Assembly (NCBI RefSeq): GCF_000332055.1
Contig: NZ_ALVZ01000227.1
Location: 1 to 64,000, forward strand
Reading direction: 5' to 3'
Length of the DNA stretch: 64,000 bases
Source: Xenococcus sp. PCC 7305
GTDB lineage: Bacteria > Cyanobacteriota > Cyanobacteriia > Cyanobacteriales > Xenococcaceae
Every line of letters starts with the position of its first letter. The first letter of the stretch is position 1. Below the pieces are notes generated by a model that ran no database searches, was not told the DNA's origin, and worked only from the letters and a program-made list of their open reading frames with translations. Positions 1 to 64,000 of this stretch are shown piece after piece. A program made the translations under genes and the position numbers.

Positions 1-2320
<2,320 letters not shown>

Positions 2321-2418
2321 TTAGTGTGATTTTGAGGGTTTTGTCTGAATTCAAAATAGATGAATGAAATGGTTTAAAGAAAACTAATTTTCTTCATGAG
2401 CTTATTCTGCTAATTCAT

Positions 2419-2460
2419 ACTCGTTATGAGTTTATATTCTTAATCATACTCATTATGAGT
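2419..2460. promoter_or_regulatory. Two PerR-like operator boxes upstream of katG
   Basis: ACTCGTTATGAGT (2419-2431) and ACTCATTATGAGT (2448-2460) are 13-bp palindromes, 29 bp apart. The second is perfect (6-1-6). The same half-site recurs before the peroxiredoxin (32760) and the Fur-family gene (44301). Assignment to PerR is inferred from the peroxide-defence genes sharing it. Confidence 0.6.
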
Positions 2461-2556
2461 TTGTCCTCGTAGTATCTTGATAAAACTTTACAAAGCAGCT
2501 CATCACTGAAGTAAAGGTTATAGCTCCAGCAACTCAAAATTTTCCATTTCAGTCTA

Positions 2557-2574
2557 TGATAATGATTATCATTA
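2557..2574. promoter_or_regulatory. Zur box upstream of znuABC
   Basis: TGATAATGATTATCA is a perfect 7-1-7 palindrome of the Fur/Zur type, ending about 37 bp before the chosen znuA start. Placement directly before a zinc importer points to Zur rather than Fur. It also argues against the TTG at 2584 as start, because that codon lies only 10 bp after the box. Confidence 0.8.
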
Positions 2575-2610
2575 GATTTAAACTTGAATGTTCATTGTCA
2601 TAGTCATAAT

Positions 2611-3591
2611 ATGTCATCCCATTTATTAAAAAATTCCAGAATTGACTCTTTAAAAGGTTCTCTAATGGCAATCTTGACCTGTCTGAATACTGTAGCGCTT
2701 ATTCCCGCAACCACAGCCCAAGATAATCCTAGCCCCAAGATTGTCACAACTTTTCTGCCAATTCATCTGTTCACCAAAGCTGTCGTAGGAGATACAGCAG
2801 ATGTAGAGATTTTGATTTCTCCTGGAACGGAAGTCCATGACTATCAAGCCACGCCTGCAGATGCCAAACTGTTAGCACAAGCAGATGTGTTGGTAGAAAA
2901 TGGCTTGGGGATGGAAGAATTCTTATCAGCCTTAGTAGCCAATGCAGGGAATTCTGGTTTACAGCAAATTGATGCTAGTAAGGGAATCGAAGTAATAGAA
3001 GGAGAAGAGGAAGACGAACATGGGCATCATGAGGGAGAACATGGACATCACGACGAGCACGGACATCATGGACATCATCATGAAGAAGGAAATCCCCATG
3101 TCTGGTTAGACCCAGTTTTGGCACAACAACAAGTAGCTAATATTAAGGATGCGTTAATTGAAATTAACCCTGATAACGCCGACATTTATAGTAGCAATGC
3201 CGATTCTTACATTCAACAATTGCAACAGCTAGACAATGAATTTCAGCAAAGACTAGCACCAGTAAAAGGTTGTAAATTTATTACTTTTCATGATGCTTTT
3301 CCCTACTTAGCGCAACGCTATGGACTTGAACAAGAAGCAATCATCGAGATTCCTGAAGATAGCATGACACCGAAAGATATTCGACGAGTACAAAAAGCAG
3401 CTAAAAAATATGAAGTCAAAGCTTTATTCACCGAACCTGGAATAGAAGACCAACGTATTCAACAGATATCCAGCGATTTAAATCTACCACTAGAAGAAAT
3501 CGATCCTCTAGAGTCAGGAGAAACCGATCCCCAATATTATTTTCAAACTATGCGACAGAATTTGGAAGCTTTAGAGAGAGGATGCCAATAA
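2611..3591 (+). CDS. znuA: Zinc ABC transporter substrate-binding protein ZnuA
   Basis: Periplasmic zinc-binding protein (326 aa) that delivers zinc to ZnuBC. It has a hydrophobic N-terminal signal region ending near TTAQ. The cluster A-I metal ligands are visible: His in TTFLPIHLF, His in NPHVWLDP, His in TFHDAFPY and an acidic residue in FTEPGIEDQ. Between them lies a His/Asp/Glu-rich loop (nt about 3019-3090), typical of zinc-specific members. I chose ATG 2611 because a TTG at 2584 would abut the Zur box; ATG 2665 is also possible. It is the first gene of znuABC and probably repressed by Zur when zinc is sufficient. Confidence 0.93.
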   Translation: MSSHLLKNSRIDSLKGSLMAILTCLNTVALIPATTAQDNPSPKIVTTFLPIHLFTKAVVGDTADVEILISPGTEVHDYQATPADAKLLAQADVLVENGLGMEEFLSALVANAGNSGLQQIDASKGIEVIEGEEEDEHGHHEGEHGHHDEHGHHGHHHEEGNPHVWLDPVLAQQQVANIKDALIEINPDNADIYSSNADSYIQQLQQLDNEFQQRLAPVKGCKFITFHDAFPYLAQRYGLEQEAIIEIPEDSMTPKDIRRVQKAAKKYEVKALFTEPGIEDQRIQQISSDLNLPLEEIDPLESGETDPQYYFQTMRQNLEALERGCQ

Positions 3592-3699
3592 ATCATTGAC
3601 CATTGAACATTAAATATTAAATAATGCTCAAGCAACCGATAAATGATCAACGCTGAATTTTTAGCCTCCTAATCTTATCTTTTTAAGCAACTAAATTTG

Positions 3700-4488
3700 A
3701 TGCCGCAAAACTTATCTCTTACCCAAGCTATTGTTCAAGTTAGAAATCTATCGGTGATGTTTGGAGAGTATTTAGCAGTAGAAAATGTCTCTTTTGAATT
3801 GCTAACCGGTACTCACACAGCGATTATTGGTCGTAATGGTGCGGGTAAAAGTACCTTAATTAAGACTATCTTGGGATTAATTGAAACGCAATCAGGGGAG
3901 ATTAAGTTATTTGACTCTACTGGCAAACAGCTAGAAACATTAAGGCAAGATATTGGTTATATTCCCCAAAAATTTCTCTTTGATCGCACTTTCCCTTTAA
4001 CAGTAATGGAGTTTGTGGCTTTAGGATTAAATAGCAAAGAGTTGTGGTACTCCAGAAAAAGAAAAAAAGAAACAATTTACCAAGCATTGGAAAAAGTGAA
4101 TCTAACGAAACAAGCTCGTCAACAAATTGGTACTCTTAGCGGAGGAGAACTAAAACGACTTTTATTGGCTTATTGTTTAGTTAGTCCCCGTCGTCTATTA
4201 GTTCTAGATGAAGCTTTAGCGGGAGTGGATGCTACCGGAGAAATAGAATTTGCTGCTTTGCTCAATAATCTCAAACAGGAACATAATTGGACAATTTTGG
4301 AAGTTTCCCACGATCTAGATTTAGTTAGCAAACATTGTGACTCAGTTATCTGTTTAAACCGTCGGTTACTCTACCAAGGTGCTCCCTCCACTATTCTCAC
4401 ACCAGAAAATCTTTTACATATATACGGATCTTTAGTTAGCCCCACTTGTCATCATCATGAACCTAGCCGACTTCCTGAGTCTTTTTAG
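3700..4488 (+). CDS. znuC: Zinc ABC transporter ATP-binding protein ZnuC
   Basis: ATPase subunit (262 aa) of the zinc importer. Walker A (GRNGAGKST), the ABC signature (LSGGELKR), Walker B (LLVLDEALAGVD) and the switch His (EVSHDLD) are all present. The C-terminus ends in a small HHH cluster that could bind metal. The reading frame overlaps the start of znuB by 32 nt, indicating translational coupling. ATG 3700 is preferred over the adjacent TTG at 3697. Confidence 0.93.
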   Translation: MPQNLSLTQAIVQVRNLSVMFGEYLAVENVSFELLTGTHTAIIGRNGAGKSTLIKTILGLIETQSGEIKLFDSTGKQLETLRQDIGYIPQKFLFDRTFPLTVMEFVALGLNSKELWYSRKRKKETIYQALEKVNLTKQARQQIGTLSGGELKRLLLAYCLVSPRRLLVLDEALAGVDATGEIEFAALLNNLKQEHNWTILEVSHDLDLVSKHCDSVICLNRRLLYQGAPSTILTPENLLHIYGSLVSPTCHHHEPSRLPESF

Positions 4489-5272
4489 TTTACCTTTTAT
4501 GCAGCGAGCAGTAATAGGTGGCGTGCTGTTGGGTATTTTAGGGGGAATTTTGGGCAGTTTTCTCATACTACGTCGTCTCTCTTTATTTGGTGATACCGTA
4601 GGGCATTCGGCAATGCTAGGAGTAGTTTTGGCTGCCTTGTTAGAACTTCCCGCTACTTGGTCATTAATCGGTTTTACCGTTGCTTTTGGTTTAGGAGTAA
4701 TTTATCTAATCGACAGAACCAATCTAGGCAGTGATACGGTTTTGTGTATTGCCTTATCGGGTTCGGTTGCTTTAGGGACGATTGTTTTTAGTTATTTAAA
4801 AGGATATCGAGGTAATCTATTATCGATTTTGTTTGGAGATATTTTGGCTATTAGTAATACAGATTTAATTTTATTATTATTACTCTTAGTTATAACTTTG
4901 GTTTGGTTAGCTATTAGTTTGCCAGAGCAAATTTTGCTGACCCTTAACAGCGATTTAGCTTTAGTTAAAGGTGTATCTGTTCAAAACCATCGTTATTTTT
5001 TTATCGTTCTTTTAGCAATTACTATTGCGCTGACTATTCGCGCTGTTGGGATCTTGCTTCTTAATGGCTTTCTCGTGATTCCTGCTGCGAGTGCCAGATT
5101 AGTTTGCCAGCAATTTGTACCATTTTTAGCTACTGCTGCGGGGATAGGTGCGTTGAGTGGAGTAATGGGAATGATTATCTCTGGCGCGATCGATCTGCCT
5201 AGTGGGCCAAGTATTGTTTTGGTTCAACTATTTGGGTTTTTAGCTGTGGCTTTATGGTGTCGGCAGGGTTGA
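4457..5272 (+). CDS. znuB: Zinc ABC transporter permease ZnuB
   Basis: Integral membrane subunit (271 aa) of the ABC-3 metal permease family, with about eight hydrophobic segments. The conserved GDTVGHSAMLGV region is near residues 38-50 and the typical AIGVLLLNGFLVIPAASARL-like stretch is in the C-terminal half. It completes the znuABC operon behind the Zur box. Confidence 0.92.
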   Translation: MNLADFLSLFSLPFMQRAVIGGVLLGILGGILGSFLILRRLSLFGDTVGHSAMLGVVLAALLELPATWSLIGFTVAFGLGVIYLIDRTNLGSDTVLCIALSGSVALGTIVFSYLKGYRGNLLSILFGDILAISNTDLILLLLLLVITLVWLAISLPEQILLTLNSDLALVKGVSVQNHRYFFIVLLAITIALTIRAVGILLLNGFLVIPAASARLVCQQFVPFLATAAGIGALSGVMGMIISGAIDLPSGPSIVLVQLFGFLAVALWCRQG

Positions 5273-5318
5273 TAGAATAATATAGTATGTCTAAAGTTTA
5301 TCTTTCTGTGGGGAAACT

Positions 5319-5549
5319 ATGCGGTCAATCGAGCAACTGACAGAGGAAATATTATCCTTGCCTAGTGCTTCAAGGGCAATTCTTGCAGACAAATTGGTAG
5401 AGAGCTTAGAATTTGATACTGATTCGGCAATTCAGTCAATTTGGGTAATTGAAGCGAAAAAACGACGAGATGAAGTTCGGGATGGTTCTGTACAAGTAAT
5501 TCCAGGAGATGAGGCGTTGGCCCAAGTTAGACGTATGATTGAGCCGTGA
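5319..5549 (+). CDS. Addiction-module antitoxin (TIGR02574-like)
   Basis: A 76-aa acidic protein with the MRSIEQLTEEILSLP opening and SRAILADKLVESL segment typical of putative addiction-module components that precede ParE/RelE-type toxins. It overlaps by 4 nt a GTG-started toxin remnant. It appears intact although its partner is not. Confidence 0.75.
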   Translation: MRSIEQLTEEILSLPSASRAILADKLVESLEFDTDSAIQSIWVIEAKKRRDEVRDGSVQVIPGDEALAQVRRMIEP

Positions 5550-5695
5550 AGTATGTCTTTCATCCTGAAGCGCTAACTGAATATACTGATGCTGTTCGGT
5601 ATTACACTGAGCAACAGACTAAAGTTGCACAAGCATTTATAATTTATCCCATAGAAGGTAGCTATTCAGCTGCTTTCCGTATAAAAACTAGTTAG
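5546..5695 (+). pseudogene. Truncated ParE/RelE-type toxin
   Basis: A GTG start overlapping the antitoxin stop gives VKYVFHPEALTEYTDAVRYY, the normal N-terminus of a ParE-like toxin. The match is lost after about 32 residues and the frame stops at 49. Family members run to about 95 residues, so the catalytic and C-terminal half is missing. The antitoxin is therefore an orphan. It could have lost its partner by deletion. Confidence 0.65.
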
Positions 5696-5707
5696 ATTTT
5701 TCTCATA

Positions 5708-6379
5708 GTGGATCTAAACAAAAAATATCGTGAGTGGCGAAGTTGGCCAGAATGCAAAACGATAATTTCGGAGATTCATCCTAACGCTGAAAAACTTCAC
5801 TTTTATCGTAAGAAGAAATCCCACAAAGGCCTCAAAAAGCTAAAAGCCACAAAGGAACTACTGGCCAAACAAGTGAATCAAGATTTTCTCAACGAAATTT
5901 GTGAACTCGACTCGTTAAATTATTTGGAAATGGAAGTTGTAACGGCGCCAGATATAAGTCCTCTCTTAAATTTGTCTCACATCAGATACCTAAAGATCTA
6001 CGGATTGCGAAATGCCAGGGACTTATCAGTGTTGACCAAAATTACTTCTTTACGCAAACTATTCATTGAAAACACCAAGCATCTAAGCGATCTTGATTTT
6101 TTAGGCAGCATGCAACCGCTGGAAACTATAGGCATTGAAGGCAGTATGTATAACAAACAAAAAATTTCTTCCCTTGAACCTTTGTCTAACCTGAAGTCTC
6201 TCCAAGCAATATTTCTAAGCTCAGTTCAATTGACAGATAAAAATCTAGACTATTTGGCATCCTTACCAAAATTAAATTATTTATCGTGCGCAAGATTTGC
6301 TCCAAAATCGAGTTTTGAATCGCTCAGAAGTTTAATGCCTGATTTGATCTGTAATTGGTGTGACAAATATGAAATATAA
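5708..6379 (+). CDS. Leucine-rich-repeat protein
   Basis: A 223-aa protein with about five irregular LRR units (for example LSHIRYLKIYGLRN, ITSLRKLFIENTKH, LKSLQAIFLSSVQ) after a basic N-terminal segment (RKKKSHKGLKKLK). No signal peptide or membrane segment is seen, so it is probably cytosolic and a binding protein. It starts with GTG 13 nt after the broken ParE remnant. Its role is unknown. Its place between TA modules suggests an accessory gene. Confidence 0.7.
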   Translation: MDLNKKYREWRSWPECKTIISEIHPNAEKLHFYRKKKSHKGLKKLKATKELLAKQVNQDFLNEICELDSLNYLEMEVVTAPDISPLLNLSHIRYLKIYGLRNARDLSVLTKITSLRKLFIENTKHLSDLDFLGSMQPLETIGIEGSMYNKQKISSLEPLSNLKSLQAIFLSSVQLTDKNLDYLASLPKLNYLSCARFAPKSSFESLRSLMPDLICNWCDKYEI

Positions 6380-6399
6380 AAACCCTAACAAGCACATCT

Positions 6400-6472
6400 G
6401 ATCTGAGATATTTTCAGCAGTTCAAAAAGCAATCGCATTAATTTTGCAAAGTCGAGATAAAGAGCGATCGCC
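6400..6472. repeat. TA-island spacer repeat, copy 1 (diverged)
   Basis: Contains TGAGATATTTTCAGC and then GCATTAATTTTGCAAAGTCGA. The second part closely matches 7118-7137 and the first is a diverged version of the other copies at 7725, 8374, 9208 and 10007. Confidence 0.55.
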
Positions 6473-6550
6473 TTTTGCCTAAATAATCGAATCATGAAAT
6501 GCCATAACAAAGCTATAATCTAACAAAATCAGAGATATAACAATCAAATT

Positions 6551-6757
6551 ATGAGCTTTAGCGATGTAGTAGAAACAATTAAAAACCTTTCATTAGAAGA
6601 AAAGCAGGAAATCCAAGCTTTATTGTCTCAATCTCTCCGTGAAGAACGACGAGAAGAAATATATAACAATTATCAAAAAAGCATTAGTGAAGAGCAACAA
6701 GGCGAATTAAATTTTTCTTCAGATATTGATGAATTAAAACAATTAATAGAAAATTAA
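6551..6757 (+). CDS. Antitoxin of a RelE-type module (copy A)
   Basis: A 68-aa charged helical protein (MSFSDVVETIKNLSLEEKQE opening) of the small antitoxin type found before RelE/YafQ-like toxins in cyanobacteria. The stop overlaps the toxin ATG by 1 nt. It differs from the copy at 7848 at about ten positions, mostly in the C-terminal half that usually wraps the toxin. Confidence 0.8.
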   Translation: MSFSDVVETIKNLSLEEKQEIQALLSQSLREERREEIYNNYQKSISEEQQGELNFSSDIDELKQLIEN

Positions 6758-7026
6758 TGATTAAAGTTAGCTTTAGTTCATCCTTTCGACGAGCATTTAA
6801 AAAGAGAATTAAAGGCAATACAAAATTAGAATCTAGATTTTGGGCAAAACTAGAGGTATTTACTAATAATCCTTTCGATCCAAGCCTGAGAACTCATAAG
6901 TTGTCGGGAAAACTGAAAGACTTATGGAGCTTTAGCGTGGAGTATGACCAACGGGTTTTATTTTACTTTACAGATGAGGAAAACGTTGTTTTTATTGATA
7001 TTGGCAATCATGATGAAGTTTATTAG
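6757..7026 (+). CDS. RelE/YafQ-type toxin (copy A)
   Basis: An 89-aa basic protein with the RelE-superfamily layout: FRRAFKKRIKGN helix, NPFDPSLRTHKLSGKLKDLWSFSV strand region, and YDQRVLFYF / GNHDEVY end. The family typically acts as a ribosome-dependent mRNA endonuclease or related growth inhibitor. The reading frame is full length and apparently functional. It is nearly identical to the toxin at 8054. Confidence 0.87.
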   Translation: MIKVSFSSSFRRAFKKRIKGNTKLESRFWAKLEVFTNNPFDPSLRTHKLSGKLKDLWSFSVEYDQRVLFYFTDEENVVFIDIGNHDEVY

Positions 7027-7075
7027 TCAATATTTACTTTCAGAGTACATGCTTTTTGTAAAATAATTCACAATA

Positions 7076-7151
7076 GAGATCGCCTGAAATTTTTAAAGCC
7101 GATGCATTATGAGATCGCATTAGTTTTGCAAAGTCGATATAAGGAGCGATC
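7076..7151. repeat. TA-island spacer repeat, copy 2
   Basis: GATCGCCTGAAATTTTTAAA then GCCGATGCATTATG and GCAAAGTCGATATAAGGAGC. It is the longest good copy, and the first half is identical to 7727-7760. Confidence 0.8.
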
Positions 7152-7201
7152 ATAAAGTTAAAATAATAAATAATAAGGGATAAGAAAATAAAAAATAATC
7201 T

Positions 7202-7429
7202 ATGACTGAATTATTAGAACAAGCATTTAAGAAAGCACAAAAGCTCTCAAACTCTCTCCAAGATGAGCTTGCACAACAATTACTCGAAGATGTTGAAAAT
7301 GAGTTGAAATGGCAAGAAAGCTTATCTGATTCCGATGTCGATCTGGATGTTCTCGAAGAAATAGCTCAAAGAGCATTGATTGAAGATCTAGAGGGTAAAA
7401 CTGAAGAAAAAGGCTTTGGTGAGGAATAG
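7202..7429 (+). CDS. Antitoxin of a HigB/ParE-like module
   Basis: A 75-aa acidic helical protein (LEQAFKKAQKLSNSLQDELA) of the type that accompanies RelE-superfamily toxins. It overlaps the toxin GTG by 1 nt. It sits between the two copies of the duplicated module and is unrelated to them. Confidence 0.75.
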   Translation: MTELLEQAFKKAQKLSNSLQDELAQQLLEDVENELKWQESLSDSDVDLDVLEEIAQRALIEDLEGKTEEKGFGEE

Positions 7430-7704
7430 TGCGCTCATCCAGAACAAAAAGTTTTAGAAAGTTATTCATAGCATTACCTCAAAGGGTAAAAGAAACTGCT
7501 AAGAAAAATTATGAACTTTGGCAATACAATCCATTTCATCCCAGTCTAGAATTTAAAGAAATTAAATCGAAAGGCAATATTTGGTCAGTCAGAGTAGGCA
7601 TTGGATGGCGGGCTTTGGGAGTAGTAAAAGCAAATGAAGATAAAATAGTTTGGTTTTGGATCGGATCGCACGCCGAATACGACAAAATTCTTAGGAAGAA
7701 ATAA
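7429..7704 (+). CDS. RelE/HigB-like toxin
   Basis: A 91-aa basic protein: FRKLFIALPQRVKETAKKNY helix, NPFHPSLEFKEIKSKGNIWSV strand, GWRALG core and WIGSHAEYDKIL C-terminus, all RelE/ParE superfamily hallmarks. The start is GTG at the antitoxin stop (TAGTG). The exact subfamily and RNA target are not determinable. Confidence 0.83.
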   Translation: MRSSRTKSFRKLFIALPQRVKETAKKNYELWQYNPFHPSLEFKEIKSKGNIWSVRVGIGWRALGVVKANEDKIVWFWIGSHAEYDKILRKK

Positions 7705-7724
7705 TAGAAGTTTAGCCAGCAACA

Positions 7725-7768
7725 GCGATCGCCTGAAATTTTTAAAGCCGATGCATTATGCGATCGCG
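7725..7768. repeat. TA-island spacer repeat, copy 3
   Basis: A 44-bp unit bounded by HIP1 octamers on both sides and containing AATTTTTAAAGCCGATGCAT. Its core is identical to copy 2. Confidence 0.8.
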
Positions 7769-7847
7769 CTACGCCTAAGCTCATTAAATTTATGAAAGCC
7801 GTAAAAAAGCTATAATCTAACAAAATTAAATATGTAACAATTAAATT

Positions 7848-8054
7848 ATGAGCTTTAGCGATGTAGTAGAAATAATTAAAAACCTTTCATTAGAAGAAAA
7901 GCAGGAAATCCAAGTTTTACTGTCTCAATATCTCCGTGAAGAGCGACGGGAAGAGATATATGACAATTATCAAAAAAGCATTAGTGAAGAGAAAAAAAGA
8001 GAATTAAATTTTTCTTCAGACATTGATGAATTAAAACAATTGATGGAAAATTGA
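7848..8054 (+). CDS. Antitoxin of a RelE-type module (copy B)
   Basis: A 68-aa paralogue of the antitoxin at 6551. The first 25 residues are nearly identical, while residues 44-54 (SISEEKKRELN against SISEEQQGELN) differ. Its stop overlaps the toxin ATG at 8054. Confidence 0.8.
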   Translation: MSFSDVVEIIKNLSLEEKQEIQVLLSQYLREERREEIYDNYQKSISEEKKRELNFSSDIDELKQLMEN

Positions 8055-8323
8055 TGATTAAAGTTAGCTTTAGTTCATCTTTTCGGCGAATATTTAAAAA
8101 GAAAATTAAAGGCAATACAAAGTTAGAATCTAGATTTTGGACAAAATTAGAGGTATTTACGAATAACCCTTTCGATCCAAGCCTGAGAACTCATAAGTTA
8201 TCGGGAAAACTGAAAGACTTATGGAGCTTTAGCGTTGAGTATGACCAACGAATTATCTTTTACTTTAAAGATGAAGAAAACGTTGTTTTAATTGATATTG
8301 GCAATCATGATCAAGTTTATTAG
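8054..8323 (+). CDS. RelE/YafQ-type toxin (copy B)
   Basis: An 89-aa paralogue of the toxin at 6757 with about ten substitutions (for example RRIFKKK for RRAFKKR, RIIFYFKDEE for RVLFYFTDEE). The core NPFDPSLRTHKLSGKLKDLW is unchanged. ATG 8054 overlaps the antitoxin TGA and is preferred to the TTG at 8051. Confidence 0.87.
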   Translation: MIKVSFSSSFRRIFKKKIKGNTKLESRFWTKLEVFTNNPFDPSLRTHKLSGKLKDLWSFSVEYDQRIIFYFKDEENVVLIDIGNHDQVY

Positions 8324-8373
8324 TCAATAATTTACTTTCAGAGTGCAGGCTTTTTGTTAAGCAATTCACAATA

Positions 8374-8449
8374 GAGATCCCCCGAGATATTCCAAGCAGA
8401 GACAAAATGCGATCGCACAAGATTTGTAAGGAAGTTAGAAGAGCAATCA
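8374..8449. repeat. TA-island spacer repeat, copy 4 (diverged)
   Basis: GAGATATTCCAAGCAGAGAC, then AATGCGATCGCACAAGATTT and GTAAGGAAGTTAGAAGAGCA. The second part matches the copy at 9208 (ACAAGACTGGTAAGGAAGCT). Confidence 0.6.
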
Positions 8450-8461
8450 CAATATATATTC

Positions 8462-8815
8462 TCAATCAAACATTTCATCAAAACCAATTTGAATTAAGAC
8501 AGCTTTTTTAATTTTTTCCCAGTACATATCTTCGAGTTCGCCTAGCTTATTAGCTATCCTAGATTGAGAGATTGAACGAATATGAGACAAATCTAAACCT
8601 TTGTCACGATCTAAGTTGTTTGTTTTTGAGGCTTTAACAATAACAACAAACGGATACTTATTAGGCTTGAGAAAAGGAACGACTATTGTTTTTCGAGAGT
8701 GTAAATTACCTAAATTATTTTGAATGATTAAGCAAGGTCTTTGTTTATTGGCTTCGTCTCCTACAGTTGGATCTAGATTCACATACCAAATTTCGCCTCT
8801 TTTAATCTGCTTCAT
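8462..8815 (-). CDS. mazF: MazF/PemK-family toxin
   Basis: A 117-aa endoribonuclease-type toxin. The signature GEIWYVNLDPTVGDEANKQR, the PCLIIQN strand, VVPF and the C-terminal helix VLIQIGFDEMFD are all present and the length is normal. It is translated from an ATG that overlaps the antitoxin end by 14 nt. The family cleaves mRNA or tRNA at short sequence motifs; the specific site cannot be read from sequence. Confidence 0.92.
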   Translation of the reverse strand: MKQIKRGEIWYVNLDPTVGDEANKQRPCLIIQNNLGNLHSRKTIVVPFLKPNKYPFVVIVKASKTNNLDRDKGLDLSHIRSISQSRIANKLGELEDMYWEKIKKAVLIQIGFDEMFD

Positions 8816-9035
8816 TTTCTAGATTATCTCCTGAAGTAGAGTCCCAAAGTTCGATTTCTTTTTGTTCATCTTCATCTTGAGCCTGTTTTATGTAAGCATC
8901 CCTAAGCTCTTGCAACTTTTGCTCTTTACAGGATTTGGCTAAAATTTCGTTAATAAATTTACTTCTATTTTGAGTTTGTGAATCAATATAAGCCAAAAGA
9001 TTTTCTTCCAGGGTGATACTAATTTTCTGAGCCAT
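8802..9035 (-). CDS. MazE-type ribbon-helix-helix antitoxin
   Basis: A 77-aa protein. It opens MAQKISITLEENLLAYIDSQ, a ribbon-helix-helix DNA-binding fold, and ends with an acidic toxin-binding tail (EDEQKEIELWDSTSGDNLEN). I start it at ATG 9035 because that matches the RHH boundary; an in-frame ATG at 9062 would add nine unlikely residues. It forms an operon with mazF and is expected to repress its own promoter. Confidence 0.85.
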   Translation of the reverse strand: MAQKISITLEENLLAYIDSQTQNRSKFINEILAKSCKEQKLQELRDAYIKQAQDEDEQKEIELWDSTSGDNLENEAD

Positions 9036-9207
9036 AACTTTGAGTAGATAAAACAATCCCACCTAAAAGTAGCATAATTTTATCCTTATTGGATATTACG
9101 AATCATGGATTTAAATCCTAAAGCCACCTGGACTTAATTTAAGTTAATAGATTTTAAATTTCTTATTGTGAGCACAATTAATTGCAGGAACAAGCTTAAA
9201 ATTGATT

Positions 9208-9320
9208 GCGATCGCCGAAGATATTTCAAGCCGATGCATAATGCGATGGAACAAGACTGGTAAGGAAGCTAGAAAAGCGATCGCATTAGTTTTGGAAAGT
9301 AGATACAAAGTGCGATCGCA
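9208..9320. repeat. TA-island spacer repeat, copy 5 (long form)
   Basis: GCGATCGCCGAAGATATTTC, AAGCCGATGCATAATGCGAT, GTAAGGAAGCTAGAAAAGCG and GCATTAGTTTTGGAAAGTAG in order. This copy joins modules found separately in the other copies and may show the full unit. Confidence 0.7.
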
Positions 9321-9391
9321 TACAAAACGATAAAACCTACTGATAAACTAAATGTGTAAATAGCAGAAACAGAATAATAAGAATTTCAATT

Positions 9392-9622
9392 ATGAATTAT
9401 AGAAACTACATCACGGTCGAACCAAATAAACGTGGTGGTAAGCCTTGTGTACGTGGTTTGCGAATTACGGTATATGAAGTGCTGGAATACCTAGCTTCCG
9501 AGATGAGTGAAGCAGAAATTCTCGATGATTTTCCTGACCTGACAAGAGAAGACTTAAAAGCCTGTATTGCTTATGCTGCCGACCGTGAACGTCGATTTAT
9601 GACCGCGACCTTATCTGCATGA
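9392..9622 (+). CDS. DUF433 antitoxin
   Basis: A 76-aa protein with the DUF433 signature (GGKPCVRGLRITVYEVLEYLASEMSEAEILDDFPDLTREDLKACI). This is a small winged-helix family that normally precedes a DUF5615 PIN-like toxin, as here. It overlaps the next gene by 4 nt (ATGA). Confidence 0.9.
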   Translation: MNYRNYITVEPNKRGGKPCVRGLRITVYEVLEYLASEMSEAEILDDFPDLTREDLKACIAYAADRERRFMTATLSA

Positions 9623-9951
9623 AATTATTGTTTGATGAAAACTTATCGCCTAAATTGTCGAGTCGTTTAAACGATCTTTTCCCAAACTCGCTTCACGTTC
9701 GAGATGTGGCTATGAAAGCAACAATTGACCCAATAGTTTGGGATTATGCAAAAGACAATGATTTGATGATTGTCTCGAAAGATGCTGATATGCACGATCT
9801 GAGCTTAGTATTTGGCAATCCACCAAAAGTCATTTGGCTTCGACTGGGAAACTGTTCGACATTACAAGTAGAGAATTTGCTGCGTCGAGAGTTTAGCGCA
9901 ATCAAAATATTTCATGAAGACGAAAGTTTATCGTTACTTGCTCTATCATAA
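9619..9951 (+). CDS. DUF5615 PIN-like toxin
   Basis: A 110-aa protein beginning MKLLFDENLSPKLSSRL with the catalytic-type Asp in LLFDENL and further acids in IVSKDADMHDLS. This is the Mut7-C/PIN-like nuclease fold of the family. It forms a TA pair with the DUF433 gene. It is predicted to be a ribonuclease by family membership only. Confidence 0.88.
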   Translation: MKLLFDENLSPKLSSRLNDLFPNSLHVRDVAMKATIDPIVWDYAKDNDLMIVSKDADMHDLSLVFGNPPKVIWLRLGNCSTLQVENLLRREFSAIKIFHEDESLSLLALS

Positions 9952-10006
9952 TGTGCAAAAAACTTTGGATTTCTTGCTTAGTTTTTAATAGCAGAGAAAA
10001 AATGTG

Positions 10007-10050
10007 GCGATCGCCTAAAATTTTTAAAGCCGATGCATAATGCGATCGCT
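10007..10050. repeat. TA-island spacer repeat, copy 6
   Basis: GCGATCGCCTAAAATTTTTA, AAGCCGATGCATAATGCGAT. It matches copy 3 at all but a few positions and closes the TA island. Confidence 0.8.
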
Positions 10051-10082
10051 CTACTCAAATCCTCACGTAATTAAACCTACTG

Positions 10083-10670
10083 TTATACTTGCAATTCAAA
10101 GCCTGGTAAAATATTCTCTCCAGAAATAATTGCGGGCATCGATATCACTTCTACAGCTTTTTGCGATCGCGCCAGCGCCGCGCTTCGCGATCGATAAATT
10201 TCTACTTTGGCATCTTGAGGATTAATCAGCCAACCTAAAGGTAAACCGTTGTCGATATATTCCTGCATCTTTTCTTGAAGTCGCTTAAGCTGATCTGTTT
10301 GCGAACGCAGTTCGATCAGAAAATCAGGCACAAGAGGGGGAAATTTTTGACGTTGTTCTGGGGTTAATCCTGACCAGCGATCTAATTTCACCCAAGCAAC
10401 ATCAGGAGAACGTTTTGCCCCATTAGGAAGAACAAAAATAGTTGAAGAACTAAATACTTTGCCTAATTTAGCTTGACGATTCCAAATATTCAAATCTGTA
10501 ATCAAATCTGCCTCCCTATTACCGCTTTCTCCTCCCACTGGTGGCACAATCACTAATTCTCCTGCTGCATTCATTTCCAGGCTTAAATCCCGATTCGCAA
10601 GACATAATTGATAAAATTCTTCGTCGGTCAAATGAGTAATTGGATCTAGATTCAACACCACGGTATTCAT
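10083..10670 (-). CDS. Uma2-family (DUF820) putative endonuclease
   Basis: A 195-aa member of the PD-(D/E)XK-like Uma2 family, which is very abundant in cyanobacteria and of unknown cellular role. Visible landmarks are LTDEEFYQLC, NGAKRSPDVAWVKLDRW, PDFLIELRSQTDQLKRLQEKMQEY and GWLINPQDAKVEIY. Near the C-terminus it carries extra residues RSRSAALARS encoded by a HIP1-rich palindrome. ATG 10670 (MNTVVLNLDP) matches family starts better than the upstream GTG/ATG codons. Confidence 0.85.
   Translation of the reverse strand: MNTVVLNLDPITHLTDEEFYQLCLANRDLSLEMNAAGELVIVPPVGGESGNREADLITDLNIWNRQAKLGKVFSSSTIFVLPNGAKRSPDVAWVKLDRWSGLTPEQRQKFPPLVPDFLIELRSQTDQLKRLQEKMQEYIDNGLPLGWLINPQDAKVEIYRSRSAALARSQKAVEVISMPAIISGENILPGFELQV
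10164..10193. repeat. HIP1-type palindrome inside the Uma2 gene
   Basis: CGATCGCG (10164-10171) and CGCGATCG (10186-10193) form an 8-bp stem around a GC-rich loop in an otherwise AT-rich gene. It encodes in frame the extra peptide SRSAALARS between the conserved KVEIY and AVEVI segments. Confidence 0.6.
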
Positions 10671-10764
10671 TACAACTTGCCTCGTGCTTTTTTCGCCAAC
10701 GTCAACCACTCTTGTTCAAAGTCTAACAAGATTTTTCAGGTGATTTTTTGATATTTTAATTATT

Positions 10765-10794
10765 TTCGCGAGGAACGAGCGAACCCCTCGCGAA
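10765..10794. repeat. GC-rich hairpin downstream of the WD40 gene
   Basis: TTCGCGAGG (10765-10773) pairs perfectly with CCTCGCGAA (10786-10794). No T-run follows on the minus strand, so it may be a dispersed palindrome or a weak 3'-end structure rather than a standard terminator. Confidence 0.5.
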
Positions 10795-10869
10795 TGTTCC
10801 AGTAAAACTAATTACACGCAAGAAAGTTCTGAATCGAGAAGTAGCACAGGCAAATACAGAGATCGCAAA

Positions 10870-11946
10870 TCAACCAAAACCTTTCCCTCGCTTAGACTCA
10901 GACCAAATAATCAACTCCCCACCCTGACCGCCAGCAGCCAACCATTTGCCATCATGACTCCAATCCAGACAGGAAAAACCACGAGACGCGCCTTCTAATA
11001 TTTGTCCTACTTGTTTGGCTTTTGTCCACAAACCCAACCAACCATCATCCGCAGCAGAAGCGAGTAATGAGCTATGGGGATGAAACTCTAAAGCTTGAAT
11101 CTTACTCTCGTGTAAATCTAAAACGCGAGCATTCCAACCATCGTTGTCGTTAGCTTCTTTTTTCCAAACGGCAATTCCTTCGATGCTCGATGCTGCCAAT
11201 AAAGGTGCCTTGTTTGATAATCGTTGCGACCAAGTTAAATTAGAAATCTTACCAGGAAAACCCTGCATTACCCAAGGATGGGGACTTCCGTATTCTAAAA
11301 CGGCAATGGTATTATCTAAATTTCCAGAAGCAATATATTTACTGTCCCCAGACCAAGCTGTCACAATACTAGCTGAGGGCATATCAATAATATATGGTTC
11401 ATCATCCCAGTCTTGAGTAGACCATATTTTTACTCCCCCATTACCCGCGATCGCAAGATTCTCTCCATTCGGTCGCCAAGCTAAATCTAAAACAGAAGAG
11501 TTAGCAAAGGGTAGAGTCGTTATCACTGTTTGACTATCAGCATCCCAGATTTGCACATAACGCCCTAAACTAAAGGCTAAATAGTTACAATTAGGACTCC
11601 AAGCTAGTTTATCGACCCAGGTCGGAGCATTATCTAGAGTAGCGATTAATTTCACTTCTTTTTGAACAGAGTTAGGGAAAATCGCCCAAACTCTAACCCT
11701 GCCATCCTGTCCCCCAGCAGCTAAAAACTTGCCATCAGTAGAAAAAGCCAAACAGTCTATTGAAGCTATATCTGCAGGTAATAAATTAACTAAACTGCCA
11801 TCTTGCAATACAATCACTTCTCCCGCAGCCGAACTAGCAGCTAATAAACCATCGGAAGACCAAGCAACTGCGGTGACATATTCTGAAAGAGCATCCTGCC
11901 ATTGTTGCTGAAATAAGACTTTTCCCTTCGTGCCTAAACCAAACAT
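10870..11946 (-). CDS. WD40-repeat protein paired with CobW GTPase
   Basis: A 358-aa beta-propeller protein with about seven WD40-like units (for example LAFSTDGKFLAAGGQDGRVRVWA, LAWSPNCNYLAFSLGRYVQIWD, LDWSHDGKWLAAGGQGGELIIW). No signal peptide is seen, so it is probably a cytosolic scaffold. Its ATG lies inside the last codons of the CobW gene (13-nt overlap), so the two are translationally coupled and should act together. With the Zur-like box before cobW it probably belongs to the low-zinc response. The molecular role is not known to me. Confidence 0.85.
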   Translation of the reverse strand: MFGLGTKGKVLFQQQWQDALSEYVTAVAWSSDGLLAASSAAGEVIVLQDGSLVNLLPADIASIDCLAFSTDGKFLAAGGQDGRVRVWAIFPNSVQKEVKLIATLDNAPTWVDKLAWSPNCNYLAFSLGRYVQIWDADSQTVITTLPFANSSVLDLAWRPNGENLAIAGNGGVKIWSTQDWDDEPYIIDMPSASIVTAWSGDSKYIASGNLDNTIAVLEYGSPHPWVMQGFPGKISNLTWSQRLSNKAPLLAASSIEGIAVWKKEANDNDGWNARVLDLHESKIQALEFHPHSSLLASAADDGWLGLWTKAKQVGQILEGASRGFSCLDWSHDGKWLAAGGQGGELIIWSESKRGKGFG

Positions 11947-12902
11947 TGTTTAAAGTCCTCTCTCAGTTCTGCCTCATCCAGATTGCGACCGATAAAGACT
12001 AATTCGTTCTTACGGGTCTCTCCTTCCTTCCAAGGGCGGTCTGGTTTGCCATCAAACAGCATATGCACTCCTTGGAAAACAAGGCGATCGCTTTCTCCTG
12101 CAATATTTAAAATACCTTTCATGCGAAAGATATCTACCCCTTTAGTTTGCAGTAAGTTACTCAACCAGTCATTTAGTTTTTGTCCGTCTAAGGCTCCAGA
12201 TTCTACTATGGCAAAAGATTTGACTGTCTCATCATGTTCGTGAGCATCTTCGTTGAGAAATTCGGGATCAATTTCTAAAGCACGGTCTAGATCAAATGCC
12301 TGGACTCCTAACAACGCATCCATCGACAATTCAGAGTTTTGGGTGCGATAGATTTTTGCCATTCCGTTCATGGCTTTAATTTTACTTTCCAAGTCATCCA
12401 ACTCTTGGGGACTGACAAGATCGGTTTTATTAAGAAGAATCACATCGGCAAAGGCAATTTGTTCTTGTGCTTCCTCCGCCGACCAATGTTGCTGAATATG
12501 TTTAGCATCGACTACTGTAACTACTGCATCCAAGGCAATCTTATTTTTCATGTCTTCATCGACAAAAAAGGTTTGAATTACCGGAGCAGGGTCAGCCAAC
12601 CCAGTAGTTTCAATGACCAAATGGTCGAATTGGTTACGACGCTTCATTAAGTTACCGATAATGCGAATCAAATCACCCCGCACTGTACAGCAAATACAGC
12701 CGTTATTCATTTCAAAGATTTCTTCATCGGCATCAATTATCAGTTGATTATCAATCCCCACTTCGCCAAACTCGTTTACGATGACTGCTACTTTCTTCCC
12801 ATGTTCATAGGTGAGGATGCGATTGAGGAGGGTGGTTTTTCCCGCACCTAGATAACCTGTAAGTACGGTCACGGGGACGGTGTTGTTGGTTGTCGCTACC
12901 AT
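11934..12902 (-). CDS. CobW/COG0523-family GTPase, probable zinc metallochaperone
   Basis: A 322-aa G3E GTPase with P-loop GYLGAGKT (residues 16-23), metal-binding CICC motif (69-72), ETTGLADPAP switch, NKTDLV base-recognition motif and a His/Asp-rich segment (NEDAHEHDETV) near the middle. COG0523 proteins under Zur control are thought to allocate zinc to client enzymes when it is scarce. The palindrome 23 bp upstream of the start resembles a Zur box, which supports zinc rather than cobalt or nickel. Confidence 0.88.
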   Translation of the reverse strand: MVATTNNTVPVTVLTGYLGAGKTTLLNRILTYEHGKKVAVIVNEFGEVGIDNQLIIDADEEIFEMNNGCICCTVRGDLIRIIGNLMKRRNQFDHLVIETTGLADPAPVIQTFFVDEDMKNKIALDAVVTVVDAKHIQQHWSAEEAQEQIAFADVILLNKTDLVSPQELDDLESKIKAMNGMAKIYRTQNSELSMDALLGVQAFDLDRALEIDPEFLNEDAHEHDETVKSFAIVESGALDGQKLNDWLSNLLQTKGVDIFRMKGILNIAGESDRLVFQGVHMLFDGKPDRPWKEGETRKNELVFIGRNLDEAELREDFKQCLV

Positions 12903-12924
12903 AATCTAATTTCTAAACTCTTTT

Positions 12925-12951
12925 AAATAATGATAATCGATCTCATTATTT
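12925..12951. promoter_or_regulatory. Zur-like box upstream of the CobW-WD40 operon
   Basis: AAATAATGA and TCATTATTT form perfect 9-bp arms around a 9-bp spacer, with ATGATAAT inside as in the znuA box. It lies 23 bp before the CobW start on the minus strand. Confidence 0.65.
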
Positions 12952-13068
12952 TAAAAACAAAATAGCTTTAAAATTTATTAACTATGTAATTAATTGTAAG
13001 AGTCTAATACCACGTTTCTTGCCGAGGTAAAATAGACTTAGCTAATAACTTAGTTTATACATTGCGAT

Positions 13069-13311
13069 ATGGCACAAGTTAATATTCACGAAGCCAAAAC
13101 CCATTTATCTCAACTCCTTTCTCGCGCTGTTTTAGGGGAAGATATAGTTATTGCCAAAGCTGGTAAACCTATCGTGCGTCTCGTTCCCGTAGAAGAACCG
13201 CTTCAAGACCGTATTTTAGGGCAAGATGAAGGATTATTTACTGTCCCCGAAAATTTCAACGACTCTTTACCAGAAAATATTTTGCCGGCGTTTGAAGGTA
13301 ATTTAGATTGA
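13069..13311 (+). CDS. Phd/YefM-type antitoxin (VapB role)
   Basis: An 80-aa protein beginning MAQVNIHEAKTHLSQLLSRA, the Phd DNA-binding fold, followed by IVIAKAGKPIVRLVP and a toxin-binding tail. It overlaps the toxin by 4 nt. Confidence 0.9.
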   Translation: MAQVNIHEAKTHLSQLLSRAVLGEDIVIAKAGKPIVRLVPVEEPLQDRILGQDEGLFTVPENFNDSLPENILPAFEGNLD

Positions 13312-13703
13312 ATATTTTACTAGATACACAAATTTTTCTTTGGGCATTAGCAGAACCAAAACGCTTAGGAAAAAAGGCTAAATCTTTATTAAAAAGCAAG
13401 AAAAATCAACTTTATCTTTCGGCTGCTAGTTCTTGGGAGATTGCTATTAAAGCAGGTTTAGGCAAACTCCCACTACCCGAAACGCCAGATAAGTATATAT
13501 CTAGCAGAATGGCGAGTCTTAAGATTGCGCCTCTTGATGTCAAACACTATCATACTTTCATCGTTTATCAACTCCCGTTGCATCATCGAGATCCCTTTGA
13601 CCGTATCTTGATTGCTAGTGCGCTCTCAGAAAATTTTCATCTAATGAGTGCTGACAGACAATTTCGTCGTTATGATGTTGATTTGATTTGGGGTTTAGAT
13701 TAA
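13308..13703 (+). CDS. vapC: VapC-type PIN-domain toxin
   Basis: A 131-aa PIN ribonuclease. Acidic residues are in place (LLDTQIFLW, SSWEIAIK, HRDPFDRILIASAL, MSADRQF). The start codon is TTG at 13308, inside the antitoxin stop (ATTGA). The end overlaps the convergent hydrolase gene by 4 nt. Confidence 0.9.
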   Translation: MNILLDTQIFLWALAEPKRLGKKAKSLLKSKKNQLYLSAASSWEIAIKAGLGKLPLPETPDKYISSRMASLKIAPLDVKHYHTFIVYQLPLHHRDPFDRILIASALSENFHLMSADRQFRRYDVDLIWGLD

Positions 13704-14605
13704 GTAGGAAGAAAATTTTGAATCGCTTCTCCTGCCGCTTTGGGATATTCTTCATAAATCCCCAGGGTTCCCGTTAATCTAACTGTTTGTACCTTGTCTA
13801 ACTTTGCCATTGCTTCCATTTCCGCTTTCGATTTCGGGGGGGCGTTTTCTGCCAGAATTATCAATGCAGGTATAGATAAAGATTCTAGAAGTTGCAAAAA
13901 CTCCTCTCTATTCGTTACAGGATCGATCGCGCCAGTGACAAAAGCAGCTGGGCCATATCTCGCACCAGGTTTTGAGGTAATTTGGTGTTTTCGGTTGATA
14001 AATTCGGGAGTTAGTTTGCCCTCATCCACATAGACGTGGCGTTTATACATGAAGCGCAGAAAAGAAGGTGTCGTGTTGAGATAGTATAAACCTTGTCCGA
14101 CAACTGGCGATCGCACTAAATTGTTAACCCCATTTCTCACGCGATCGGGTAAACCCATAACTCTTAACGGACCTTGCCAAGTAGGAGCAATTAAAGCCAG
14201 CTTAGAAATTATATCTGGGTTATCCTGGGCAAATTTTAAAGCGTATCCCGAAGCATGACCCGCAGCAATTAAGATAATTGGACTATCAAAAATAGATTTA
14301 ATAATATCTCCCAACAACTGATGAAATAATGTGGGATTATAATTTACAGGGGGACATTCAGACTCGCCAAACCCCAACCAATCTAGAATTGTCACTTGAT
14401 ATTCTGTAGCCAGTAGATTGGCAAGACCTTTCATCTCGGTGCGACTAGAAACAGTACTAAAAGCGGGAAGTAGCAGCATGGGTTTTCCTTCGCCAATAGT
14501 TTCGTAAACAACTCGATATTGTTGGTCTAAAAAGTTCCAGTTGTAAACATTCTTGGTCCCGCCAATACTAGAGTTAAGTTGAGTCTGATTGGTTGCTGTA
14601 GTCAT
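13700..14605 (-). CDS. Alpha/beta-hydrolase
   Basis: A 301-aa alpha/beta-hydrolase fold protein. LLLPAFSTVSSRTEM supplies the oxyanion region, LDWLGFGES the second strand, and IAAGHASGYALKFA occupies the nucleophile elbow where many relatives have GxSxG. Here it reads GHASG, so Ser is displaced by one position and the nucleophile is uncertain. Substrate is unknown. It lies in the metal/TA region without a clear operon partner. Confidence 0.75.
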   Translation of the reverse strand: MTTATNQTQLNSSIGGTKNVYNWNFLDQQYRVVYETIGEGKPMLLLPAFSTVSSRTEMKGLANLLATEYQVTILDWLGFGESECPPVNYNPTLFHQLLGDIIKSIFDSPIILIAAGHASGYALKFAQDNPDIISKLALIAPTWQGPLRVMGLPDRVRNGVNNLVRSPVVGQGLYYLNTTPSFLRFMYKRHVYVDEGKLTPEFINRKHQITSKPGARYGPAAFVTGAIDPVTNREEFLQLLESLSIPALIILAENAPPKSKAEMEAMAKLDKVQTVRLTGTLGIYEEYPKAAGEAIQNFLPT

Positions 14606-14658
14606 AGCTATTAGTGAAGAGAAATCTATCTATAACAAGATTTTAGACAGATAGTGGA

Positions 14659-14982
14659 TTAACTTTGTAATTGTCTTAATGCATTGATACATACTGGACA
14701 ATCACAACCATACAAAGCCACGGCAGCATCACTTTCCGCTTCAGTAAGTTCATACATCTGATAATCTTCGTCTGAACCTTGAGGAATATTGATTAAGGGT
14801 GATGAATTACGATCACTAGTTTGACGAACACAAGTTAGGTTATTAAAGCGAGAATTCGTAGAACAAGTCTCTTCTTGAACTTCGGGTGCAGTAAAGACTA
14901 ATTCCTCAGCATGAGCGGGAATTGCCAAAACAGTAGTGAATAAAGGAATAATAGCTAGTAATTTGAGGCTAATTTTATTCAT
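14659..14982 (-). CDS. Small secreted Cys-rich protein of unknown function
   Basis: A 107-aa protein with a clear signal peptide (SLKLLAIIPLFTTVLAIPAHA, cleavage after AHA). The mature part has Cys residues in EETCSTN, NLTCVRQ and a terminal GCDCPVC cluster, which could bind metal or form disulfides. I do not recognise the family. A Zur-like half-site lies just upstream and the next gene upstream is a cation-efflux protein, so a periplasmic metal-related role is a reasonable inference. Confidence 0.65.
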   Translation of the reverse strand: MNKISLKLLAIIPLFTTVLAIPAHAEELVFTAPEVQEETCSTNSRFNNLTCVRQTSDRNSSPLINIPQGSDEDYQMYELTEAESDAAVALYGCDCPVCINALRQLQS

Positions 14983-14996
14983 GGCTAGTCATTGTG

Positions 14997-15011
14997 CGAC
15001 AATCGTTATCA
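14997..15011. promoter_or_regulatory. Possible Zur-like half-site
   Basis: CGACAATCGTTATCA followed by TTTTA. The right arm GTTATCATTTTA matches the Zur boxes at 2557 and 21618, while the left arm is degenerate (4 of 7). It lies 15-29 bp upstream of the small secreted protein. Confidence 0.4.
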
Positions 15012-15022
15012 TTTTATCTCCT

Positions 15023-15634
15023 TTAAATCAATTCGGCTCTTGCCTGAGTGAGAACTTTTCCCGCGGACTGAGCAAAAACCACAGTGAGGAATAGCCCTAA
15101 AATGAAATCTGGCAAAAATGAGTTGGTTACAAATACCAATCCAGCCGTTAGCAACACTGACGTATTGGCAATAATGTCATTGCGGGAACACAACCAAACT
15201 GAAGACATATTTACATTGTCATTACGGTGACGAATCAAAAGTAAAAAGCAGATTAAGTTCGCGACTAAAGCTAAAATACCAATCTCACTCATTAGTTGAA
15301 CTGCGGGAACGGTTTGAGCAAATAGCTGATAACTAGCTCTGGCAAATACAGCGATCGCAGTTAGAAACATAATACCCCCTTTGAGTATTGCCGATCTCGC
15401 CTGAGCTTTTTTGCCTTTTGTAATAACGTAAAGGCTACAGCCATAAACTAACGCATCGCCCAGCATATCGAGGGAATCACCCGTTAGAGACAAAGAAGCG
15501 GCTTTAATTCCTCCGCTAAACTCGACTACAAACATCACCGCATTAATCACCAAAATAATCCATAACACTTTACTCTGGCGTTTTTGCAGTTTTTCTAATT
15601 CCTTTGCTTTATGTTGACAACAATGTTCTGCCAT
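15023..15634 (-). CDS. Short CDF-type cation efflux protein
   Basis: A 203-aa membrane protein with about six transmembrane segments. SLTGDSLDMLGDALVYG and SRNDIIANTSVLL carry the Asp/Asn-type metal-site residues of cation diffusion facilitators. The cytosolic C-terminal domain of classical CDFs is absent. The N-terminus MAEHCCQHKAKE could bind metal. ATG 15634 is preferred to an upstream TTG because the latter falls inside the operator palindrome. Probable substrate is Zn or a related divalent cation, expelled under control of the ArsR-type sensor encoded 1 kb away. Confidence 0.8.
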   Translation of the reverse strand: MAEHCCQHKAKELEKLQKRQSKVLWIILVINAVMFVVEFSGGIKAASLSLTGDSLDMLGDALVYGCSLYVITKGKKAQARSAILKGGIMFLTAIAVFARASYQLFAQTVPAVQLMSEIGILALVANLICFLLLIRHRNDNVNMSSVWLCSRNDIIANTSVLLTAGLVFVTNSFLPDFILGLFLTVVFAQSAGKVLTQARAELI

Positions 15635-15650
15635 TTTTTTTGTTACAACG

Positions 15651-15702
15651 TTCAAATGATTGTTTGAATAATATTCATGATAACCTTCAAACGTTCAAAA
15701 GT
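15651..15702. promoter_or_regulatory. ArsR/SmtB-type operator before the CDF gene
   Basis: TTCAAATGATTGTTTGAA (15651-15668) and the perfect palindrome TGAATAATATTCA (15665-15677) overlap, followed by TTCAAACGTTCAAAAG. Imperfect TGAA-TTCA repeats of this kind are the classic target of SmtB/ZiaR/CadC repressors, and such a gene lies at 16657. Confidence 0.65.
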
Positions 15703-15823
15703 ATATTAGACATCTTATGGAAGAGAAGCGATCGCTTCTTGAGTAATGAGTTCATTACTCTGAAGACGTATCAGGAAATGGGGCAATGAAAAGAACAAGA
15801 ATCCTGATTTTCTAGTTAACAAG

Positions 15824-16135
15824 TCAAGAAGATTGTTCTTGTTCCATCTTTTGTTGAGCTTTGACGTAGCTTTCTAGTACGGCATTCATTCTGGATTGAT
15901 AGCCTTTTTTCCCATTAGCTTGAAAATATTGAAGTACTGATTGTTTGACTCTTAGGGTAACGGGTTGAGTCAAGTCTGGCATGACGGGTTGAGCATTCTT
16001 CCAGAAATCATCATCTAGTTCTGGAATATCAGAATAATCAATATCCTCATCCTTTAGCTCTGCTAATTTACGCTCTTGTTCTTCAGTGAGTTGAGGTTTT
16101 TTCTTAGGGTCTGGAGTATAACTAACGGTTGTCAT
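15824..16135 (-). CDS. brnA: BrnA-type antitoxin
   Basis: A 103-aa protein with an acidic N-terminal half (DEDIDYSDIPELDDDFWKNA) and a ribbon-helix-helix-like C-terminal segment (PVTLRVKQSVLQYFQANGKKGYQSRMNAVLESYV). This is typical of BrnA, which binds BrnT and the promoter. It overlaps brnT by 14 nt. Confidence 0.88.
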   Translation of the reverse strand: MTTVSYTPDPKKKPQLTEEQERKLAELKDEDIDYSDIPELDDDFWKNAQPVMPDLTQPVTLRVKQSVLQYFQANGKKGYQSRMNAVLESYVKAQQKMEQEQSS

Positions 16136-16388
16136 AGCGCTTAACCTCTTTACTATTAGCTTTTCTAGCTGAAATGAGACGAATCACAGAATCTCTGATG
16201 GTATAAACCAGAACGTAAACGCGCTGGTCTATACGAGCCAAAGTAATGTAGCGAACTTCCCCATAATCAAAGCGATTATCAACAAAGGTTATTCTATTGC
16301 TATCGTCAAATGCTCTGGTAGCAAAGATAAAGCTTATCGAGTGCTTGGCTTCATTTTTCTTTGCCTTAGCATCGTCCCATTCAAACAT
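16122..16388 (-). CDS. brnT: BrnT-type toxin
   Basis: An 88-aa RelE-fold ribonuclease toxin. FEWDDAKAKKNEAKHSISF, the central FDDSNRITFVD, RYITLARIDQRVYVLVYT and RLISARKANSKEVKRY are the family signatures. Unlike most type II modules the toxin gene comes first, which is normal for BrnTA. Confidence 0.92.
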   Translation of the reverse strand: MFEWDDAKAKKNEAKHSISFIFATRAFDDSNRITFVDNRFDYGEVRYITLARIDQRVYVLVYTIRDSVIRLISARKANSKEVKRYDNR

Positions 16389-16656
16389 GAAAAAATGTTA
16401 ATACAATTTGTACATACAATCAAGGATCATTTGAGAATTATTGGTCACAAGTTAAGGAACTAGTGGACGCAGGCGTAAATAAGCTATCTATAACGGCTAA
16501 TTTAAGGTAAATAGAACTACTGAATCTACAATCTTTAGTTTTCAGGCGATCGCTTTTCTGCAAGAGGAAGTGCGATCGCTTTTTTGATTTTTGGATAATG
16601 CGATCGCGGATTAAAGCGATCGCAATTGGGAAAAGCTAAAACATATTTGGTACGAG

Positions 16657-17019
16657 CTAAACTAACTCCTGCAAAGAATAGCTAAGAATATCGGTTACAC
16701 GTCGATCTTTTAAAGAATAGTAAGCGAGTTTGCCATCATTACGATACTTAAGCAATTTTAAATCCCGCATTTTCCGTAGATGATGAGAAGCAGTAGCGAT
16801 CTTAACATTTAACATCGCGGCAATATCGCAAACACAAAGCTCATCGCCGTTTCTTAGTGCATAAAGGATTTTAACTCGCGATCGATCCGCTAAAGCACCA
16901 AAGATAATAATCATTTCCTCTAAAGTGTCTTCTGAGGGTAGAGTTTCCCTAAGTTGAGTAACTAACTCAGTGTTGAAACATCTTACCTGACAAAGATCGT
17001 CTGTTTTGGTTTTGCTCAC
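16657..17019 (-). CDS. AztR/CadC-type ArsR-family metal sensor
   Basis: A 120-aa winged-helix repressor. It has an N-terminal CQVRC (Cys10, Cys14) and CVC in the alpha-3 helix (ELCVCD, Cys62 and Cys64), the four-Cys alpha3N site of CadC and AztR. The alpha-5 site His residues of SmtB/ZiaR are missing (LKDRRVTDILSYSLQEL), so it should sense thiophilic ions or zinc through alpha3N only. The DNA-recognition helix reads IATASHHLRKMRDLKLLKYR. The start is GTG. The likely target is the operator at 15651 before the CDF exporter. Confidence 0.87.
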   Translation of the reverse strand: MSKTKTDDLCQVRCFNTELVTQLRETLPSEDTLEEMIIIFGALADRSRVKILYALRNGDELCVCDIAAMLNVKIATASHHLRKMRDLKLLKYRNDGKLAYYSLKDRRVTDILSYSLQELV

Positions 17020-17176
17020 GGATATTTTGGGGTAGCGGTTAAATCTATTTAAATCAATGGTACAAGATAGTTTAATTCCTAAGTTGGTTAGAAAGCGAGA
17101 TCGCTATATTTTTCAAACTACAACACTTAAGTAATATGATTGCTTTTTCCTGCAAAACAATCCAACTCACTCTATA

Positions 17177-17432
17177 TTATTTAAGCCGATTAAATTCTTC
17201 TTCGGTAATTCCCATTTGCTTGAGTATTTCTTGAAACAACCAGCTACCAATTTCAGCCTTACCATGAATAGGAATAGTAGTTGCTCTACCATCGGGATGT
17301 TTCCAGCGTGCATGAGAGCCTTTCTGTCTTGGCGAGCATTCCCTTGCGTCTTGTGCCGACGCGGGGTCTCGCCACTTTTTTGAAACCAAGCTTTTTCGCA
17401 ACTCGTTCTAATTCTTTGGCTTTAGCTGGCAT
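17177..17432 (-). pseudogene. hicA: HicA toxin disrupted by a 43-bp hairpin element
   Basis: From ATG 17432 the frame reads MPAKAKELERVAKKLGFKKV, the normal HicA N-terminus, and then enters a 43-bp hairpin repeat. Beyond it, in another frame, the protein resumes RQKGSHARWKHPDGRATTIP through MGITEEEFNRLK, with the HicA catalytic His in GSHARW. Removing the insertion restores GFKKVRQKGSHARW. The insertion is not a multiple of three, so the toxin is inactivated. Its start overlaps hicB by 11 nt. Confidence 0.85.
17331..17373. mobile_element. 43-bp hairpin element, copy in hicA
   Basis: Outer arms GGCGAG/CTCGCC enclose a core with TTCCCTTGCG and CGCGGGGT. It has the same length and core as copies at 18112, 23753 and 60691. 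Confidence 0.85.
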
Positions 17433-17643
17433 TGTGAATAACTAATTCAACATCTTGAGGAAGAGAACGTCCCATTTCTTGATATTCCTCTAATATCATG
17501 TCAAAAACATTATCTAATTCTGCTTTTGCTGCTGCGGCTGTTTCTCCCCAAGCATGACATCCTTCAATTGCAGGTACATAAGCCACAAAAGTATTGTTAT
17601 CGTCGGGACGAATGACAACCGTATAATCTTGCAGGGATTTCAT
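17422..17643 (-). CDS. hicB: HicB antitoxin
   Basis: A 73-aa protein with the HicB partial RNase H-like fold: YTVVIRPDDNNTFVAYVPAIEGCHAWGETAAAAKAELDNVFDMILEEY. It is complete and first in the operon. Because hicA is broken, it is now an orphan antitoxin. Confidence 0.9.
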   Translation of the reverse strand: MKSLQDYTVVIRPDDNNTFVAYVPAIEGCHAWGETAAAAKAELDNVFDMILEEYQEMGRSLPQDVELVIHNAS

Positions 17644-17762
17644 TGGTTACTCAATTAGCTGAAATATGTTTTCAATTATAAAGGTATTTAATAGACGCAT
17701 TGGCTATTTCTCGAATATTCAATACGTTCTAAAAAGCGATCACGAAGTGCCAGGCTCTGCCT

Positions 17763-17827
17763 GATCGCGTTTATTTTCTGCAAGCTCGCTATCACTATCA
17801 AAAAGGTGATTGAATATATTTGCAGTG
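17763..17827. repeat. 65-bp direct repeat flanking the MazF module, left copy
   Basis: GATCGCGTTTATTTTCTGCA, AGCTCGCTATCACTATC and AAAAGGTGATTGAATATATT. It is nearly identical to 18511-18575. Confidence 0.8.
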
Positions 17828-17892
17828 TTTTGCTTGACAAATATCTTAAGCATTAAAATTTAAAATATAAGCTGTCCATAATATAAAAACCG

Positions 17893-18087
17893 ATGAACGA
17901 GAAAGAAATCATAGTGAGGGAATTAGATCGAGTCCCCAACTCTTTATTACCAAAAGTTCTAGAATTTATTAAATCTGTTCAGGATACACCTCAAGTAGAA
18001 CAGTTAGAAACAAATTTATTGTCAGAAGCCGCACTTGCTCAAGATTGGCTTGCTCCAGAGGAAGATGAAGCATGGCAAGATTTGTAA
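17893..18087 (+). CDS. DUF2281-like antitoxin of a MazF module
   Basis: A 64-aa protein opening MNEKEIIVRELDRVPNSLLP, with PKVLEFIKSVQD and an acidic toxin-binding end (SEAALAQDWLAPEEDEAWQDL). This is the usual arrangement of VapB/DUF2281-type antitoxins. It overlaps the broken MazF gene by 16 nt. Confidence 0.8.
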   Translation: MNEKEIIVRELDRVPNSLLPKVLEFIKSVQDTPQVEQLETNLLSEAALAQDWLAPEEDEAWQDL

Positions 18088-18111
18088 AAGGCGATTTCCT
18101 TTCCCTGTCTT

Positions 18112-18154
18112 GGTCAGCATTCCCTTGCGCCTGCCGGCGACGCGGGGTCTGACC
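18112..18154. mobile_element. 43-bp hairpin element, copy in mazF
   Basis: Outer arms GGTCAG/CTGACC, with core CATTCCCTTGCG...CGCGGGGT. It is flanked on the left by CTGTCTT, as is the hicA copy. Confidence 0.85.
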
Positions 18155-18330
18155 GCTTTTCCGATCTCACTCAAACAAAACGTCGTCCCGCTTTAGTCGT
18201 TGCTAATCTTTCAGGCAACGATCTGATTCTTTGCCAAATTACTAGTCAAAACATCAATGATTTATATTCCGTTGCTATTACCAATGCGGACTTTAGTAAT
18301 GGTGGGTTAAATAAAAATAGCAACATCAGA

Positions 18331-18370
18331 CCAAATCGAATATTTATCGCCCAAATCGAATATTTACCGC
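18331..18370. repeat. 20-bp tandem duplication
   Basis: CCAAATCGAATATTTATCGC (18331-18350) is repeated at 18351-18370 with one substitution (TATTTACCGC). It lies inside the broken MazF gene. Confidence 0.9.
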
Positions 18371-18510
18371 AGATAGCAAAATTATTATTTATAAAATAGG
18401 TCAGTTAAAATCAGAAAAATTAGCAGAAGTTACCAGAAAAATTATCAACATTCTACAAGCTTAGATATGCGATCGCTAAACTGAGTTTAACAATTGCTAG
18501 CACAATTCAA

Positions 18511-18575
18511 GATCGCGTTTATTTTCTACAAGCTCGCTATCACTATTGAAAAGGTGATTGAATGTATTTATAGTG
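18511..18575. repeat. 65-bp direct repeat flanking the MazF module, right copy
   Basis: GATCGCGTTTATTTTCTACA, AGCTCGCTATCACTATT and GAAAAGGTGATTGAATGTAT. It pairs with 17763-17827 and has the same orientation. Confidence 0.8.
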
Positions 18576-18597
18576 CGATCGCCCTTCCCTTCAAAAC

Positions 18598-18717
18598 TAT
18601 AGTCATTCCAAATAAAAAACATACGATTATGTAGGGGCGATTCGCGAATCGCCCCTACGAAAAATATGCGTTATGACTTTATCTATCACGATGTGTAAAT
18701 TAATTGGAATGACTATA
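18598..18717. mobile_element. 120-bp MITE with 14-bp terminal inverted repeats
   Basis: TATAGTCATTCCAA (18598-18611) is the reverse complement of TTGGAATGACTATA (18704-18717). Inside lies a 28-bp perfect palindrome (18631-18658) of the GTAGGGGCGATTCGCG type, common in cyanobacterial genomes. It has no coding capacity. The ends in TATA suggest insertion at a TA target. It occupies most of the gap between the broken MazF gene and parA. Confidence 0.82.
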
Positions 18718-18755
18718 TATAGCTCTCTCTGCGCCTTTGGTTGGGAATCTCTTAT

Positions 18756-18808
18756 TTTTGTGAATAGAGTTCACAAAATTATTGGCATTACTGTGAATAG
18801 AGTTCACA
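18756..18808. promoter_or_regulatory. Twin palindromic operators upstream of HTH-ParA
   Basis: TGTGAATAGAGTTCACA occurs at 18759-18775 (arms extend to TTTTGTGAA/TTCACAAAA) and again, identical, at 18792-18808. The centres are 33 bp apart, about three helical turns, and the second ends 33 bp before the ATG. This fits cooperative autoregulation by the N-terminal HTH of the next gene, or a partition-like site. Confidence 0.75.
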
Positions 18809-18841
18809 ATATATAAAAGTTCAATCTAATATACCGATTTT

Positions 18842-20086
18842 ATGAATGAAAATGGCTTAATAGGACTATGTGAAATAGCCAATATAGCTGGCGTTAGTCC
18901 CTCAGCAGTTGGAAATTGGAGAAAAAGATATAGCGACTTTCCTATTCCTGTCAAACAATTAAAATCTGGTCCCGTTTTTGAACAAAGACAAATTTCCTAT
19001 TGGTTAAGAAAAAAAAATAATCCTATGGTAAAAATCATTGCGCTTTTTAACAACAAAGGTGGTGTGGGGAAAACTACAATACTATGGAATTTAGCTACAT
19101 CTTTAGCAGAATTAGGAAAGAAAGTTTTAGCTATTGATTTTGATCCACAGTGTAACTTATCGATTGCAGCACTTGGAGATAAGGAATTTTCAACTTTTTT
19201 GGAAAGCTCTAGACAATTACCTTATGGTAAAACTATTCGTGCATTTGCTTTACCATATATTCAACAAAGTTCTTCTGGAACAGCATATATTGCTAGCCCT
19301 AAAAATGCTGCTAATCAGAACTTAGATATTGTTCCTGGTGATTTTTGGCTCAATAACTTTTCTGATATTTTAAATGTAGGTACAGATGTCATTGGAGGAG
19401 CAGGTTTATATAGGTTTTTAATGCCATATAATTTGATTGAAACTGTTGAAAAAGAATTCGATAAAAATTATGATTTTGCGCTTATAGATTTACCTCCATC
19501 TTTCAATACATTAGTTCGTGCTGCTTTGTACTCGTCAGATTATTTTCTAGTTCCATGTACACCCGACCTGTTTTCTGCTTACTGTGTGGGCTTGATCGGA
19601 CAAGTATTACCAAGATTTATAGAAGATTGGGAACAAGGTAAACGTCGTTACTTAGAATCTAATTCATATGATTTAATTATTCCTGCTAAAGGGCAACCTA
19701 AGTTCGGTGGTTGGATATTCAATGGATTCGATACAAGAAAAAAATCTGGACTAGATGAGATCGTAAAAACTGGTGCGGATCAGGCTCAATTTCAAAAAGT
19801 CCAAGATTCAATTAAAGATAGATTGATTCCAAAACTAAGTAATATTAAAGCTTATTCTGCCGTTCCTGATTTTATTGACCAAGAGCCTGTTGCTAGCATC
19901 GAAGACTTAAACGTTATGGCACCTGATAGTATCGTTCAAAATGTCCCATTGAAGTACTTAGCGCAAACCAGACCTACTCGTGAAAATGTTGGAAGAGGTA
20001 CATGGGCTGGAAATCAAAAAGACTTAATGAAGAAAATGGATGAAGAATATGACAACCTAGCAAATTTCATAATTCACCAATTCTAA
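18842..20086 (+). CDS. ParA-family ATPase with N-terminal HTH domain
   Basis: A 414-aa fusion. Residues about 6-57 form a helix-turn-helix of the MerR/AlpA-like kind (LCEIANIAGVSPSAVGNWRKR). From residue 63 follows a ParA/MinD ATPase with deviant Walker A KGGVGKTT (72-79), LAIDFDPQCNLS and Walker B FALIDLPPSFNTL. The C-terminal half is longer than in minimal ParA. No parB follows. It may be a plasmid-type partition gene stranded in the chromosome or a stand-alone accessory system. The AT-rich gene sits among mobile repeats. Confidence 0.85.
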   Translation: MNENGLIGLCEIANIAGVSPSAVGNWRKRYSDFPIPVKQLKSGPVFEQRQISYWLRKKNNPMVKIIALFNNKGGVGKTTILWNLATSLAELGKKVLAIDFDPQCNLSIAALGDKEFSTFLESSRQLPYGKTIRAFALPYIQQSSSGTAYIASPKNAANQNLDIVPGDFWLNNFSDILNVGTDVIGGAGLYRFLMPYNLIETVEKEFDKNYDFALIDLPPSFNTLVRAALYSSDYFLVPCTPDLFSAYCVGLIGQVLPRFIEDWEQGKRRYLESNSYDLIIPAKGQPKFGGWIFNGFDTRKKSGLDEIVKTGADQAQFQKVQDSIKDRLIPKLSNIKAYSAVPDFIDQEPVASIEDLNVMAPDSIVQNVPLKYLAQTRPTRENVGRGTWAGNQKDLMKKMDEEYDNLANFIIHQF

Positions 20087-20112
20087 TTTTTATCGTTTGG
20101 ATTGATACATAG

Positions 20113-20385
20113 ATGACCAACAAAAAGAATCTTGTCCTAGTTGGTCATCAAGTCCTCGAACTGATTGCACAGAAAGATGTATCGGGCGAGTGAAATTTAG
20201 TTACCTTCTGCGAAGAACCTCGCATTATATAAGATCGCGTTAACTCTAGCGGATACTTGTCAGGCAAAACCACCGCAGCTCTAACTTTAGTTGAGCCTGG
20301 CTATTATCAGGATAATATTGTATTAATTCATATTGACGATCGCATCCTAACAGAAAAAATCAACCGATCGCCAAGCTTGATTTAA
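20113..20385 (+). pseudogene. NirB-like nitrite reductase large-subunit N-terminal remnant
   Basis: One frame of 91 codons, including two internal stops, reads MTNKKNLVLVGHQVLELIAQ, then TFCEEPRII-stop-DRVNSSGYLSGKT and LVEPGYYQDN. This follows the FAD-binding N-terminus of NirB-type reductases (KLVxVGNG...FCEEPRxAYDRVxLSxYF). The Rossmann GNGMVG loop is deleted, and only about 90 of some 800 codons remain. Assignment is from remembered family consensus. The 3' end overlaps the neighbouring oxidoreductase by 26 nt. Confidence 0.6.
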
Positions 20386-21571
20386 CAATTGCTGGCACAA
20401 TGCGTTGACAAGCCATTTTCCCACCACCGATATTTCTCGCCACAGGGCCAACTCGTAAAGCAGCCAAGCCACCCATAATAAAAAAGTTTGACTTGGGTAA
20501 ACGTAAATGTTCATCTAATACCGGTAAACCGTTAACTATTTTTGTGGGATAAGTCTCTAATACATCTTGCAATAAAGGATGTTCGGTAACGTTAAATCTT
20601 GTACCAGTAGCCAACCAAATACGGTTAAACTGATGCTTCCCACCATCAAGACAATTAACCTGCCAAAGATTATCTTGCCACTGTGCATCACTAACTTGAC
20701 AGCATTCATTGATTATCACTTTACCTTCACGAGTTGCTCTTCTCAATTGCAGCATTATTTCAGGAGTCATCGAACCGCCATTACGGGCTTGCTTTATTTG
20801 CTGATAACGGTCATTCCAATTTATTGCAGCGTGAAAATCTTTAAGGTATTTTGGCCCTAACCAACCAGGATCGGCATCAAAGATTTTTTCTTGTATTTGT
20901 TTTCTGGTCATAAGAGTAACAGTTGCCCCCATATTTATCGCACCTTTGGCTAAATGTCCGCTAGTTAAGCCGCCACCAACGATTAGAATCTTTTCTCCTT
21001 TGAGGTTGAGTTGATTTAAATTTACCTGTTGAGAATGACATAGTTTATCGGTCGGATAATTTGATGTAATTCTTTCTGCCCAATTAGGAAGCTGAACTTT
21101 ACCACTTCCTGTAGCCAATACAACTCTACGGGCGATAATAGTTTCCCCGGTACTTAAAATCAATCGAAACCGAGAACGAGAAGCAAGTGTAATCGGTAAA
21201 ATGTGAATTACTTTGGCTGGATAAACCTTATTCTCTAAATTCCAGCGGTGAATTACCTCATGACAAAAATCGTTAAATAGCTTGGTTCCTGGTCTGTCAT
21301 AGGGAGGGAATAGCTCATTATGTCTATTCTTGGCAAAGGTTCTTAATTGATGCGGATTAGGATCGGGATGATGGACAGCAGGCGATCGCAAGTGAGGAAT
21401 TTGTTGTGCTGCAAATTGTCGCTGCCATTGACTCAGCCAGGTTTGACTCGGATCAAAAACTAGTAATTTATGATAATAATCTTGCCTTTTTTGTAATAAA
21501 TGGGTGGTTAAAGTTAGAGCCTGAACTCCTGCCCCAACAATCGCTAGGTCTATATATTTGGGTAATTTCAC
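20360..21571 (-). CDS. FAD/NAD(P)-binding oxidoreductase (SidA/IucD-like), Zur-linked
   Basis: A 403-aa flavoprotein with a first Rossmann motif AIVGAGVQALTL (residues 11-22), a second nucleotide-binding motif ILIVGGGLTSGHLA and an ATGT motif (IWLATGTRF). Layout resembles L-lysine/L-ornithine N-monooxygenases of siderophore pathways and PF13454 proteins. No peptide synthetase or siderophore synthase is nearby. It is divergent from the His-rich porin and shares an intergenic region holding two Zur-type boxes, so a role in zinc scavenging is inferred. The substrate is unknown. Confidence 0.8.
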   Translation of the reverse strand: MKLPKYIDLAIVGAGVQALTLTTHLLQKRQDYYHKLLVFDPSQTWLSQWQRQFAAQQIPHLRSPAVHHPDPNPHQLRTFAKNRHNELFPPYDRPGTKLFNDFCHEVIHRWNLENKVYPAKVIHILPITLASRSRFRLILSTGETIIARRVVLATGSGKVQLPNWAERITSNYPTDKLCHSQQVNLNQLNLKGEKILIVGGGLTSGHLAKGAINMGATVTLMTRKQIQEKIFDADPGWLGPKYLKDFHAAINWNDRYQQIKQARNGGSMTPEIMLQLRRATREGKVIINECCQVSDAQWQDNLWQVNCLDGGKHQFNRIWLATGTRFNVTEHPLLQDVLETYPTKIVNGLPVLDEHLRLPKSNFFIMGGLAALRVGPVARNIGGGKMACQRIVPAIVKSSLAIG

Positions 21572-21584
21572 TCGCCAGTAATAA

Positions 21585-21632
21585 TGATAATGATTCTCTA
21601 TCTCATTATCTAATATATAATAATGATTATCA
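21585..21632. promoter_or_regulatory. Two Zur boxes in the divergent oxidoreductase-porin promoter
   Basis: TAATAATGATTATCA (21618-21632, arms match 6 of 7, with the inner palindrome AATGATTATCATT) lies 33 bp before the porin start. TGATAATGATTCTCT (21585-21599) lies 14 bp before the oxidoreductase start. Each gene therefore has its own box. Confidence 0.75.
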
Positions 21633-21664
21633 TTTTATTTGTGTGAAGATTAAGTGTGAGGAAC

Positions 21665-23434
21665 ATGAAAAATCAACTTTGGGGAACTTACTTGCTAAGC
21701 CCTCTATTTTTAGCTGCTCTCTTCGTCCAGAGTAATGGGGTATCGGCCCAGGAAATTGATCAATATGACATTGAACAATACAGCTCAGAGTTAAATTTAG
21801 AAAGCGCAGAATTAAATCAAGTTACCAATGTCAATCAATTACGGGATGTTTCTCCTGCGGATTGGGCTTATGACGCATTACGCAGTTTAGTAGATCGTTA
21901 TGGTTGTATTGTTGGTTATCCAGACCAAACTTTTAGAGGCGGGCAGGCTTTAAGTCGTTATGAGTTTGCTGCGGGTTTGAATGCTTGCTTAAATCAAATC
22001 GAGCGACTAATTGCCTCTTCTGAAGCGGTATTAAGAGAAGATATTGAAACGATCAATAGATTACTTCAAGAGTTTGAAGCGGAACTGGCGTCCCTAAATG
22101 GTCGAGTTGATAGTCTCGAAGGCCGGGTAGCTTTTCTCGAAGATCATCAATTCTCTACTACTACCAAGTTAAAAGGAGAAACCAGTTTTGCTCTCAGTCA
22201 AGTTTTTGGCAACGAAAAAGCTGATGGCAGTGGTGGTCTTGATAGTATTACCGTTTTCAATTTTCGCTCTCGTTTGAATTTCAACACCAGTTTTACCGGT
22301 AAAGATCTTTTAAAAGTGCGGCTAGATGCTCTTAATACGGTTCCCTTTGGTTCAGGAGAAGAGGAAGACGATCCGAATGTTACGGGTACAGGGATGACTC
22401 GTACTGCTTTTGATGAAGGTTCTGATGGTTCAGTACGTGTGGGCAAACTTTACTATACTTTTGCCATTGGAGAATCAGGTAAATCTGGACATTCAGATCA
22501 TGATCATGATGCTCACGGACATGATGATCACGGGCATGACGAACATGGTCATGGGAAAGACAAACATGGCGGTCATTCGGAACATCTCCACGGAGCGGCA
22601 GAAGGAAAACTTTCGTTTGTGATTGATGCGGTTGGTGGAGAATTTAACGAAAACTTTGCCAACTATAACGAGTATTTTTCGGAGGAATTAACGGGCGCAA
22701 TTTCTCGTTTTGGCCGTTTTAACCCTATCTATTATCAAGGTTTAGAAGGAACAGGCGCCACAGTTAATTATAATTTTAGCGATGCTGTTGCTTTTTCTGT
22801 GGGCTATCTGGCACCTCGTGCTAGCGAACCTCTTGAGGGGGCAGGTTTATTAAATGGCAGTTATGCTGCGATCGCCCAGTTAAGCTTAGAACCTACTGAT
22901 AGATTAGGCTTTGGCTTAAATTATTCACGGGGTTATTATGCACCAGGCGAGTTAGTAGTCTCAGGAGAAACCGGAAGCGAAACGGCCAATGCACCCTTTG
23001 GAGACGATACTGCTACTACTGCGGATCATCTTGGTTTACAGGGTAGGTATCAAATTAGCGATCGCCTTAATATTTCTGCTTGGGGTGGTGTAAGTTTTGC
23101 TAACGCTCAAACCGATGGCAATAATGATGGGATTACTGTTAATAGCGGTGACAATGCCACTATTTACAACTGGGCAGTAACTTTAGCTTTTCCCGATCTC
23201 TTTGCCGAAAGAAGTTTAGGAGGTATTGTTTTCGGACAACCACCAAAAGTTAGTAGCAATGATAGTGGCGCAGAGGATGACGATAGTGCTTGGCATATTG
23301 AAGCCCAGTATCGCTATCAAATTAATGACAATATTGCGATTAATCCTGGATTTTTTGTGGTGATTAACCCCGAAAATAATAGCGATAACGACACGATCTA
23401 TGTGGGGACAATTCGCACCATTTTCGAATTTTAG
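21665..23434 (+). CDS. SLH-domain porin with His-rich loop, probable zinc-related outer-membrane channel
   Basis: A 589-aa outer-membrane protein. It has a signal peptide (LLSPLFLAALFVQSNGVSA), an SLH domain at about 60-110 (LRDVSPADWAYDALRSLVDRYG), a short coiled coil (LLQEFEAELASLNGRVDSLE) and an OprB-type beta-barrel ending in Phe. Residues about 274-310 (nt 22488-22598) are a His/Asp/Gly tract with some fifteen His residues, not part of the usual barrel. Its own Zur-like box lies just upstream. It probably raises outer-membrane permeability to zinc under limitation. ATG 21665 is preferred to GTG 21656 because it begins the signal peptide. Confidence 0.88.
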   Translation: MKNQLWGTYLLSPLFLAALFVQSNGVSAQEIDQYDIEQYSSELNLESAELNQVTNVNQLRDVSPADWAYDALRSLVDRYGCIVGYPDQTFRGGQALSRYEFAAGLNACLNQIERLIASSEAVLREDIETINRLLQEFEAELASLNGRVDSLEGRVAFLEDHQFSTTTKLKGETSFALSQVFGNEKADGSGGLDSITVFNFRSRLNFNTSFTGKDLLKVRLDALNTVPFGSGEEEDDPNVTGTGMTRTAFDEGSDGSVRVGKLYYTFAIGESGKSGHSDHDHDAHGHDDHGHDEHGHGKDKHGGHSEHLHGAAEGKLSFVIDAVGGEFNENFANYNEYFSEELTGAISRFGRFNPIYYQGLEGTGATVNYNFSDAVAFSVGYLAPRASEPLEGAGLLNGSYAAIAQLSLEPTDRLGFGLNYSRGYYAPGELVVSGETGSETANAPFGDDTATTADHLGLQGRYQISDRLNISAWGGVSFANAQTDGNNDGITVNSGDNATIYNWAVTLAFPDLFAERSLGGIVFGQPPKVSSNDSGAEDDDSAWHIEAQYRYQINDNIAINPGFFVVINPENNSDNDTIYVGTIRTIFEF

Positions 23435-23438
23435 TCTC

Positions 23439-23463
23439 AGCTATCTTTACTATTTTGATAGCT
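23439..23463 (+). terminator. Possible terminator of the porin gene
   Basis: AGCTATC and GATAGCT form a 7-bp stem with an 11-nt loop starting 5 bp after the stop. The following ATTGTTCT is only weakly T-rich. Confidence 0.45.
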
Positions 23464-24102
23464 ATTGTTCTGCTCACAGTTAGGTTTGTTCTTGAAATAT
23501 TTTTCCGAATAGCGATCGCTTGTCTTTTCAGGCGATCATTTTCATTTTCAACCTGATATTTAGATATTAGGTGAAGTCAAGAAAATGGCTAAAATACCAA
23601 TGAGATTACCATAGGGGATTTTCCGCAGCTTTACCTTAAATATATGGGTCTTTTCTTTTCTAAAAATCCGAAGTTAATTTTTGACGACTTACTTGTACTA
23701 ACCTGCGTTCATAGACGTAATATCATTTTTAATTCTCTTTGCGTCTCTGCTAGGTGCGCGTTCCCTTGCGGATTTCCAATTTCGCGGGGTCGCACCTCTT
23801 TGCGCGAGATGCTCCCATTACACTTTAGAACGCGACTTAGTATTGGGTAAAGAACTGAACTGACATTAGTAATCAGAACCAATCTAGAGTTTGGCGCTTA
23901 CTTATTGATCGAGATGGTTATTTCTATATTTTTCCAGCACTACCTGATAAAAACCAAAATTTGGGCTTTCCTATACTAATGATTCAAAAAAGCAGCGAAT
24001 AACTGATAATTCTGAGCCCGAAAGTCTTGGAGAAATGAGTCAGTTCTTCAGGATGCAATCACCCTTATATATTGCTCGGCGAACAATATTAAAGCTATCT
24101 GT
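23464..24102. other. Gene-free stretch with repeats and a possible decayed fragment
   Basis: Holds a HIP1 site, a copy of the 43-bp hairpin element family (23753-23796) set inside a CTTTGCGTCTCTGC...CTCTTTGCGCGAG repeat, and a frame ending at about 24001 that reads RVWRLLIDRDGYFYIFPALP before LMIQKSSE and stop. That peptide looks protein-like but has no plausible start and I do not recognise it. Confidence 0.5.
23753..23796. mobile_element. 44-bp hairpin element, copy with changed arms
   Basis: Outer arms GGTGCG/CGCACC, core CGTTCCCTTGCG and CGCGGGGT, loop GATTTCCAATTT. The arms differ from other copies yet remain fully complementary. It interrupts a CTTTGCG-type repeat related to the element at 1-111. 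Confidence 0.8.
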
Positions 24103-24540
24103 CTACTGGACATAAACGGTAATCTTCTTCGAGATTACGGGGTCGTCGGAGGGAATATGGGCAAAGTTACCCAAAACTAGCTGTAAAGTATGTTCTCCAG
24201 GAGTCAGAGTCAACTGAGTTTCGGTTTGACCTCCGCCAAAATGCAAAATATGGTCTGTAGTGGGGAGAGGCTGGGTAAAGTCTGGATAGTTGGAAACATC
24301 GACAAAAAGATGATGATGCCCAGTATTGTCTTCTTTTACGCCAGAAGGTGCAATCCCTAGACCTGATAAACCAAATTGAACTGTAAAAGTTTCCGGTACT
24401 ACTTCTCCATCTGCGGGGTTAATAATATAAACTCTGGCATCAGATGACGTTGCCGCATTAGCAGCAAATTGAGGCATGATACCCAAAAAACTGAGAGAAA
24501 ATACTAGTAGCAAAGTACTAAATATGGTTTTTAATTTCAT
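24103..24540 (-). CDS. DUF4399 secreted protein
   Basis: A 145-aa protein with a signal peptide (LKTIFSTLLLVFSLSFLGIM, cleavage near NAA) and a single DUF4399 domain: VYIINPADGEVVPETFTVQF, GVKEDNTGHHHLFVD and GGGQTETQLTLTPGEHTLQL. The conserved GHHHLFVD might bind metal. ATG 24540 begins the signal peptide; an in-frame upstream codon at 24579 would add hydrophobic residues without support. The function of the family is unknown. Confidence 0.85.
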   Translation of the reverse strand: MKLKTIFSTLLLVFSLSFLGIMPQFAANAATSSDARVYIINPADGEVVPETFTVQFGLSGLGIAPSGVKEDNTGHHHLFVDVSNYPDFTQPLPTTDHILHFGGGQTETQLTLTPGEHTLQLVLGNFAHIPSDDPVISKKITVYVQ

Positions 24541-24589
24541 CGATAGCTCCAAGATGTAAAATAACTTAATGAAAATCATATCAGATAGC

Positions 24590-24630
24590 AGATGGCAGAG
24601 GGCAGATGGCAGAGGGCAGATGGCAGAAGG
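24590..24630. repeat. Heptamer tandem repeat (AGATGGC / AGAGGGC type)
   Basis: About six units of a degenerate 7-mer, AGATGGCAGAGGGC. The same family appears reversed at 27328-27380 and 57261-57297, and forward at 54560-54599. Confidence 0.85.
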
Positions 24631-24843
24631 ATTAGATTAACTTTTACTTTCGGTCTTATTTGGACCTGTGACTCAATTTTTACTCTTGCAGTCAACAAAA
24701 AGATACACTAAATAAATAATTGCTGAATAAAAGAAAGTCTGATTGAATTCTATATTTGTTAATTATTAATAACTAATAACATTATCCCGCTTGATGGGAC
24801 TGATAACTGACTAACTGATCACTAATAACTGATCACTGAAATT

Positions 24844-26205
24844 ATGCCATTACCTATAGTTGCTATTATTGGTAGACCCAATGTGGGGAAATCTACCTTC
24901 GTTAACCGTCTGGCGGGAGACCAACAGGCCATTGTCTATGACAAACCAGGAATCACGCGCGATCGCACTTACCGACCTTCTTTTTGGCAAGATCGAGAGT
25001 TTCAGGTTGTTGATACTGGGGGTTTGGTCTTTGATGATGATACAGAGTTTTTGCCCCTGATTCGCCAACAAGCAATGGCAGCCTTAACCGAAGCTTCGGC
25101 GGCAATCTTTGTTGTGGATGGGCAAATGGGCTTAACCGCAGGCGATCGAGAAATTGCTGATTGGTTGCGTGCTCAATCCGTGCCGGTACTGCTGGCAGTG
25201 AATAAATGTGAATCTATCGAACAAGGTGCGATTCAAGCTGCTGAATTTTGGCAATTAGGTTTGGGAGAACCCTATCCTGTTTCGGGGATTCACGGTAACG
25301 GTACAGGAGAACTTTTGGATGAACTGATTACCCATTTGCCTCCTGTAGATGAATTACCAGAAATTGAAGAAATCAAAGTCGCAATTATTGGTCGCCCAAA
25401 TGTCGGAAAATCCAGTCTACTCAATGCTTTGACTGGGGAAAAAAGAGCGATCGTCAGTTCTGTTTCCGGGACAACTAGAGACGCGATCGATACTGTAGTA
25501 GAGCGAAATGGTACCACCTATCGTCTGATTGATACTGCGGGAATTAGACGGAAAAAAAATGTCGAATATGGGGCAGAGTTTTTTAGTATTAATCGCGCTT
25601 TTAAAGCAATTCGCCGTGCCGATGTAGTGTTATTTGTTTTAGATGTTCTCGATGGTGTGACGGAACAAGATTTGAAACTTGCAGGACGCATTATTGAGGA
25701 AGGGAAAGCGACAATTATTATCCTGAATAAATGGGATGCAGTGGAAAAAGATTCCCATACTATCTATGAGTACAAGCAGAAAGTTATGTCTCGGCTTTAC
25801 TTTATGGAATGGGCAGAGCTTTTATTTACTAGTGCCTTGACGGGAAAAAGAGTAGACAAAATCCTTGATCTGGTCGATACGGCAATTTCTGAATATCGTC
25901 GTCGGGTTACAACTTCTGTAATTAATGAAGTGTTAGAAGAGGCTGTAGGTTGGCATTCTCCTCCCACTAATAGACAAGGAAAGCAGGGCAAAATTTATTA
26001 CGGCACTCAAGTTAGAAGTGAACCGCCAACTATCACGTTATTTGTGAATGACCCCAAACGTTTTACCGATAATTACCGTCGTTATATAGACCGTCAATTT
26101 AGGGAACAATTGGGCTTCAAAGGCACTCCTGTCCGTTTGGTTTGGCGTGGGAAAAAGGTTCGTGAGGTGGAAAGAGGTTCGGCAAATAGGGCTACTAAAG
26201 TTTAG
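24844..26205 (+). CDS. der: Ribosome biogenesis GTPase Der (EngA)
   Basis: A 453-aa essential GTPase for 50S subunit maturation. It has two tandem G domains, each with GRPNVGKS (residues 9-16 and about 184-191), DTGG/DTAG switches and NKC/NKWD recognition motifs. A C-terminal KH-like domain ends [13 protein letters not shown]. The length is normal. The start is supported by family alignment ([14 protein letters not shown]). Confidence 0.97.
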
Positions 26206-26216
26206 TCTGAACAGTT

Positions 26217-27272
26217 ATGGCCAAGTTGAGTCGTCGGCAAATTTTGTTAGCAGGGTTTTTCGCGGGGGCGGGAGTCTCGATCGCAAGTTCCCATTGGCGC
26301 GACCAAAGAAAAGATAGTGAATTTGACCAGGAAGAAGGTGGCGCTGATATAGCCTATGAAACAGGGATCTCGGCCGAGAAGATTCGTCAGATTGAACAGT
26401 CTGTTGCCCTCCAGCAGCCCCTTATTCCCTATAATCGGCAAATATCAAAGCTTTTGGTCCGTTGTTGCCGATTAGCCACCGAACAATATCTTCAGGGAGT
26501 TGCTGACCCTGAGTATGATGGTGCGATCGCAAGTCTGGTCAGTTACTTTCCGCAACTAAATAACTATCAGCAAATTATTGCTTTTAAGGCGATTCGAGAG
26601 CGCTCCTGGCTAGAACCATTGATGAATCAAACCTTTTTGCGAGATCTGATTCCTCAGACAGAGTTTATCTATCATGGGTTTATTCTCAAATCTGCTCGGC
26701 ATAACATTATTGTTTTTCGGGGAACTCAAGAGCCTAGAGAGTGGATTGCCAATATTAATGCTCAGCAAATTGAATATTTGAGTGACAATAAGCAAGCTGG
26801 AAAGATTCATCAGGGTTTTTACTCTCTCTATGTCAATAATTTGGCACAGCAAATTCGTCAAGTGATTGACCAGCTCGATCCGAATATTCCCTGTTACATC
26901 ACGGGTCATAGTTTAGGTGGAACTATGACAGTTATTGCCGCAGTTGATTTGGCGGTGCATTTCCCTGCCTTCGCCGAGCAATTACTCGTTTATAGTTATG
27001 CTTCCCCCAGGGTCGGAGATCCTTATTTTGCCAGGTTTTACAGTGATCTAGTTCCCAACAGCTATCGAATAGTTAATCAAGCAGATTCTACTTGGCTTTT
27101 GCCGCCGACGCAGCTAAGAAATGCTGTATATCTGCATGTTGGCCAGACCTGGTCTTTTATCAATCAAACAGGGGATTTGAATCCTAACCATCAGTTGGCT
27201 GCTTATCAAGCGGCGATCGATCAAGAAGTCGAGATTCACAAGTCTCCAATCACTCCAATGTCTGGTTTTTGA
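26217..27272 (+). CDS. Lipase (class 3), probably exported
   Basis: A 351-aa alpha/beta-hydrolase with the class-3 lipase nucleophile elbow YITGHSLGGTMTV, the upstream FRGTQEPREWIANI region and downstream YASPRVGDPYFARFY, plus an acidic residue and His candidates (NQADSTWLLPP, YLHVGQ). The N-terminus LSRRQILLAGFFAGAGVSIA has a twin Arg before a hydrophobic segment, so Tat export or a membrane anchor is likely. It starts 11 nt after der, suggesting cotranscription. Confidence 0.87.
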   Translation: MAKLSRRQILLAGFFAGAGVSIASSHWRDQRKDSEFDQEEGGADIAYETGISAEKIRQIEQSVALQQPLIPYNRQISKLLVRCCRLATEQYLQGVADPEYDGAIASLVSYFPQLNNYQQIIAFKAIRERSWLEPLMNQTFLRDLIPQTEFIYHGFILKSARHNIIVFRGTQEPREWIANINAQQIEYLSDNKQAGKIHQGFYSLYVNNLAQQIRQVIDQLDPNIPCYITGHSLGGTMTVIAAVDLAVHFPAFAEQLLVYSYASPRVGDPYFARFYSDLVPNSYRIVNQADSTWLLPPTQLRNAVYLHVGQTWSFINQTGDLNPNHQLAAYQAAIDQEVEIHKSPITPMSGF

Positions 27273-27285
27273 GCACAGGTTAAGA

Positions 27286-27380
27286 TAGGTTTTAGGTTTT
27301 AGGTTTTAGGTTTTAGGTGAAATAGCGCCATCTGCCATCTGCCCTCTGCCATCTGCCCTCTGCCATCTGCCCTCTGCCTT
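27286..27380. repeat. Heptamer tandem repeats (TTTTAGG, then TCTGCCC/TCTGCCA)
   Basis: Four units of GGTTTTA at 27286-27318 are followed by about seven units of TCTGCCATCTGCCC at 27328-27380, lying between the convergent lipase and permease genes. Confidence 0.85.
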
Positions 27381-27395
27381 CGGAGCAAAGCGACA

Positions 27396-29699
27396 TCAAG
27401 CGATCGCGCTCTCATTGCCAGAATCCCGAAAGAATAAACAAGAAGAACCAGTCAGGTCAATCATTCGACAGATAAAATCAAAATTAGGTTGTTTGGGCAA
27501 ACCGATAAAATCCATATCTGATTGAGGTGCATGGATAATGCAACTGTTAAATTCTCCAACCAGCACAAATGTTGTTGCTTGGTTTGGTATCCGACAAAGA
27601 TCTCGCAATTCTTCGATATACTGCCTGGCCATGGGGACTTCTTCATTGCTATTGACTACTGTAATCAAGTTCAAAGATCCTTGCCAACTTCTATAGAGTC
27701 GCAATGCCATCAACATTGTCAGATTAAGATTGCCCTTTTTGAGTTTTTCTGACAGTGGGATTTCGCCAAGTTGGGGCGTCAGCCATAAGTTAATCACTTC
27801 AACTCTTCCCATACCTGCTAGAGGATGGAGTCCTAGCAACATAATGCCGATTTCTAGCTGTTGAGCTTCGGCTAACAAAGGTTGCATTACTTCCCAGTCT
27901 GTAGGCAGTTTTGGGGCTTTTAAACATAAAATATTTGGCCGAAAAAAAGTGTTTTGAGAAGATTGGAGCACTGCCAAAATGCCATCAATATAAGTTGTGA
28001 CTTTTAAGATCGAGAAAGTCGTGAAAATGCTGCGTCGGCGAAAGGCAGCGGCTAGTTTTTGTAACCGATGGGCAAAATCTCTGACTGAGGGACTCTGGGC
28101 TAATCCCAAAAGCTGGATTGAGCCTTCTGGTTGAGAGATATCTAGTAGTAAACGAAATTGACCTAATAACTGGGATGAATCTTCGATGGGAACTAACAAA
28201 ATTGGTCGCCAAGCTCGAAAATTGTTGATATCAATCTCAATAACTTTTTTGGCTGCCCATTGGGCGATCGCCTCAAAGATTCCACTGCGGACATCCCCTG
28301 TAACTCTGGGATTATCAGGTTTTTTGACTAACTGAAAATAGATAAACAGCACAATCGCGATCGCAATAAAACTAAACCTAGCATCGATGACCAACATGGC
28401 AAACAGACAACTAGCAAAACCATAGAGGGGAATCAGTTGCGGGATTTTGAAGGTCGGTCGAAAATTCATCAGTCCCAATTGAGATTCCAAGAGCACAACC
28501 AAGTTCAAGGTGGCATAGGTAATCAGAAAAAACATTGTAATCAAAGATGCGATCGCATTAAGATCTCTGATCATCAGTGCAGCAAGCACAAACAAACTAG
28601 TTAGAAATATGCCGCGACGGGGTTCGCCATTAGCGCCTAGTTTACCAATCCACCTCCCTTGGGGAATCACCTCATCCCGTGCCAATGCCACCAAGATGCG
28701 CGGTGCGCCAACGATTGAAGAAAGTGCTGCCGAAAAGGTAGCAGCGAGTAATCCTGCTAAAACCGCTGGTTTCCAAAATGCCTGGTCAATCATAATCGTG
28801 TAGTTTTTGACCAGTTCTGCGGGGCTATCAACTCTGGACGCCCACCAACAAAGAGCTAAATAAACTATGCTGCTAACGCCAATGGCAGAAAGGGTGCCGA
28901 TGGGAATATTTTTTCGACTGTTTTGCAACTCTCCCGACATATTCACTCCAGACATAATGCCAGTGACAGCGGGAAAGAAAACAGCAAAAACTCCCCAAAA
29001 GCTGATGCCTTCCTGGGCTGCCGAGCCGGGGAACTCTCCAATTAAAACTAATGGTTGTTGCGATGTCCAAAAATTGGGGCTGGCAAAAATAGAGACCAAA
29101 GAAATGATCACCAAGGCCATTACTAGGTATTGAATGCGAAAGGCTAATCTGGCACTAATCGATGCGATCGCCAAAACTAACAAGAAAACACTCAAATCTA
29201 CTATTAATGCTGGATGTTGGGGAAAAATTCGCAACCAACCCTCACGAAAACCAAAGATATACATGGCGACGGCAAAGGCTTGGGAGAGAAACAGCGGAAT
29301 GCCGATCGCACCACCGACTTCTAAGCCCAAAGCTTTGGCAATCATGGCGTAGGGGCCGCCCGCTTCGAGACGAGTATTACTCGCGATCGAGGAGAGGGAT
29401 AATCCTGTGGCAAAGGTAATACTCAGTGCAGCTAAGATGATCAGCATTCCTCCCAATAGTCCTGCATTGCCGACGACCCAGCCGACGCGCAAATACATAA
29501 TTGCGCCTAATATCGTCAGAAGAGTGGGTTTAAATACACCTTCAAAGGAATTATAAAGCTTGGGTTTGACTGAGTTGGTTTGTCTAAAAATATCTATAAT
29601 TCTCTTCCGAGGATTCCTAGTTTTCATATATTCAGAAGAATCAAAAATAGGCTCAAATACTTTACTGTTTTGAGATCCAGGATAGAGTAATCTGTTCAT
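27396..29699 (-). CDS. APC-superfamily cation-chloride-cotransporter-like permease
   Basis: A 767-aa membrane protein. After a 50-residue cytosolic lead, about twelve transmembrane segments run from TLLTILGAIMYLRVGWVVGN to YFQLVKKP. A 300-residue cytosolic C-terminal domain follows (RAWRPILLVPIEDS onward). The VGWVVGNAGLLGG and GVNMSGELQNSRKNIP motifs are those of the CCC/NKCC-like branch of APC permeases. The substrate could be ions or amino acids; it cannot be settled here. Confidence 0.85.
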   Translation of the reverse strand: MNRLLYPGSQNSKVFEPIFDSSEYMKTRNPRKRIIDIFRQTNSVKPKLYNSFEGVFKPTLLTILGAIMYLRVGWVVGNAGLLGGMLIILAALSITFATGLSLSSIASNTRLEAGGPYAMIAKALGLEVGGAIGIPLFLSQAFAVAMYIFGFREGWLRIFPQHPALIVDLSVFLLVLAIASISARLAFRIQYLVMALVIISLVSIFASPNFWTSQQPLVLIGEFPGSAAQEGISFWGVFAVFFPAVTGIMSGVNMSGELQNSRKNIPIGTLSAIGVSSIVYLALCWWASRVDSPAELVKNYTIMIDQAFWKPAVLAGLLAATFSAALSSIVGAPRILVALARDEVIPQGRWIGKLGANGEPRRGIFLTSLFVLAALMIRDLNAIASLITMFFLITYATLNLVVLLESQLGLMNFRPTFKIPQLIPLYGFASCLFAMLVIDARFSFIAIAIVLFIYFQLVKKPDNPRVTGDVRSGIFEAIAQWAAKKVIEIDINNFRAWRPILLVPIEDSSQLLGQFRLLLDISQPEGSIQLLGLAQSPSVRDFAHRLQKLAAAFRRRSIFTTFSILKVTTYIDGILAVLQSSQNTFFRPNILCLKAPKLPTDWEVMQPLLAEAQQLEIGIMLLGLHPLAGMGRVEVINLWLTPQLGEIPLSEKLKKGNLNLTMLMALRLYRSWQGSLNLITVVNSNEEVPMARQYIEELRDLCRIPNQATTFVLVGEFNSCIIHAPQSDMDFIGLPKQPNFDFICRMIDLTGSSCLFFRDSGNESAIA

Positions 29700-29846
29700 T
29701 CTTCGGTGATCGAGGCTATTGCGATATTAGTCAAGCGTGATTGGGAAATCTCCATAAAAGCGCATCTTATTGTTGAAAGATAAACTGAATAGAGCTTCAG
29801 GTAATTAAGTATTTTTTTTGACGAATCAATTAAATCTATATTATAT

Positions 29847-29999
29847 AAAGGGGTCGGAATTTTGATATGTTTGCCATGAGGAGATGGAGTTTTAATTGCC
29901 AGGAAGGGACATGAGGATTATCAAATTTTGGGTACAGAGAAAATCCATTTTGATGATCGCGAACAGGCAAGAGAAGCTTTGAAAATTCGTTGTCACTAA
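29847..29999 (+). pseudogene. Unidentified coding remnant
   Basis: One frame across an otherwise gene-free 423-bp stretch reads KGVGILICLP[26 protein letters not shown], then [16 protein letters not shown] and stop. Composition is protein-like and highly charged at the end, but the frame has an internal TGA and no start. I do not recognise the family. The rest of 29700-30107 shows nothing further. Confidence 0.3.
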
Positions 30000-30107
30000 A
30001 TTTAAGGGATGAGGAAAGTTTAATTGTTTAATTACTAGTTTATGAAAAGATTGATTACTAGTAACTAAACCTCTCCTTTATCGACAACAAAAATATTTAA
30101 TTAATCT

Positions 30108-30141
30108 AGATAGAAAGTAAAACTAATCATTAATTCTATCT
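30108..30141 (-). terminator. Possible terminator of the AriA-AriB operon
   Basis: AGATAGAA (30108-30115) and TTCTATCT (30134-30141) pair perfectly. On the minus strand the hairpin spans the ariB stop codon and is followed by AATTAAATATTTTTG. Confidence 0.45.
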
Positions 30142-31055
30142 AATCGAGCTATCAAATAATTAAGTAAATCTTGGGGACAAGCAATACGTGGAGCAATAAT
30201 CTCAACAGCATTCCCACAATTTATCTGTGACCTGATTTTTGTCTTAATTTCAGCATTTCTGGCATTTTTTTCAAGTTGATTTAAAAAAGCTACTAAACAC
30301 CAGATTTCTTGTTTGCCCCTTAACCAACATTTTGTAGGTAAAGATTGCAATTCTTGAGTTGCCAAATTGATATTTGTATTACTAGGTGGATTTGAAACAT
30401 TGCATTTTTTAGTCAGATGTTCGTTCATATTTGGACTCCAATTTAAACTAGGTTTTAGATTGGCATCTAATCTGAAAATTGAAAAATTTAGGTTATTTTT
30501 ATTTACTGTAGCTTTCGGATTAAATTTTCGAGCAGCAATCCACCATGCCATCATCGGAAGAAAGATAGGACGATATGCTTGCTGAAACTTTTCAAAATCT
30601 TTACACGCAGCTTCAATAACTGTTGGAGAATCAATCCCCCAAATATCATTCAAAACAGCTTTAATAGATTCTTTTGTGACTAGATAGTTTTCAATAGAGT
30701 AGTGCTTTGTAACAAACAAACTACCTTGTGTAGTTATACCTTCAACTTGACCTAAGAAATCATCGTGATCTTTGTCAACAAAGAAACAAAGTCTTGGGTT
30801 ATTTGGAAATCTTGTCTCAAAATATTTCCAAGTTTCTATTACATCTTTCTTGTTTCCCAAAACTCTCACTACGATAGACAAGCCTTTAGATTTTGCTTCT
30901 CTTTCTGAATGCACTCTAATCAAAGATGGATCATCTCGACCTTCAAGAAAAATTCCAATCTCATTTCCATTAGGATCGAAACTAGCGAGAAAATTATTTC
31001 GTTTAACCACTGATGATTGAGAGGCTGCCTTCAAAGAATCCAAAAAAGATGACAT
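30123..31055 (-). CDS. AriB-like DUF4435/TOPRIM nuclease (PARIS-type defence)
   Basis: A 310-aa DUF4435 protein. A TOPRIM-type acidic set is visible: Glu38 in IGIFLEGRDDPS and the Asp94-x-Asp96 pair in LCFFVDKDHDDF. The SIENYLVTKES motif that follows is characteristic of DUF4435. It starts 2 nt after the ATPase stop with a good ribosome-binding site (AGGAGAG) inside the ATPase end. In PARIS, AriB is the effector, released by AriA on sensing a phage anti-restriction protein, and cleaves host tRNA. Function here is inferred from family and pairing. Confidence 0.8.
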   Translation of the reverse strand: MSSFLDSLKAASQSSVVKRNNFLASFDPNGNEIGIFLEGRDDPSLIRVHSEREAKSKGLSIVVRVLGNKKDVIETWKYFETRFPNNPRLCFFVDKDHDDFLGQVEGITTQGSLFVTKHYSIENYLVTKESIKAVLNDIWGIDSPTVIEAACKDFEKFQQAYRPIFLPMMAWWIAARKFNPKATVNKNNLNFSIFRLDANLKPSLNWSPNMNEHLTKKCNVSNPPSNTNINLATQELQSLPTKCWLRGKQEIWCLVAFLNQLEKNARNAEIKTKIRSQINCGNAVEIIAPRIACPQDLLNYLIARLDRIND

Positions 31056-31057
31056 AT

Positions 31058-32491
31058 TTAGCTCTCCTGAATAAACTCGCTTATGGAATGTGCATATTCG
31101 GACAAAGAATTATCCTCGAAGACAAAAGGAGAGTGAGTAACAGCGATAAGTCCAGAACACCTTCCTGTATCCTGTATATCTTGAAGAAAACGACGTTGCC
31201 ATTTAACAGAAATTGATAACTCTGGCTCATCAATTACTAGAAAATAACTTTCGTTACGACTTAGAAACATATGGGAAAATAGTGAGACAATTTGCTTTTC
31301 TCCTGAAGAGAGTCCATAAAGCGGAACTTCAACACTTTTATCATCGAATTTATTTTTTCTTTTAATAGCTAATTCAAAAGCTGTTGGATTAAATTCAAGC
31401 TGTTTTTTGCTGAGATACTGATTAACTACTTCGGCAAGTTTTCTTACAGGCTCTTCCATTTCCTGCTGAGTCTTGTGAATCGTCACCAAACTAGTTAGAA
31501 AATGAGCAAGAATTTTCTTTTCTGGGGGTAAAGTCTGATTGGACTTAACATCTGCAAGTAGACTTCTAAGCTCTTCCCTATCATTTTCAGGCAGAGTGTC
31601 ATCCTCAATTCTAGAAAGCATAGAATCGACAGTTTGAGAAACTTCTTCTGTAGCTAAAATTGAAGTGTCAACACTATCATATTTGCGTCGAATAATATCC
31701 CGAAGATAAGAGCCAGTAAGTCGATTTAGTTCGCTGCGGAAGTTTCGATCAAGATCTGAAAGAATCGACGTAAAAGCTCTGTCTACATCAGTCATTCCAA
31801 ATTCAACTAGTTCAATATATGAACTCTGCTCTCTGCGTTCACGGTTTCTACGAAAGGAAGACAATGCTTCATCAAGATCTTGATCTGGAAATACAGCACT
31901 CAATTCTTTTTCGATTCTGCGGTAAGTTGGAAGAAATAAAAACTGCTCTTTATTATTTGAACTTAATATCTCGGCAAGAGCCTCTGCTCCAGAGCTTTTG
32001 GAATCTTCCGAACTCAGACGAGGATTATTCCTAGTAAAGGCAACAAGCATATCGAGAACTACTTGTGTGGGAAAGGCACGAAATATTGGAAATTCATCCA
32101 TCAGATTTCTGATGAATTTTTTGCTTTTAAGCAAATCCAAATTTTCAGTTTTTCCCTCTAAAAGCCTTTCAGAAAGCGAATTTAATTCTCTGTCAGATAA
32201 GTTTCTCTCAAGAAAATCAACCTCAAAAAAATTTTTGCGTTTACTCTGAGGTAAATGTTCTCTTTTAAGCACATAATCTTGCTCTCCAATAGTCAATGTG
32301 CATGAATTAAATGGAAGCTTGCGAAGTTTACTCCACTGAGCTGTTAGAGCATAATACACTAGATTTATAAATGTACTTTTACCCGATCCATTCTCTCCCA
32401 CCAAAATTAATGTATTGTCTCTGAGGGGAACATCTAAATCAAAAGTATTAAACATTCTTTCAACACTTACTCTTTTGAGGTCAATAGACAC
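31058..32491 (-). CDS. AriA-like AAA/ABC-type ATPase (PARIS-type defence)
   Basis: A 477-aa ATPase of the AAA_15/OLD-like class: Walker A GENGSGKST (residues 32-40), ABC-type signature LSSGEKQ (394-400), Walker B FLVIDEPE (417-424) and a VTHS switch (451-454). A long helical middle section separates them. The start is GTG. Together with the adjacent DUF4435 gene it has the size and order expected of AriA-AriB. Other ATPase-DUF4435 pairs are conceivable, so the PARIS label is a strong inference, not a proof. Confidence 0.8.
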   Translation of the reverse strand: MSIDLKRVSVERMFNTFDLDVPLRDNTLILVGENGSGKSTFINLVYYALTAQWSKLRKLPFNSCTLTIGEQDYVLKREHLPQSKRKNFFEVDFLERNLSDRELNSLSERLLEGKTENLDLLKSKKFIRNLMDEFPIFRAFPTQVVLDMLVAFTRNNPRLSSEDSKSSGAEALAEILSSNNKEQFLFLPTYRRIEKELSAVFPDQDLDEALSSFRRNRERREQSSYIELVEFGMTDVDRAFTSILSDLDRNFRSELNRLTGSYLRDIIRRKYDSVDTSILATEEVSQTVDSMLSRIEDDTLPENDREELRSLLADVKSNQTLPPEKKILAHFLTSLVTIHKTQQEMEEPVRKLAEVVNQYLSKKQLEFNPTAFELAIKRKNKFDDKSVEVPLYGLSSGEKQIVSLFSHMFLSRNESYFLVIDEPELSISVKWQRRFLQDIQDTGRCSGLIAVTHSPFVFEDNSLSEYAHSISEFIQES

Positions 32492-32759
32492 TTCAATTCC
32501 TCACAATTTCAACAGATTGATAGTCTTTAAAATTTTTCACAGATATTATTAAATGATTAAAGCTATACCAGCTTAACCTCTATATTTATAACTGTATACT
32601 AATTATTTAATAAATTTATCTCCTCGTATTTTTTTCCCTCGTCTTTTTTTCATTTCTGGCGTTCTCAATTTAATCCCATACGTGAAAAATAACGTACGTT
32701 AATTCCAACGTATATCCCAATCATCTTTTTTACTTTTTCTTTATTTTCTACTTGACAAG

Positions 32760-32774
32760 TCATAATCGTTATGA
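32760..32774. promoter_or_regulatory. PerR-like box upstream of the peroxiredoxin
   Basis: TCATAATCGTTATGA is a perfect 6-3-6 palindrome, continuing GTATGA. It shares TCGTTATGAGT with the katG box at 2422-2431. A second half-site, AAATGAGTAAGA, lies at about 32798. Confidence 0.55.
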
Positions 32775-32836
32775 GTATGATTTATTTATTGAAATCGAAA
32801 TGAGTAAGACTTAACTAGCCTAAAGGAATAACAATC

Positions 32837-33364
32837 ATGATAGATAAAGTACCTGACGTAGTATTTAAAACCAGAGTTCGCGACGAATCTGTAGAAGGGC
32901 CTAATCCTTTCCGCTGGCAAGATGTCACAACTTCAGAAATCTTTGGTGGCAAAAAAGTAGTTGTCTTTTCTCTTCCTGGAGCTTTCACTCCTACTTGTTC
33001 TTCTACACATTTGCCCAGATACGAAGAACTTTATGATGATATCAAAGCGACTGGCGTAGATGCAGTTATCTGTGTTTCTGTGAATGATGCTTTTGTCATG
33101 TTCCAATGGGGTAAAGCACAAGGAGCTAAAAATGTTTTCTTGCTTCCCGATGGTAATGGTGAGTTTACTCGCAAAATGGGGATGTTAGTCGAAAAGTCTA
33201 ATCTAGGCTTTGGAATGCGCTCTTGGCGTTATTCTATGGTGGTAGATGACGGCAAAATCGAAAAAATGTTTGTCGAACCAGACTTTGGTGATAACTGTCC
33301 TACCGATCCTTTTGAAGTTTCCGATGCCGATACTATGTTGGCTTACTTGAAAGGAAGTAAATAG
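32837..33364 (+). CDS. Type II (Prx5-like) peroxiredoxin
   Basis: A 175-aa thiol peroxidase. The peroxidatic Cys lies in [19 protein letters not shown] with the conserved Pro/Thr residues, and the conserved active-site Arg is in [13 protein letters not shown]. It removes peroxides at the expense of glutathione/glutaredoxin or thioredoxin. It heads a same-strand series of oxidative-stress genes ending with glutathione reductase, a possible electron source. The PerR-like box upstream fits peroxide induction. Confidence 0.93.
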
Positions 33365-33489
33365 CATTGACTATTAGTCAGTGATTAGTTATCTGTTATC
33401 AGTTGTCAGAATTCTCTAACTTTCATCAAATAAGTGTCAATACTGAAATACTATTGTATTGTCGTTGCGATAAAAGACAAGAATCATTC

Positions 33490-34026
33490 ATGGGAAAACT
33501 TCAAACTCTAATTGGCATGACGGGAGCTCTAGTTTTAGCATCCCCTAGCATTGTTTTAGCGGAAAAAATTAGCGTAACAGTGAATTTAACCGATACAGAG
33601 GGGGTTGGGGAGCAAATAGGAACTATTACCCTAGAAGACACAGAGTATGGAATGTTGCTCACTCCCGATTTAGTTAAACTAACTCCAGGGGCTCATGGGT
33701 TTCATGTCCACGAAAACCCCGATTGCAACCCAGCGGAGAAAGAAGGAAAAATCGTCCCCGGATTGGCAGCAGGAGGTCATTTTGATCCCACTGGATCAGG
33801 AGTTCACAAAGGGCCATATGGAGATGGTCACTTGGGCGATTTACCACCATTAATTGTTCTTGCAGATGGTACAGCTCAAACTCCGACTCTTGCTCCTAGG
33901 TTGAAAACTGAGGATGTGAAAGGACGTTCCCTAATGATTCACATGATGGGAGATAACTTTTCTGATGATCCTGAGCCCCTAGGTGGTGGTGGAGCGAGAC
34001 TTGCTTGTGGTGTAATCTCTGAATAA
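33490..34026 (+). CDS. sodC: Secreted Cu/Zn superoxide dismutase SodC
   Basis: A 178-aa protein with signal peptide ([18 protein letters not shown]). The metal ligands are in [12 protein letters not shown] (His, His), GGHFDPTG with [12 protein letters not shown] (bridging His and Zn ligands) and [10 protein letters not shown]. The disulfide Cys pair is in NPDCNP and RLACGVI. It acts in the periplasm. ATG 33490 begins the signal peptide. An in-frame extension upstream to 33403 lacks support. Confidence 0.94.
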
Positions 34027-34083
34027 GTTAATGAACTAAATTACTGTTTATAGAAAAGCAGTAAACTATGGAGGAATTGGATT

Positions 34084-34587
34084 ATGGTAGCTACAGCCAG
34101 CAAACAAAAGACCTATAGCACTCGCATAGATCTAGCAGAAGATGTCAGAGTTCAGGTGATTGAAATTCTGAATCAGACCCTTGCTGCAACTTTGGATCTT
34201 AAAACTCAGACGAAACAAGCCCATTGGAATGTTAAAGGGCAGAATTTCTACCAGCTACATGAGCTGTTTGATGCGATGGCTGGAGAATTGGAAGAATATG
34301 TGGATATGGTTGCCGAAAGGGTTACCGCTCTGGGTGGAACGGCATTAGGAACAGCGCGAGTTGCTGCTGAGGCTTCAATTTTGCCTGAATACCCTCTAGA
34401 TGCAGTGAGTGGTCTAGAACATATTACTGCTTTGGCCGATCGCTATGCAGCCTATGGCAAGCATGTCCGGGTGGCGATCGATACTACAGGAGATTTGGGC
34501 GATGCCGATACTTCTGATATGTACACAGAAATCTCCCGCAATATAGATAAGCGTCTGTGGTTCTTAGAAGCCCATTTAGTTAAGTAA
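34084..34587 (+). CDS. dps: Dps-type DNA-protecting ferritin-like protein
   Basis: A 167-aa Dps protein that oxidises Fe(II) with peroxide and stores iron in a dodecamer. The ferroxidase motif reads KQAHWNVKGQNFYQLHELFDAMAGELEEYVDMVAER, with the inter-subunit His, Asp and Glu residues. It sits 57 nt after sodC, preceded by GGAGG (34069-34075). There is no PerR box of its own in the gap, so it is probably transcribed with its neighbours. Confidence 0.95.
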   Translation: MVATASKQKTYSTRIDLAEDVRVQVIEILNQTLAATLDLKTQTKQAHWNVKGQNFYQLHELFDAMAGELEEYVDMVAERVTALGGTALGTARVAAEASILPEYPLDAVSGLEHITALADRYAAYGKHVRVAIDTTGDLGDADTSDMYTEISRNIDKRLWFLEAHLVK

Positions 34588-34674
34588 AACCTGAGAAAAC
34601 TAATTAATTGTTTTCCTTACCATCTGATTGTAGAGTGGGCAATGCCCACCTAAATAAATATTTGGTAAATAATT

Positions 34675-34956
34675 ATGGCTGATACTAAAGGCGCGGATGC
34701 TGTAGATAAAGCAATTTCGCAAGGATTAGATCTTGATGGGTCACCAATTCCGACAAACAAACTAGAACTTTATAATAAAGTCATGGGGTTTGAAGCAGGA
34801 AGACAAAGAAGCGGGGTTACTAATACGATGAGATCGCGGATCGTCAGAATAGGGGCTAAGCATCTTGCCCAAGCAGAACTAAATCAAATGCTGCTCGATG
34901 CTGAATTCCCCACCCTAAAAGATAAAGAAATTGCTTTTTATTACGGTGGGAAATAG
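34675..34956 (+). CDS. DUF4090 protein
   Basis: A 93-aa small soluble protein conserved in cyanobacteria. The core KLELYNKVMGFEAGRQRSGV with TMRSRIVRIGAKHLAQAELN and the end KEIAFYYGGK are the family signature as I recall it. Function is unknown. Its place between dps and gor suggests a link to oxidative stress in this genome. Confidence 0.82.
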   Translation: MADTKGADAVDKAISQGLDLDGSPIPTNKLELYNKVMGFEAGRQRSGVTNTMRSRIVRIGAKHLAQAELNQMLLDAEFPTLKDKEIAFYYGGK

Positions 34957-35142
34957 TTGAACAGATGATTGGTAATTAGTGATTGGGAACTGGGGATTAG
35001 AAACTAAAAATTGTCTCTTCAGGTCACAACTCCAGTTTCCCCTTCCTAAACAAGTCATAAGTAGTAAGGCAACACTTATTATTTAGCATTTATTTAAGTA
35101 ATGAATTCCGCGTAGCGGACACTAGACTGAGGTATATAAAAA

Positions 35143-36495
35143 ATGAGTTATGATTTTGATTTATTCGTGATTGGCGCTGGTTCTGGTGGTATTGCTACCG
35201 CAAGACGTGCCGCAGAATATGGGGCTAAAGTTGGCATAGTAGAATTTGATCGTTTGGGGGGAACTTGCGTCAATCGGGGTTGTGTGCCCAAAAAGTTAAT
35301 GGTTTATGCTTCCCATTTCCCCGAAGCTTTTCAAGCGGCATCTGGATATGGTTGGACTGTGGGAGAAAGTCAGTTTGACTGGAAAACCATGATCACAGCA
35401 GTTAATAACGAAGTCGATCGCCTCAATGGCATTTATCAAAAAATGCTGGATAAATCTGAGGTGAAAGTATACGAAGGTCATGGGACTTTTATCGATTCCC
35501 ATACCATCGCGATCGGTGAAGAGAAAGTAACTGCGGAAAAGATTTTAATTGCCGTTGGTGGAAAACCTGTGAAACCAGATAGTATTCCTGGCATAGAACA
35601 TGCTATTACTTCTCGCGAAATTTTCCATGTCCAAGAGCAACCAAAACATATTGTCATTTTAGGTGGTGGTTATATCGGTGCTGAGTTTGCTTGTATTCTG
35701 AAGGGCTTGGGTTCTGACGTTACGCAAATTATTCGCGCTGACAAGATTTTGCGTGGTTTTGACGAGGATATTCGCAGCGAAATCCAATCGCAAATGCAAG
35801 ATCATGGGATTAATGTTCTGAACAATGTGCAGGATATGGCCATTACCAAAACTGATGCTGGTTTAGAGATTAAAGTAACAAGAGAAGAAGGCGAAGAAAC
35901 TATTGTGGCCGATAGTATTAGTCTTGCTGCAACAGGAAGAAAACCCCGTTTAGAGAATTTAGGGTTAGAAAATACTGGTGTAGAAGTAGTTAATGGCGCG
36001 GTTGCCGTTGATAAATATAGTCAAACTGCCGAAGAACATATCTATGCGGTGGGAGATTGTACCGATCGCATTAATCTAACTCCTGTGGCGATTCAAGAAG
36101 GTAGAGCTTTTGCCGATACCCATTTTGGTGGTAAATCTCAACAGATGGCCTATGACAATATTCCCACAGCGATTTTCACAACACCGGAAGCGTCTACAGT
36201 GGGGTTGACCGAAGCCGAAGCTCGGGAAAAATATGGTGATGCGGTAAAAATCTATCGTAGTAAATTCCGCCCGATGTATTACACTTTGCCCAATATGCAA
36301 GTGAAAACCTTAATGAAGTTAATTGTTGATGGCAATACAGATAAGATTGTGGGTGCCCATATGGTTGGCGATAGTGCAGCGGAGATTATTCAAGGAGTCG
36401 CGATCGCAGTTAAGATGGGTGCGACTAAAGCTGATTTTGATGCTACCGTCGGGATTCATCCGAGTTCAGCAGAAGAATTTGTCACCATGCGATGA
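35143..36495 (+). CDS. gor: Glutathione reductase
   Basis: A 450-aa FAD-disulfide reductase. It has FAD-binding GAGSGGIATARRAAEYG, redox pair GGTCVNRGCVPKK (Cys-x4-Cys), NADP-binding GGGYIGAEFA, and C-terminal active-site HPSSAEEF in place of the usual HPTSAEE. It keeps glutathione reduced. Cyanobacterial GORs use NADPH. It is last of the peroxiredoxin-SOD-Dps series. Confidence 0.95.
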   Translation: MSYDFDLFVIGAGSGGIATARRAAEYGAKVGIVEFDRLGGTCVNRGCVPKKLMVYASHFPEAFQAASGYGWTVGESQFDWKTMITAVNNEVDRLNGIYQKMLDKSEVKVYEGHGTFIDSHTIAIGEEKVTAEKILIAVGGKPVKPDSIPGIEHAITSREIFHVQEQPKHIVILGGGYIGAEFACILKGLGSDVTQIIRADKILRGFDEDIRSEIQSQMQDHGINVLNNVQDMAITKTDAGLEIKVTREEGEETIVADSISLAATGRKPRLENLGLENTGVEVVNGAVAVDKYSQTAEEHIYAVGDCTDRINLTPVAIQEGRAFADTHFGGKSQQMAYDNIPTAIFTTPEASTVGLTEAEAREKYGDAVKIYRSKFRPMYYTLPNMQVKTLMKLIVDGNTDKIVGAHMVGDSAAEIIQGVAIAVKMGATKADFDATVGIHPSSAEEFVTMR

Positions 36496-36553
36496 TTTTA
36501 GTTGTTAGTTAACAGTTATCAATCATATTTTCAGCTGATCGTTGAAACCAAAC

Positions 36554-36612
36554 ATAGGGCAGGAATCTTGAATTTGTAGTTATTTTCAGTTTACTGCCCG
36601 TCCCTATTTTTG
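36554..36612 (+). terminator. Possible terminator after gor
   Basis: ATAGGG (36554-36559) pairs with CCCTAT (36602-36607), with GGGCAG/CTGCCC as an alternative inner stem, and TTTTTG follows. The loop is long. The remainder of 36613-36955 is AT-rich with HIP1 sites and no recognisable gene. Confidence 0.4.
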
Positions 36613-36968
36613 ATTTGGAGATCGCGAAATGTATTGCTTAGTGCGATCGCTTTTTGTAATAGTTCTGCCATAGATATTTGTAGTTTAAGAATGATTTGGT
36701 CATCACAATTTAATTTTACTAGTTTTGAAGCAGTAGAGGCTTATACGCGATCATCAACTGGATGATAGATGTTGTAAAAGTGAGCATTATTTCAAAGACA
36801 TAAGCTAGAATCAAGCCTATGAGCGAAACTCAAAATATTAAAAGCTCTCAGATTTACAATATATTCTATATTAAAAGCTAAAATAATAAATATTTAATTA
36901 AATAAAAAGAAGACATATAAGTCCAAATTAATTAATCTACAAAGACTAACCAATGAAAGGAGGATGGA

Positions 36969-37223
36969 ATGGACGCAATGACAACTAAAAAGGCAGGAGA
37001 GGACTTAGACGGCTTGATCGAAAAAGTTATTGCAGATGTTCAACCGACCATTCTTTGTAACGATAAAGGTAGTCGAGCTGTTTTGATGTCTTTAGATGAA
37101 TTTACCGCATGGCAAGAAACACTTTATCTATTGTCAAATCCTGCTAATGCAGCCCATCTTCTTCGTTCAATTAAATCGGCAGAAGCTGGCAAAGTTATTG
37201 AGAGAAAGCTAATTGAAGAATGA
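36969..37223 (+). CDS. yefM: YefM-type antitoxin
   Basis: An 84-aa Phd/YefM-fold protein: AGEDLDGLIEKVIADVQPTI, SRAVLMSLDEFTAWQETLYLLSNP. A strong ribosome-binding site (AAAGGAGG, 36956-36963) precedes it. ATG 36978 is an alternative start. It overlaps the toxin by 4 nt. Confidence 0.93.
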   Translation: MDAMTTKKAGEDLDGLIEKVIADVQPTILCNDKGSRAVLMSLDEFTAWQETLYLLSNPANAAHLLRSIKSAEAGKVIERKLIEE

Positions 37224-37480
37224 AACTTACATTTACAGAAGCTGGATGGGCTGATTATTTGTGGTTTCAAGAGACTAATAAGAAATTGTTGAAAAAAATT
37301 AACATTCTGATTAAAGATATTCAGCGGAGTCCTTTTGATGGCATCGGCAAACCAGAGCCTTTAAAAGCAAATCTCTCAGGTTATTGGTCACGACGCATCA
37401 ATACTGAACATCGATTAGTTTATAAAGTAATGGAAGATAACATTATGATTGTATCTTGTCGGTTTCATTACCAGAATTAA
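37220..37480 (+). CDS. yoeB: YoeB-type toxin
   Basis: An 86-aa RelE-superfamily ribosome-dependent mRNase. The catalytic-type Glu, Arg and His residues are in KPEPLKANLSGYWSRRINTEHRLVYKV and the terminal CRFHYQN. It is complete and has normal length. Confidence 0.95.
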   Translation: MKLTFTEAGWADYLWFQETNKKLLKKINILIKDIQRSPFDGIGKPEPLKANLSGYWSRRINTEHRLVYKVMEDNIMIVSCRFHYQN

Positions 37481-37690
37481 GCTCTAACGGTGGCTTCGTA
37501 AGCGGTACCAAGAAAGCCGATTTTTTTTATTATACTCAAGCAATTTGCTACCTCTTCTTGAGTTAGCACTGCTTTTTTAAGAGCCTGACGTAACATAACC
37601 CGAATTTTGAAATTGGCATAACCGTTCTCAAATTCTTCTGCAAATTCAGGATTTCATTGGCTTCTTTGCTCAATATATCTTTGAAAGTAA
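37477..37690 (-). pseudogene. Frameshifted antitoxin/XRE-like remnant
   Basis: The minus strand carries TFKDILSKEANEI in one frame, then NPEFAEEFENGYANFKIRVM and LRQALKKAVLTQEEVA in another. This resembles the HTH antitoxins that begin with a DPEF-like helix and end LTQxELA. No intact start-to-stop frame exists. It abuts the YoeB stop on the opposite strand. The rest of the gap up to 37777 is unremarkable. Confidence 0.4.
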
Positions 37691-37777
37691 AGCTAGAGAG
37701 AAGACTGAGATTTTAAGTACTTTACATATGGTAGTAATGCAATAACTCTAATCCCTATCTCCCCTTTAACAACGATA

Positions 37778-39490
37778 CTAATTATCAGTTATAAGCTCTG
37801 ATTGTTTAGCAACTGGTAACTCTTTCTTCTCTTCAGAACTAAACCATCCTTTGTATTTCGCTGCAACAACTAATACAAATAATAGATCTATTCCGACAAC
37901 AGAAGCGACAGTCATCACAGAATCACCACTGCCAAAACCGTAACTATGTAATCCCGTGCCCAGCACAAAATTTACACCGTACCAAGCCATCAGCACCGCA
38001 TTAAAAGCAACAACACTGGTAATAGTCATACCAAAATCACCTAACCAACCCACTAAACGACCGTGGAGGGGCACAACGTAACACATTAGAGCAATTAGAG
38101 CCCAAGTTTCCTTGGTATCCCAGCCCCAGAAACGACCCCAAGCGTAATGCGCCCAGATTCCGCCGAGAATGATGCCAGTAGTTAATAACAAAACTCCTAC
38201 TTGCACAACTCCATAATTCCACTTCGATAAGTTGCGAATTCTCTCCTTAGCTTGGGGTGCAAATAGATAATGTCCCAAAATAATGTGACCCAAACCTAAA
38301 GCAAGGGCAAAACTGGCATAGCTTAGGGTAATCGTTGGTACATGAATACTCAACCAGAAATTATCCCGTAAGACAGGAACTAAAGGCTGGATTGAAGAAT
38401 CGAGAATTGCAGGTAAACTATCGGCCAAAATTAGACAGACTATTGATAATGGAGCGGCTGCGAGGAGATAATATTTCGCACGATAGATGAGTTCAAACAG
38501 TAGTGCGATCGCAGAAATCCCAAAACCGACCCAAATCACCGACTCATACATATTAGTCACAGGAGGGCGACCTGCAATCTGCATTCTTTCCCAGAAGCCA
38601 TAGGCATGAATTATTAACCCAGTACTGAATACACCGATCGCGCCCCAGTAAAAATCAAAGGATTTAAACAGCAACACCAATAACATGATCAAAAAGCCTA
38701 AAGCATAGATCATCCAAGCCTTGGCAAAAGGATGTAATCCATAAAACCTTACTTCTCGGTTGACAACAGCTGTCTCAGGATAAACATCAGGACTGAGGCT
38801 CGCTAATTCAGTTTGGAACCTAGCCGCAATCTGACCTAAACCAATTTCATCTTGAGGCGAGTTGCGGTAAGTCTGTTTGAGTTTATTGTAGGTAGTTTGA
38901 ATTTGGGCTACCGCATCCCCGTCGTAATATTGGCCAGCATCTTCTACTGATGCCCAAGCTCCATTAATATCATTGGGATGGGGAACAAGAGGAAGTCTAT
39001 CTATGCCCACAGTAGAAACTACCAAAGCCATTCTTTGTTCAATGGTGATTGCTTCAGTTTCATCGCGATTTAAGTCGATTCCCGCTGCTTGTTTTTGTTT
39101 AATTGCAATCAGAAATTCTCGCAAATCTGACTCTATTAATTCCGAAAAACTAAAATACTTCTCGTCTGGATTAAGTCCTAAGGTTTCTTTGAGCGGACGA
39201 TAGTTAAATAAAATTATTGGCTCATCGTTCCAATTGCGATTATTGAACCATAATGAGAGATAGGTATTCAAATAATCAAGCTTATCTCCGTTAGTAGCTT
39301 GATAGCTGTTCTTCCCGTGAATTTGCGCCACAGTTTCCCGTGCTACAGTATCTAAAGGTTTTTTTCTACCGTCTAGCTGTACTGCCAGATTCTGTAACGG
39401 CTCGACAGGAGAAGACTGAAATTGACTAAAAGGAGTAATAAGGATAAATATTCCTAATATAAGCCCTACTATAAATTTAGTGATCTTCAC
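37778..39490 (-). CDS. CcsA-type cytochrome c biogenesis protein with long N-terminal domain
   Basis: A 570-aa haem-handling membrane protein. The C-terminal third has the tryptophan-rich WWD motif (WAHYAWGRFWGWDTKETW) and flanking His residues of system II CcsA/ResC. The N-terminal part carries a signal/anchor, then a roughly 230-residue soluble region starting LAVQLDGRKKPLDTVARETV. Usual cyanobacterial CcsA is about 330-350 residues, so this is the long variant seen in other phyla as far as I recall. It should deliver haem to apocytochromes c on the lumenal or periplasmic side. Confidence 0.85.
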   Translation of the reverse strand: MKITKFIVGLILGIFILITPFSQFQSSPVEPLQNLAVQLDGRKKPLDTVARETVAQIHGKNSYQATNGDKLDYLNTYLSLWFNNRNWNDEPIILFNYRPLKETLGLNPDEKYFSFSELIESDLREFLIAIKQKQAAGIDLNRDETEAITIEQRMALVVSTVGIDRLPLVPHPNDINGAWASVEDAGQYYDGDAVAQIQTTYNKLKQTYRNSPQDEIGLGQIAARFQTELASLSPDVYPETAVVNREVRFYGLHPFAKAWMIYALGFLIMLLVLLFKSFDFYWGAIGVFSTGLIIHAYGFWERMQIAGRPPVTNMYESVIWVGFGISAIALLFELIYRAKYYLLAAAPLSIVCLILADSLPAILDSSIQPLVPVLRDNFWLSIHVPTITLSYASFALALGLGHIILGHYLFAPQAKERIRNLSKWNYGVVQVGVLLLTTGIILGGIWAHYAWGRFWGWDTKETWALIALMCYVVPLHGRLVGWLGDFGMTITSVVAFNAVLMAWYGVNFVLGTGLHSYGFGSGDSVMTVASVVGIDLLFVLVVAAKYKGWFSSEEKKELPVAKQSELITDN

Positions 39491-39573
39491 GATTCAACAA
39501 TAATCCACTATTCTTAAAGTTTGTTCTTTAATAGATTATAGGACTTAGGGGAAAACCAAGTATTTTACTTTAC

Positions 39574-40392
39574 TTAAGGAATGACCAATAAATTGATATA
39601 AGAGGTAACGATCTCATGACCATAGAAAAGGGCGATCGCACCTCCTAAAGCTAAAAAAGGGCCAAAAGGCATTGCCTGTTTCCGTCCCAATATGCCAAAC
39701 AACATCGCCCCGCCACCAATAATTGCACCAGAGGCACAAGCTAAAAAACTCGAAACCAAAACTAGCTTCCAGCCCAACCAAGCTCCAATGGTTGCCATTA
39801 GTTTACTATCCCCATCTCCCATGGCTTCTTGCTGCAAGACAAGTGAGCCGACAATTCTAATCGTTTCTAACAGCCAAATACCCAATACCGCACCTCCAAT
39901 ACCTAGCATGAGCTGTTGGGCAATGCCTGCGATATTACCTCCATCGTGCCAACCGACAATGACTTGAAACGCTAACCCCACCAACAGTCCTGACTTAGTT
40001 AAGGAAGCAGGTAAGGTCATAGTATCTAAATCAATTAAAGATAAAGACAATAACCAGCTTAAAAACATAGCATAACCAATGGTTTGAATCGTATAACCAA
40101 AACGCCAGAAAACTATTAAAAATAGTAAACCAGTAACGAATTCTACAATTGGATAGCGAGGGGAAATCGCCGTTTTGCACCAACGACATCGTCCGCGCAA
40201 CCATAGCCAACCAAGTATCGGAACATTTTCAGTTTTTCCTAATCGATGTTGACATTGGGGGCAACGAGAAGGCGGATGAATCAACGACAAACCGGCTGGT
40301 ATTCGGTAGACAACTACGTTTAAAAAACTACCGATGCAAGCGCCAACAATAAAAACAAAAGTATTTGCGATCGCTGAAACCAGCGTTTCCAT
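39574..40392 (-). CDS. pilD: Prepilin peptidase PilD
   Basis: A 272-aa bifunctional leader peptidase and N-methyltransferase for type IV pilins. N-terminal GSFLNVVVYRIP is followed by the Cys tetrad CPQC...CRWC. The catalytic aspartates lie in SLIDLDTMTLP and GDGDSKLMA, where the usual GxGD reads MGDGDSK. About seven transmembrane segments are present. Confidence 0.94.
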   Translation of the reverse strand: METLVSAIANTFVFIVGACIGSFLNVVVYRIPAGLSLIHPPSRCPQCQHRLGKTENVPILGWLWLRGRCRWCKTAISPRYPIVEFVTGLLFLIVFWRFGYTIQTIGYAMFLSWLLSLSLIDLDTMTLPASLTKSGLLVGLAFQVIVGWHDGGNIAGIAQQLMLGIGGAVLGIWLLETIRIVGSLVLQQEAMGDGDSKLMATIGAWLGWKLVLVSSFLACASGAIIGGGAMLFGILGRKQAMPFGPFLALGGAIALFYGHEIVTSYINLLVIP

Positions 40393-40477
40393 AATAAATA
40401 ACTATAAAATAAGGGCTATGTTAACAATTCCCCTTTTTTAGTCTAAAACCCCATAATTTTACAATCAAACCCTAACT

Positions 40478-40687
40478 TTAAGGATAAACTTCTGCTTCCA
40501 TTTGATTAATATTAATAAAGCATTCTCCTGGCAAGAGAATCGGTCGTTCGCCAAATATCAATTGACCTTTCAATGTTTCCTTATTCAGGGCAACCCCTAA
40601 GGGTTTTCTCCCAACCTGAGCGCGTGAATCACAATAAGTACGGTAAATTCTTTTAGCTGATTGGATTAATATAGGATCTATGAACAT
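40478..40687 (-). CDS. Small conserved-looking hypothetical protein
   Basis: A 69-aa protein from ATG 40687: MFIDPILIQSAKRIYRTYCD, then GRKPLGVALNKETLKGQLIFGERPILLPGE. It is soluble and basic. I do not recognise it, but the balanced composition and the position upstream of pilD on the same strand make it a plausible gene. A TTG at 40696 is an alternative start. Confidence 0.5.
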   Translation of the reverse strand: MFIDPILIQSAKRIYRTYCDSRAQVGRKPLGVALNKETLKGQLIFGERPILLPGECFININQMEAEVYP

Positions 40688-41064
40688 AAGCTTCAATATA
40701 TACTGTTACGTAACTTCACTAGGGCCTATATCTTAGTACTGATAAGCGATCCCAGAGATAGCCTGCTCTAATCTAACCCAACTTGGCAACGATGAAAGTT
40801 GCGAAATATAAAGATTATGAAAATTTATATAAATACTTAATTATTTGGTTATCTAAGATGTAATGTATTATTAAAAGCCCGGGTAATTAACTACAGATTT
40901 TGATGAATTCTAATCAAAGAATCTTAACTCTAGATAATTTTAATTTTGAGCTTGGTTCAAGAGTTAAAGATTAATCATCGATCATCAAAAATATTAGTAG
41001 ATTTGCGGTCAGATAGTTACTATCCCAGAGCCTATACTGACAATGAAACCCTAAATAAACATTC

Positions 41065-41307
41065 ATGCTAGCTATAATCTGGAGTTCGGCGATTGTCGGG
41101 ATTGATGCAGTTAAAGTCGGAGTAGAAGTAGATGTTTCAGGAGGTCTACCGAAAACCATCGTGGTTGGCTTACCTGATGCTGCAATCCAAGAATCAAAAT
41201 AAAGAGTCAAAGCAGCAATTAAAAACGCAGGATTTGCTTTTCCTGTCAGAAAAATTGTCGTTAATCTGACTCCTGCCAATTTACGTAAAGAAGACCCTAG
41301 TTTCGAT
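41065..41307 (+). pseudogene. Duplicated 5' fragment of comM
   Basis: About 80 codons match the start of the intact comM at 42187 ([20 protein letters not shown]), and roughly 77 bp of upstream sequence match as well (40988 against 42111). Codon 46 is TAA (41200-41202) where the intact gene has GAA. Homology stops at 41307, where a mobile-repeat end begins. Confidence 0.9.
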
Positions 41308-41310
41308 GCT

Positions 41311-41371
41311 TTTTCCTTTGTGTCTTTGCGCCTTTGCGTGAGATAAATTAATATCTGAATTCAGCAACACC
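41311..41371. mobile_element. Right end of the element family seen at 1-111
   Basis: CTTTGTGTCTTTGCGCCTTT followed by the TTCAGCAACACC end aligns with 52-111. The left terminus is missing because the comM fragment abuts it. Confidence 0.75.
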
Positions 41372-41392
41372 TAAAATCGCAACTACAAACAT

Positions 41393-42040
41393 TTAATCTG
41401 AATTTTGATTTTCGTTTAACTTTTGGCGTAATTGCCGAATAGCAGTACTAGTATTCCGATTGGCCGCAACATGAAAACAATCTGCAATCAAATTTAAAAT
41501 AGCTAAATTAGGAAAATAGCGGCTGAAATCTTTTACCGTATAACTACCATTTTCCCAATGATAAATAGTCACGCGATCGCTTTTAAACAACCAAACTTCA
41601 GGTACTTTATAGGGCAAATAATCTTTAATATCCGTATAGCTGGTAATATCAATTTCAATTACTAAATCTGGCGCTGGTTCAACTTCCCAATTAATTCTTT
41701 TTTTTCCTGAAGCCACTCGCCAATTATCAATATAAAAACAGTAATCTGGTTCAATACCGATTTTTTGCGGCAATTTCATAGTTATGGGAGTAAAGGATTC
41801 ATATTCTTTTTCTAGATGATCCAATATGGCCTTAATTGTGTCTGCAATTAGACTAGCGTTGCGTCCGTGTTCGGGTAAAGGACTCATTAACCAAATTTCT
41901 CCAGGACGATATTTCAAACGAGGAAGCGATTTATCTTCTAATTGCTTAGTTAGAGCCTCATAATCAGCCCAATCACCAATTACTTGAAACACTGAGCCTG
42001 GTGGTATTTCAATTTTTTCTGGAGAAATAACGGCGAACAT
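41393..42040 (-). CDS. Uma2-family (DUF820) putative endonuclease
   Basis: A 215-aa Uma2 protein: IPPGSVFQVIGDWADYEALT, RPGEIWLMSPLPEHGRNASL, GIEPDYCFYIDNW, EPAPDLVIEIDITSYTD and PYKVPEVWLFKSDRVTIYHW follow the family core with its PD-(D/E)XK-like acids. It lies between the comM fragment and the intact comM, in opposite orientation. Cellular role of the family is unknown. Confidence 0.88.
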   Translation of the reverse strand: MFAVISPEKIEIPPGSVFQVIGDWADYEALTKQLEDKSLPRLKYRPGEIWLMSPLPEHGRNASLIADTIKAILDHLEKEYESFTPITMKLPQKIGIEPDYCFYIDNWRVASGKKRINWEVEPAPDLVIEIDITSYTDIKDYLPYKVPEVWLFKSDRVTIYHWENGSYTVKDFSRYFPNLAILNLIADCFHVAANRNTSTAIRQLRQKLNENQNSD

Positions 42041-42186
42041 ATAACTTTTAAATCTATCGTTGATTATTCTTCCATTTTATTCTTTTTCAACTCTTTCAAA
42101 ATATCAAAACAAATATTAGTGGATTTGCGGTTAGATAATGAATAACTCAGAGCATATACTAGCATAAAAGCACTAAATAAACATTC

Positions 42187-43716
42187 ATGCTAGCTAGGAT
42201 TTGGAGTTCGGCGATTGTCGGAATTGATGCGGTAAAAGTTGGAGTGGAAGTCGATGTCTCAGGTGGTCTACCCAAAACCATTGTCGTGGGTTTGCCTGAT
42301 GCTGCGATTCAAGAATCTAAAGAAAGAGTCAAAGCGGCGATTAAAAATGCCGGATTTGCTTTTCCCGTCAGAAAAATTGTTGTTAATCTGACCCCTGCGG
42401 ATTTACGCAAAGAAGGGCCTAGCTTCGATCTCCCCATCGCGATCGGAGTGCTCGCCGCCTCAGAACAGGTCAATGCCTATTTACTCGGAGATTATTTATT
42501 TCTCGGTGAGTTGTCCCTCGACGGTAGTTTGCGACCAGTGGCAGGAGTGCTGCCGATCGCCGCAGCCGCATCTCGACTCGGCATTTCTGGCATGATTGTC
42601 CCCGAAAATAATGCTCAAGAAGCCGCAGTAGTCAAAGATCTTTCGGTCTATGGTTTTCAGCATTTAACTGAGGTAGTAAGGTTTTTAGATAATCCCGAAA
42701 AATATCAACCTGTAGAAGTCGATACTACAGCAAAATTGTCCCAGTCTAGTAAGTATTATCTCGATCTCAAAGATGTCAAAGGGCAGGTACATGCCCGACG
42801 GGCTTTAGAGATTGCCGCGGCAGGAGGACATAATTTGATTTTTGTTGGCCCTCCAGGTAGTGGGAAAACTATGCTAGCTAAAAGGTTGCCAGGCATTCTA
42901 CCATGTCTTGATTTCTCAGAAGCGTTGGAAGTCTCCCAAATTCATTCCGTGGCGGGATTATTAAAAGATAAAGGCTCATTGATCACGACTAGACCTTTTC
43001 GCAGTCCCCATCATTCGGCATCAGGGCCTTCTCTGGTGGGTGGGGGAAGTTTTCCTCGTCCTGGAGAGATTTCTTTGGCTCATAAAGGAGTATTATTTCT
43101 CGATGAACTAACTGAGTTTAAGCGCAATGTCTTGGAATATCTGCGTCAACCCCTAGAAGACGGTCAAGTAACGATCTCGCGAACTCGTCAATCGGTAGAA
43201 TTTCCAGCTCAGTTTACTTTAGTTGCGAGTACCAATCCTTGTCCCTGTGGTTATTTTGGTGATGACATCCAATCTTGTACCTGTTCCCCTCGCCAAAGGA
43301 CGCAATATTGGGCTAAGCTTTCGGGACCTTTGATGGATCGCATTGATTTGCAGGTTGTGGTGAGTCGCCTTAAAGCTGAAGAAATGACCGGTAAAATCAC
43401 AGGGGAGAATTCCCAATTGGTCAGGGAACGAGTTATTTCTGCCCGCGCTCGCGCTCGGGCAAGATTTGCCAAGGATGGTCAAGTTAGCTGTAATTCAGAA
43501 ATGCGATCGCATCATCTCAGAGATTTTTGTCAACTTGACGATGGCAGTCGTAATTTGCTAGAAAGCGCAATTTGGAAGTTAGGCTTATCCGCTAGGGCAA
43601 TGGATCGAATTCTCAAAGTATCCCGGACAATTGCCGATCTTGCTGGGGATGACAACTTGCAAACTTCTCATTTAGCAGAAGCAATCCAATATCGCACTAT
43701 TGATCGAATGCAATAA
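42187..43716 (+). CDS. comM: ComM/YifB-type Mg-chelatase-like AAA+ ATPase
   Basis: A 509-aa protein. It has an N-terminal Lon-like S5 domain ([20 protein letters not shown]), then an AAA+ module with Walker A GPPGSGKTM, Walker B GVLFLDEL and the Cys-rich NPCPCGYFGDDIQSCTC insert, and a C-terminal lid. ComM acts as a helicase that drives branch migration during natural transformation. A truncated copy of its 5' end lies 1.1 kb upstream. Confidence 0.95.
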   Translation: MLARIWSSAIVGIDAVKVGVEVDVSGGLPKTIVVGLPDAAIQESKERVKAAIKNAGFAFPVRKIVVNLTPADLRKEGPSFDLPIAIGVLAASEQVNAYLLGDYLFLGELSLDGSLRPVAGVLPIAAAASRLGISGMIVPENNAQEAAVVKDLSVYGFQHLTEVVRFLDNPEKYQPVEVDTTAKLSQSSKYYLDLKDVKGQVHARRALEIAAAGGHNLIFVGPPGSGKTMLAKRLPGILPCLDFSEALEVSQIHSVAGLLKDKGSLITTRPFRSPHHSASGPSLVGGGSFPRPGEISLAHKGVLFLDELTEFKRNVLEYLRQPLEDGQVTISRTRQSVEFPAQFTLVASTNPCPCGYFGDDIQSCTCSPRQRTQYWAKLSGPLMDRIDLQVVVSRLKAEEMTGKITGENSQLVRERVISARARARARFAKDGQVSCNSEMRSHHLRDFCQLDDGSRNLLESAIWKLGLSARAMDRILKVSRTIADLAGDDNLQTSHLAEAIQYRTIDRMQ

Positions 43717-43717
43717 G

Positions 43718-43741
43718 TAATGGGTAATGGGTAATGGGTAA
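43718..43741. repeat. Heptamer tandem repeat (TAATGGG)
   Basis: Three units of TAATGGG directly after the comM stop, between two convergent genes. Confidence 0.8.
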
Positions 43742-43752
43742 AACAACTCGCT

Positions 43753-44229
43753 TTATTTTAAAGAATCGAAAAACGTATCATCGATTTCATAGCCAAATAA
43801 CTTAGCAAAAGATTTCAGGCGAAAATTACTAGGAATATCTCGTTCGCCTAGCCAATCAGAGAGGATAAATATTTTTTGCATCACGAAAATTTCCAGAGCT
43901 TCAGGATTATAAATAATACCTTCACTACGACTAAACTGATGGGGAACTAACATAGCACTATAACGTGCTAATTCTCCTGTTTTCCAATCTAAAAGAAAAG
44001 GCAGCCAAGGATACATGCCGTCTAAACGCACAAACCATAGTCTAATTTCAGGGACTTCTGACAATTCCCTCGGATCTGTTTCTGATAATTGGTAGTTAAT
44101 CGTAAATTTTAGTTTTTGTTCATATTCTGCGATCGCCTTATCAGAGGGCAATTCTGCGATCATTTTTTTGATAGAAGATAAATCTAAACTATCAATAATA
44201 TTCGTATCTAGGTTAATATTGACAGTCAT
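43753..44229 (-). CDS. CRR6 family NDH-1 assembly factor
   Basis: A 158-aa protein with the CRR6 core LSETDPRELSEVPEIRLWFV, RLDGMYPWLPFLLDWKTGEL, ARYSAMLVPHQF and YNPEALEIFVMQKIF. In chloroplasts and cyanobacteria this family assists maturation of the NdhI arm of the photosynthetic NDH-1 complex. ATG 44229 (MTVNINLD) is chosen over a TTG one codon upstream. Confidence 0.88.
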   Translation of the reverse strand: MTVNINLDTNIIDSLDLSSIKKMIAELPSDKAIAEYEQKLKFTINYQLSETDPRELSEVPEIRLWFVRLDGMYPWLPFLLDWKTGELARYSAMLVPHQFSRSEGIIYNPEALEIFVMQKIFILSDWLGERDIPSNFRLKSFAKLFGYEIDDTFFDSLK

Positions 44230-44300
44230 CAAACTATATTCCTCTTTGATATAACAACTAAAAGCAAGACGTCGCTTTAGGGTTATGTTAATATGAAGTT

Positions 44301-44315
44301 GTAATGAGTATGTAT
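44301..44315. promoter_or_regulatory. PerR-like half-site upstream of the Fur-family gene
   Basis: GTAATGAGTATGTAT shares TAATGAGTATG with the reverse complement of the katG box at 2443-2460. It lies 20-34 bp before the start, fitting negative autoregulation. Confidence 0.5.
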
Positions 44316-44334
44316 TAGTTAGGCAGCCTCATCT

Positions 44335-44769
44335 ATGAAACAATCAGAGGCAAATATCAAGCCAATTACTTCCTTTGACCAAGCGATCGCTCGTTGCCAA
44401 GAATTGGGGATGCGAGTCAGTCGTCAAAGACGCTATGTCTTAGAATTGCTGTGGGAAAAACAAGAACATCTTTCCGCCAGAGCAATCTATGATCTTTTAA
44501 ACCAAGAAGGAAAAGAAATCGGCCACACGTCAGTTTACCAGAATCTAGAAGCATTGTCTGGTCAGGGGATTATCGAATGTGTAGAAAAATCCGACGGGCG
44601 ACTCTACGGAAATATCAGCTACTCTCATAGCCATGTTAATTGTCTCGATTCGGACAAGATTATTGATGTGAATGTTACCTTGCCAGAAGATTTGCTCAAG
44701 AAGATCGAAGAGCAAACAGGAGTCAGCATCACAGACTACCGTATTGACTTCTTCGGCTATAAGCAATAA
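44335..44769 (+). CDS. perR: Fur-family peroxide regulator, PerR/FurC type
   Basis: A 144-aa Fur-fold repressor: winged helix LGMRVSRQRRYVLELLWEKQ with recognition helix EIGHTSVYQNLEAL, and dimerisation/metal region LYGNISYSHSHVNCLDSDK. The paired CxxC structural zinc motifs of Fur and Zur are absent, as in the cyanobacterial FurC/PerR group (SHSHVNCLD). The shared promoter motif with katG and the peroxiredoxin supports the PerR role. It is probably not the Zur that acts on the zinc boxes. Confidence 0.82.
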   Translation: MKQSEANIKPITSFDQAIARCQELGMRVSRQRRYVLELLWEKQEHLSARAIYDLLNQEGKEIGHTSVYQNLEALSGQGIIECVEKSDGRLYGNISYSHSHVNCLDSDKIIDVNVTLPEDLLKKIEEQTGVSITDYRIDFFGYKQ

Positions 44770-44874
44770 TCTCTCGTAGTTTTGTTCCAGAACTGAATGT
44801 AAACAAATATTAAGGAACGCATAAAAACCATAGGTTTTTCCTAAGTAATAGATGGAGAGTTCAAATTCTGAATC

Positions 44875-44918
44875 GAACCACTAATTCATTTCCCATGATT
44901 GATAGGTGGTTCTTTTTT
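44875..44918 (+). terminator. Rho-independent terminator after perR
   Basis: GAACCACTA pairs with TAGGTGGTTC (one bulge), followed by TTTTTTTAT. It lies between perR and the convergent methyltransferase gene. Confidence 0.8.
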
Positions 44919-44934
44919 TATCCTTTTTCCCAAC

Positions 44935-45597
44935 TTATAGTTTTAGGGCCAAAGTCAAGCCATCAGCAATGGGGATTAAACTAAGGTTCACCCTAGAATC
45001 TTGATGCAACTTATGATTAAATTCTCGAATCGCAATGGTTCGCTTGTCACTATCATTCGGGTCGGCGACTCTTCCAGACCATAGGACATTATCGATCGCG
45101 ATTAAACCACCAGGCCGAAGCAACTCTAAACATTTTTCATAATAGTTATCATAATTTCTCTTATCCGCATCAATAAAAGCAAAATCAAAACTATTGGTTT
45201 GTTCCGTTGCGATCAATTTATCCAGGGTTTCTAAAGCAGGAGCCAGATGTAAATCTACTTTGTGGGAGACCCCCGCTTCTTGCCAATAACGAGACGCGAT
45301 CGCAGTCGACTTTTTATCAATATCACAAGCCACAATCTTGCCATCTTCGGGTAAGGCTAAAGCGACAGCCAAAGAGCTATAACCTGTAAAAACCCCAATA
45401 TCTAAAGTCTTTTTAGCTCCTAGTAACTGTACCAATAACGACATAAACTGCCCCTGTTCGGGGGCTATTTGCATTCTGGACATGGGAAATGTTGCTGTCT
45501 CTTCCCTTAGTTTTGCTAGGATTTCTGGTTCTCGCACGGAGACAGATTGTATGTAGCTAGATAAACTGTCATTGAGCCCAAAAGTTTTATTGGCCAT
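44935..45597 (-). CDS. SAM-dependent O-methyltransferase (CCoAOMT-like)
   Basis: A 220-aa class I methyltransferase. SAM motif I reads LDIGVFTGYSSLAVALALPE; VACDIDKKS, FDFAFIDADKRNYDNYYEKC (metal-site Asp residues) and GGLIAIDNVLWSGRV follow. Relatives methylate catechols or caffeoyl-CoA; the bacterial substrate is unknown. Confidence 0.9.
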   Translation of the reverse strand: MANKTFGLNDSLSSYIQSVSVREPEILAKLREETATFPMSRMQIAPEQGQFMSLLVQLLGAKKTLDIGVFTGYSSLAVALALPEDGKIVACDIDKKSTAIASRYWQEAGVSHKVDLHLAPALETLDKLIATEQTNSFDFAFIDADKRNYDNYYEKCLELLRPGGLIAIDNVLWSGRVADPNDSDKRTIAIREFNHKLHQDSRVNLSLIPIADGLTLALKL

Positions 45598-45629
45598 CTT
45601 TTACAAATATTAATTCTTAATTATCTAGG

Positions 45630-46055
45630 TTAAACAAGTTCTGCGGCCTTTTGTTTCATCAGCTGAAAAATATTATAAAAACCATTGGCACGAGAAGGAG
45701 TTAGGCTGACTTGCAACCCTGTTTCTTCAATGAAATTGGGCTGTACCTCAATAATTTCTTCTGGGGTTAAACCATTTAAACCTTCAATTAAAAAAGCTAC
45801 TAATCCTTTCACTAATTGAGCATCAGAATCTCCCTGATACAAGATTTTGCCATCTTCCTTGGCTGCTGTTATGTAGACCTTAGAAACACATCCTTGAACT
45901 TTATTATCGGCAATCTTGTCTGTTTCTGGCATTGCTGGTAATTTCTTGGCGTACCAGAGTAATTGCTCATATTTCTGTTTAGGATTAGTCCGTCGTTTAA
46001 AGCGATCGACAATTTTAGCTAATTTTTCGGGAAAGACTGTTGGCGAAGAGGACAT
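45630..46055 (-). CDS. sufE: SufE cysteine desulfuration protein
   Basis: A 141-aa sulfur acceptor for SufS in Fe-S cluster assembly. The active-site Cys lies in DNKVQGCVSKVYI, with KYEQLLWYAKKLPAMP before and GDSDAQLVKGLVAFLIEG after it. The length is normal. It follows the methyltransferase gene on the same strand with 32 nt between. Confidence 0.94.
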   Translation of the reverse strand: MSSSPTVFPEKLAKIVDRFKRRTNPKQKYEQLLWYAKKLPAMPETDKIADNKVQGCVSKVYITAAKEDGKILYQGDSDAQLVKGLVAFLIEGLNGLTPEEIIEVQPNFIEETGLQVSLTPSRANGFYNIFQLMKQKAAELV

Positions 46056-46340
46056 AGTTTAAGGTAAGTGGCGAATTATATCTGCTAGTAATATACCAAA
46101 TTGTTATGGTTTCACGCGAACTCGATGTGCTTCTTTCTATAAGCTTTAACCACCACCGCCACAGCCGCCTCCGCTCGTACTGCCTTACTACTTATTGTAG
46201 TTAAAAACATACGACAATTACAACTTATATGGAATTTTAACAAAAGATATTGATTTACCAATGCTGGTTTTATCGAAATTATTGATTAAGATAATATTCT
46301 GAGGACAAGAACGATTAATGTGTTTGAGAGGTGATCAAAA

Positions 46341-46994
46341 ATGACCGAGATTGCAAACGAGGAAATGCGCCGTAAACTAGGCAATCTGACTCAAATACGG
46401 GAACTCTTATTTGGCGAACAAATCGAAGATTACGATAGTAGATTTCAACAATATCAAAAGCAAATAACCGACTTAGAGTCTAATGTAAAATCTTTAGAGT
46501 CTAATTTAGAGCAATTTAAATTGGATCAGCAACAAAGAATTGAGCAGTTGCAAAATGACTTGTCCCATGAGATAAGTACGGCGATAAATGCCTTGGAGAA
46601 AAAGCTCCAGTATCTGGGCTTAAATACTAGCAATGAAGTTACTAAGTTAACTAAAAGTATTGAGACAAAAACCCAAAGAAATTCACAAATAATTGATGCT
46701 GTTTCTAAGCGCTTTGAGACTCAGAACCAACAGCTCAGAGAGGAAATAGCCCAAACTAAAACAGGTTTAGAAAAAGACTTATCTGGTCTAAAAAAAGAAT
46801 TATTAGAGCTATTAGAACAGGATTTAGCTAATTTCTCAAAAGATAATCTTTCTCGTCATGAGTTGGCTGATTTATTGTTTGGAATTTGCATGAAAATTAA
46901 AAAAACTGATGTCAATCCTGAACTTTTTGGCTCGACTCAAAACAATCAGGAAATACAAGCAGAATTGATACTTCCAGGAGATAGTAATAGTTAA
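46341..46994 (+). CDS. Coiled-coil protein of unknown function
   Basis: A 217-aa soluble protein. A short N-terminal segment (LGNLTQIRELLFGEQIEDYD) precedes a long heptad-rich coiled coil (about residues 35-165). The C-terminal part (LSRHELADLLFGICMKIKKT) resembles the N-terminal motif, which suggests a folded-back antiparallel arrangement. Similar proteins occur in cyanobacteria; I know of no assigned role. RBS GAGAGGTG precedes the ATG. Confidence 0.75.
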   Translation: MTEIANEEMRRKLGNLTQIRELLFGEQIEDYDSRFQQYQKQITDLESNVKSLESNLEQFKLDQQQRIEQLQNDLSHEISTAINALEKKLQYLGLNTSNEVTKLTKSIETKTQRNSQIIDAVSKRFETQNQQLREEIAQTKTGLEKDLSGLKKELLELLEQDLANFSKDNLSRHELADLLFGICMKIKKTDVNPELFGSTQNNQEIQAELILPGDSNS

Positions 46995-47028
46995 GGGATG
47001 AGGGATGAGGGATGAGGGATGAGGGATG
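46994..47028. repeat. Heptamer tandem repeat (GGGATGA)
   Basis: About four and a half units directly at the stop of the coiled-coil gene. The rest of the gap to 47354 is AT-rich and shows no gene or clear signal. Confidence 0.85.
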
Positions 47029-47354
47029 ATATTTTGATTTTAATCAAAATTTGCAGAGCTTGTTGTCTCTGTCCCAGTTAATATTGTTTTTCAGAAATCT
47101 TAGTGTTTTTTCTTGTTAATATTCAGAACTAATTCTTAACTTATAATAATTTTTACTGTTAGGAATATAAATATTGTTTTTTTAGAAAATCCTATACCAA
47201 AAAACTACTGAAATCCGATTAATGTCACGGCTCTTTATCGTAAAAATACCGAGGTAAAAGCCTTCGAGAAGATTTAGATTTGTGGTCAGACATTTTGGTT
47301 AGCAACTGAATTTTTTTAATATATAGTATTTTCTTTAAAATTTATTCCACTCCT

Positions 47355-48311
47355 ATGAACCTACAGAAAAGACTCTCATCAGTAGTGCTTGCTATTTTCT
47401 TATCTGGGTGGTTGATTGCTGGTTTAACTGCCTACACTATGGAGAAAAGGAATGCGCGACAAGATACCGTTCATACAGCTGAGGTACTTCTAGGTACAGC
47501 GATCGCAGCTAGAAGCTATACTTCAGAAGAAATTCAACCTTTGCTCATAGACAAAATTACAAAAGATTTTATTCCCCAGACTGTACCCTCATATTCTGCT
47601 CAGCAACTTTTTGCTCGTCTGGGGAAAAAATACCAAGGATATACCTATGCCGAAAGAGTTCTCAATCCTACTAATCGTCAGAATATAGCCAAAGGATGGC
47701 AAGTCGAAATGATTCAAGCTTTTATTAAAAATCCTGAATTAAAGGAAATTATTGGAGAACGCACCAACATGGAGGGAGAAGATTTTCTGTATGTTGCTAA
47801 ACCAATTCAGGTTCAGCAACAAAGTTGTTTACAATGTCATGGAAAACCAGAAGTTGCCCCACCGAGTTTGCTGAAAACCTATGGATATTATAATGGCTTT
47901 GATTGGAAACTAAATGAAATTGTGGGCACAAGGTTGATTTCCGTTCCGACATTAATTCCCAAAAAACAAGCACAAAAAGAAGTTTTTTCCTATCTGCTCA
48001 TGATTGCTAGTGTTTTCTTAGTTGCTTACACAACAGTTAGCCTCATAGTTCAGCATTGGATATTAAGACCTCTCGATGCTATTTCTCATCTAGTTGAACA
48101 AGTCAGTCTGCATAGAGTGGAGAATCTACAATTACCCGATGAAAGCTTTGATGAGCTGGGTAAGTTGAGTAAATCTGTTAATAGGCTAATTATAAGTTTG
48201 CAGAAAGCACTTTCAAACCAAAAACGGTCGCCTCATAAAAAACAACGGGGAGACAATAATAATCGGCAGCTAGGAGCCAATAATAAACAACAGAGAACTC
48301 ATGACAAGTAA
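47355..48311 (+). CDS. DUF3365 (Tll0287-like) haem sensor protein with HAMP-like segment
   Basis: A 318-aa membrane protein. An N-terminal transmembrane helix (AIFLSGWLIAGLTAYT) is followed by a periplasmic DUF3365 domain with a c-type haem motif CLQCH, a second transmembrane helix (LLMIASVFLVAYTTVSLIV) and a HAMP-like region (RPLDAISHLVEQVSL...FDELGKLSKSVNRLI). No kinase or cyclase output domain follows, so it may signal through a partner. The gene lies 57 nt before an MscS-type channel on the same strand. Confidence 0.85.
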   Translation: MNLQKRLSSVVLAIFLSGWLIAGLTAYTMEKRNARQDTVHTAEVLLGTAIAARSYTSEEIQPLLIDKITKDFIPQTVPSYSAQQLFARLGKKYQGYTYAERVLNPTNRQNIAKGWQVEMIQAFIKNPELKEIIGERTNMEGEDFLYVAKPIQVQQQSCLQCHGKPEVAPPSLLKTYGYYNGFDWKLNEIVGTRLISVPTLIPKKQAQKEVFSYLLMIASVFLVAYTTVSLIVQHWILRPLDAISHLVEQVSLHRVENLQLPDESFDELGKLSKSVNRLIISLQKALSNQKRSPHKKQRGDNNNRQLGANNKQQRTHDK

Positions 48312-48368
48312 CCAGGATCTAACTTATATCTAAATTAATCCTAATTAAATAATTATTAAAATAATTTC

Positions 48369-49952
48369 ATGAAAACTTCAAATCTAATTCTTGTTGGGTT
48401 AACGGGTTTGCTGCTTTTTGTTTATAGTTTTTTGAGGAGTAATCCAGACTTAGTCTCAAATTCTATAGTGAAATTCCTGGGAGTTGCTGTTTTAATTTGT
48501 GGCAGTATTGCGATTGTAAATTTTCTCTCTTTTATTATTGTTAATCTTTGGTTTGTGCGTTTTCAAGGTAAACAAGCCTCCGATTTAGTGAAATTAGTGG
48601 TTCTGCTATTTCTCTACGGTATTTGTGCAATCATTATCTTTCAATTATTTGGTCAAGATATCACTGCTCTGTTTGCGACCTCTGCCTTAATCACTGCTGT
48701 AGTTGGTTTTGCTCTCCAGTCTACTTTAGGCAATTTCTTTTCTGGTGTTGCGCTCCAAATCGATCAACCTTTCCATATTGGAGATCGAGTGATTATTCAG
48801 GATGATGAGGGTTCAGTAGTTTCCATTACTTGGCGAGCCACAACTATTCAGACAAGAGAGGGGATATTAGTGCAAATTCCTAATGGTTTGATGTCTGAAG
48901 AAGTGGTAAAAGTAATCCCTGGCCAGGGGAATATTCAAAGATCAATCGATTTTCTGGTTTCAGGTCAAGTTCATCCTCAAAAGGTTATTGATACTGTTTA
49001 TCACGCGATACTCAATCAGTCTCATCCCAACATTAATCTTGACAAGCCAGTGCAGGTTAGTATGTGGAACTTTGAACTTGCGGAAGAATCACTGTTTATA
49101 AACTACAGAATTTTCTACTATCCTCGAAATTATGAAGCTGCGGAACAGTATAGCGATCGCGATATTTTACGTCGTGTTTGGTATGCTCTAAACCGTCATG
49201 GAATGAATTCCGAAGATCAGGTTGCATCCTCAGATCAACGTCTTAGATTAATTAGCTCTATTGAATTTTTTCGTAACCTCAGCCCAGAAGTGCATCAGAT
49301 TATATTAAGACATGCCACGTCATTATTGTTTGATACTGGTGAAACCTTAACTAGCTATAATCTTCCGGAGAAAACTATGTTTATTGTTAGTCAAGGCTAT
49401 GTTAACGTCCAACAAGAATTGAGATTAGTTCCTGGTCAAACCAAATTTCAAGTTTTCACTCGTCGACCGAAAACCCACCCTCCTATTCCATTGGAGCGTC
49501 AATTTGTAGAAAGAGTTGCTTTTGAGCTAGCTCAATATATTGGCCCCACGGCATTCTCCTTAGCCCATGAAAAGCGAGTTGCTTCTCTCTACTCGCTTTA
49601 TCAGCAATTGGCTGAAGAAATTCTTGATCTTGAGCAAAGAGAGACATTTCTCCAATCTTGTCCTGCGGCACCTCTGGAGCAATTGCAGTCAGGTGACTGT
49701 TTTGGAGAGCGATCGCTATTTTTCAGTGAGCCTCTGGTTCGAGCAACAATGATCACAGCAGTTGAAACGGAGCTTTTAGCCATTCCTCAAGAGGCAATAG
49801 CCAAAGTCTTAGATCACGACCCGAGACTATTAGATGTGATTGCCCATGACTTTGCGAGGTATCAGAGTGAATATCTCACCAAAACTATGCAAATACCTGG
49901 TGCTAAAAGTCAAAAAGCAGAACAAATCGCGATCGCCATAGGAAATCTTTAA
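48369..49952 (+). CDS. MscS-type channel with cyclic-nucleotide-binding domain
   Basis: A 527-aa protein. Four hydrophobic N-terminal helices lead into the MscS pore-lining helix and beta domain (FALQSTLGNFFSGVALQIDQPFHIGDRVIIQDDEGSVVSITWRATTI). From about residue 310 a cAMP/cGMP-binding-like domain follows (FFRNLSPEVHQIILRHA and DCFGERSLFFSEPLVRATMI). Such fusions are ligand-modulated small-conductance channels. It overlaps the convergent amidohydrolase by 4 nt. Confidence 0.9.
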   Translation: MKTSNLILVGLTGLLLFVYSFLRSNPDLVSNSIVKFLGVAVLICGSIAIVNFLSFIIVNLWFVRFQGKQASDLVKLVVLLFLYGICAIIIFQLFGQDITALFATSALITAVVGFALQSTLGNFFSGVALQIDQPFHIGDRVIIQDDEGSVVSITWRATTIQTREGILVQIPNGLMSEEVVKVIPGQGNIQRSIDFLVSGQVHPQKVIDTVYHAILNQSHPNINLDKPVQVSMWNFELAEESLFINYRIFYYPRNYEAAEQYSDRDILRRVWYALNRHGMNSEDQVASSDQRLRLISSIEFFRNLSPEVHQIILRHATSLLFDTGETLTSYNLPEKTMFIVSQGYVNVQQELRLVPGQTKFQVFTRRPKTHPPIPLERQFVERVAFELAQYIGPTAFSLAHEKRVASLYSLYQQLAEEILDLEQRETFLQSCPAAPLEQLQSGDCFGERSLFFSEPLVRATMITAVETELLAIPQEAIAKVLDHDPRLLDVIAHDFARYQSEYLTKTMQIPGAKSQKAEQIAIAIGNL

Positions 49953-51175
49953 TTATTTTTTCCGGATGCTTCGATACAACGGACAAATATTTCCACTCCC
50001 ATAGCAAGTACCGTTTCATCAAAATCAAAACGGGGATGATGATGGGGAAAAGCTAAGCCCTTCTCCGGATTAGCCGAACCCAAAAAGAAATAACATCCCG
50101 GGATTTTTTGCAAAAAGAAAGACATATCTTCTCCTCCCATAGTCTGGCATTCAGGAACCACTCCCATCGGCGTTTCCAAAACTTCCTCGGCAACAGAACG
50201 TACTAATTCTGCCATTCGAGGATCGTTAACTGTAGCGGGATATAACTGCTGATAATCTAGGTCATATCGGGCACCATGACTGTCACAAATCCCAGAAATA
50301 ATGCTTTCAATTCTTTGGGGAATAATCGATTCTAGAAGAGGATTGAAGTAACGAACTGTACCACTTAAAAAAGCACTATCTGCAATCACATTGAAAGAAG
50401 AACCCGCATGAAATTCACCGATGGTAACTACCGCTGAATCAAGAGGATTGATATTACGCGAGACAATAGTTTGCAAAGCACTAACAATTTGAGATGCTAC
50501 CACAATCGAGTCCACAGTCTGATCAGGCATCGCACCATGACCGCCGCGTCCGATGATCTTCAAGCTAAAACGTTCGGATGCTGCCATGAGGGCACCACTG
50601 CGTACGCCCACGGTACCTAAAGGGAGATTATTCCATAAATGCAACCCAATAATTTGTTCGACATCAGGATTTTCTAGTACTCCCGACTCGATCATCGGCT
50701 TGGCTCCTCCTGGTCCTTCTTCTGCGGGTTGAAAAATGATTTTGACGGTGCCGTGGAGTTCTTCTCGATTTTGAGCAAGATAATAAGCTGTTCCTAATGC
50801 GATCGCCGTATGTCCATCATGACCGCAAGCATGCATTTTGCCATCATGTTGAGAGCGATAGGGGACTTCATTGGCCTCTTGAATCGGTAAAGCGTCGATA
50901 TCAGCACGAATTGCCTGAACTTTGCCTGGTTTTCCACCTTCAATCAGAGCCACAATTCCCGTTTTAGCAATGCCTGTTTGATGGGGAATTGACCATTCTC
51001 GCAACTTTTTTGCGATGAATTCGGCGGTGATTTCTTCTTTAAAACCTAATTCGGGTCTTTTATGAATACTGCGTCGCCAATTTACCAAATTGGGTTGTAG
51101 TTCTTTGATTTGAGGGCGAATATTATCCAAATTAAGGGAATTAGGCAAATTTGGGGAATTAATAGCAAAAGTCAT
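49949..51175 (-). CDS. M20D-family amidohydrolase (hippurate/IAA-conjugate hydrolase type)
   Basis: A 408-aa metallo-aminoacylase: metal ligands in MHACGHDGHTAIALG and IFQPAEEGPGGAKPM, dimerisation-domain His in GRGGHGAMPDQTVDSI, and the C-terminal ligand in GAVFPHHHPRFDFDE-like AFPHHHPRFDFDE. It cleaves N-acyl amino acids or related amides. The natural substrate is unknown. Confidence 0.93.
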   Translation of the reverse strand: MTFAINSPNLPNSLNLDNIRPQIKELQPNLVNWRRSIHKRPELGFKEEITAEFIAKKLREWSIPHQTGIAKTGIVALIEGGKPGKVQAIRADIDALPIQEANEVPYRSQHDGKMHACGHDGHTAIALGTAYYLAQNREELHGTVKIIFQPAEEGPGGAKPMIESGVLENPDVEQIIGLHLWNNLPLGTVGVRSGALMAASERFSLKIIGRGGHGAMPDQTVDSIVVASQIVSALQTIVSRNINPLDSAVVTIGEFHAGSSFNVIADSAFLSGTVRYFNPLLESIIPQRIESIISGICDSHGARYDLDYQQLYPATVNDPRMAELVRSVAEEVLETPMGVVPECQTMGGEDMSFFLQKIPGCYFFLGSANPEKGLAFPHHHPRFDFDETVLAMGVEIFVRCIEASGKNN

Positions 51176-51339
51176 TTTACGCTCTATATTAGATTAGTTG
51201 TTTTAATATTAGTTCTTAGTTTTTTAGTTTTTAGGTTAGATTTATAAAGATTTTTCGTTCAATTCAATACTTTCTTAGGTTGTAACCTCACAATATAATC
51301 TAAGATTACAATAACAAAACTCATAAATGAGGAGATTGA

Positions 51340-51681
<342 letters not shown>

Positions 51682-51710
51682 CTTCTCAACCAAATCAATT
51701 AATTCATCAC

Positions 51711-51753
51711 TAAGAATGGGGGATCTGTTTTGCTATCTCCTCATTCTTTTTTT
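51711..51753 (+). terminator. Rho-independent terminator after glnB
   Basis: AAGAATGGGGGAT pairs with ATCTCCTCATTCTT and is followed by a seven-T run (to 51753). Confidence 0.85.
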
Positions 51754-51773
51754 GTGATGACGACTCATGGGGA

Positions 51774-54455
51774 TTAAGGAGAAATCACCGTCACCTCCTT
51801 GACTTCAATGGCAGGTTTATTTTCTTTCTGGGCTGCTTCTTGAGCAAAAACCAACTTATTATCAATACAGTCAACCAAAATTTCGTCTCCTTCGGCAAAA
51901 CTATTATCGAGAATTTTCGTCGCAATGGGATTTTCTAACTCCCGTTGAATAGCTCTTTTTAAAGGACGAGCCCCGAAAGCAGGATCATAACCAACTTCCA
52001 CTATTCTATCTAAGGCTGAATCCGATAATTTAATCGCAATTTTCTGCTCTGCCAGTAGATTCTCAATTCTCTTGATTTGAATGGTGACAATATCGCGTAA
52101 TTGTTCTCGTTTCAAGGAATGGAAAATAATCAGATCATCAATTCTGTTTACAAATTCAGGACGGAAATGCTTTCTTAGAGCCTGGGTCACTCGTTTTTCC
52201 ACTTCTTCATATTTGGTGTCATTCTCGCCCGAAATATTGAGGATATGCTCACTGCCCACATTACTTGTCATCACAATAATTGTGTTGCGAAAATCGACAA
52301 CTCGTCCTTGAGAATCAGTAATTCTGCCATCATCTAGAACTTGTAGCAAAATATTAAACACATCTTTGTGAGCTTTTTCTACTTCGTCCAGCAATACCAC
52401 CGAATAGGGACGACGGCGTACCGCTTCTGATAATTGACCGCCCTCTTCGTAACCAACATATCCAGGAGGGGCTCCCACCAGACGGGAAACAGCATGTTTC
52501 TCCATATACTCGGACATATCAATGCGAATCATTGCCTCTTCACTATCAAATAAAAAGGCCGCGAGAGCTCTAGCTAATTCTGTTTTGCCGACCCCAGTAG
52601 GCCCCATGAATAAAAATGAACCGATTGGTCTTCCCGGGTCTTTCATGCCCGCTCTGGCACGACGAATCGCAGCGGAAACTACAGCGACCGCTTCTTCTTG
52701 CCCAATCACTCGATGGTGTAAATGGCCTTCTAACTGAAGTAATTTTTGTTTTTCTGATTCTAAAAGACGGTTGACGGGTACACCGGTCCAATTAGCGACG
52801 ATTTCAGCAATGTCAGCTTCGGTTACTTCTTCTCTGAGGAGGGCAGTATCTTGAGATTGGAGTTCAATAAGTTTAGTTTCTTTGGTTTCTAAACTTCTTT
52901 GCAGGGTTTCAAGTTTTCCATATTTCAACTGAGCTGCTTTTTCAAGATCATAAGCTCTTTCTGCTTGCTCTACTTGGAGGCGTAACTTTTCTTCTTCTTC
53001 TTTTAGGGAGTTGATTTCATCTAATAATTCTTTTTCCGATGTCCATTGAGAAGAAAGTTCCTGTTGTTTGCCTTTTAGTTTCTCCATTTCGGCTTGAATT
53101 TTTTGTAACCGTTCCTTGGAGGCGCGATCCACCGTCAGCATTCCAGGACGCTGACTTTCTCCTTCTAAAGAAAGTTTTTCCATTTGCAACTGCATGACTC
53201 GGCGATCAATGTCTTCTAGTTCTACGGGTTTCGATGTGATCTCCATTTTGAGTTTTGCGGCAGCTTCATCTACAAGGTCGATCGCCTTATCTGGCAAAAA
53301 TCTTTCGGTAATATAACGATCTGAGAGAGTTGCCGCGGCGACTAGGGCAGAATCGGTAATTTTGACTCCGTGATGTACTTCGTAACGTTCTTTGAGTCCT
53401 CGTAAAATTGAGATCGTATCTTCCACTGTGGGTTGCTTAACGTAAACTTGCTGGAAACGTCTTTCTAAGGCAGGATCTTTTTCAATATGTTTACGATATT
53501 CATCTAGGGTTGTGGCCCCAATACAACGCAATTCTCCCCGAGCTAGCATTGGTTTGAGGAGATTCCCGGCGTCCATCGCACCGCCTTCGCGAGAGCCTGC
53601 TCCGACAACAGTATGAACTTCGTCGATGAAGAGTACAATTTGCCCGCCTGACTCGGTTACTTCCTTAAGGACATTGCGCAGGCGATCTTCAAATTCACCT
53701 CGATATTTGGCCCCAGCGATCAGGCTGCCCATATCAAGACAAATTAACTGGCGGTTTTTTAGGGATTCAGGAACATCCCCATTAACAATGCGTTGGGCTA
53801 ATCCTTCTGCGATCGCGGTTTTACCGACACCAGGCTCTCCAATCAATACCGGATTATTCTTTTGACGGCGGGAAAGTACCTGAATGACCCTTCTGATTTC
53901 TTCATCTCTACCAATTACAGGGTCTAACATGCCGGAGCGAGCTGCCTCTGTGAGATCTCTGCCGTATTTCTCTAAGGACTGATATTGTTCTTCTTGGTTT
54001 TGTTCGGTTACTTTTTGTGTACCGCGAATCGATTTAATTGTTGTTTCTAAATTTTGCGGTTCAATATTCAAAGTTCGCAAAGTGCGTTTGCCAATGCGCG
54101 CATCTTCTGAAAATGCTACTAAAATATGGCCGACAGAGATATATTTATCTTCCCAACTTTTACGACAAGATTCTGCTCGATCGAGCATTTTGTCTAAACC
54201 CTGACCAAGATATAGTTGGGAGCCGCCAATTTTGGGTTGTCGATGGGTGAATATTTCTATTTGCTTCTTGAGGCGCGCAACTTCGACATTAGACTTCTCT
54301 AGGATAGTATTGGCTAGTCCTTCTTGTTCTAGCAAAGCCAAAATGAGATGTTCTACTTCTAAATTCTGATTTTGAAATTGTTTAGCTATTTCCTGAGACT
54401 GAACAATCGCATTCCAAGCTTGCTCTGTAAATTTACTAGAATCGGTAGGCTGCAT
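51774..54455 (-). CDS. clpB: ClpB chaperone
   Basis: An 893-aa disaggregase. The N-domain (residues 1-150) is followed by AAA1 with GEPGVGKTA and [14 protein letters not shown], the long coiled-coil middle domain (about 410-530), and AAA2 with GPTGVGKTE and [11 protein letters not shown]. The C-terminal subdomain ends in a short acidic tail. Slightly longer than the 860-875 typical of bacteria. It refolds aggregated proteins with DnaK. Confidence 0.96.
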
Positions 54456-54559
54456 ACTAAAAGTTATACTATAAGGAGATTATTCTTATAAAATCTGTTT
54501 TAGTCGTAAGTATAGCAAGGTTGTGGTGTTTCCGTGAATGCACAGAGTTAGCGTTAGAC

Positions 54560-54599
54560 GAAGGCAGAAGGCAGAGGGCAGAGGGCAGAGGGCAGAAGG
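54560..54599. repeat. Heptamer tandem repeat (GGCAGAG/GGCAGAA)
   Basis: Five to six 7-bp units between clpB and the DUF2993 gene; same family as at 24590 and 57261. Confidence 0.85.
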
Positions 54600-54670
54600 T
54601 TTTTTTATTTGGCTTGAGAGAGTTTGTCTCCATAAGTGAAGAACCATAAAAATTTCTGGCAATAGAGCTA

Positions 54671-55366
54671 TCACGGAAATATGGTGATTTCGGCTGAAGC
54701 GAATAACTTATTCTGAGAGATGGCTAGGTTTGCGATCGCGACCCCCTCGCCCAAGTCAATTTTCAATGGCTGTAATTTTTCGCTGCTTAGTTCGGGAATC
54801 CCTTGGATATCTAATGGCGTAAAAACTAAAGTTTGCGGGTCAGATAAATGTAAATCTGTAGTGATTTTGAGCTCTATATCTTTTCCTTGTTTGTTTTCGA
54901 GATTTCCCGCCATGATTATCACATTGTCTTGCAAGGCAATTTGCTGCCAGGTAATAGCAGAGTCATCTGGCAAATTTCCCTGGGAAACTGTGACTTGTTG
55001 TGAGCGCAAATCCCGCCAAAAATCAGCTAAACCACTCAAAAACAAATCGGATGCTAGAGAAGATTGTAAATCCGAGGCTGTCAACAAAGCTTGAACATTG
55101 ACAATTATCGGCTCCAATAACTTGAGGGGTTTTCTCTCTAAAATTTCTGGAAGATTCAACAGAATATTATTTCCCGTGACCTCTAGTTGCCGTAAATAGA
55201 TACCTTGATAAACAGCAGCATTTGCCGCAATAAGTACCTGGGGTAGTTCCCCGCTCAGAATTTGTCGATCTTTGGCTTTGATTTTGACTTTTAAGTTTTT
55301 AACTTGCTCAACCTGCGATCGCAAGTATATTTTAACGGCACTAGCCAGTAATTTATCAATAATCAT
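54671..55366 (-). CDS. DUF2993 (LmeA-like) protein
   Basis: A 231-aa protein without a clear signal peptide: LLASAVKIYLRSQVEQVKNL, VKIKAKDRQILSGELPQVLI, AANAAVYQGIYLRQLEVTG. DUF2993/LmeA proteins bind lipids or phospholipids at membranes. The function in cyanobacteria is unassigned. Confidence 0.85.
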   Translation of the reverse strand: MIIDKLLASAVKIYLRSQVEQVKNLKVKIKAKDRQILSGELPQVLIAANAAVYQGIYLRQLEVTGNNILLNLPEILERKPLKLLEPIIVNVQALLTASDLQSSLASDLFLSGLADFWRDLRSQQVTVSQGNLPDDSAITWQQIALQDNVIIMAGNLENKQGKDIELKITTDLHLSDPQTLVFTPLDIQGIPELSSEKLQPLKIDLGEGVAIANLAISQNKLFASAEITIFP

Positions 55367-55532
55367 TTATATGATGAAATCCGATCCTAATTGATTATGA
55401 CCTACTAAGACTGACACCCAGTTGCTATTCTTATGTAATTTTGGGGAACTCTAGCAAATGATTCTTCGCGATTATTGAGAAATTGTAGTTTTGCAATAAT
55501 GATGGTTACTGATATCAACAGGAGAATCGTTC

Positions 55533-56357
55533 GTGGCAGAAAGAGTACAAAAAATCCTGTCTCAATGGGGTATTGCCTCACGGCGGAAAGCAGAACAAAT
55601 GATTAGAGACGGGAGGGTCAAAGTTAATGATCGTATCGCCAAATTAGGAGACAAAATAGATTTGGCAGTGGATAATTTAGAAGTTGATCACAAAAAAATC
55701 CAATTGCAGGATCGTCCAGAGAAAATATACCTTTTGGTTAACAAACCTTTGGGAGTCGTTTCGACTTGTTACGATCCGCAACAACGTAGTACCATACTTG
55801 ATTTACTCCCTGCTAAACTTAAGGAGGGGCAAGGAATTCATCCTGTGGGCAGGCTGGATGTTGAGTCTACTGGTGCATTGCTTCTCACCAATGATGGCAG
55901 TTTAACTCTCAAATTAACTCATCCTCGCTATCACTTACCCAAAACCTATCGTGTTTATTTACAGGGTTCTCCTACGGATAAGGATTTGCAACGCTGGCGC
56001 AACGGAGTGACGCTTTTTGGTCGTAAAACTCTGCCTGCAAAAATAACTGTGATCAAGAAAGAGCGAGAGAAGACTTTATTAGAAATTGTCCTGATTGAAG
56101 GTAGAAACCGACAAATTAGACTAATTGCTGAGAGATTAGGTTTTCCTGTCATTAGCTTGCATCGGGTATCTATCGGCTCAGTCACTTTAAAAAGTGTTGA
56201 GAAAGGTAATTTGCCAACTGGGGAATATCGATATTTAAGTAAAACAGAGGTTGATTTTTTAAAAACCAACCGTAACCAAAAAAATAATAATTTAGCTGCA
56301 TCTAAGAGGAGCGCAGTTCATGAAAGATCATCAAAAAAATCATTTAAAAAATCATAA
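55533..56357 (+). CDS. RluB/RsuA-family pseudouridine synthase
   Basis: A 274-aa RNA-modifying enzyme. An N-terminal S4 domain (RVQKILSQWGIASRRKAEQMIRDGRVKVN) precedes a synthase domain with catalytic Asp in PVGRLDVESTGALLLTNDG and EGRNRQIRLIAERLGFPV near the end. Sequence order is closest to the RluB/RsuA group (23S or 16S rRNA). The start is GTG. The charged C-terminal tail overlaps the next gene by 38 nt. Confidence 0.92.
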   Translation: MAERVQKILSQWGIASRRKAEQMIRDGRVKVNDRIAKLGDKIDLAVDNLEVDHKKIQLQDRPEKIYLLVNKPLGVVSTCYDPQQRSTILDLLPAKLKEGQGIHPVGRLDVESTGALLLTNDGSLTLKLTHPRYHLPKTYRVYLQGSPTDKDLQRWRNGVTLFGRKTLPAKITVIKKEREKTLLEIVLIEGRNRQIRLIAERLGFPVISLHRVSIGSVTLKSVEKGNLPTGEYRYLSKTEVDFLKTNRNQKNNNLAASKRSAVHERSSKKSFKKS

Positions 56358-57168
56358 AAATCAAGCTTTTGCCATGGCAGAAAATTCACAGGTTTTGCAA
56401 CGTCAAAAGTTACAAGAGATTGGGGCGAATTTATTGAGCGTGCGTACCGAGAAAGGTATCTCACTAGATGATATTGTCACCAAAACTCAGATTACTAAGC
56501 GGGTCTTAGTCGCGATCGAGCAGGGTCACTTGGAAGATCTGCCGGAACCTTTTTATACCAAAGCATTAATTAAAAAATATGCCAATGCTCTTGGTATGTC
56601 AGCTGTTCCAGACTATACAGTGGTTGATCTAGAACCAACAACTATTCCGGCTCAAGCCCGCAAGAAATTTAACATCAAAAAATATCTTCCTAAATGGCAA
56701 TTCCCTAAATGGCAATTGCGATCACAACATCTCTATTTACTCTATCTGCTTCTTGTCGGCATTGCTGTCAAAGGAATTGCGACAGTGGTAGACAATCCTA
56801 GTAGAACAGAAAACCCCATTTTATTTACAGAAACTGATCTTTCCCAAACTACTTCGACCTCGATTTCTAATGCCCCGTCGAAAAATTCTGCTTCTAAACT
56901 AGTCACACAATCGAATACCACAGTTTTTGATTCGGTGGTTGTGGATGTAAATGTCAAAGAACGTTGTTGGTTGAAAGTGATAGTAGATGAGGAAGTAGAG
57001 TTTGAAGGGATTTTGCTCAAAGGCACAAATCGCAGTTGGACTGGTAAAGAAAAAATTACTATTGTTGCTGGTAATGCTGGAGGAGTGGTTGTAACTTACA
57101 ACAAAGGCCAAGGTCAAATCTTAGGCGAGCCGGGAGAAGTTGAAGAAGTCACTTATACTTTGAATTAA
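56320..57168 (+). CDS. RodZ-like HTH membrane protein (DUF4115)
   Basis: A 282-aa protein. A RodZ-type N-terminal HTH (LQEIGANLLSVRTEKGISLD...ITKRVLVAIEQGHLEDLPEPFYTKALIKKYA) is followed by a basic stretch, one transmembrane helix (LYLLYLLLVGIAVKGIATVV) and a periplasmic DUF4115 beta domain (VKERCWLKVIVDEEVEFEGI...WTGKEKITIVAGNAGGV). It may help organise the cell-shape machinery. ATG 56320 has a good RBS (AAGAGGAG); ATG 56374 is an alternative. Confidence 0.85.
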   Translation: MKDHQKNHLKNHKNQAFAMAENSQVLQRQKLQEIGANLLSVRTEKGISLDDIVTKTQITKRVLVAIEQGHLEDLPEPFYTKALIKKYANALGMSAVPDYTVVDLEPTTIPAQARKKFNIKKYLPKWQFPKWQLRSQHLYLLYLLLVGIAVKGIATVVDNPSRTENPILFTETDLSQTTSTSISNAPSKNSASKLVTQSNTTVFDSVVVDVNVKERCWLKVIVDEEVEFEGILLKGTNRSWTGKEKITIVAGNAGGVVVTYNKGQGQILGEPGEVEEVTYTLN

Positions 57169-57226
57169 CGTGAACCCGATGCGTCCCGGAAAGAATCAAG
57201 TTGGTTGTGGCTTAAGGTAAAAGCGG

Positions 57227-58186
57227 TCAGCCCCCGTCCGATGAGCATTGACTAGGATTACTGCCCTCTGCCCTCTGCCCTCTGCCTTCTGCCTTCGAAG
57301 TAATCAAATTCCAAGCCAGTTTCGCAGCTCCTATCATGCCTGCTTGATTACCCAATTCTGCTTTTAAAAGTTTGAGACCTAGGCGGGAAGAAGGGTGAAC
57401 TCTTCTATTTATCTCGGCTAAAGTTGCCGGAAAAAAATATTCGGCGCTAGCACTAATGCCGCCACCTAAAATTATGGCTTCAGGGGTTAGAACATAAACT
57501 AGACTGGCAATTCCTGCGGCTAAAGTTTTTCCGTATTGTTGCCAAAAAGCCAAAGATTCGCGATCGCCCTTGGCCGCTAATTGACCCAACTCAAGAGGTT
57601 CTCGCCCTGTCATCCGACGAATTGCCCCAATCGAAGCATATTGCTCTAGAGAACCTTGATTGCCACTATTACAAGGATAGCCTTCTGGATAGAGAGTAAC
57701 TAAACCCAACTCGCCTGCGGCTCCATAACTGCCAGTAAATAGTTTGCCGTTAAGAAAAATTGCGCCGCCAACGCCTGTTCCCAGAGTTAATAAAATAAAA
57801 TTCTTAATATCTTTTCCTGCCCCCAACCAAGCTTCTCCGACCGCAGCAGAATTAGCATCATTAGCAAGGGTCACAGGCAAATTCGTCCGCTTTTCTAGCC
57901 ATTCGGCCAAGGGAATATCCGTCCAATCAGGTAAATTAATACCCACTCTAGCAATGCGATTTGTGGCATCGGTTGGACCAGGCATGCCGACCCCGATCGC
58001 CAAACAAGAATATTTATCAGAGAATATTTGAATGGGACTCGCGATCGCATTGACAATCGCTTCCGGGGTCGCAGGTTGCGGCGTTGCCAGATTAATTGAT
58101 TCGAGACAATTCCCATCTGCACGAAAACATCCTAAACTAATGGTCGTGCCCCCAATATCAATACCAATAACTTGCTGTTGACTCAT
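57227..58186 (-). CDS. ROK-family sugar kinase (glucokinase-like)
   Basis: A 319-aa protein: ATP site VIGIDIGGTTISLGC, NDANSAAVGEAWLGAG, LTLGTGVGGAIFLNG and LGLVTLYPEGYPC. The ROK zinc motif CxCGxxGCxE reads CNSGNQGSLEQ, so two of the three Cys are missing. The last 20-odd residues (AEGRGQRAEGSNPSQCSSDG) are encoded by a heptamer tandem repeat and are not conserved. ATG 58186 (MSQQQVIGID) is the natural start. Confidence 0.88.
   Translation of the reverse strand: MSQQQVIGIDIGGTTISLGCFRADGNCLESINLATPQPATPEAIVNAIASPIQIFSDKYSCLAIGVGMPGPTDATNRIARVGINLPDWTDIPLAEWLEKRTNLPVTLANDANSAAVGEAWLGAGKDIKNFILLTLGTGVGGAIFLNGKLFTGSYGAAGELGLVTLYPEGYPCNSGNQGSLEQYASIGAIRRMTGREPLELGQLAAKGDRESLAFWQQYGKTLAAGIASLVYVLTPEAIILGGGISASAEYFFPATLAEINRRVHPSSRLGLKLLKAELGNQAGMIGAAKLAWNLITSKAEGRGQRAEGSNPSQCSSDGG
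57261..57297. repeat. Heptamer tandem repeat within the ROK 3' end
   Basis: Five units of CTGCCCT/CTGCCTT. They lie inside the reading frame and extend the protein. Confidence 0.85.
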
Positions 58187-58310
58187 TTTAAAAATATTTT
58201 TATAAAAATAGGCAATTAATCTGCTCTCAAACTTGAATATAAGCAATTTATGTTTAGTTTTTTAGCAGGTGATAAGATACAAACTAAAAATAAGGATAGA
58301 TAGATTAGTC

Positions 58311-59234
58311 GTGCCAAAGCCAAAAGCAGGCATTATTTACAACGATATTAAACCAACAGCTTGCCAAATTGCCGCGGAAATAGAAGAAATGCTAGTTGCT
58401 TGCGGTTGGAATGTTGCCAAAGCCACAGGTTTAGGCGGTATTTTGCAGTACGCCAGTCCTGAAAGTCCCGTTTGTCACACTAGCATAGAATCTTTAGTCC
58501 CTCCTAATTTTGACAAAGATATAGCTTTTACCCTTGTTTTGGGGGGAGATGGCACTGTCCTCTCTGCCTGTCGCCAAATTGCTCCTCTGAATATCCCATT
58601 ACTTGCTATCAACACAGGACATATGGGATTTCTCACCGAAACCTATATTAATCAAATCCCCCAGGCCATTGAACAATTACTAGCTGAAGATTATGAAATT
58701 GAAGACCGCTCTATGCTAGCTGTTAGAGTATTTCGTGAAGATAGTTTGTTATGGGAAGCTTTATCTTTAAATGAAATGGTTCTGCATCGGGAACCATTGA
58801 CTAGCATGTGTCATTTTGAAATTCAAATTGGTAGACATGCTCCTGTAGATGTTGCTGCCGATGGCATTATAATTTCTACTCCCACAGGCTCAACTGCTTA
58901 TTCCTTGAGTTCCGGTGGGCCTGTGGTGACCCCTGAAGTTCCTGTTTTGCAACTGGCCCCAATTTGCCCCCATTCTCTTGCTTCTCGGGCCTTAGTTTTT
59001 TCCGATACCGAAATTGTCAATGTCTTTCCTGCTACCCAAAATCGTATGGTAATGGTGGTTGATGGTAATGGGGGTTGTTATATTGTGCCAGATGATCGAA
59101 TAAATATTTCCAAATCCCAATTCAATGCTCGTTTTATTCGTTTGAAATCTCCCGAATTTTTCCGTATTTTGAGAGAAAAATTGGGTTGGGGATTGCCTCA
59201 TATTGCTAAGCCAACTTCTGTCGAACTACCCTGA
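58311..59234 (+). CDS. nadK: NAD kinase
   Basis: A 307-aa enzyme that phosphorylates NAD to [19 protein letters not shown] (GGDG motif), [25 protein letters not shown] and [23 protein letters not shown] are diagnostic. GTG 58311 ([20 protein letters not shown]) matches cyanobacterial starts; an in-frame ATG at 58269 would add 14 residues. Confidence 0.94.
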
Positions 59235-59236
59235 GG

Positions 59237-59387
59237 TAAGGGATGAAAGATGAAGGATGAAGGATGAAGGATGAAGGATGAGGAATTTATTCTTTGTTTT
59301 GCCCATTTCTCCTAAGAATTAGTACTATGTATTTTTTCCCTTCCTCATCCCTTATCCCTTATCCCTTATCCCTTATCCCTCATCCTT
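59237..59387. repeat. Two heptamer tandem-repeat blocks (GATGAAG, then CTTATCC)
   Basis: GATGAAGGATGAAGGATGAA-type units at 59237-59283 and CCTTATCCCTTATCCCTTAT-type units at 59344-59387. The second block is open in the nblR frame and creates a false N-terminal extension. Confidence 0.85.
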
Positions 59388-59392
59388 TCCCC

Positions 59393-60082
59393 ATGTCTCT
59401 CAATAGTTCCGAGCCCATGCGTGTTCTGTTACTTACAGATGAAATGTTTGCTCGACATGCCAGTCACGATTTACACATAGCAGGATATTTTCCCATTGTC
59501 GAAAAAAACCTAGCCTTAACTTGGAAGCGATTTAGCAGCCTGAAAATCGCGATGGTAATTATCGATAAAATTTGGTCTGCTGAAGCTGGAATTCGTTTTT
59601 GTCATCTGTTGAGAAATCAGGGTAGTAGAATACCCATTCTGATGTTGCTCGAACAAGGAACCGTAACAGAAAGAGTCGCTTGTCTTGAAGCCTCTGCCGA
59701 TGATTATCTGCTCAAACCCTACAATAAAGATAATTTATTGGCACTTATTCATTTGTATCTCAAACCCGTTTCTGAACTTAAAGAGAAGTTGCGTTTTGGC
59801 GAACTAATGTTAGATTTGACCACTCGTCAGGCAGTCAGAAAAGAACAAAAAATAGATCTCACGATGAAAGAGTTTGAATTGCTGAAGTATTTTATGTTGA
59901 ATCCTGGTCAGGTTCTTTCTCGAGAAGAAATTATTGCCAATGTTTGGGGCTATGACTATCAAGGGGAATCCAATGTCATCGAAGTTTATATTCGTTATCT
60001 GCGACTTAAGATAGAAACTAACGATCAAAAAAGATTGATTCAGACAGTTAGGGGCGTAGGATATGTTCTCCGTGAGACTTAA
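59393..60082 (+). CDS. nblR: NblR-type response regulator
   Basis: A 229-aa OmpR-class regulator. The receiver domain (about 9-125) has MVIIDKIWSAEAG, EASADDYLLKPYN. The DNA-binding winged helix reads IDLTMKEFELLKYFMLNPGQ...VWGYDYQGESNVIEVYIRYL and QTVRGVGYVLRET. This resembles NblR, which controls phycobilisome degradation and starvation survival. ATG 59393 (MSLNSSEPMRVLLL) is right after a heptamer repeat; upstream in-frame codons encode only repeat peptide. Confidence 0.8.
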   Translation: MSLNSSEPMRVLLLTDEMFARHASHDLHIAGYFPIVEKNLALTWKRFSSLKIAMVIIDKIWSAEAGIRFCHLLRNQGSRIPILMLLEQGTVTERVACLEASADDYLLKPYNKDNLLALIHLYLKPVSELKEKLRFGELMLDLTTRQAVRKEQKIDLTMKEFELLKYFMLNPGQVLSREEIIANVWGYDYQGESNVIEVYIRYLRLKIETNDQKRLIQTVRGVGYVLRET

Positions 60083-60411
60083 ATGAAGTAGCAAATGATA
60101 AATTACGCAACAAATTTTAGCAAAGCAAAAGATCCCTTAATATATTTTTCTGTTAGAGTTGTTAGATATTTCAAAAGTACATAAAAAGTCAATTTTCATC
60201 GTAGATAGGTTTAAACAATTTCTTTAGTTATTTGTACCTATCGAATTCAATTAATTTTTTATCAAAATGTGATTTAAGACATTGGCAAGCCCTTGTTTAA
60301 CTCAAATAATAGTAGAGAATATACAGGTTTTTCTATTTTATTGAGGTGGAAAGCGGGATCGCTGATTGATTTGGTCAGTGTCTATAGAATTTAAGATTTA
60401 GGAAATTGGTC
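60083..60411. other. AT-rich intergenic stretch
   Basis: No gene. GATAGGT (60204-60210) and ACCTATC (60236-60242) could pair as a weak 3' structure for nblR, followed later by AATTTTTTATC. Otherwise nothing recognised. Confidence 0.5.
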
Positions 60412-60606
60412 ATGTTAAAAAACTCTATTTATAAAAACTTTACTCAATTTTTACAGGAAGAATTGGCAATGCCAGCGGATTCTTTGGCGATCGCACAAAA
60501 GGCGCTCGAACAAAACCTAGGCCCGATTCCCATGATTTTATGGCAATACGGCTTGGTGAGTTTAGAAGAATTAGACCGCATTTATGATTGGCTAGAAACA
60601 ACCTAG
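60412..60606 (+). CDS. DUF2949 protein
   Basis: A 64-aa protein: YKNFTQFLQEELAMPADSLA, KALEQNLGPIPMILWQYGLV, SLEELDRIYDWLE. This is a small cyanobacterial family of unknown function; the WQYGLV and LDRIYDWLE motifs are diagnostic as I recall. ATG 60412 is preferred to TTG 60406. Confidence 0.85.
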   Translation: MLKNSIYKNFTQFLQEELAMPADSLAIAQKALEQNLGPIPMILWQYGLVSLEELDRIYDWLETT

Positions 60607-60609
60607 AAT

Positions 60610-60690
60610 AAGGGATGAGGGATGAGGGATGAGGGATGAGGGATGAGGGATGAGCGGTGAGGGATGAGGGATGAGGGATGAGGGATGAGC
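60610..60690. repeat. Long heptamer tandem repeat (GGGATGA)
   Basis: About eleven units of GGGATGA with a GCGGTGA variant. It is directly interrupted at 60691 by the 43-bp hairpin element and resumes GGGGATGAGG after 60737. Confidence 0.9.
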
Positions 60691-60733
60691 GGTCAGACCC
60701 CGCGTCGGCGCAAGACGCAAGGGAACGCTGACC
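60691..60733. mobile_element. 43-bp hairpin element, copy inside a heptamer repeat
   Basis: In reverse orientation the arms are GGTCAG/CTGACC and the core is CGTTCCCTTGCGTCTTGCGC with CGACGCGGGGT. Reverse-strand flanks are CTCTT on the left and GCTCAT on the right. Confidence 0.88.
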
Positions 60734-60765
60734 AAGAGGGGGATGAGGAGAATGGCCTAATGTCT

Positions 60766-62025
60766 TTAGTTATTAAGGATTTTTCTGCGCAGGAGATCTA
60801 GGGCGTTGCCAATGGTTAAATGACGGTTGAGAGTGCGTCCTCTGGTGTCTCCTAAGCGATATTCAACGCTATCTACTGTGCCTTCAGGGTTTGCTAGTCC
60901 AATATAAATTAACCCTACTGGTTTCTCTGCTGTGCCGCCTCCGGGCCCTGCAATGCCTGTAATACTGATGCCCCAACTGGTGTCTAGGGCTTTCTTGACG
61001 CCGATCGCCATTTGCTGCGCGACAGGATGACTAACTGCGCCAAATTGAGCAAGGTCTTCACTCTTGACCTGAAGCAGAGACTGCTTGACTTCATTGGCAT
61101 AGGCAATAACCCCCCCCAGAAAATAATCAGAACTCCCAGGATTTTCTGTTAACATTGCGCCTAAACCTCCGCCGGTACAGGATTCGGCAACGGCCAGGGT
61201 TTCCTGGCGATCGCGTAATAAATTTCCCACTACAGAGGTTAAACTCTCATCATCAGCGCCAAAATAATCTAACCCTGCAATTTCTTGGATTTCCTGGGCA
61301 ATTGGTTCAATCAGGGCGATCGCTTCTGTCTCAGATGTCGCTTTAGCCGACAGTCGAAGACGCACTTCCCCTTGAGATGCATAGGGAGCGACGGTGGGAT
61401 TCGTTAAATCGAAAAGATGGTTAACTTTTTCGGCTAATGTTGATTCTCCAATGCCCCGAAAGCGCAGCATTTTACTGTAGATAATATCTTGGCCCCAGCC
61501 CAAACTTTTCAAGAAAGGAATTGCCGTATCTTGCCACATCCGATGCATTTCTGAAGGTACGCCAGGGAAAGTCAAAATAGTGATCGGCTCGGAATTGGAA
61601 GGAACTTGCCAGATCATTCCTGGAGCTGTACCTGTGGGATTGGGTAATATATTTGCACCTACAGGAATCAGCGCCTGTTTGCGATTATTAGCTACCATCT
61701 TGCGTCCAATCTTGGCGAATTTTTGAGCTATATCATCAATCACTTCAGGGCTTTCTTCTAAGGGAGTCTGGAAAAAATCTGCGATCGCTTTTGTTGTCAA
61801 ATCATCAGGAGTCGGCCCCAACCCGCCAGTAAAGATCAAAATTGAAGAGCGCTTCATCGCAATGTCTAGAACTTGATGGATTCTCGCTACATTATCCCCA
61901 ACCACTGTTTGATAATAATGAGGAATCCCTAAAGCAGCCAACTCCTGAGCCAAATAATGACAATTAGTATTTAATATATCGCCGAGTAATAACTCTGTAC
62001 CAATGCAAATAATCTCTGCGGTCAT
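60766..62025 (-). CDS. cinA: CinA (NMN amidohydrolase / competence-damage protein)
   Basis: A 419-aa two-domain protein. The N-terminal MoaB/Mog-like ADP-ribose pyrophosphatase domain reads AEIICIGTELLLGDILNTN...TGGLGPTPDDLT. The C-terminal CinA domain has ETLAVAESCTGGGLGAMLTE and GISITGIAGPGGGTAEKPVG. It recycles pyridine nucleotides by deamidating NMN. ATG 62025 begins the conserved sequence; upstream in-frame codons are unsupported. Confidence 0.94.
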   Translation of the reverse strand: MTAEIICIGTELLLGDILNTNCHYLAQELAALGIPHYYQTVVGDNVARIHQVLDIAMKRSSILIFTGGLGPTPDDLTTKAIADFFQTPLEESPEVIDDIAQKFAKIGRKMVANNRKQALIPVGANILPNPTGTAPGMIWQVPSNSEPITILTFPGVPSEMHRMWQDTAIPFLKSLGWGQDIIYSKMLRFRGIGESTLAEKVNHLFDLTNPTVAPYASQGEVRLRLSAKATSETEAIALIEPIAQEIQEIAGLDYFGADDESLTSVVGNLLRDRQETLAVAESCTGGGLGAMLTENPGSSDYFLGGVIAYANEVKQSLLQVKSEDLAQFGAVSHPVAQQMAIGVKKALDTSWGISITGIAGPGGGTAEKPVGLIYIGLANPEGTVDSVEYRLGDTRGRTLNRHLTIGNALDLLRRKILNN

Positions 62026-62100
62026 AAAAACATAAATTATTAATTGTGAATCATGAAGTATACAACCAATATCTAACAATCAGTTATTTGTTACTATTTT

Positions 62101-62155
62101 CTTCCTCATCCCTCATCCTTTATCTCTCATCCTTTTAATATCCTTCATCCTTTTA
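62101..62155. repeat. Degenerate heptamer repeat (CTCATCC type)
   Basis: CCTCATCCCTCATCCTTTAT and related units between the glycosyltransferase and cinA genes. Confidence 0.7.
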
Positions 62156-62159
62156 AAAA

Positions 62160-63200
62160 TCACTGTTTCTTCTGGTAGACTTGCCAACCTGTATAACCCA
62201 AGAGAAAAGTAGCAGCGATCGCGTAGCCCCAACCACTAGGCATATTAGAAAAGCCCATTGCCAAACTGCCAACCCACAGGGTTAAGGCATAAATAAATAA
62301 CACCGTCAGACGTTGGGAAATACCAGCTTTCAATAACCAATGATGTAAATGGCTCTTATCCGCGACAAAAGGGGATTTTCCCTTACTAATACGAGATAAA
62401 ATTACCGCTGACATATCAATGATTGGTACAGCCAGAATTAGGTAAGGCAATAAAACAGCAGTCATAGCAGTTGTTTTTACCAAGCCAATTATGCCAACCC
62501 CCGCTAGGGTGAAGCCCATAAAATAAGCCCCTCCATCCCCCATAAAGATTTGAGCAGGGTTGAAATTGTAGCGCAAAAAACCTAGAGCTGCACCAGCTAA
62601 AGCAGCCGCGATTAAAGCAGCCGCAGTCTGATCCATAAATAAAGTCACAATCAGCATCACCACTGCGGCAATACCGGAAACGCCTGCGGCCAGACCATCC
62701 ACTCCATCAATCCAGTTAATGGCATTGGCCATCCCCACCAACCAAATGACAGAAATCGGCAAACTAAATAAACCGAGGTGAATCAACCCAATCAAGGGAA
62801 TGGACAGAAAATCAATTTGTAATCCCATAAACCAAGTGAGAGTTGCCACCACGATTTGCATCAACAATCTTGAACCAGAAGAAAGACTCAAAAGATCATC
62901 AGCAAAGCCAATACAAAAGAAGCCCACACTTCCGAGCATTAGACCGCCCAGGACTTCTTGCTCAGGCACACTAACTGTGTCAAATCCACCTAAGCGCCAG
63001 ACCATTAGGAGGGCAATCATCGTTCCCCCAAAAATAGAAACCCCACCGACACGAACGACGGGGCTGTGATGGATCTTTCTGGCATTGGGTCGATCTACTA
63101 TTCCCAACTTAAGACCAACGGTTTTAACATCGGGAATAGTCCATAAAACTACGGTCACAGATATGAGAAATGCAATCAAATGATAGAGTTGTATGGTCAT
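62160..63200 (-). CDS. MraY/WecA-type polyprenyl-phosphate sugar-1-phosphate transferase
   Basis: A 346-aa membrane enzyme with about ten transmembrane helices. Mg-binding and catalytic motifs are GFADDLLSLSSG, NAINWIDGVDGLAAG, GDGGAYFMGF and the cytosolic loop KSHLHHWLLKAGIS. The NxxNxxDGxDGLA pattern and His loop fit the WecA/TagO branch that starts lipid-linked glycan synthesis, rather than MraY itself. Confidence 0.9.
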   Translation of the reverse strand: MTIQLYHLIAFLISVTVVLWTIPDVKTVGLKLGIVDRPNARKIHHSPVVRVGGVSIFGGTMIALLMVWRLGGFDTVSVPEQEVLGGLMLGSVGFFCIGFADDLLSLSSGSRLLMQIVVATLTWFMGLQIDFLSIPLIGLIHLGLFSLPISVIWLVGMANAINWIDGVDGLAAGVSGIAAVVMLIVTLFMDQTAAALIAAALAGAALGFLRYNFNPAQIFMGDGGAYFMGFTLAGVGIIGLVKTTAMTAVLLPYLILAVPIIDMSAVILSRISKGKSPFVADKSHLHHWLLKAGISQRLTVLFIYALTLWVGSLAMGFSNMPSGWGYAIAATFLLGYTGWQVYQKKQ

Positions 63201-63243
63201 CTCGGTTTATGGTTTATTGAATGGGGTGGGCGTTTTCCTCCTC

Positions 63244-64000
63244 TTAAACTCCCGCTGTCAGGGGAATTTCTAAGTAAGGATATAAAGGAAAGCGATCGCA
63301 GAGTTTGGTTACCCGTTGTAAACAATCACTCTTGACTGCCTCATCTTCTGGATTTAACAGTCGATCTGCCACAATGTTAGCAATCTCTTTGAATTCTGTC
63401 GTCCCCATTCCTCTGGTTGTCATAGCCGGTGATCCTAAGCGTAGACCGCTGGTGACAAAGGGAGACTGAGGATCGAAGGGTACAGTATTCTTGTTTGCTG
63501 TAATATTTATGCCGCTGACTAATTTGTCTGCTACTTTGCCTGTCATTTCAATACAGCGCAGATCAACAAGAATGAGATGATTATCTGTGCCGTTAGAAAC
63601 CAGCTTAAAGTTTCTTTCTTTAAAGCCTTCACCCATAGCTTGCGCGTTAGCGATAACCTGAGCAGAATATTCTTTAAATTCTGGTTTAAGTACTTCGCCG
63701 AAAGCCACTGCTTTAGCTGCAATCACATGCTCTAAAGGGCCGCCTTGGGTTCCAGGAAAAACTGCTTTGTTAAGTTTTTTCCCCAATTCGGCATCACGGG
63801 TCAAAATTAGACCACCTCTGGGTCCGCGTAGGGTTTTATGGGTTGTGGTGGTGACGACATCGCAATAGGGAATGGGATCAGGATGATGTCCGGTGGCAAC
63901 TAGGCCCGCAATATGGGCAATATCTGCTAGCAGGTAAGCTCCTACTTCGTCTGCGATCGCTCTGAATTTGGCAAAGTCAATTGTCCGAGGATAGGCAGAA
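63244..64000 (-). CDS. glyA: Serine hydroxymethyltransferase (partial, runs off the window)
   Basis: The C-terminal 251 residues are present; the N-terminus lies beyond position 64000. The PLP-binding Lys is in [16 protein letters not shown] (nt about 63812-63860), preceded by [20 protein letters not shown]. The end reads [15 protein letters not shown]. It interconverts serine and glycine with tetrahydrofolate. An internal TTG near 63804 is not the true start. Confidence 0.95.

Follow-up and report, generated by a model that had tools for sequence, protein, structure and literature searches.

A flavoprotein gene with Zur-type promoter boxes, linked to zinc-uptake genes, in Xenococcus sp. PCC 7305 and its relatives

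The closest described counterparts of the gene considered here come from two bacteria. In PCC 7002, the accessible text of an expression study reports that hemB-II, folE-II, G0131 and G0132, the last a FAD-dependent oxidoreductase, are up in a zur deletion, and that they rise sharply on TPEN (PMC4628125). In C. glutamicum, according to a second report, the gene for the putative oxidoreductase Cg0795 is divergent from the COG0523 gene cg0794, carries two Zur sites and is bound by Zur in vitro, and the authors suggest that Cg0795 and the cg0794 product act together (PMC2823685). A Zur review names Cg0795, and gives 'hemB2, folE2 (+2 more)' for PCC 7002 (PMC6103462). Already known, then, from the accessible text of these sources, are single Zur-regulated genes in PCC 7002 (PMC4628125) and C. 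glutamicum (PMC2823685). The main text of a further paper makes no mention of a flavoprotein, an oxidoreductase or FAD (PMC10957091), and our literature search, with most subscription journals outside its scope, found no description of the flavoprotein family.

The DNA analysed here, which we call the window, is a stretch of 64,000 nucleotides of Xenococcus sp. PCC 7305 (contig NZ_ALVZ01000227.1, positions 1 to 64,000). The flavoprotein gene reads on the reverse strand from a GTG start at 21571 to a stop codon at 20360-20362, and it shares the window with znuA-znuC-znuB (2584-5269) and a COG0523 gene (11937-12902), both of which were absent from the preliminary description of this DNA. The features to which we refer are as follows.

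2557-2571, no strand assigned: exact Zur-type box, TGATAATGATTATCA, preceding znuA
2584-3588, forward strand: ZnuA-type zinc-binding protein
3697-4485, forward strand: ZnuC-type ABC ATPase
4457-5269, forward strand: ZnuB-type ABC-3 permease
11937-12902, reverse strand: COG0523/CobW-family GTPase (cobW and CobW_C)
16660-17019, reverse strand: ArsR/SmtB metalloregulator, a homolog of which accompanies the flavoprotein gene in 8 of 17 close relatives
20363-21571, reverse strand: predicted FAD/NAD(P)-binding flavoprotein, 403 aa, GTG start
21585-21599, no strand assigned: Zur-type box 2, TGATAATGATTCTCT, two mismatches, between the flavoprotein start and box 1
21618-21632: Zur-type box 1, TAATAATGATTATCA on the forward strand, one mismatch
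21665-23431, forward strand: SLH/OprB porin (NCBIfam 'iron uptake porin'), divergent from the flavoprotein gene, whose loop has 13 His within 40 aa

A CDF-type cation transporter of 210 aa (15026-15655) is also encoded in the window, and is kept near the flavoprotein gene in 6 of the 17 close relatives.

The record of plasmid pAQ7 of PCC 7002 lists hemB, folE, three genes and then the FAD/NAD(P)-binding gene RS15860, whose product is 56% identical to the window flavoprotein over 400 aa. Because this gene order matches, we take RS15860 to be SYNPCC7002_G0132. The PCC 7002 gene has an exact Zur-type box 45 bp upstream and belongs, by the accessible text, to the zur- and TPEN-responsive cluster (PMC4628125). 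It sits on pAQ7 with hemB-II and folE-II, whereas the window flavoprotein gene pairs with a porin instead. As for Cg0795, its layout as given in the accessible report is that of several cyanobacterial and haloarchaeal flavoprotein loci, a likeness of layout and description only (PMC2823685); the sole hint of homology is the presence of NAD_binding_9 matches in C. glutamicum.

Across cyanobacteria, the gene was found in just 53 of 386 genomes (E 1e-30) and is thus an accessory gene. In nine of the 17 close relatives it is directly divergent from znuA (our loci L002, L007, L008, L009, L010, L012, L013, L016 and L017). Forty of the 53 genomes were sampled as loci across the phylum, with a stretch of at most 7 kb fetched on each side, several being shorter than this on one side. 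COG0523, ZnuA, ZnuB, HemB, FolE or HisI lay nearby in 28 of these 40 loci, and such zinc markers were missing from the fetched stretch in the other 12. COG0523 genes were present in 20 of the 40, where about 0.75 would be expected (271 COG0523 genes in 41 genomes of ∼5.3 Mb each). A CobW_C-bearing P-loop protein was encoded in 21 of the loci and a metallophosphoesterase in 20.

Relatives beyond the cyanobacteria were detected by tblastn on plasmid records, at 22-31% identity. Fifteen such records are non-cyanobacterial, and we examined the contexts of 11 (leaving out H13, H14, H20 and H22). Nine of the 11 relatives, at 25-31% identity, lie beside zinc or metal ABC transporters, annotated GTP-binding proteins, or paralogous S14 or HisI. 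The Metabacillus relative has a COG0523 gene (CobW by Pfam) and an S14 gene nearby, and that of Pseudalkalibacillus an annotated GTP-binding protein, a permease and a TIGR03943 protein; the latter is counted among the nine by its GTP-binding annotation, the Pfam CobW check covering the Metabacillus protein only. The Haloferax relative has a GTP-binding protein, S14 and HisI nearby. Those of Halorubrum, Haloarcula and Halorientalis are immediately 3' of a metal or zinc ABC transporter, while in Natrialba, Natronosalvus and Halovenus the divergent neighbour is a GTP-binding protein gene, after which comes S14. There was no zinc context at the Salinigranum relative, nor at that of S. aureus, which adjoins a Na+/H+ antiporter operon.

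Some further features of these loci were noted in passing. The S. aureus relative (L094, 28% identity) has a one-mismatch Fur/Zur-like box 24 bp upstream of its matched start (7992). At three haloarchaeal loci a DUF7124 protein (PF23439) is encoded immediately 3' of the flavoprotein (L097 7229-7633, L099 8244-8624 and L100 8277-8657), and it is possibly a partner of the haloarchaeal flavoprotein. Natrialba (L102 8344-9591) and Natronosalvus (L103 8424-9668) each carry a second, diverged flavoprotein copy beside the first. Viral contigs scanned with a diverse family profile yielded no relative.

The best explanation as a whole, which we hold with middling confidence, is that Zur controls the flavoprotein as part of the response to zinc limitation, and that this FAD/NAD(P)H enzyme works on a small molecule alongside ZnuABC and COG0523 proteins. 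A serious rival, possible but in our view doubtful, is zinc sparing: the flavoprotein would be an isozyme that does without zinc and replaces a zinc-dependent oxidoreductase, as with HemB-II, FolE-II and the S14 and HisI paralogs. Its position in islands rich in duplicate genes (HemB at 14 and FolE at 16 of the 40 sampled loci, S14 and HisI paralogs in haloarchaea) is consistent with such a role, as is the co-regulation of the PCC 7002 ortholog with hemB-II and folE-II in the accessible text of that study (PMC4628125). However, no zinc-dependent counterpart of the flavoprotein is apparent, and its tie to the zinc transporter, in loci of the Crocosphaera type and in haloarchaea, fits a part in zinc handling at least equally well. 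Since the gene is linked most tightly and most widely to the zinc transporter and to COG0523, we prefer a role in the handling of zinc, or of a zinc ligand, to one as a substitute for a zinc enzyme.

What kind of enzyme this might be was approached through the protein itself. Two glycine motifs are present, GAGVQA at residues 13-18 and GGGLTS at residues 199-204, and their glycines G13, G15, G199 and G201 are invariant in all 24 members of the family alignment. Other family-wide invariants include LRS (61-63), V66, P94, F99, W237, R255, R263, ATG and N380. The Pfam matches above cut-off are NAD_binding_9, Pyr_redox_2, Pyr_redox_3 and Lys_Orn_oxgnase (PF13434). The PF13434 match scores below that of NAD_binding_9 and is partial (27.4 bits against a cut-off of 21.3, residues 97-263, profile positions 95-262 of 339); at E 1e-3 this model matches 17 of the 24 members, while a true N-hydroxylase (NMO) scores 394 bits. 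No NCBIfam model came near its cut-off. No transmembrane segment is apparent, the top 19-residue hydropathy window reaching 1.31 near residue 7. An AlphaFold2 model, built on an alignment of 18 close homologs, was too poor for use (pLDDT 48.7, pTM 0.41). Our conclusion is that the flavoprotein is very probably an enzyme that binds FAD and NAD(P)H.

Another reading is that the flavoprotein uses NAD(P)H to reduce disulfides or some other oxidised thiol ligand, so keeping zinc-binding cysteines in reduced form. In its favour, Pyr_redox_2 and Pyr_redox_3 match 24 and 23 of the 24 members respectively, and mycothione and thioredoxin reductases are among the best PDB matches, though over only ∼100 residues. 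Against this, no column of the alignment is conserved as Cys, the best having Cys in 14 of 24 members, so that there is no redox-active pair, and we consider this reading unlikely. A disulfide reductase of the TrxR, GR or Bdr kind was rejected for want of a conserved redox-active Cys. The flavoprotein shares the two-dinucleotide-domain superfamily with YpdA/Bdr-type and FMO/BVMO-type flavoproteins, but differs from them in approaching no curated NCBIfam cut-off and in its lack of a conserved Cys; moreover, the reductases and Baeyer-Villiger enzymes among the 60 PDB matches shown, the best of them included, cover only ∼100-120 residues.

The family profile, made from the 24 members and used for both the PDB and the profile comparisons, finds its longest match among the same 60 in PvdA (3s5w; profile positions 8-336, E 2.8e-8). 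Compared profile to profile with six cyanobacterial siderophore N-hydroxylases, it aligns over 382 columns (probability 97.4, E 1.5e-11, 18% identity). Together with the two glycine motifs and the PF13434 match, these results uphold the N-hydroxylase-like arrangement of two dinucleotide-binding motifs that was first remarked on for this gene. In a control with single sequences against the family profile, an N-hydroxylase gave E 4.4e-7 (309 columns) and a YpdA-like flavoprotein 1.4e-6 (305 columns), with other flavoproteins at 3.2e-5 to 0.29 and reversed sequences at 0.035 or worse. Because the YpdA-like flavoprotein scores nearly as well, the kinship to N-hydroxylases is not exclusive, and BLASTP against the N-hydroxylase of PCC 7002 returned nothing significant, so the link rests on profiles. 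Judged from sequence, the flavoprotein is a member of the wider superfamily of two-dinucleotide flavoproteins; N-hydroxylases are among its nearest kin, but not clearly alone in that.

The comparison of active-site residues with PvdA and other NMOs gave a divided answer. The NAD(P)H-type glycines are present, as are the His of the HS motif (H179, kept in 23 of 24 members) and the ATG motif (24 of 24). Absent are the Asn of GxGxxN, whose column holds A, G or S in all 24 members and N in all six NMOs, the Gln of GxGQSA and the Tyr of ATGY, the last motif being a hallmark of NMOs. The residue after ATG is T in the window flavoprotein, and T in nine, F in eight, S in two and N in one of the 20 members (of 24) listed. 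With regard to K69, N254 and N284 of PvdA, which we take to be substrate-contact residues, the invariant R62 (24 of 24) aligns with K69 in all three MAFFT modes and in hhalign, a column that discriminates weakly given that the cyanobacterial NMOs used carry A there; the N254 column is a gap in the flavoprotein, and that of N284 is ambiguous between alignments.

These residues bear on the idea, suggested by the preliminary description, that the flavoprotein might be an N-hydroxylase making a zincophore. Speaking for that idea are the full-length profile match, the PF13434 score above cut-off and the Zur-type control. But the hallmark residues are missing, and no metallophore partner genes accompany the gene. 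The earlier remark that no siderophore genes lie near the flavoprotein held among the 25 window proteins scanned, none of which is a siderophore or metallophore protein, and none of the genes listed as recurring beside the flavoprotein in the 60 clustered loci is a metallophore partner; the production of a metallophore thus found no backing in either set. The true N-hydroxylase of PCC 7002 lies within an IucA/C siderophore cluster and has no significant pairwise similarity to the flavoprotein, and the whole Xenococcus genome has no homolog of a siderophore N-hydroxylase at E 1e-20. TonB/siderophore-uptake genes do occur near the orthologs carried on plasmids of PCC 7002 and Leptolyngbya, at a distance of a few kb. 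We therefore regard a zincophore-making N-hydroxylase as quite unlikely. The flavoprotein has in common with the siderophore N-hydroxylases (PvdA, SidA, KtzI, DesB and IucD; PF13434) the full-length profile match, the HS motif and ATG, but it departs from them in the three residues above, in its gene neighbours and in its control; it is very probably not a siderophore N-hydroxylase.

The evidence for control by Zur comes from the promoter, from orthologs and from gene linkage. The flavoprotein and porin starts are 93 bp apart, and the divergent promoter of ∼90 bp between them holds both Zur-type boxes, found with the pattern TGATAATNATTATCA; the box at 21618-21632 lies upstream of both genes, 46 bp from the start of the flavoprotein and 32 bp from that of the porin. 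The window contains 24 sites with at most three mismatches to this pattern, against 8.25 expected from shuffles. A search of the whole 5.9 Mb of the genome gave 19 sites with no more than one mismatch, compared with 12 for the reversed pattern as control, and a single site of this quality is therefore weak on its own. Exact sites number just two in the genome, one before znuA in the window and one between two COG0523 genes on contig C114. The latter contig carries three COG0523 genes with one exact and three one-mismatch boxes (∼1882-4903, 11530), and is probably a second zinc-starvation island of the Xenococcus genome.

Conservation of the box was assessed in the 250 bp upstream of the flavoprotein gene in 60 cyanobacterial loci, being 63 loci minus three non-cyanobacterial rows (L094, which had a one-mismatch box, L095 and L097). 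The best match has at most one mismatch in 37 loci and at most two in 45. As a control we took 339 regions upstream of other long ORFs in these loci, some of them zinc genes; the best match had at most two mismatches in 29. The 60 loci are not all independent (L011 and L054, with contigs both 18,595 long, are probably one genome, and L085, L087 and L093 are close Picosynechococcus plasmids), and in 15 of them a box with at most two mismatches is missing. The Zur-type sites reported earlier in the flavoprotein promoter are thus confirmed, as boxes with one and two mismatches, and a box with at most two is kept in 45 of the 60 loci.

Cyanobacterial Zur and Fur boxes are alike, so the letters of the box alone cannot tell the regulator, and our assignment comes from orthologs and linkage. 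The shared box shape, together with the name 'iron uptake porin' given to the divergent gene, could suggest an iron- or Fur-regulated, or otherwise unrelated, oxidoreductase whose zinc link is coincidental. Such a reading is extremely improbable, since the gene is linked to zinc genes not only in cyanobacteria but also in Bacilli and haloarchaea, and the expression of the ortholog in the zur mutant and under TPEN, as given in the accessible text, contradicts iron-only regulation and favours the zinc control first proposed for this gene (PMC4628125). The genome encodes three regulators of the FUR family, which NCBIfam does not tell apart, and we infer that they include the cognate Zur. By eye, their features suggest a Fur (His-rich), a PerR-like protein (window 44335-44763, without CxxC pairs) and a Zur-like protein (L135). 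In Crocosphaera watsonii a gene like L135 lies ∼2.4 kb downstream of the flavoprotein gene, in the order znuB-znuC-znuA / flavoprotein / SmtB / Zur-like. From all of this, the flavoprotein gene is very likely regulated by Zur, by direct binding as we predict.

The divergent porin is unusual in its histidine content: none of the genome's 11 other porins has more than three His in 40 aa (one non-porin row, L130, having been dropped), and among seven porins compared only the window and L018 copies have the His-rich loop. It is possibly a zinc-selective outer-membrane porin, and we regard it as a candidate. Porins lacking the His-rich loop are found near the flavoprotein gene in other lineages (L065 13836-15185, box with no mismatch; L086 1056-2729, one mismatch).

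In the mechanism that we propose, the flavoprotein would be an enzyme of the cytosol that binds FAD and NAD(P)H and belongs, as a conserved component, to the Zur response to zinc limitation. With ample zinc, Zn-Zur would occupy the boxes between the flavoprotein gene and its divergent neighbour, the His-rich porin gene in Xenococcus and znuACB or COG0523 elsewhere, and both would be repressed; in zinc shortage, both would be made. The enzyme would use NAD(P)H and bound FAD, most likely in monooxygenase-type (flavin-hydroperoxide) chemistry, the case for an oxygenase being to our minds an evenly balanced one. Its substrate would be a small molecule of the cytosol, most likely a zinc binder or a compound connected with the zinc-allocation step of ZnuABC and COG0523; we offer this zinc-ligand or zinc-allocation substrate tentatively.

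Zur regulons are generally taken to comprise importers, chaperones of the COG0523 family and proteins that replace zinc-dependent ones without needing zinc themselves. More speculatively, and with considerable doubt, the family in cyanobacteria, Bacilli and haloarchaea could be a redox arm of zinc starvation that makes, remodels or breaks an intracellular zinc ligand, or modifies a zinc-site metabolite. If so, scarce zinc imported by ZnuABC would be passed on with COG0523 proteins. The flavoprotein is small and soluble and has an ortholog in a genetically tractable cyanobacterium (PCC 7002), and the recurrence of a flavin enzyme beside such genes in both bacteria and archaea would point to an unexplained redox step in the zinc economy.
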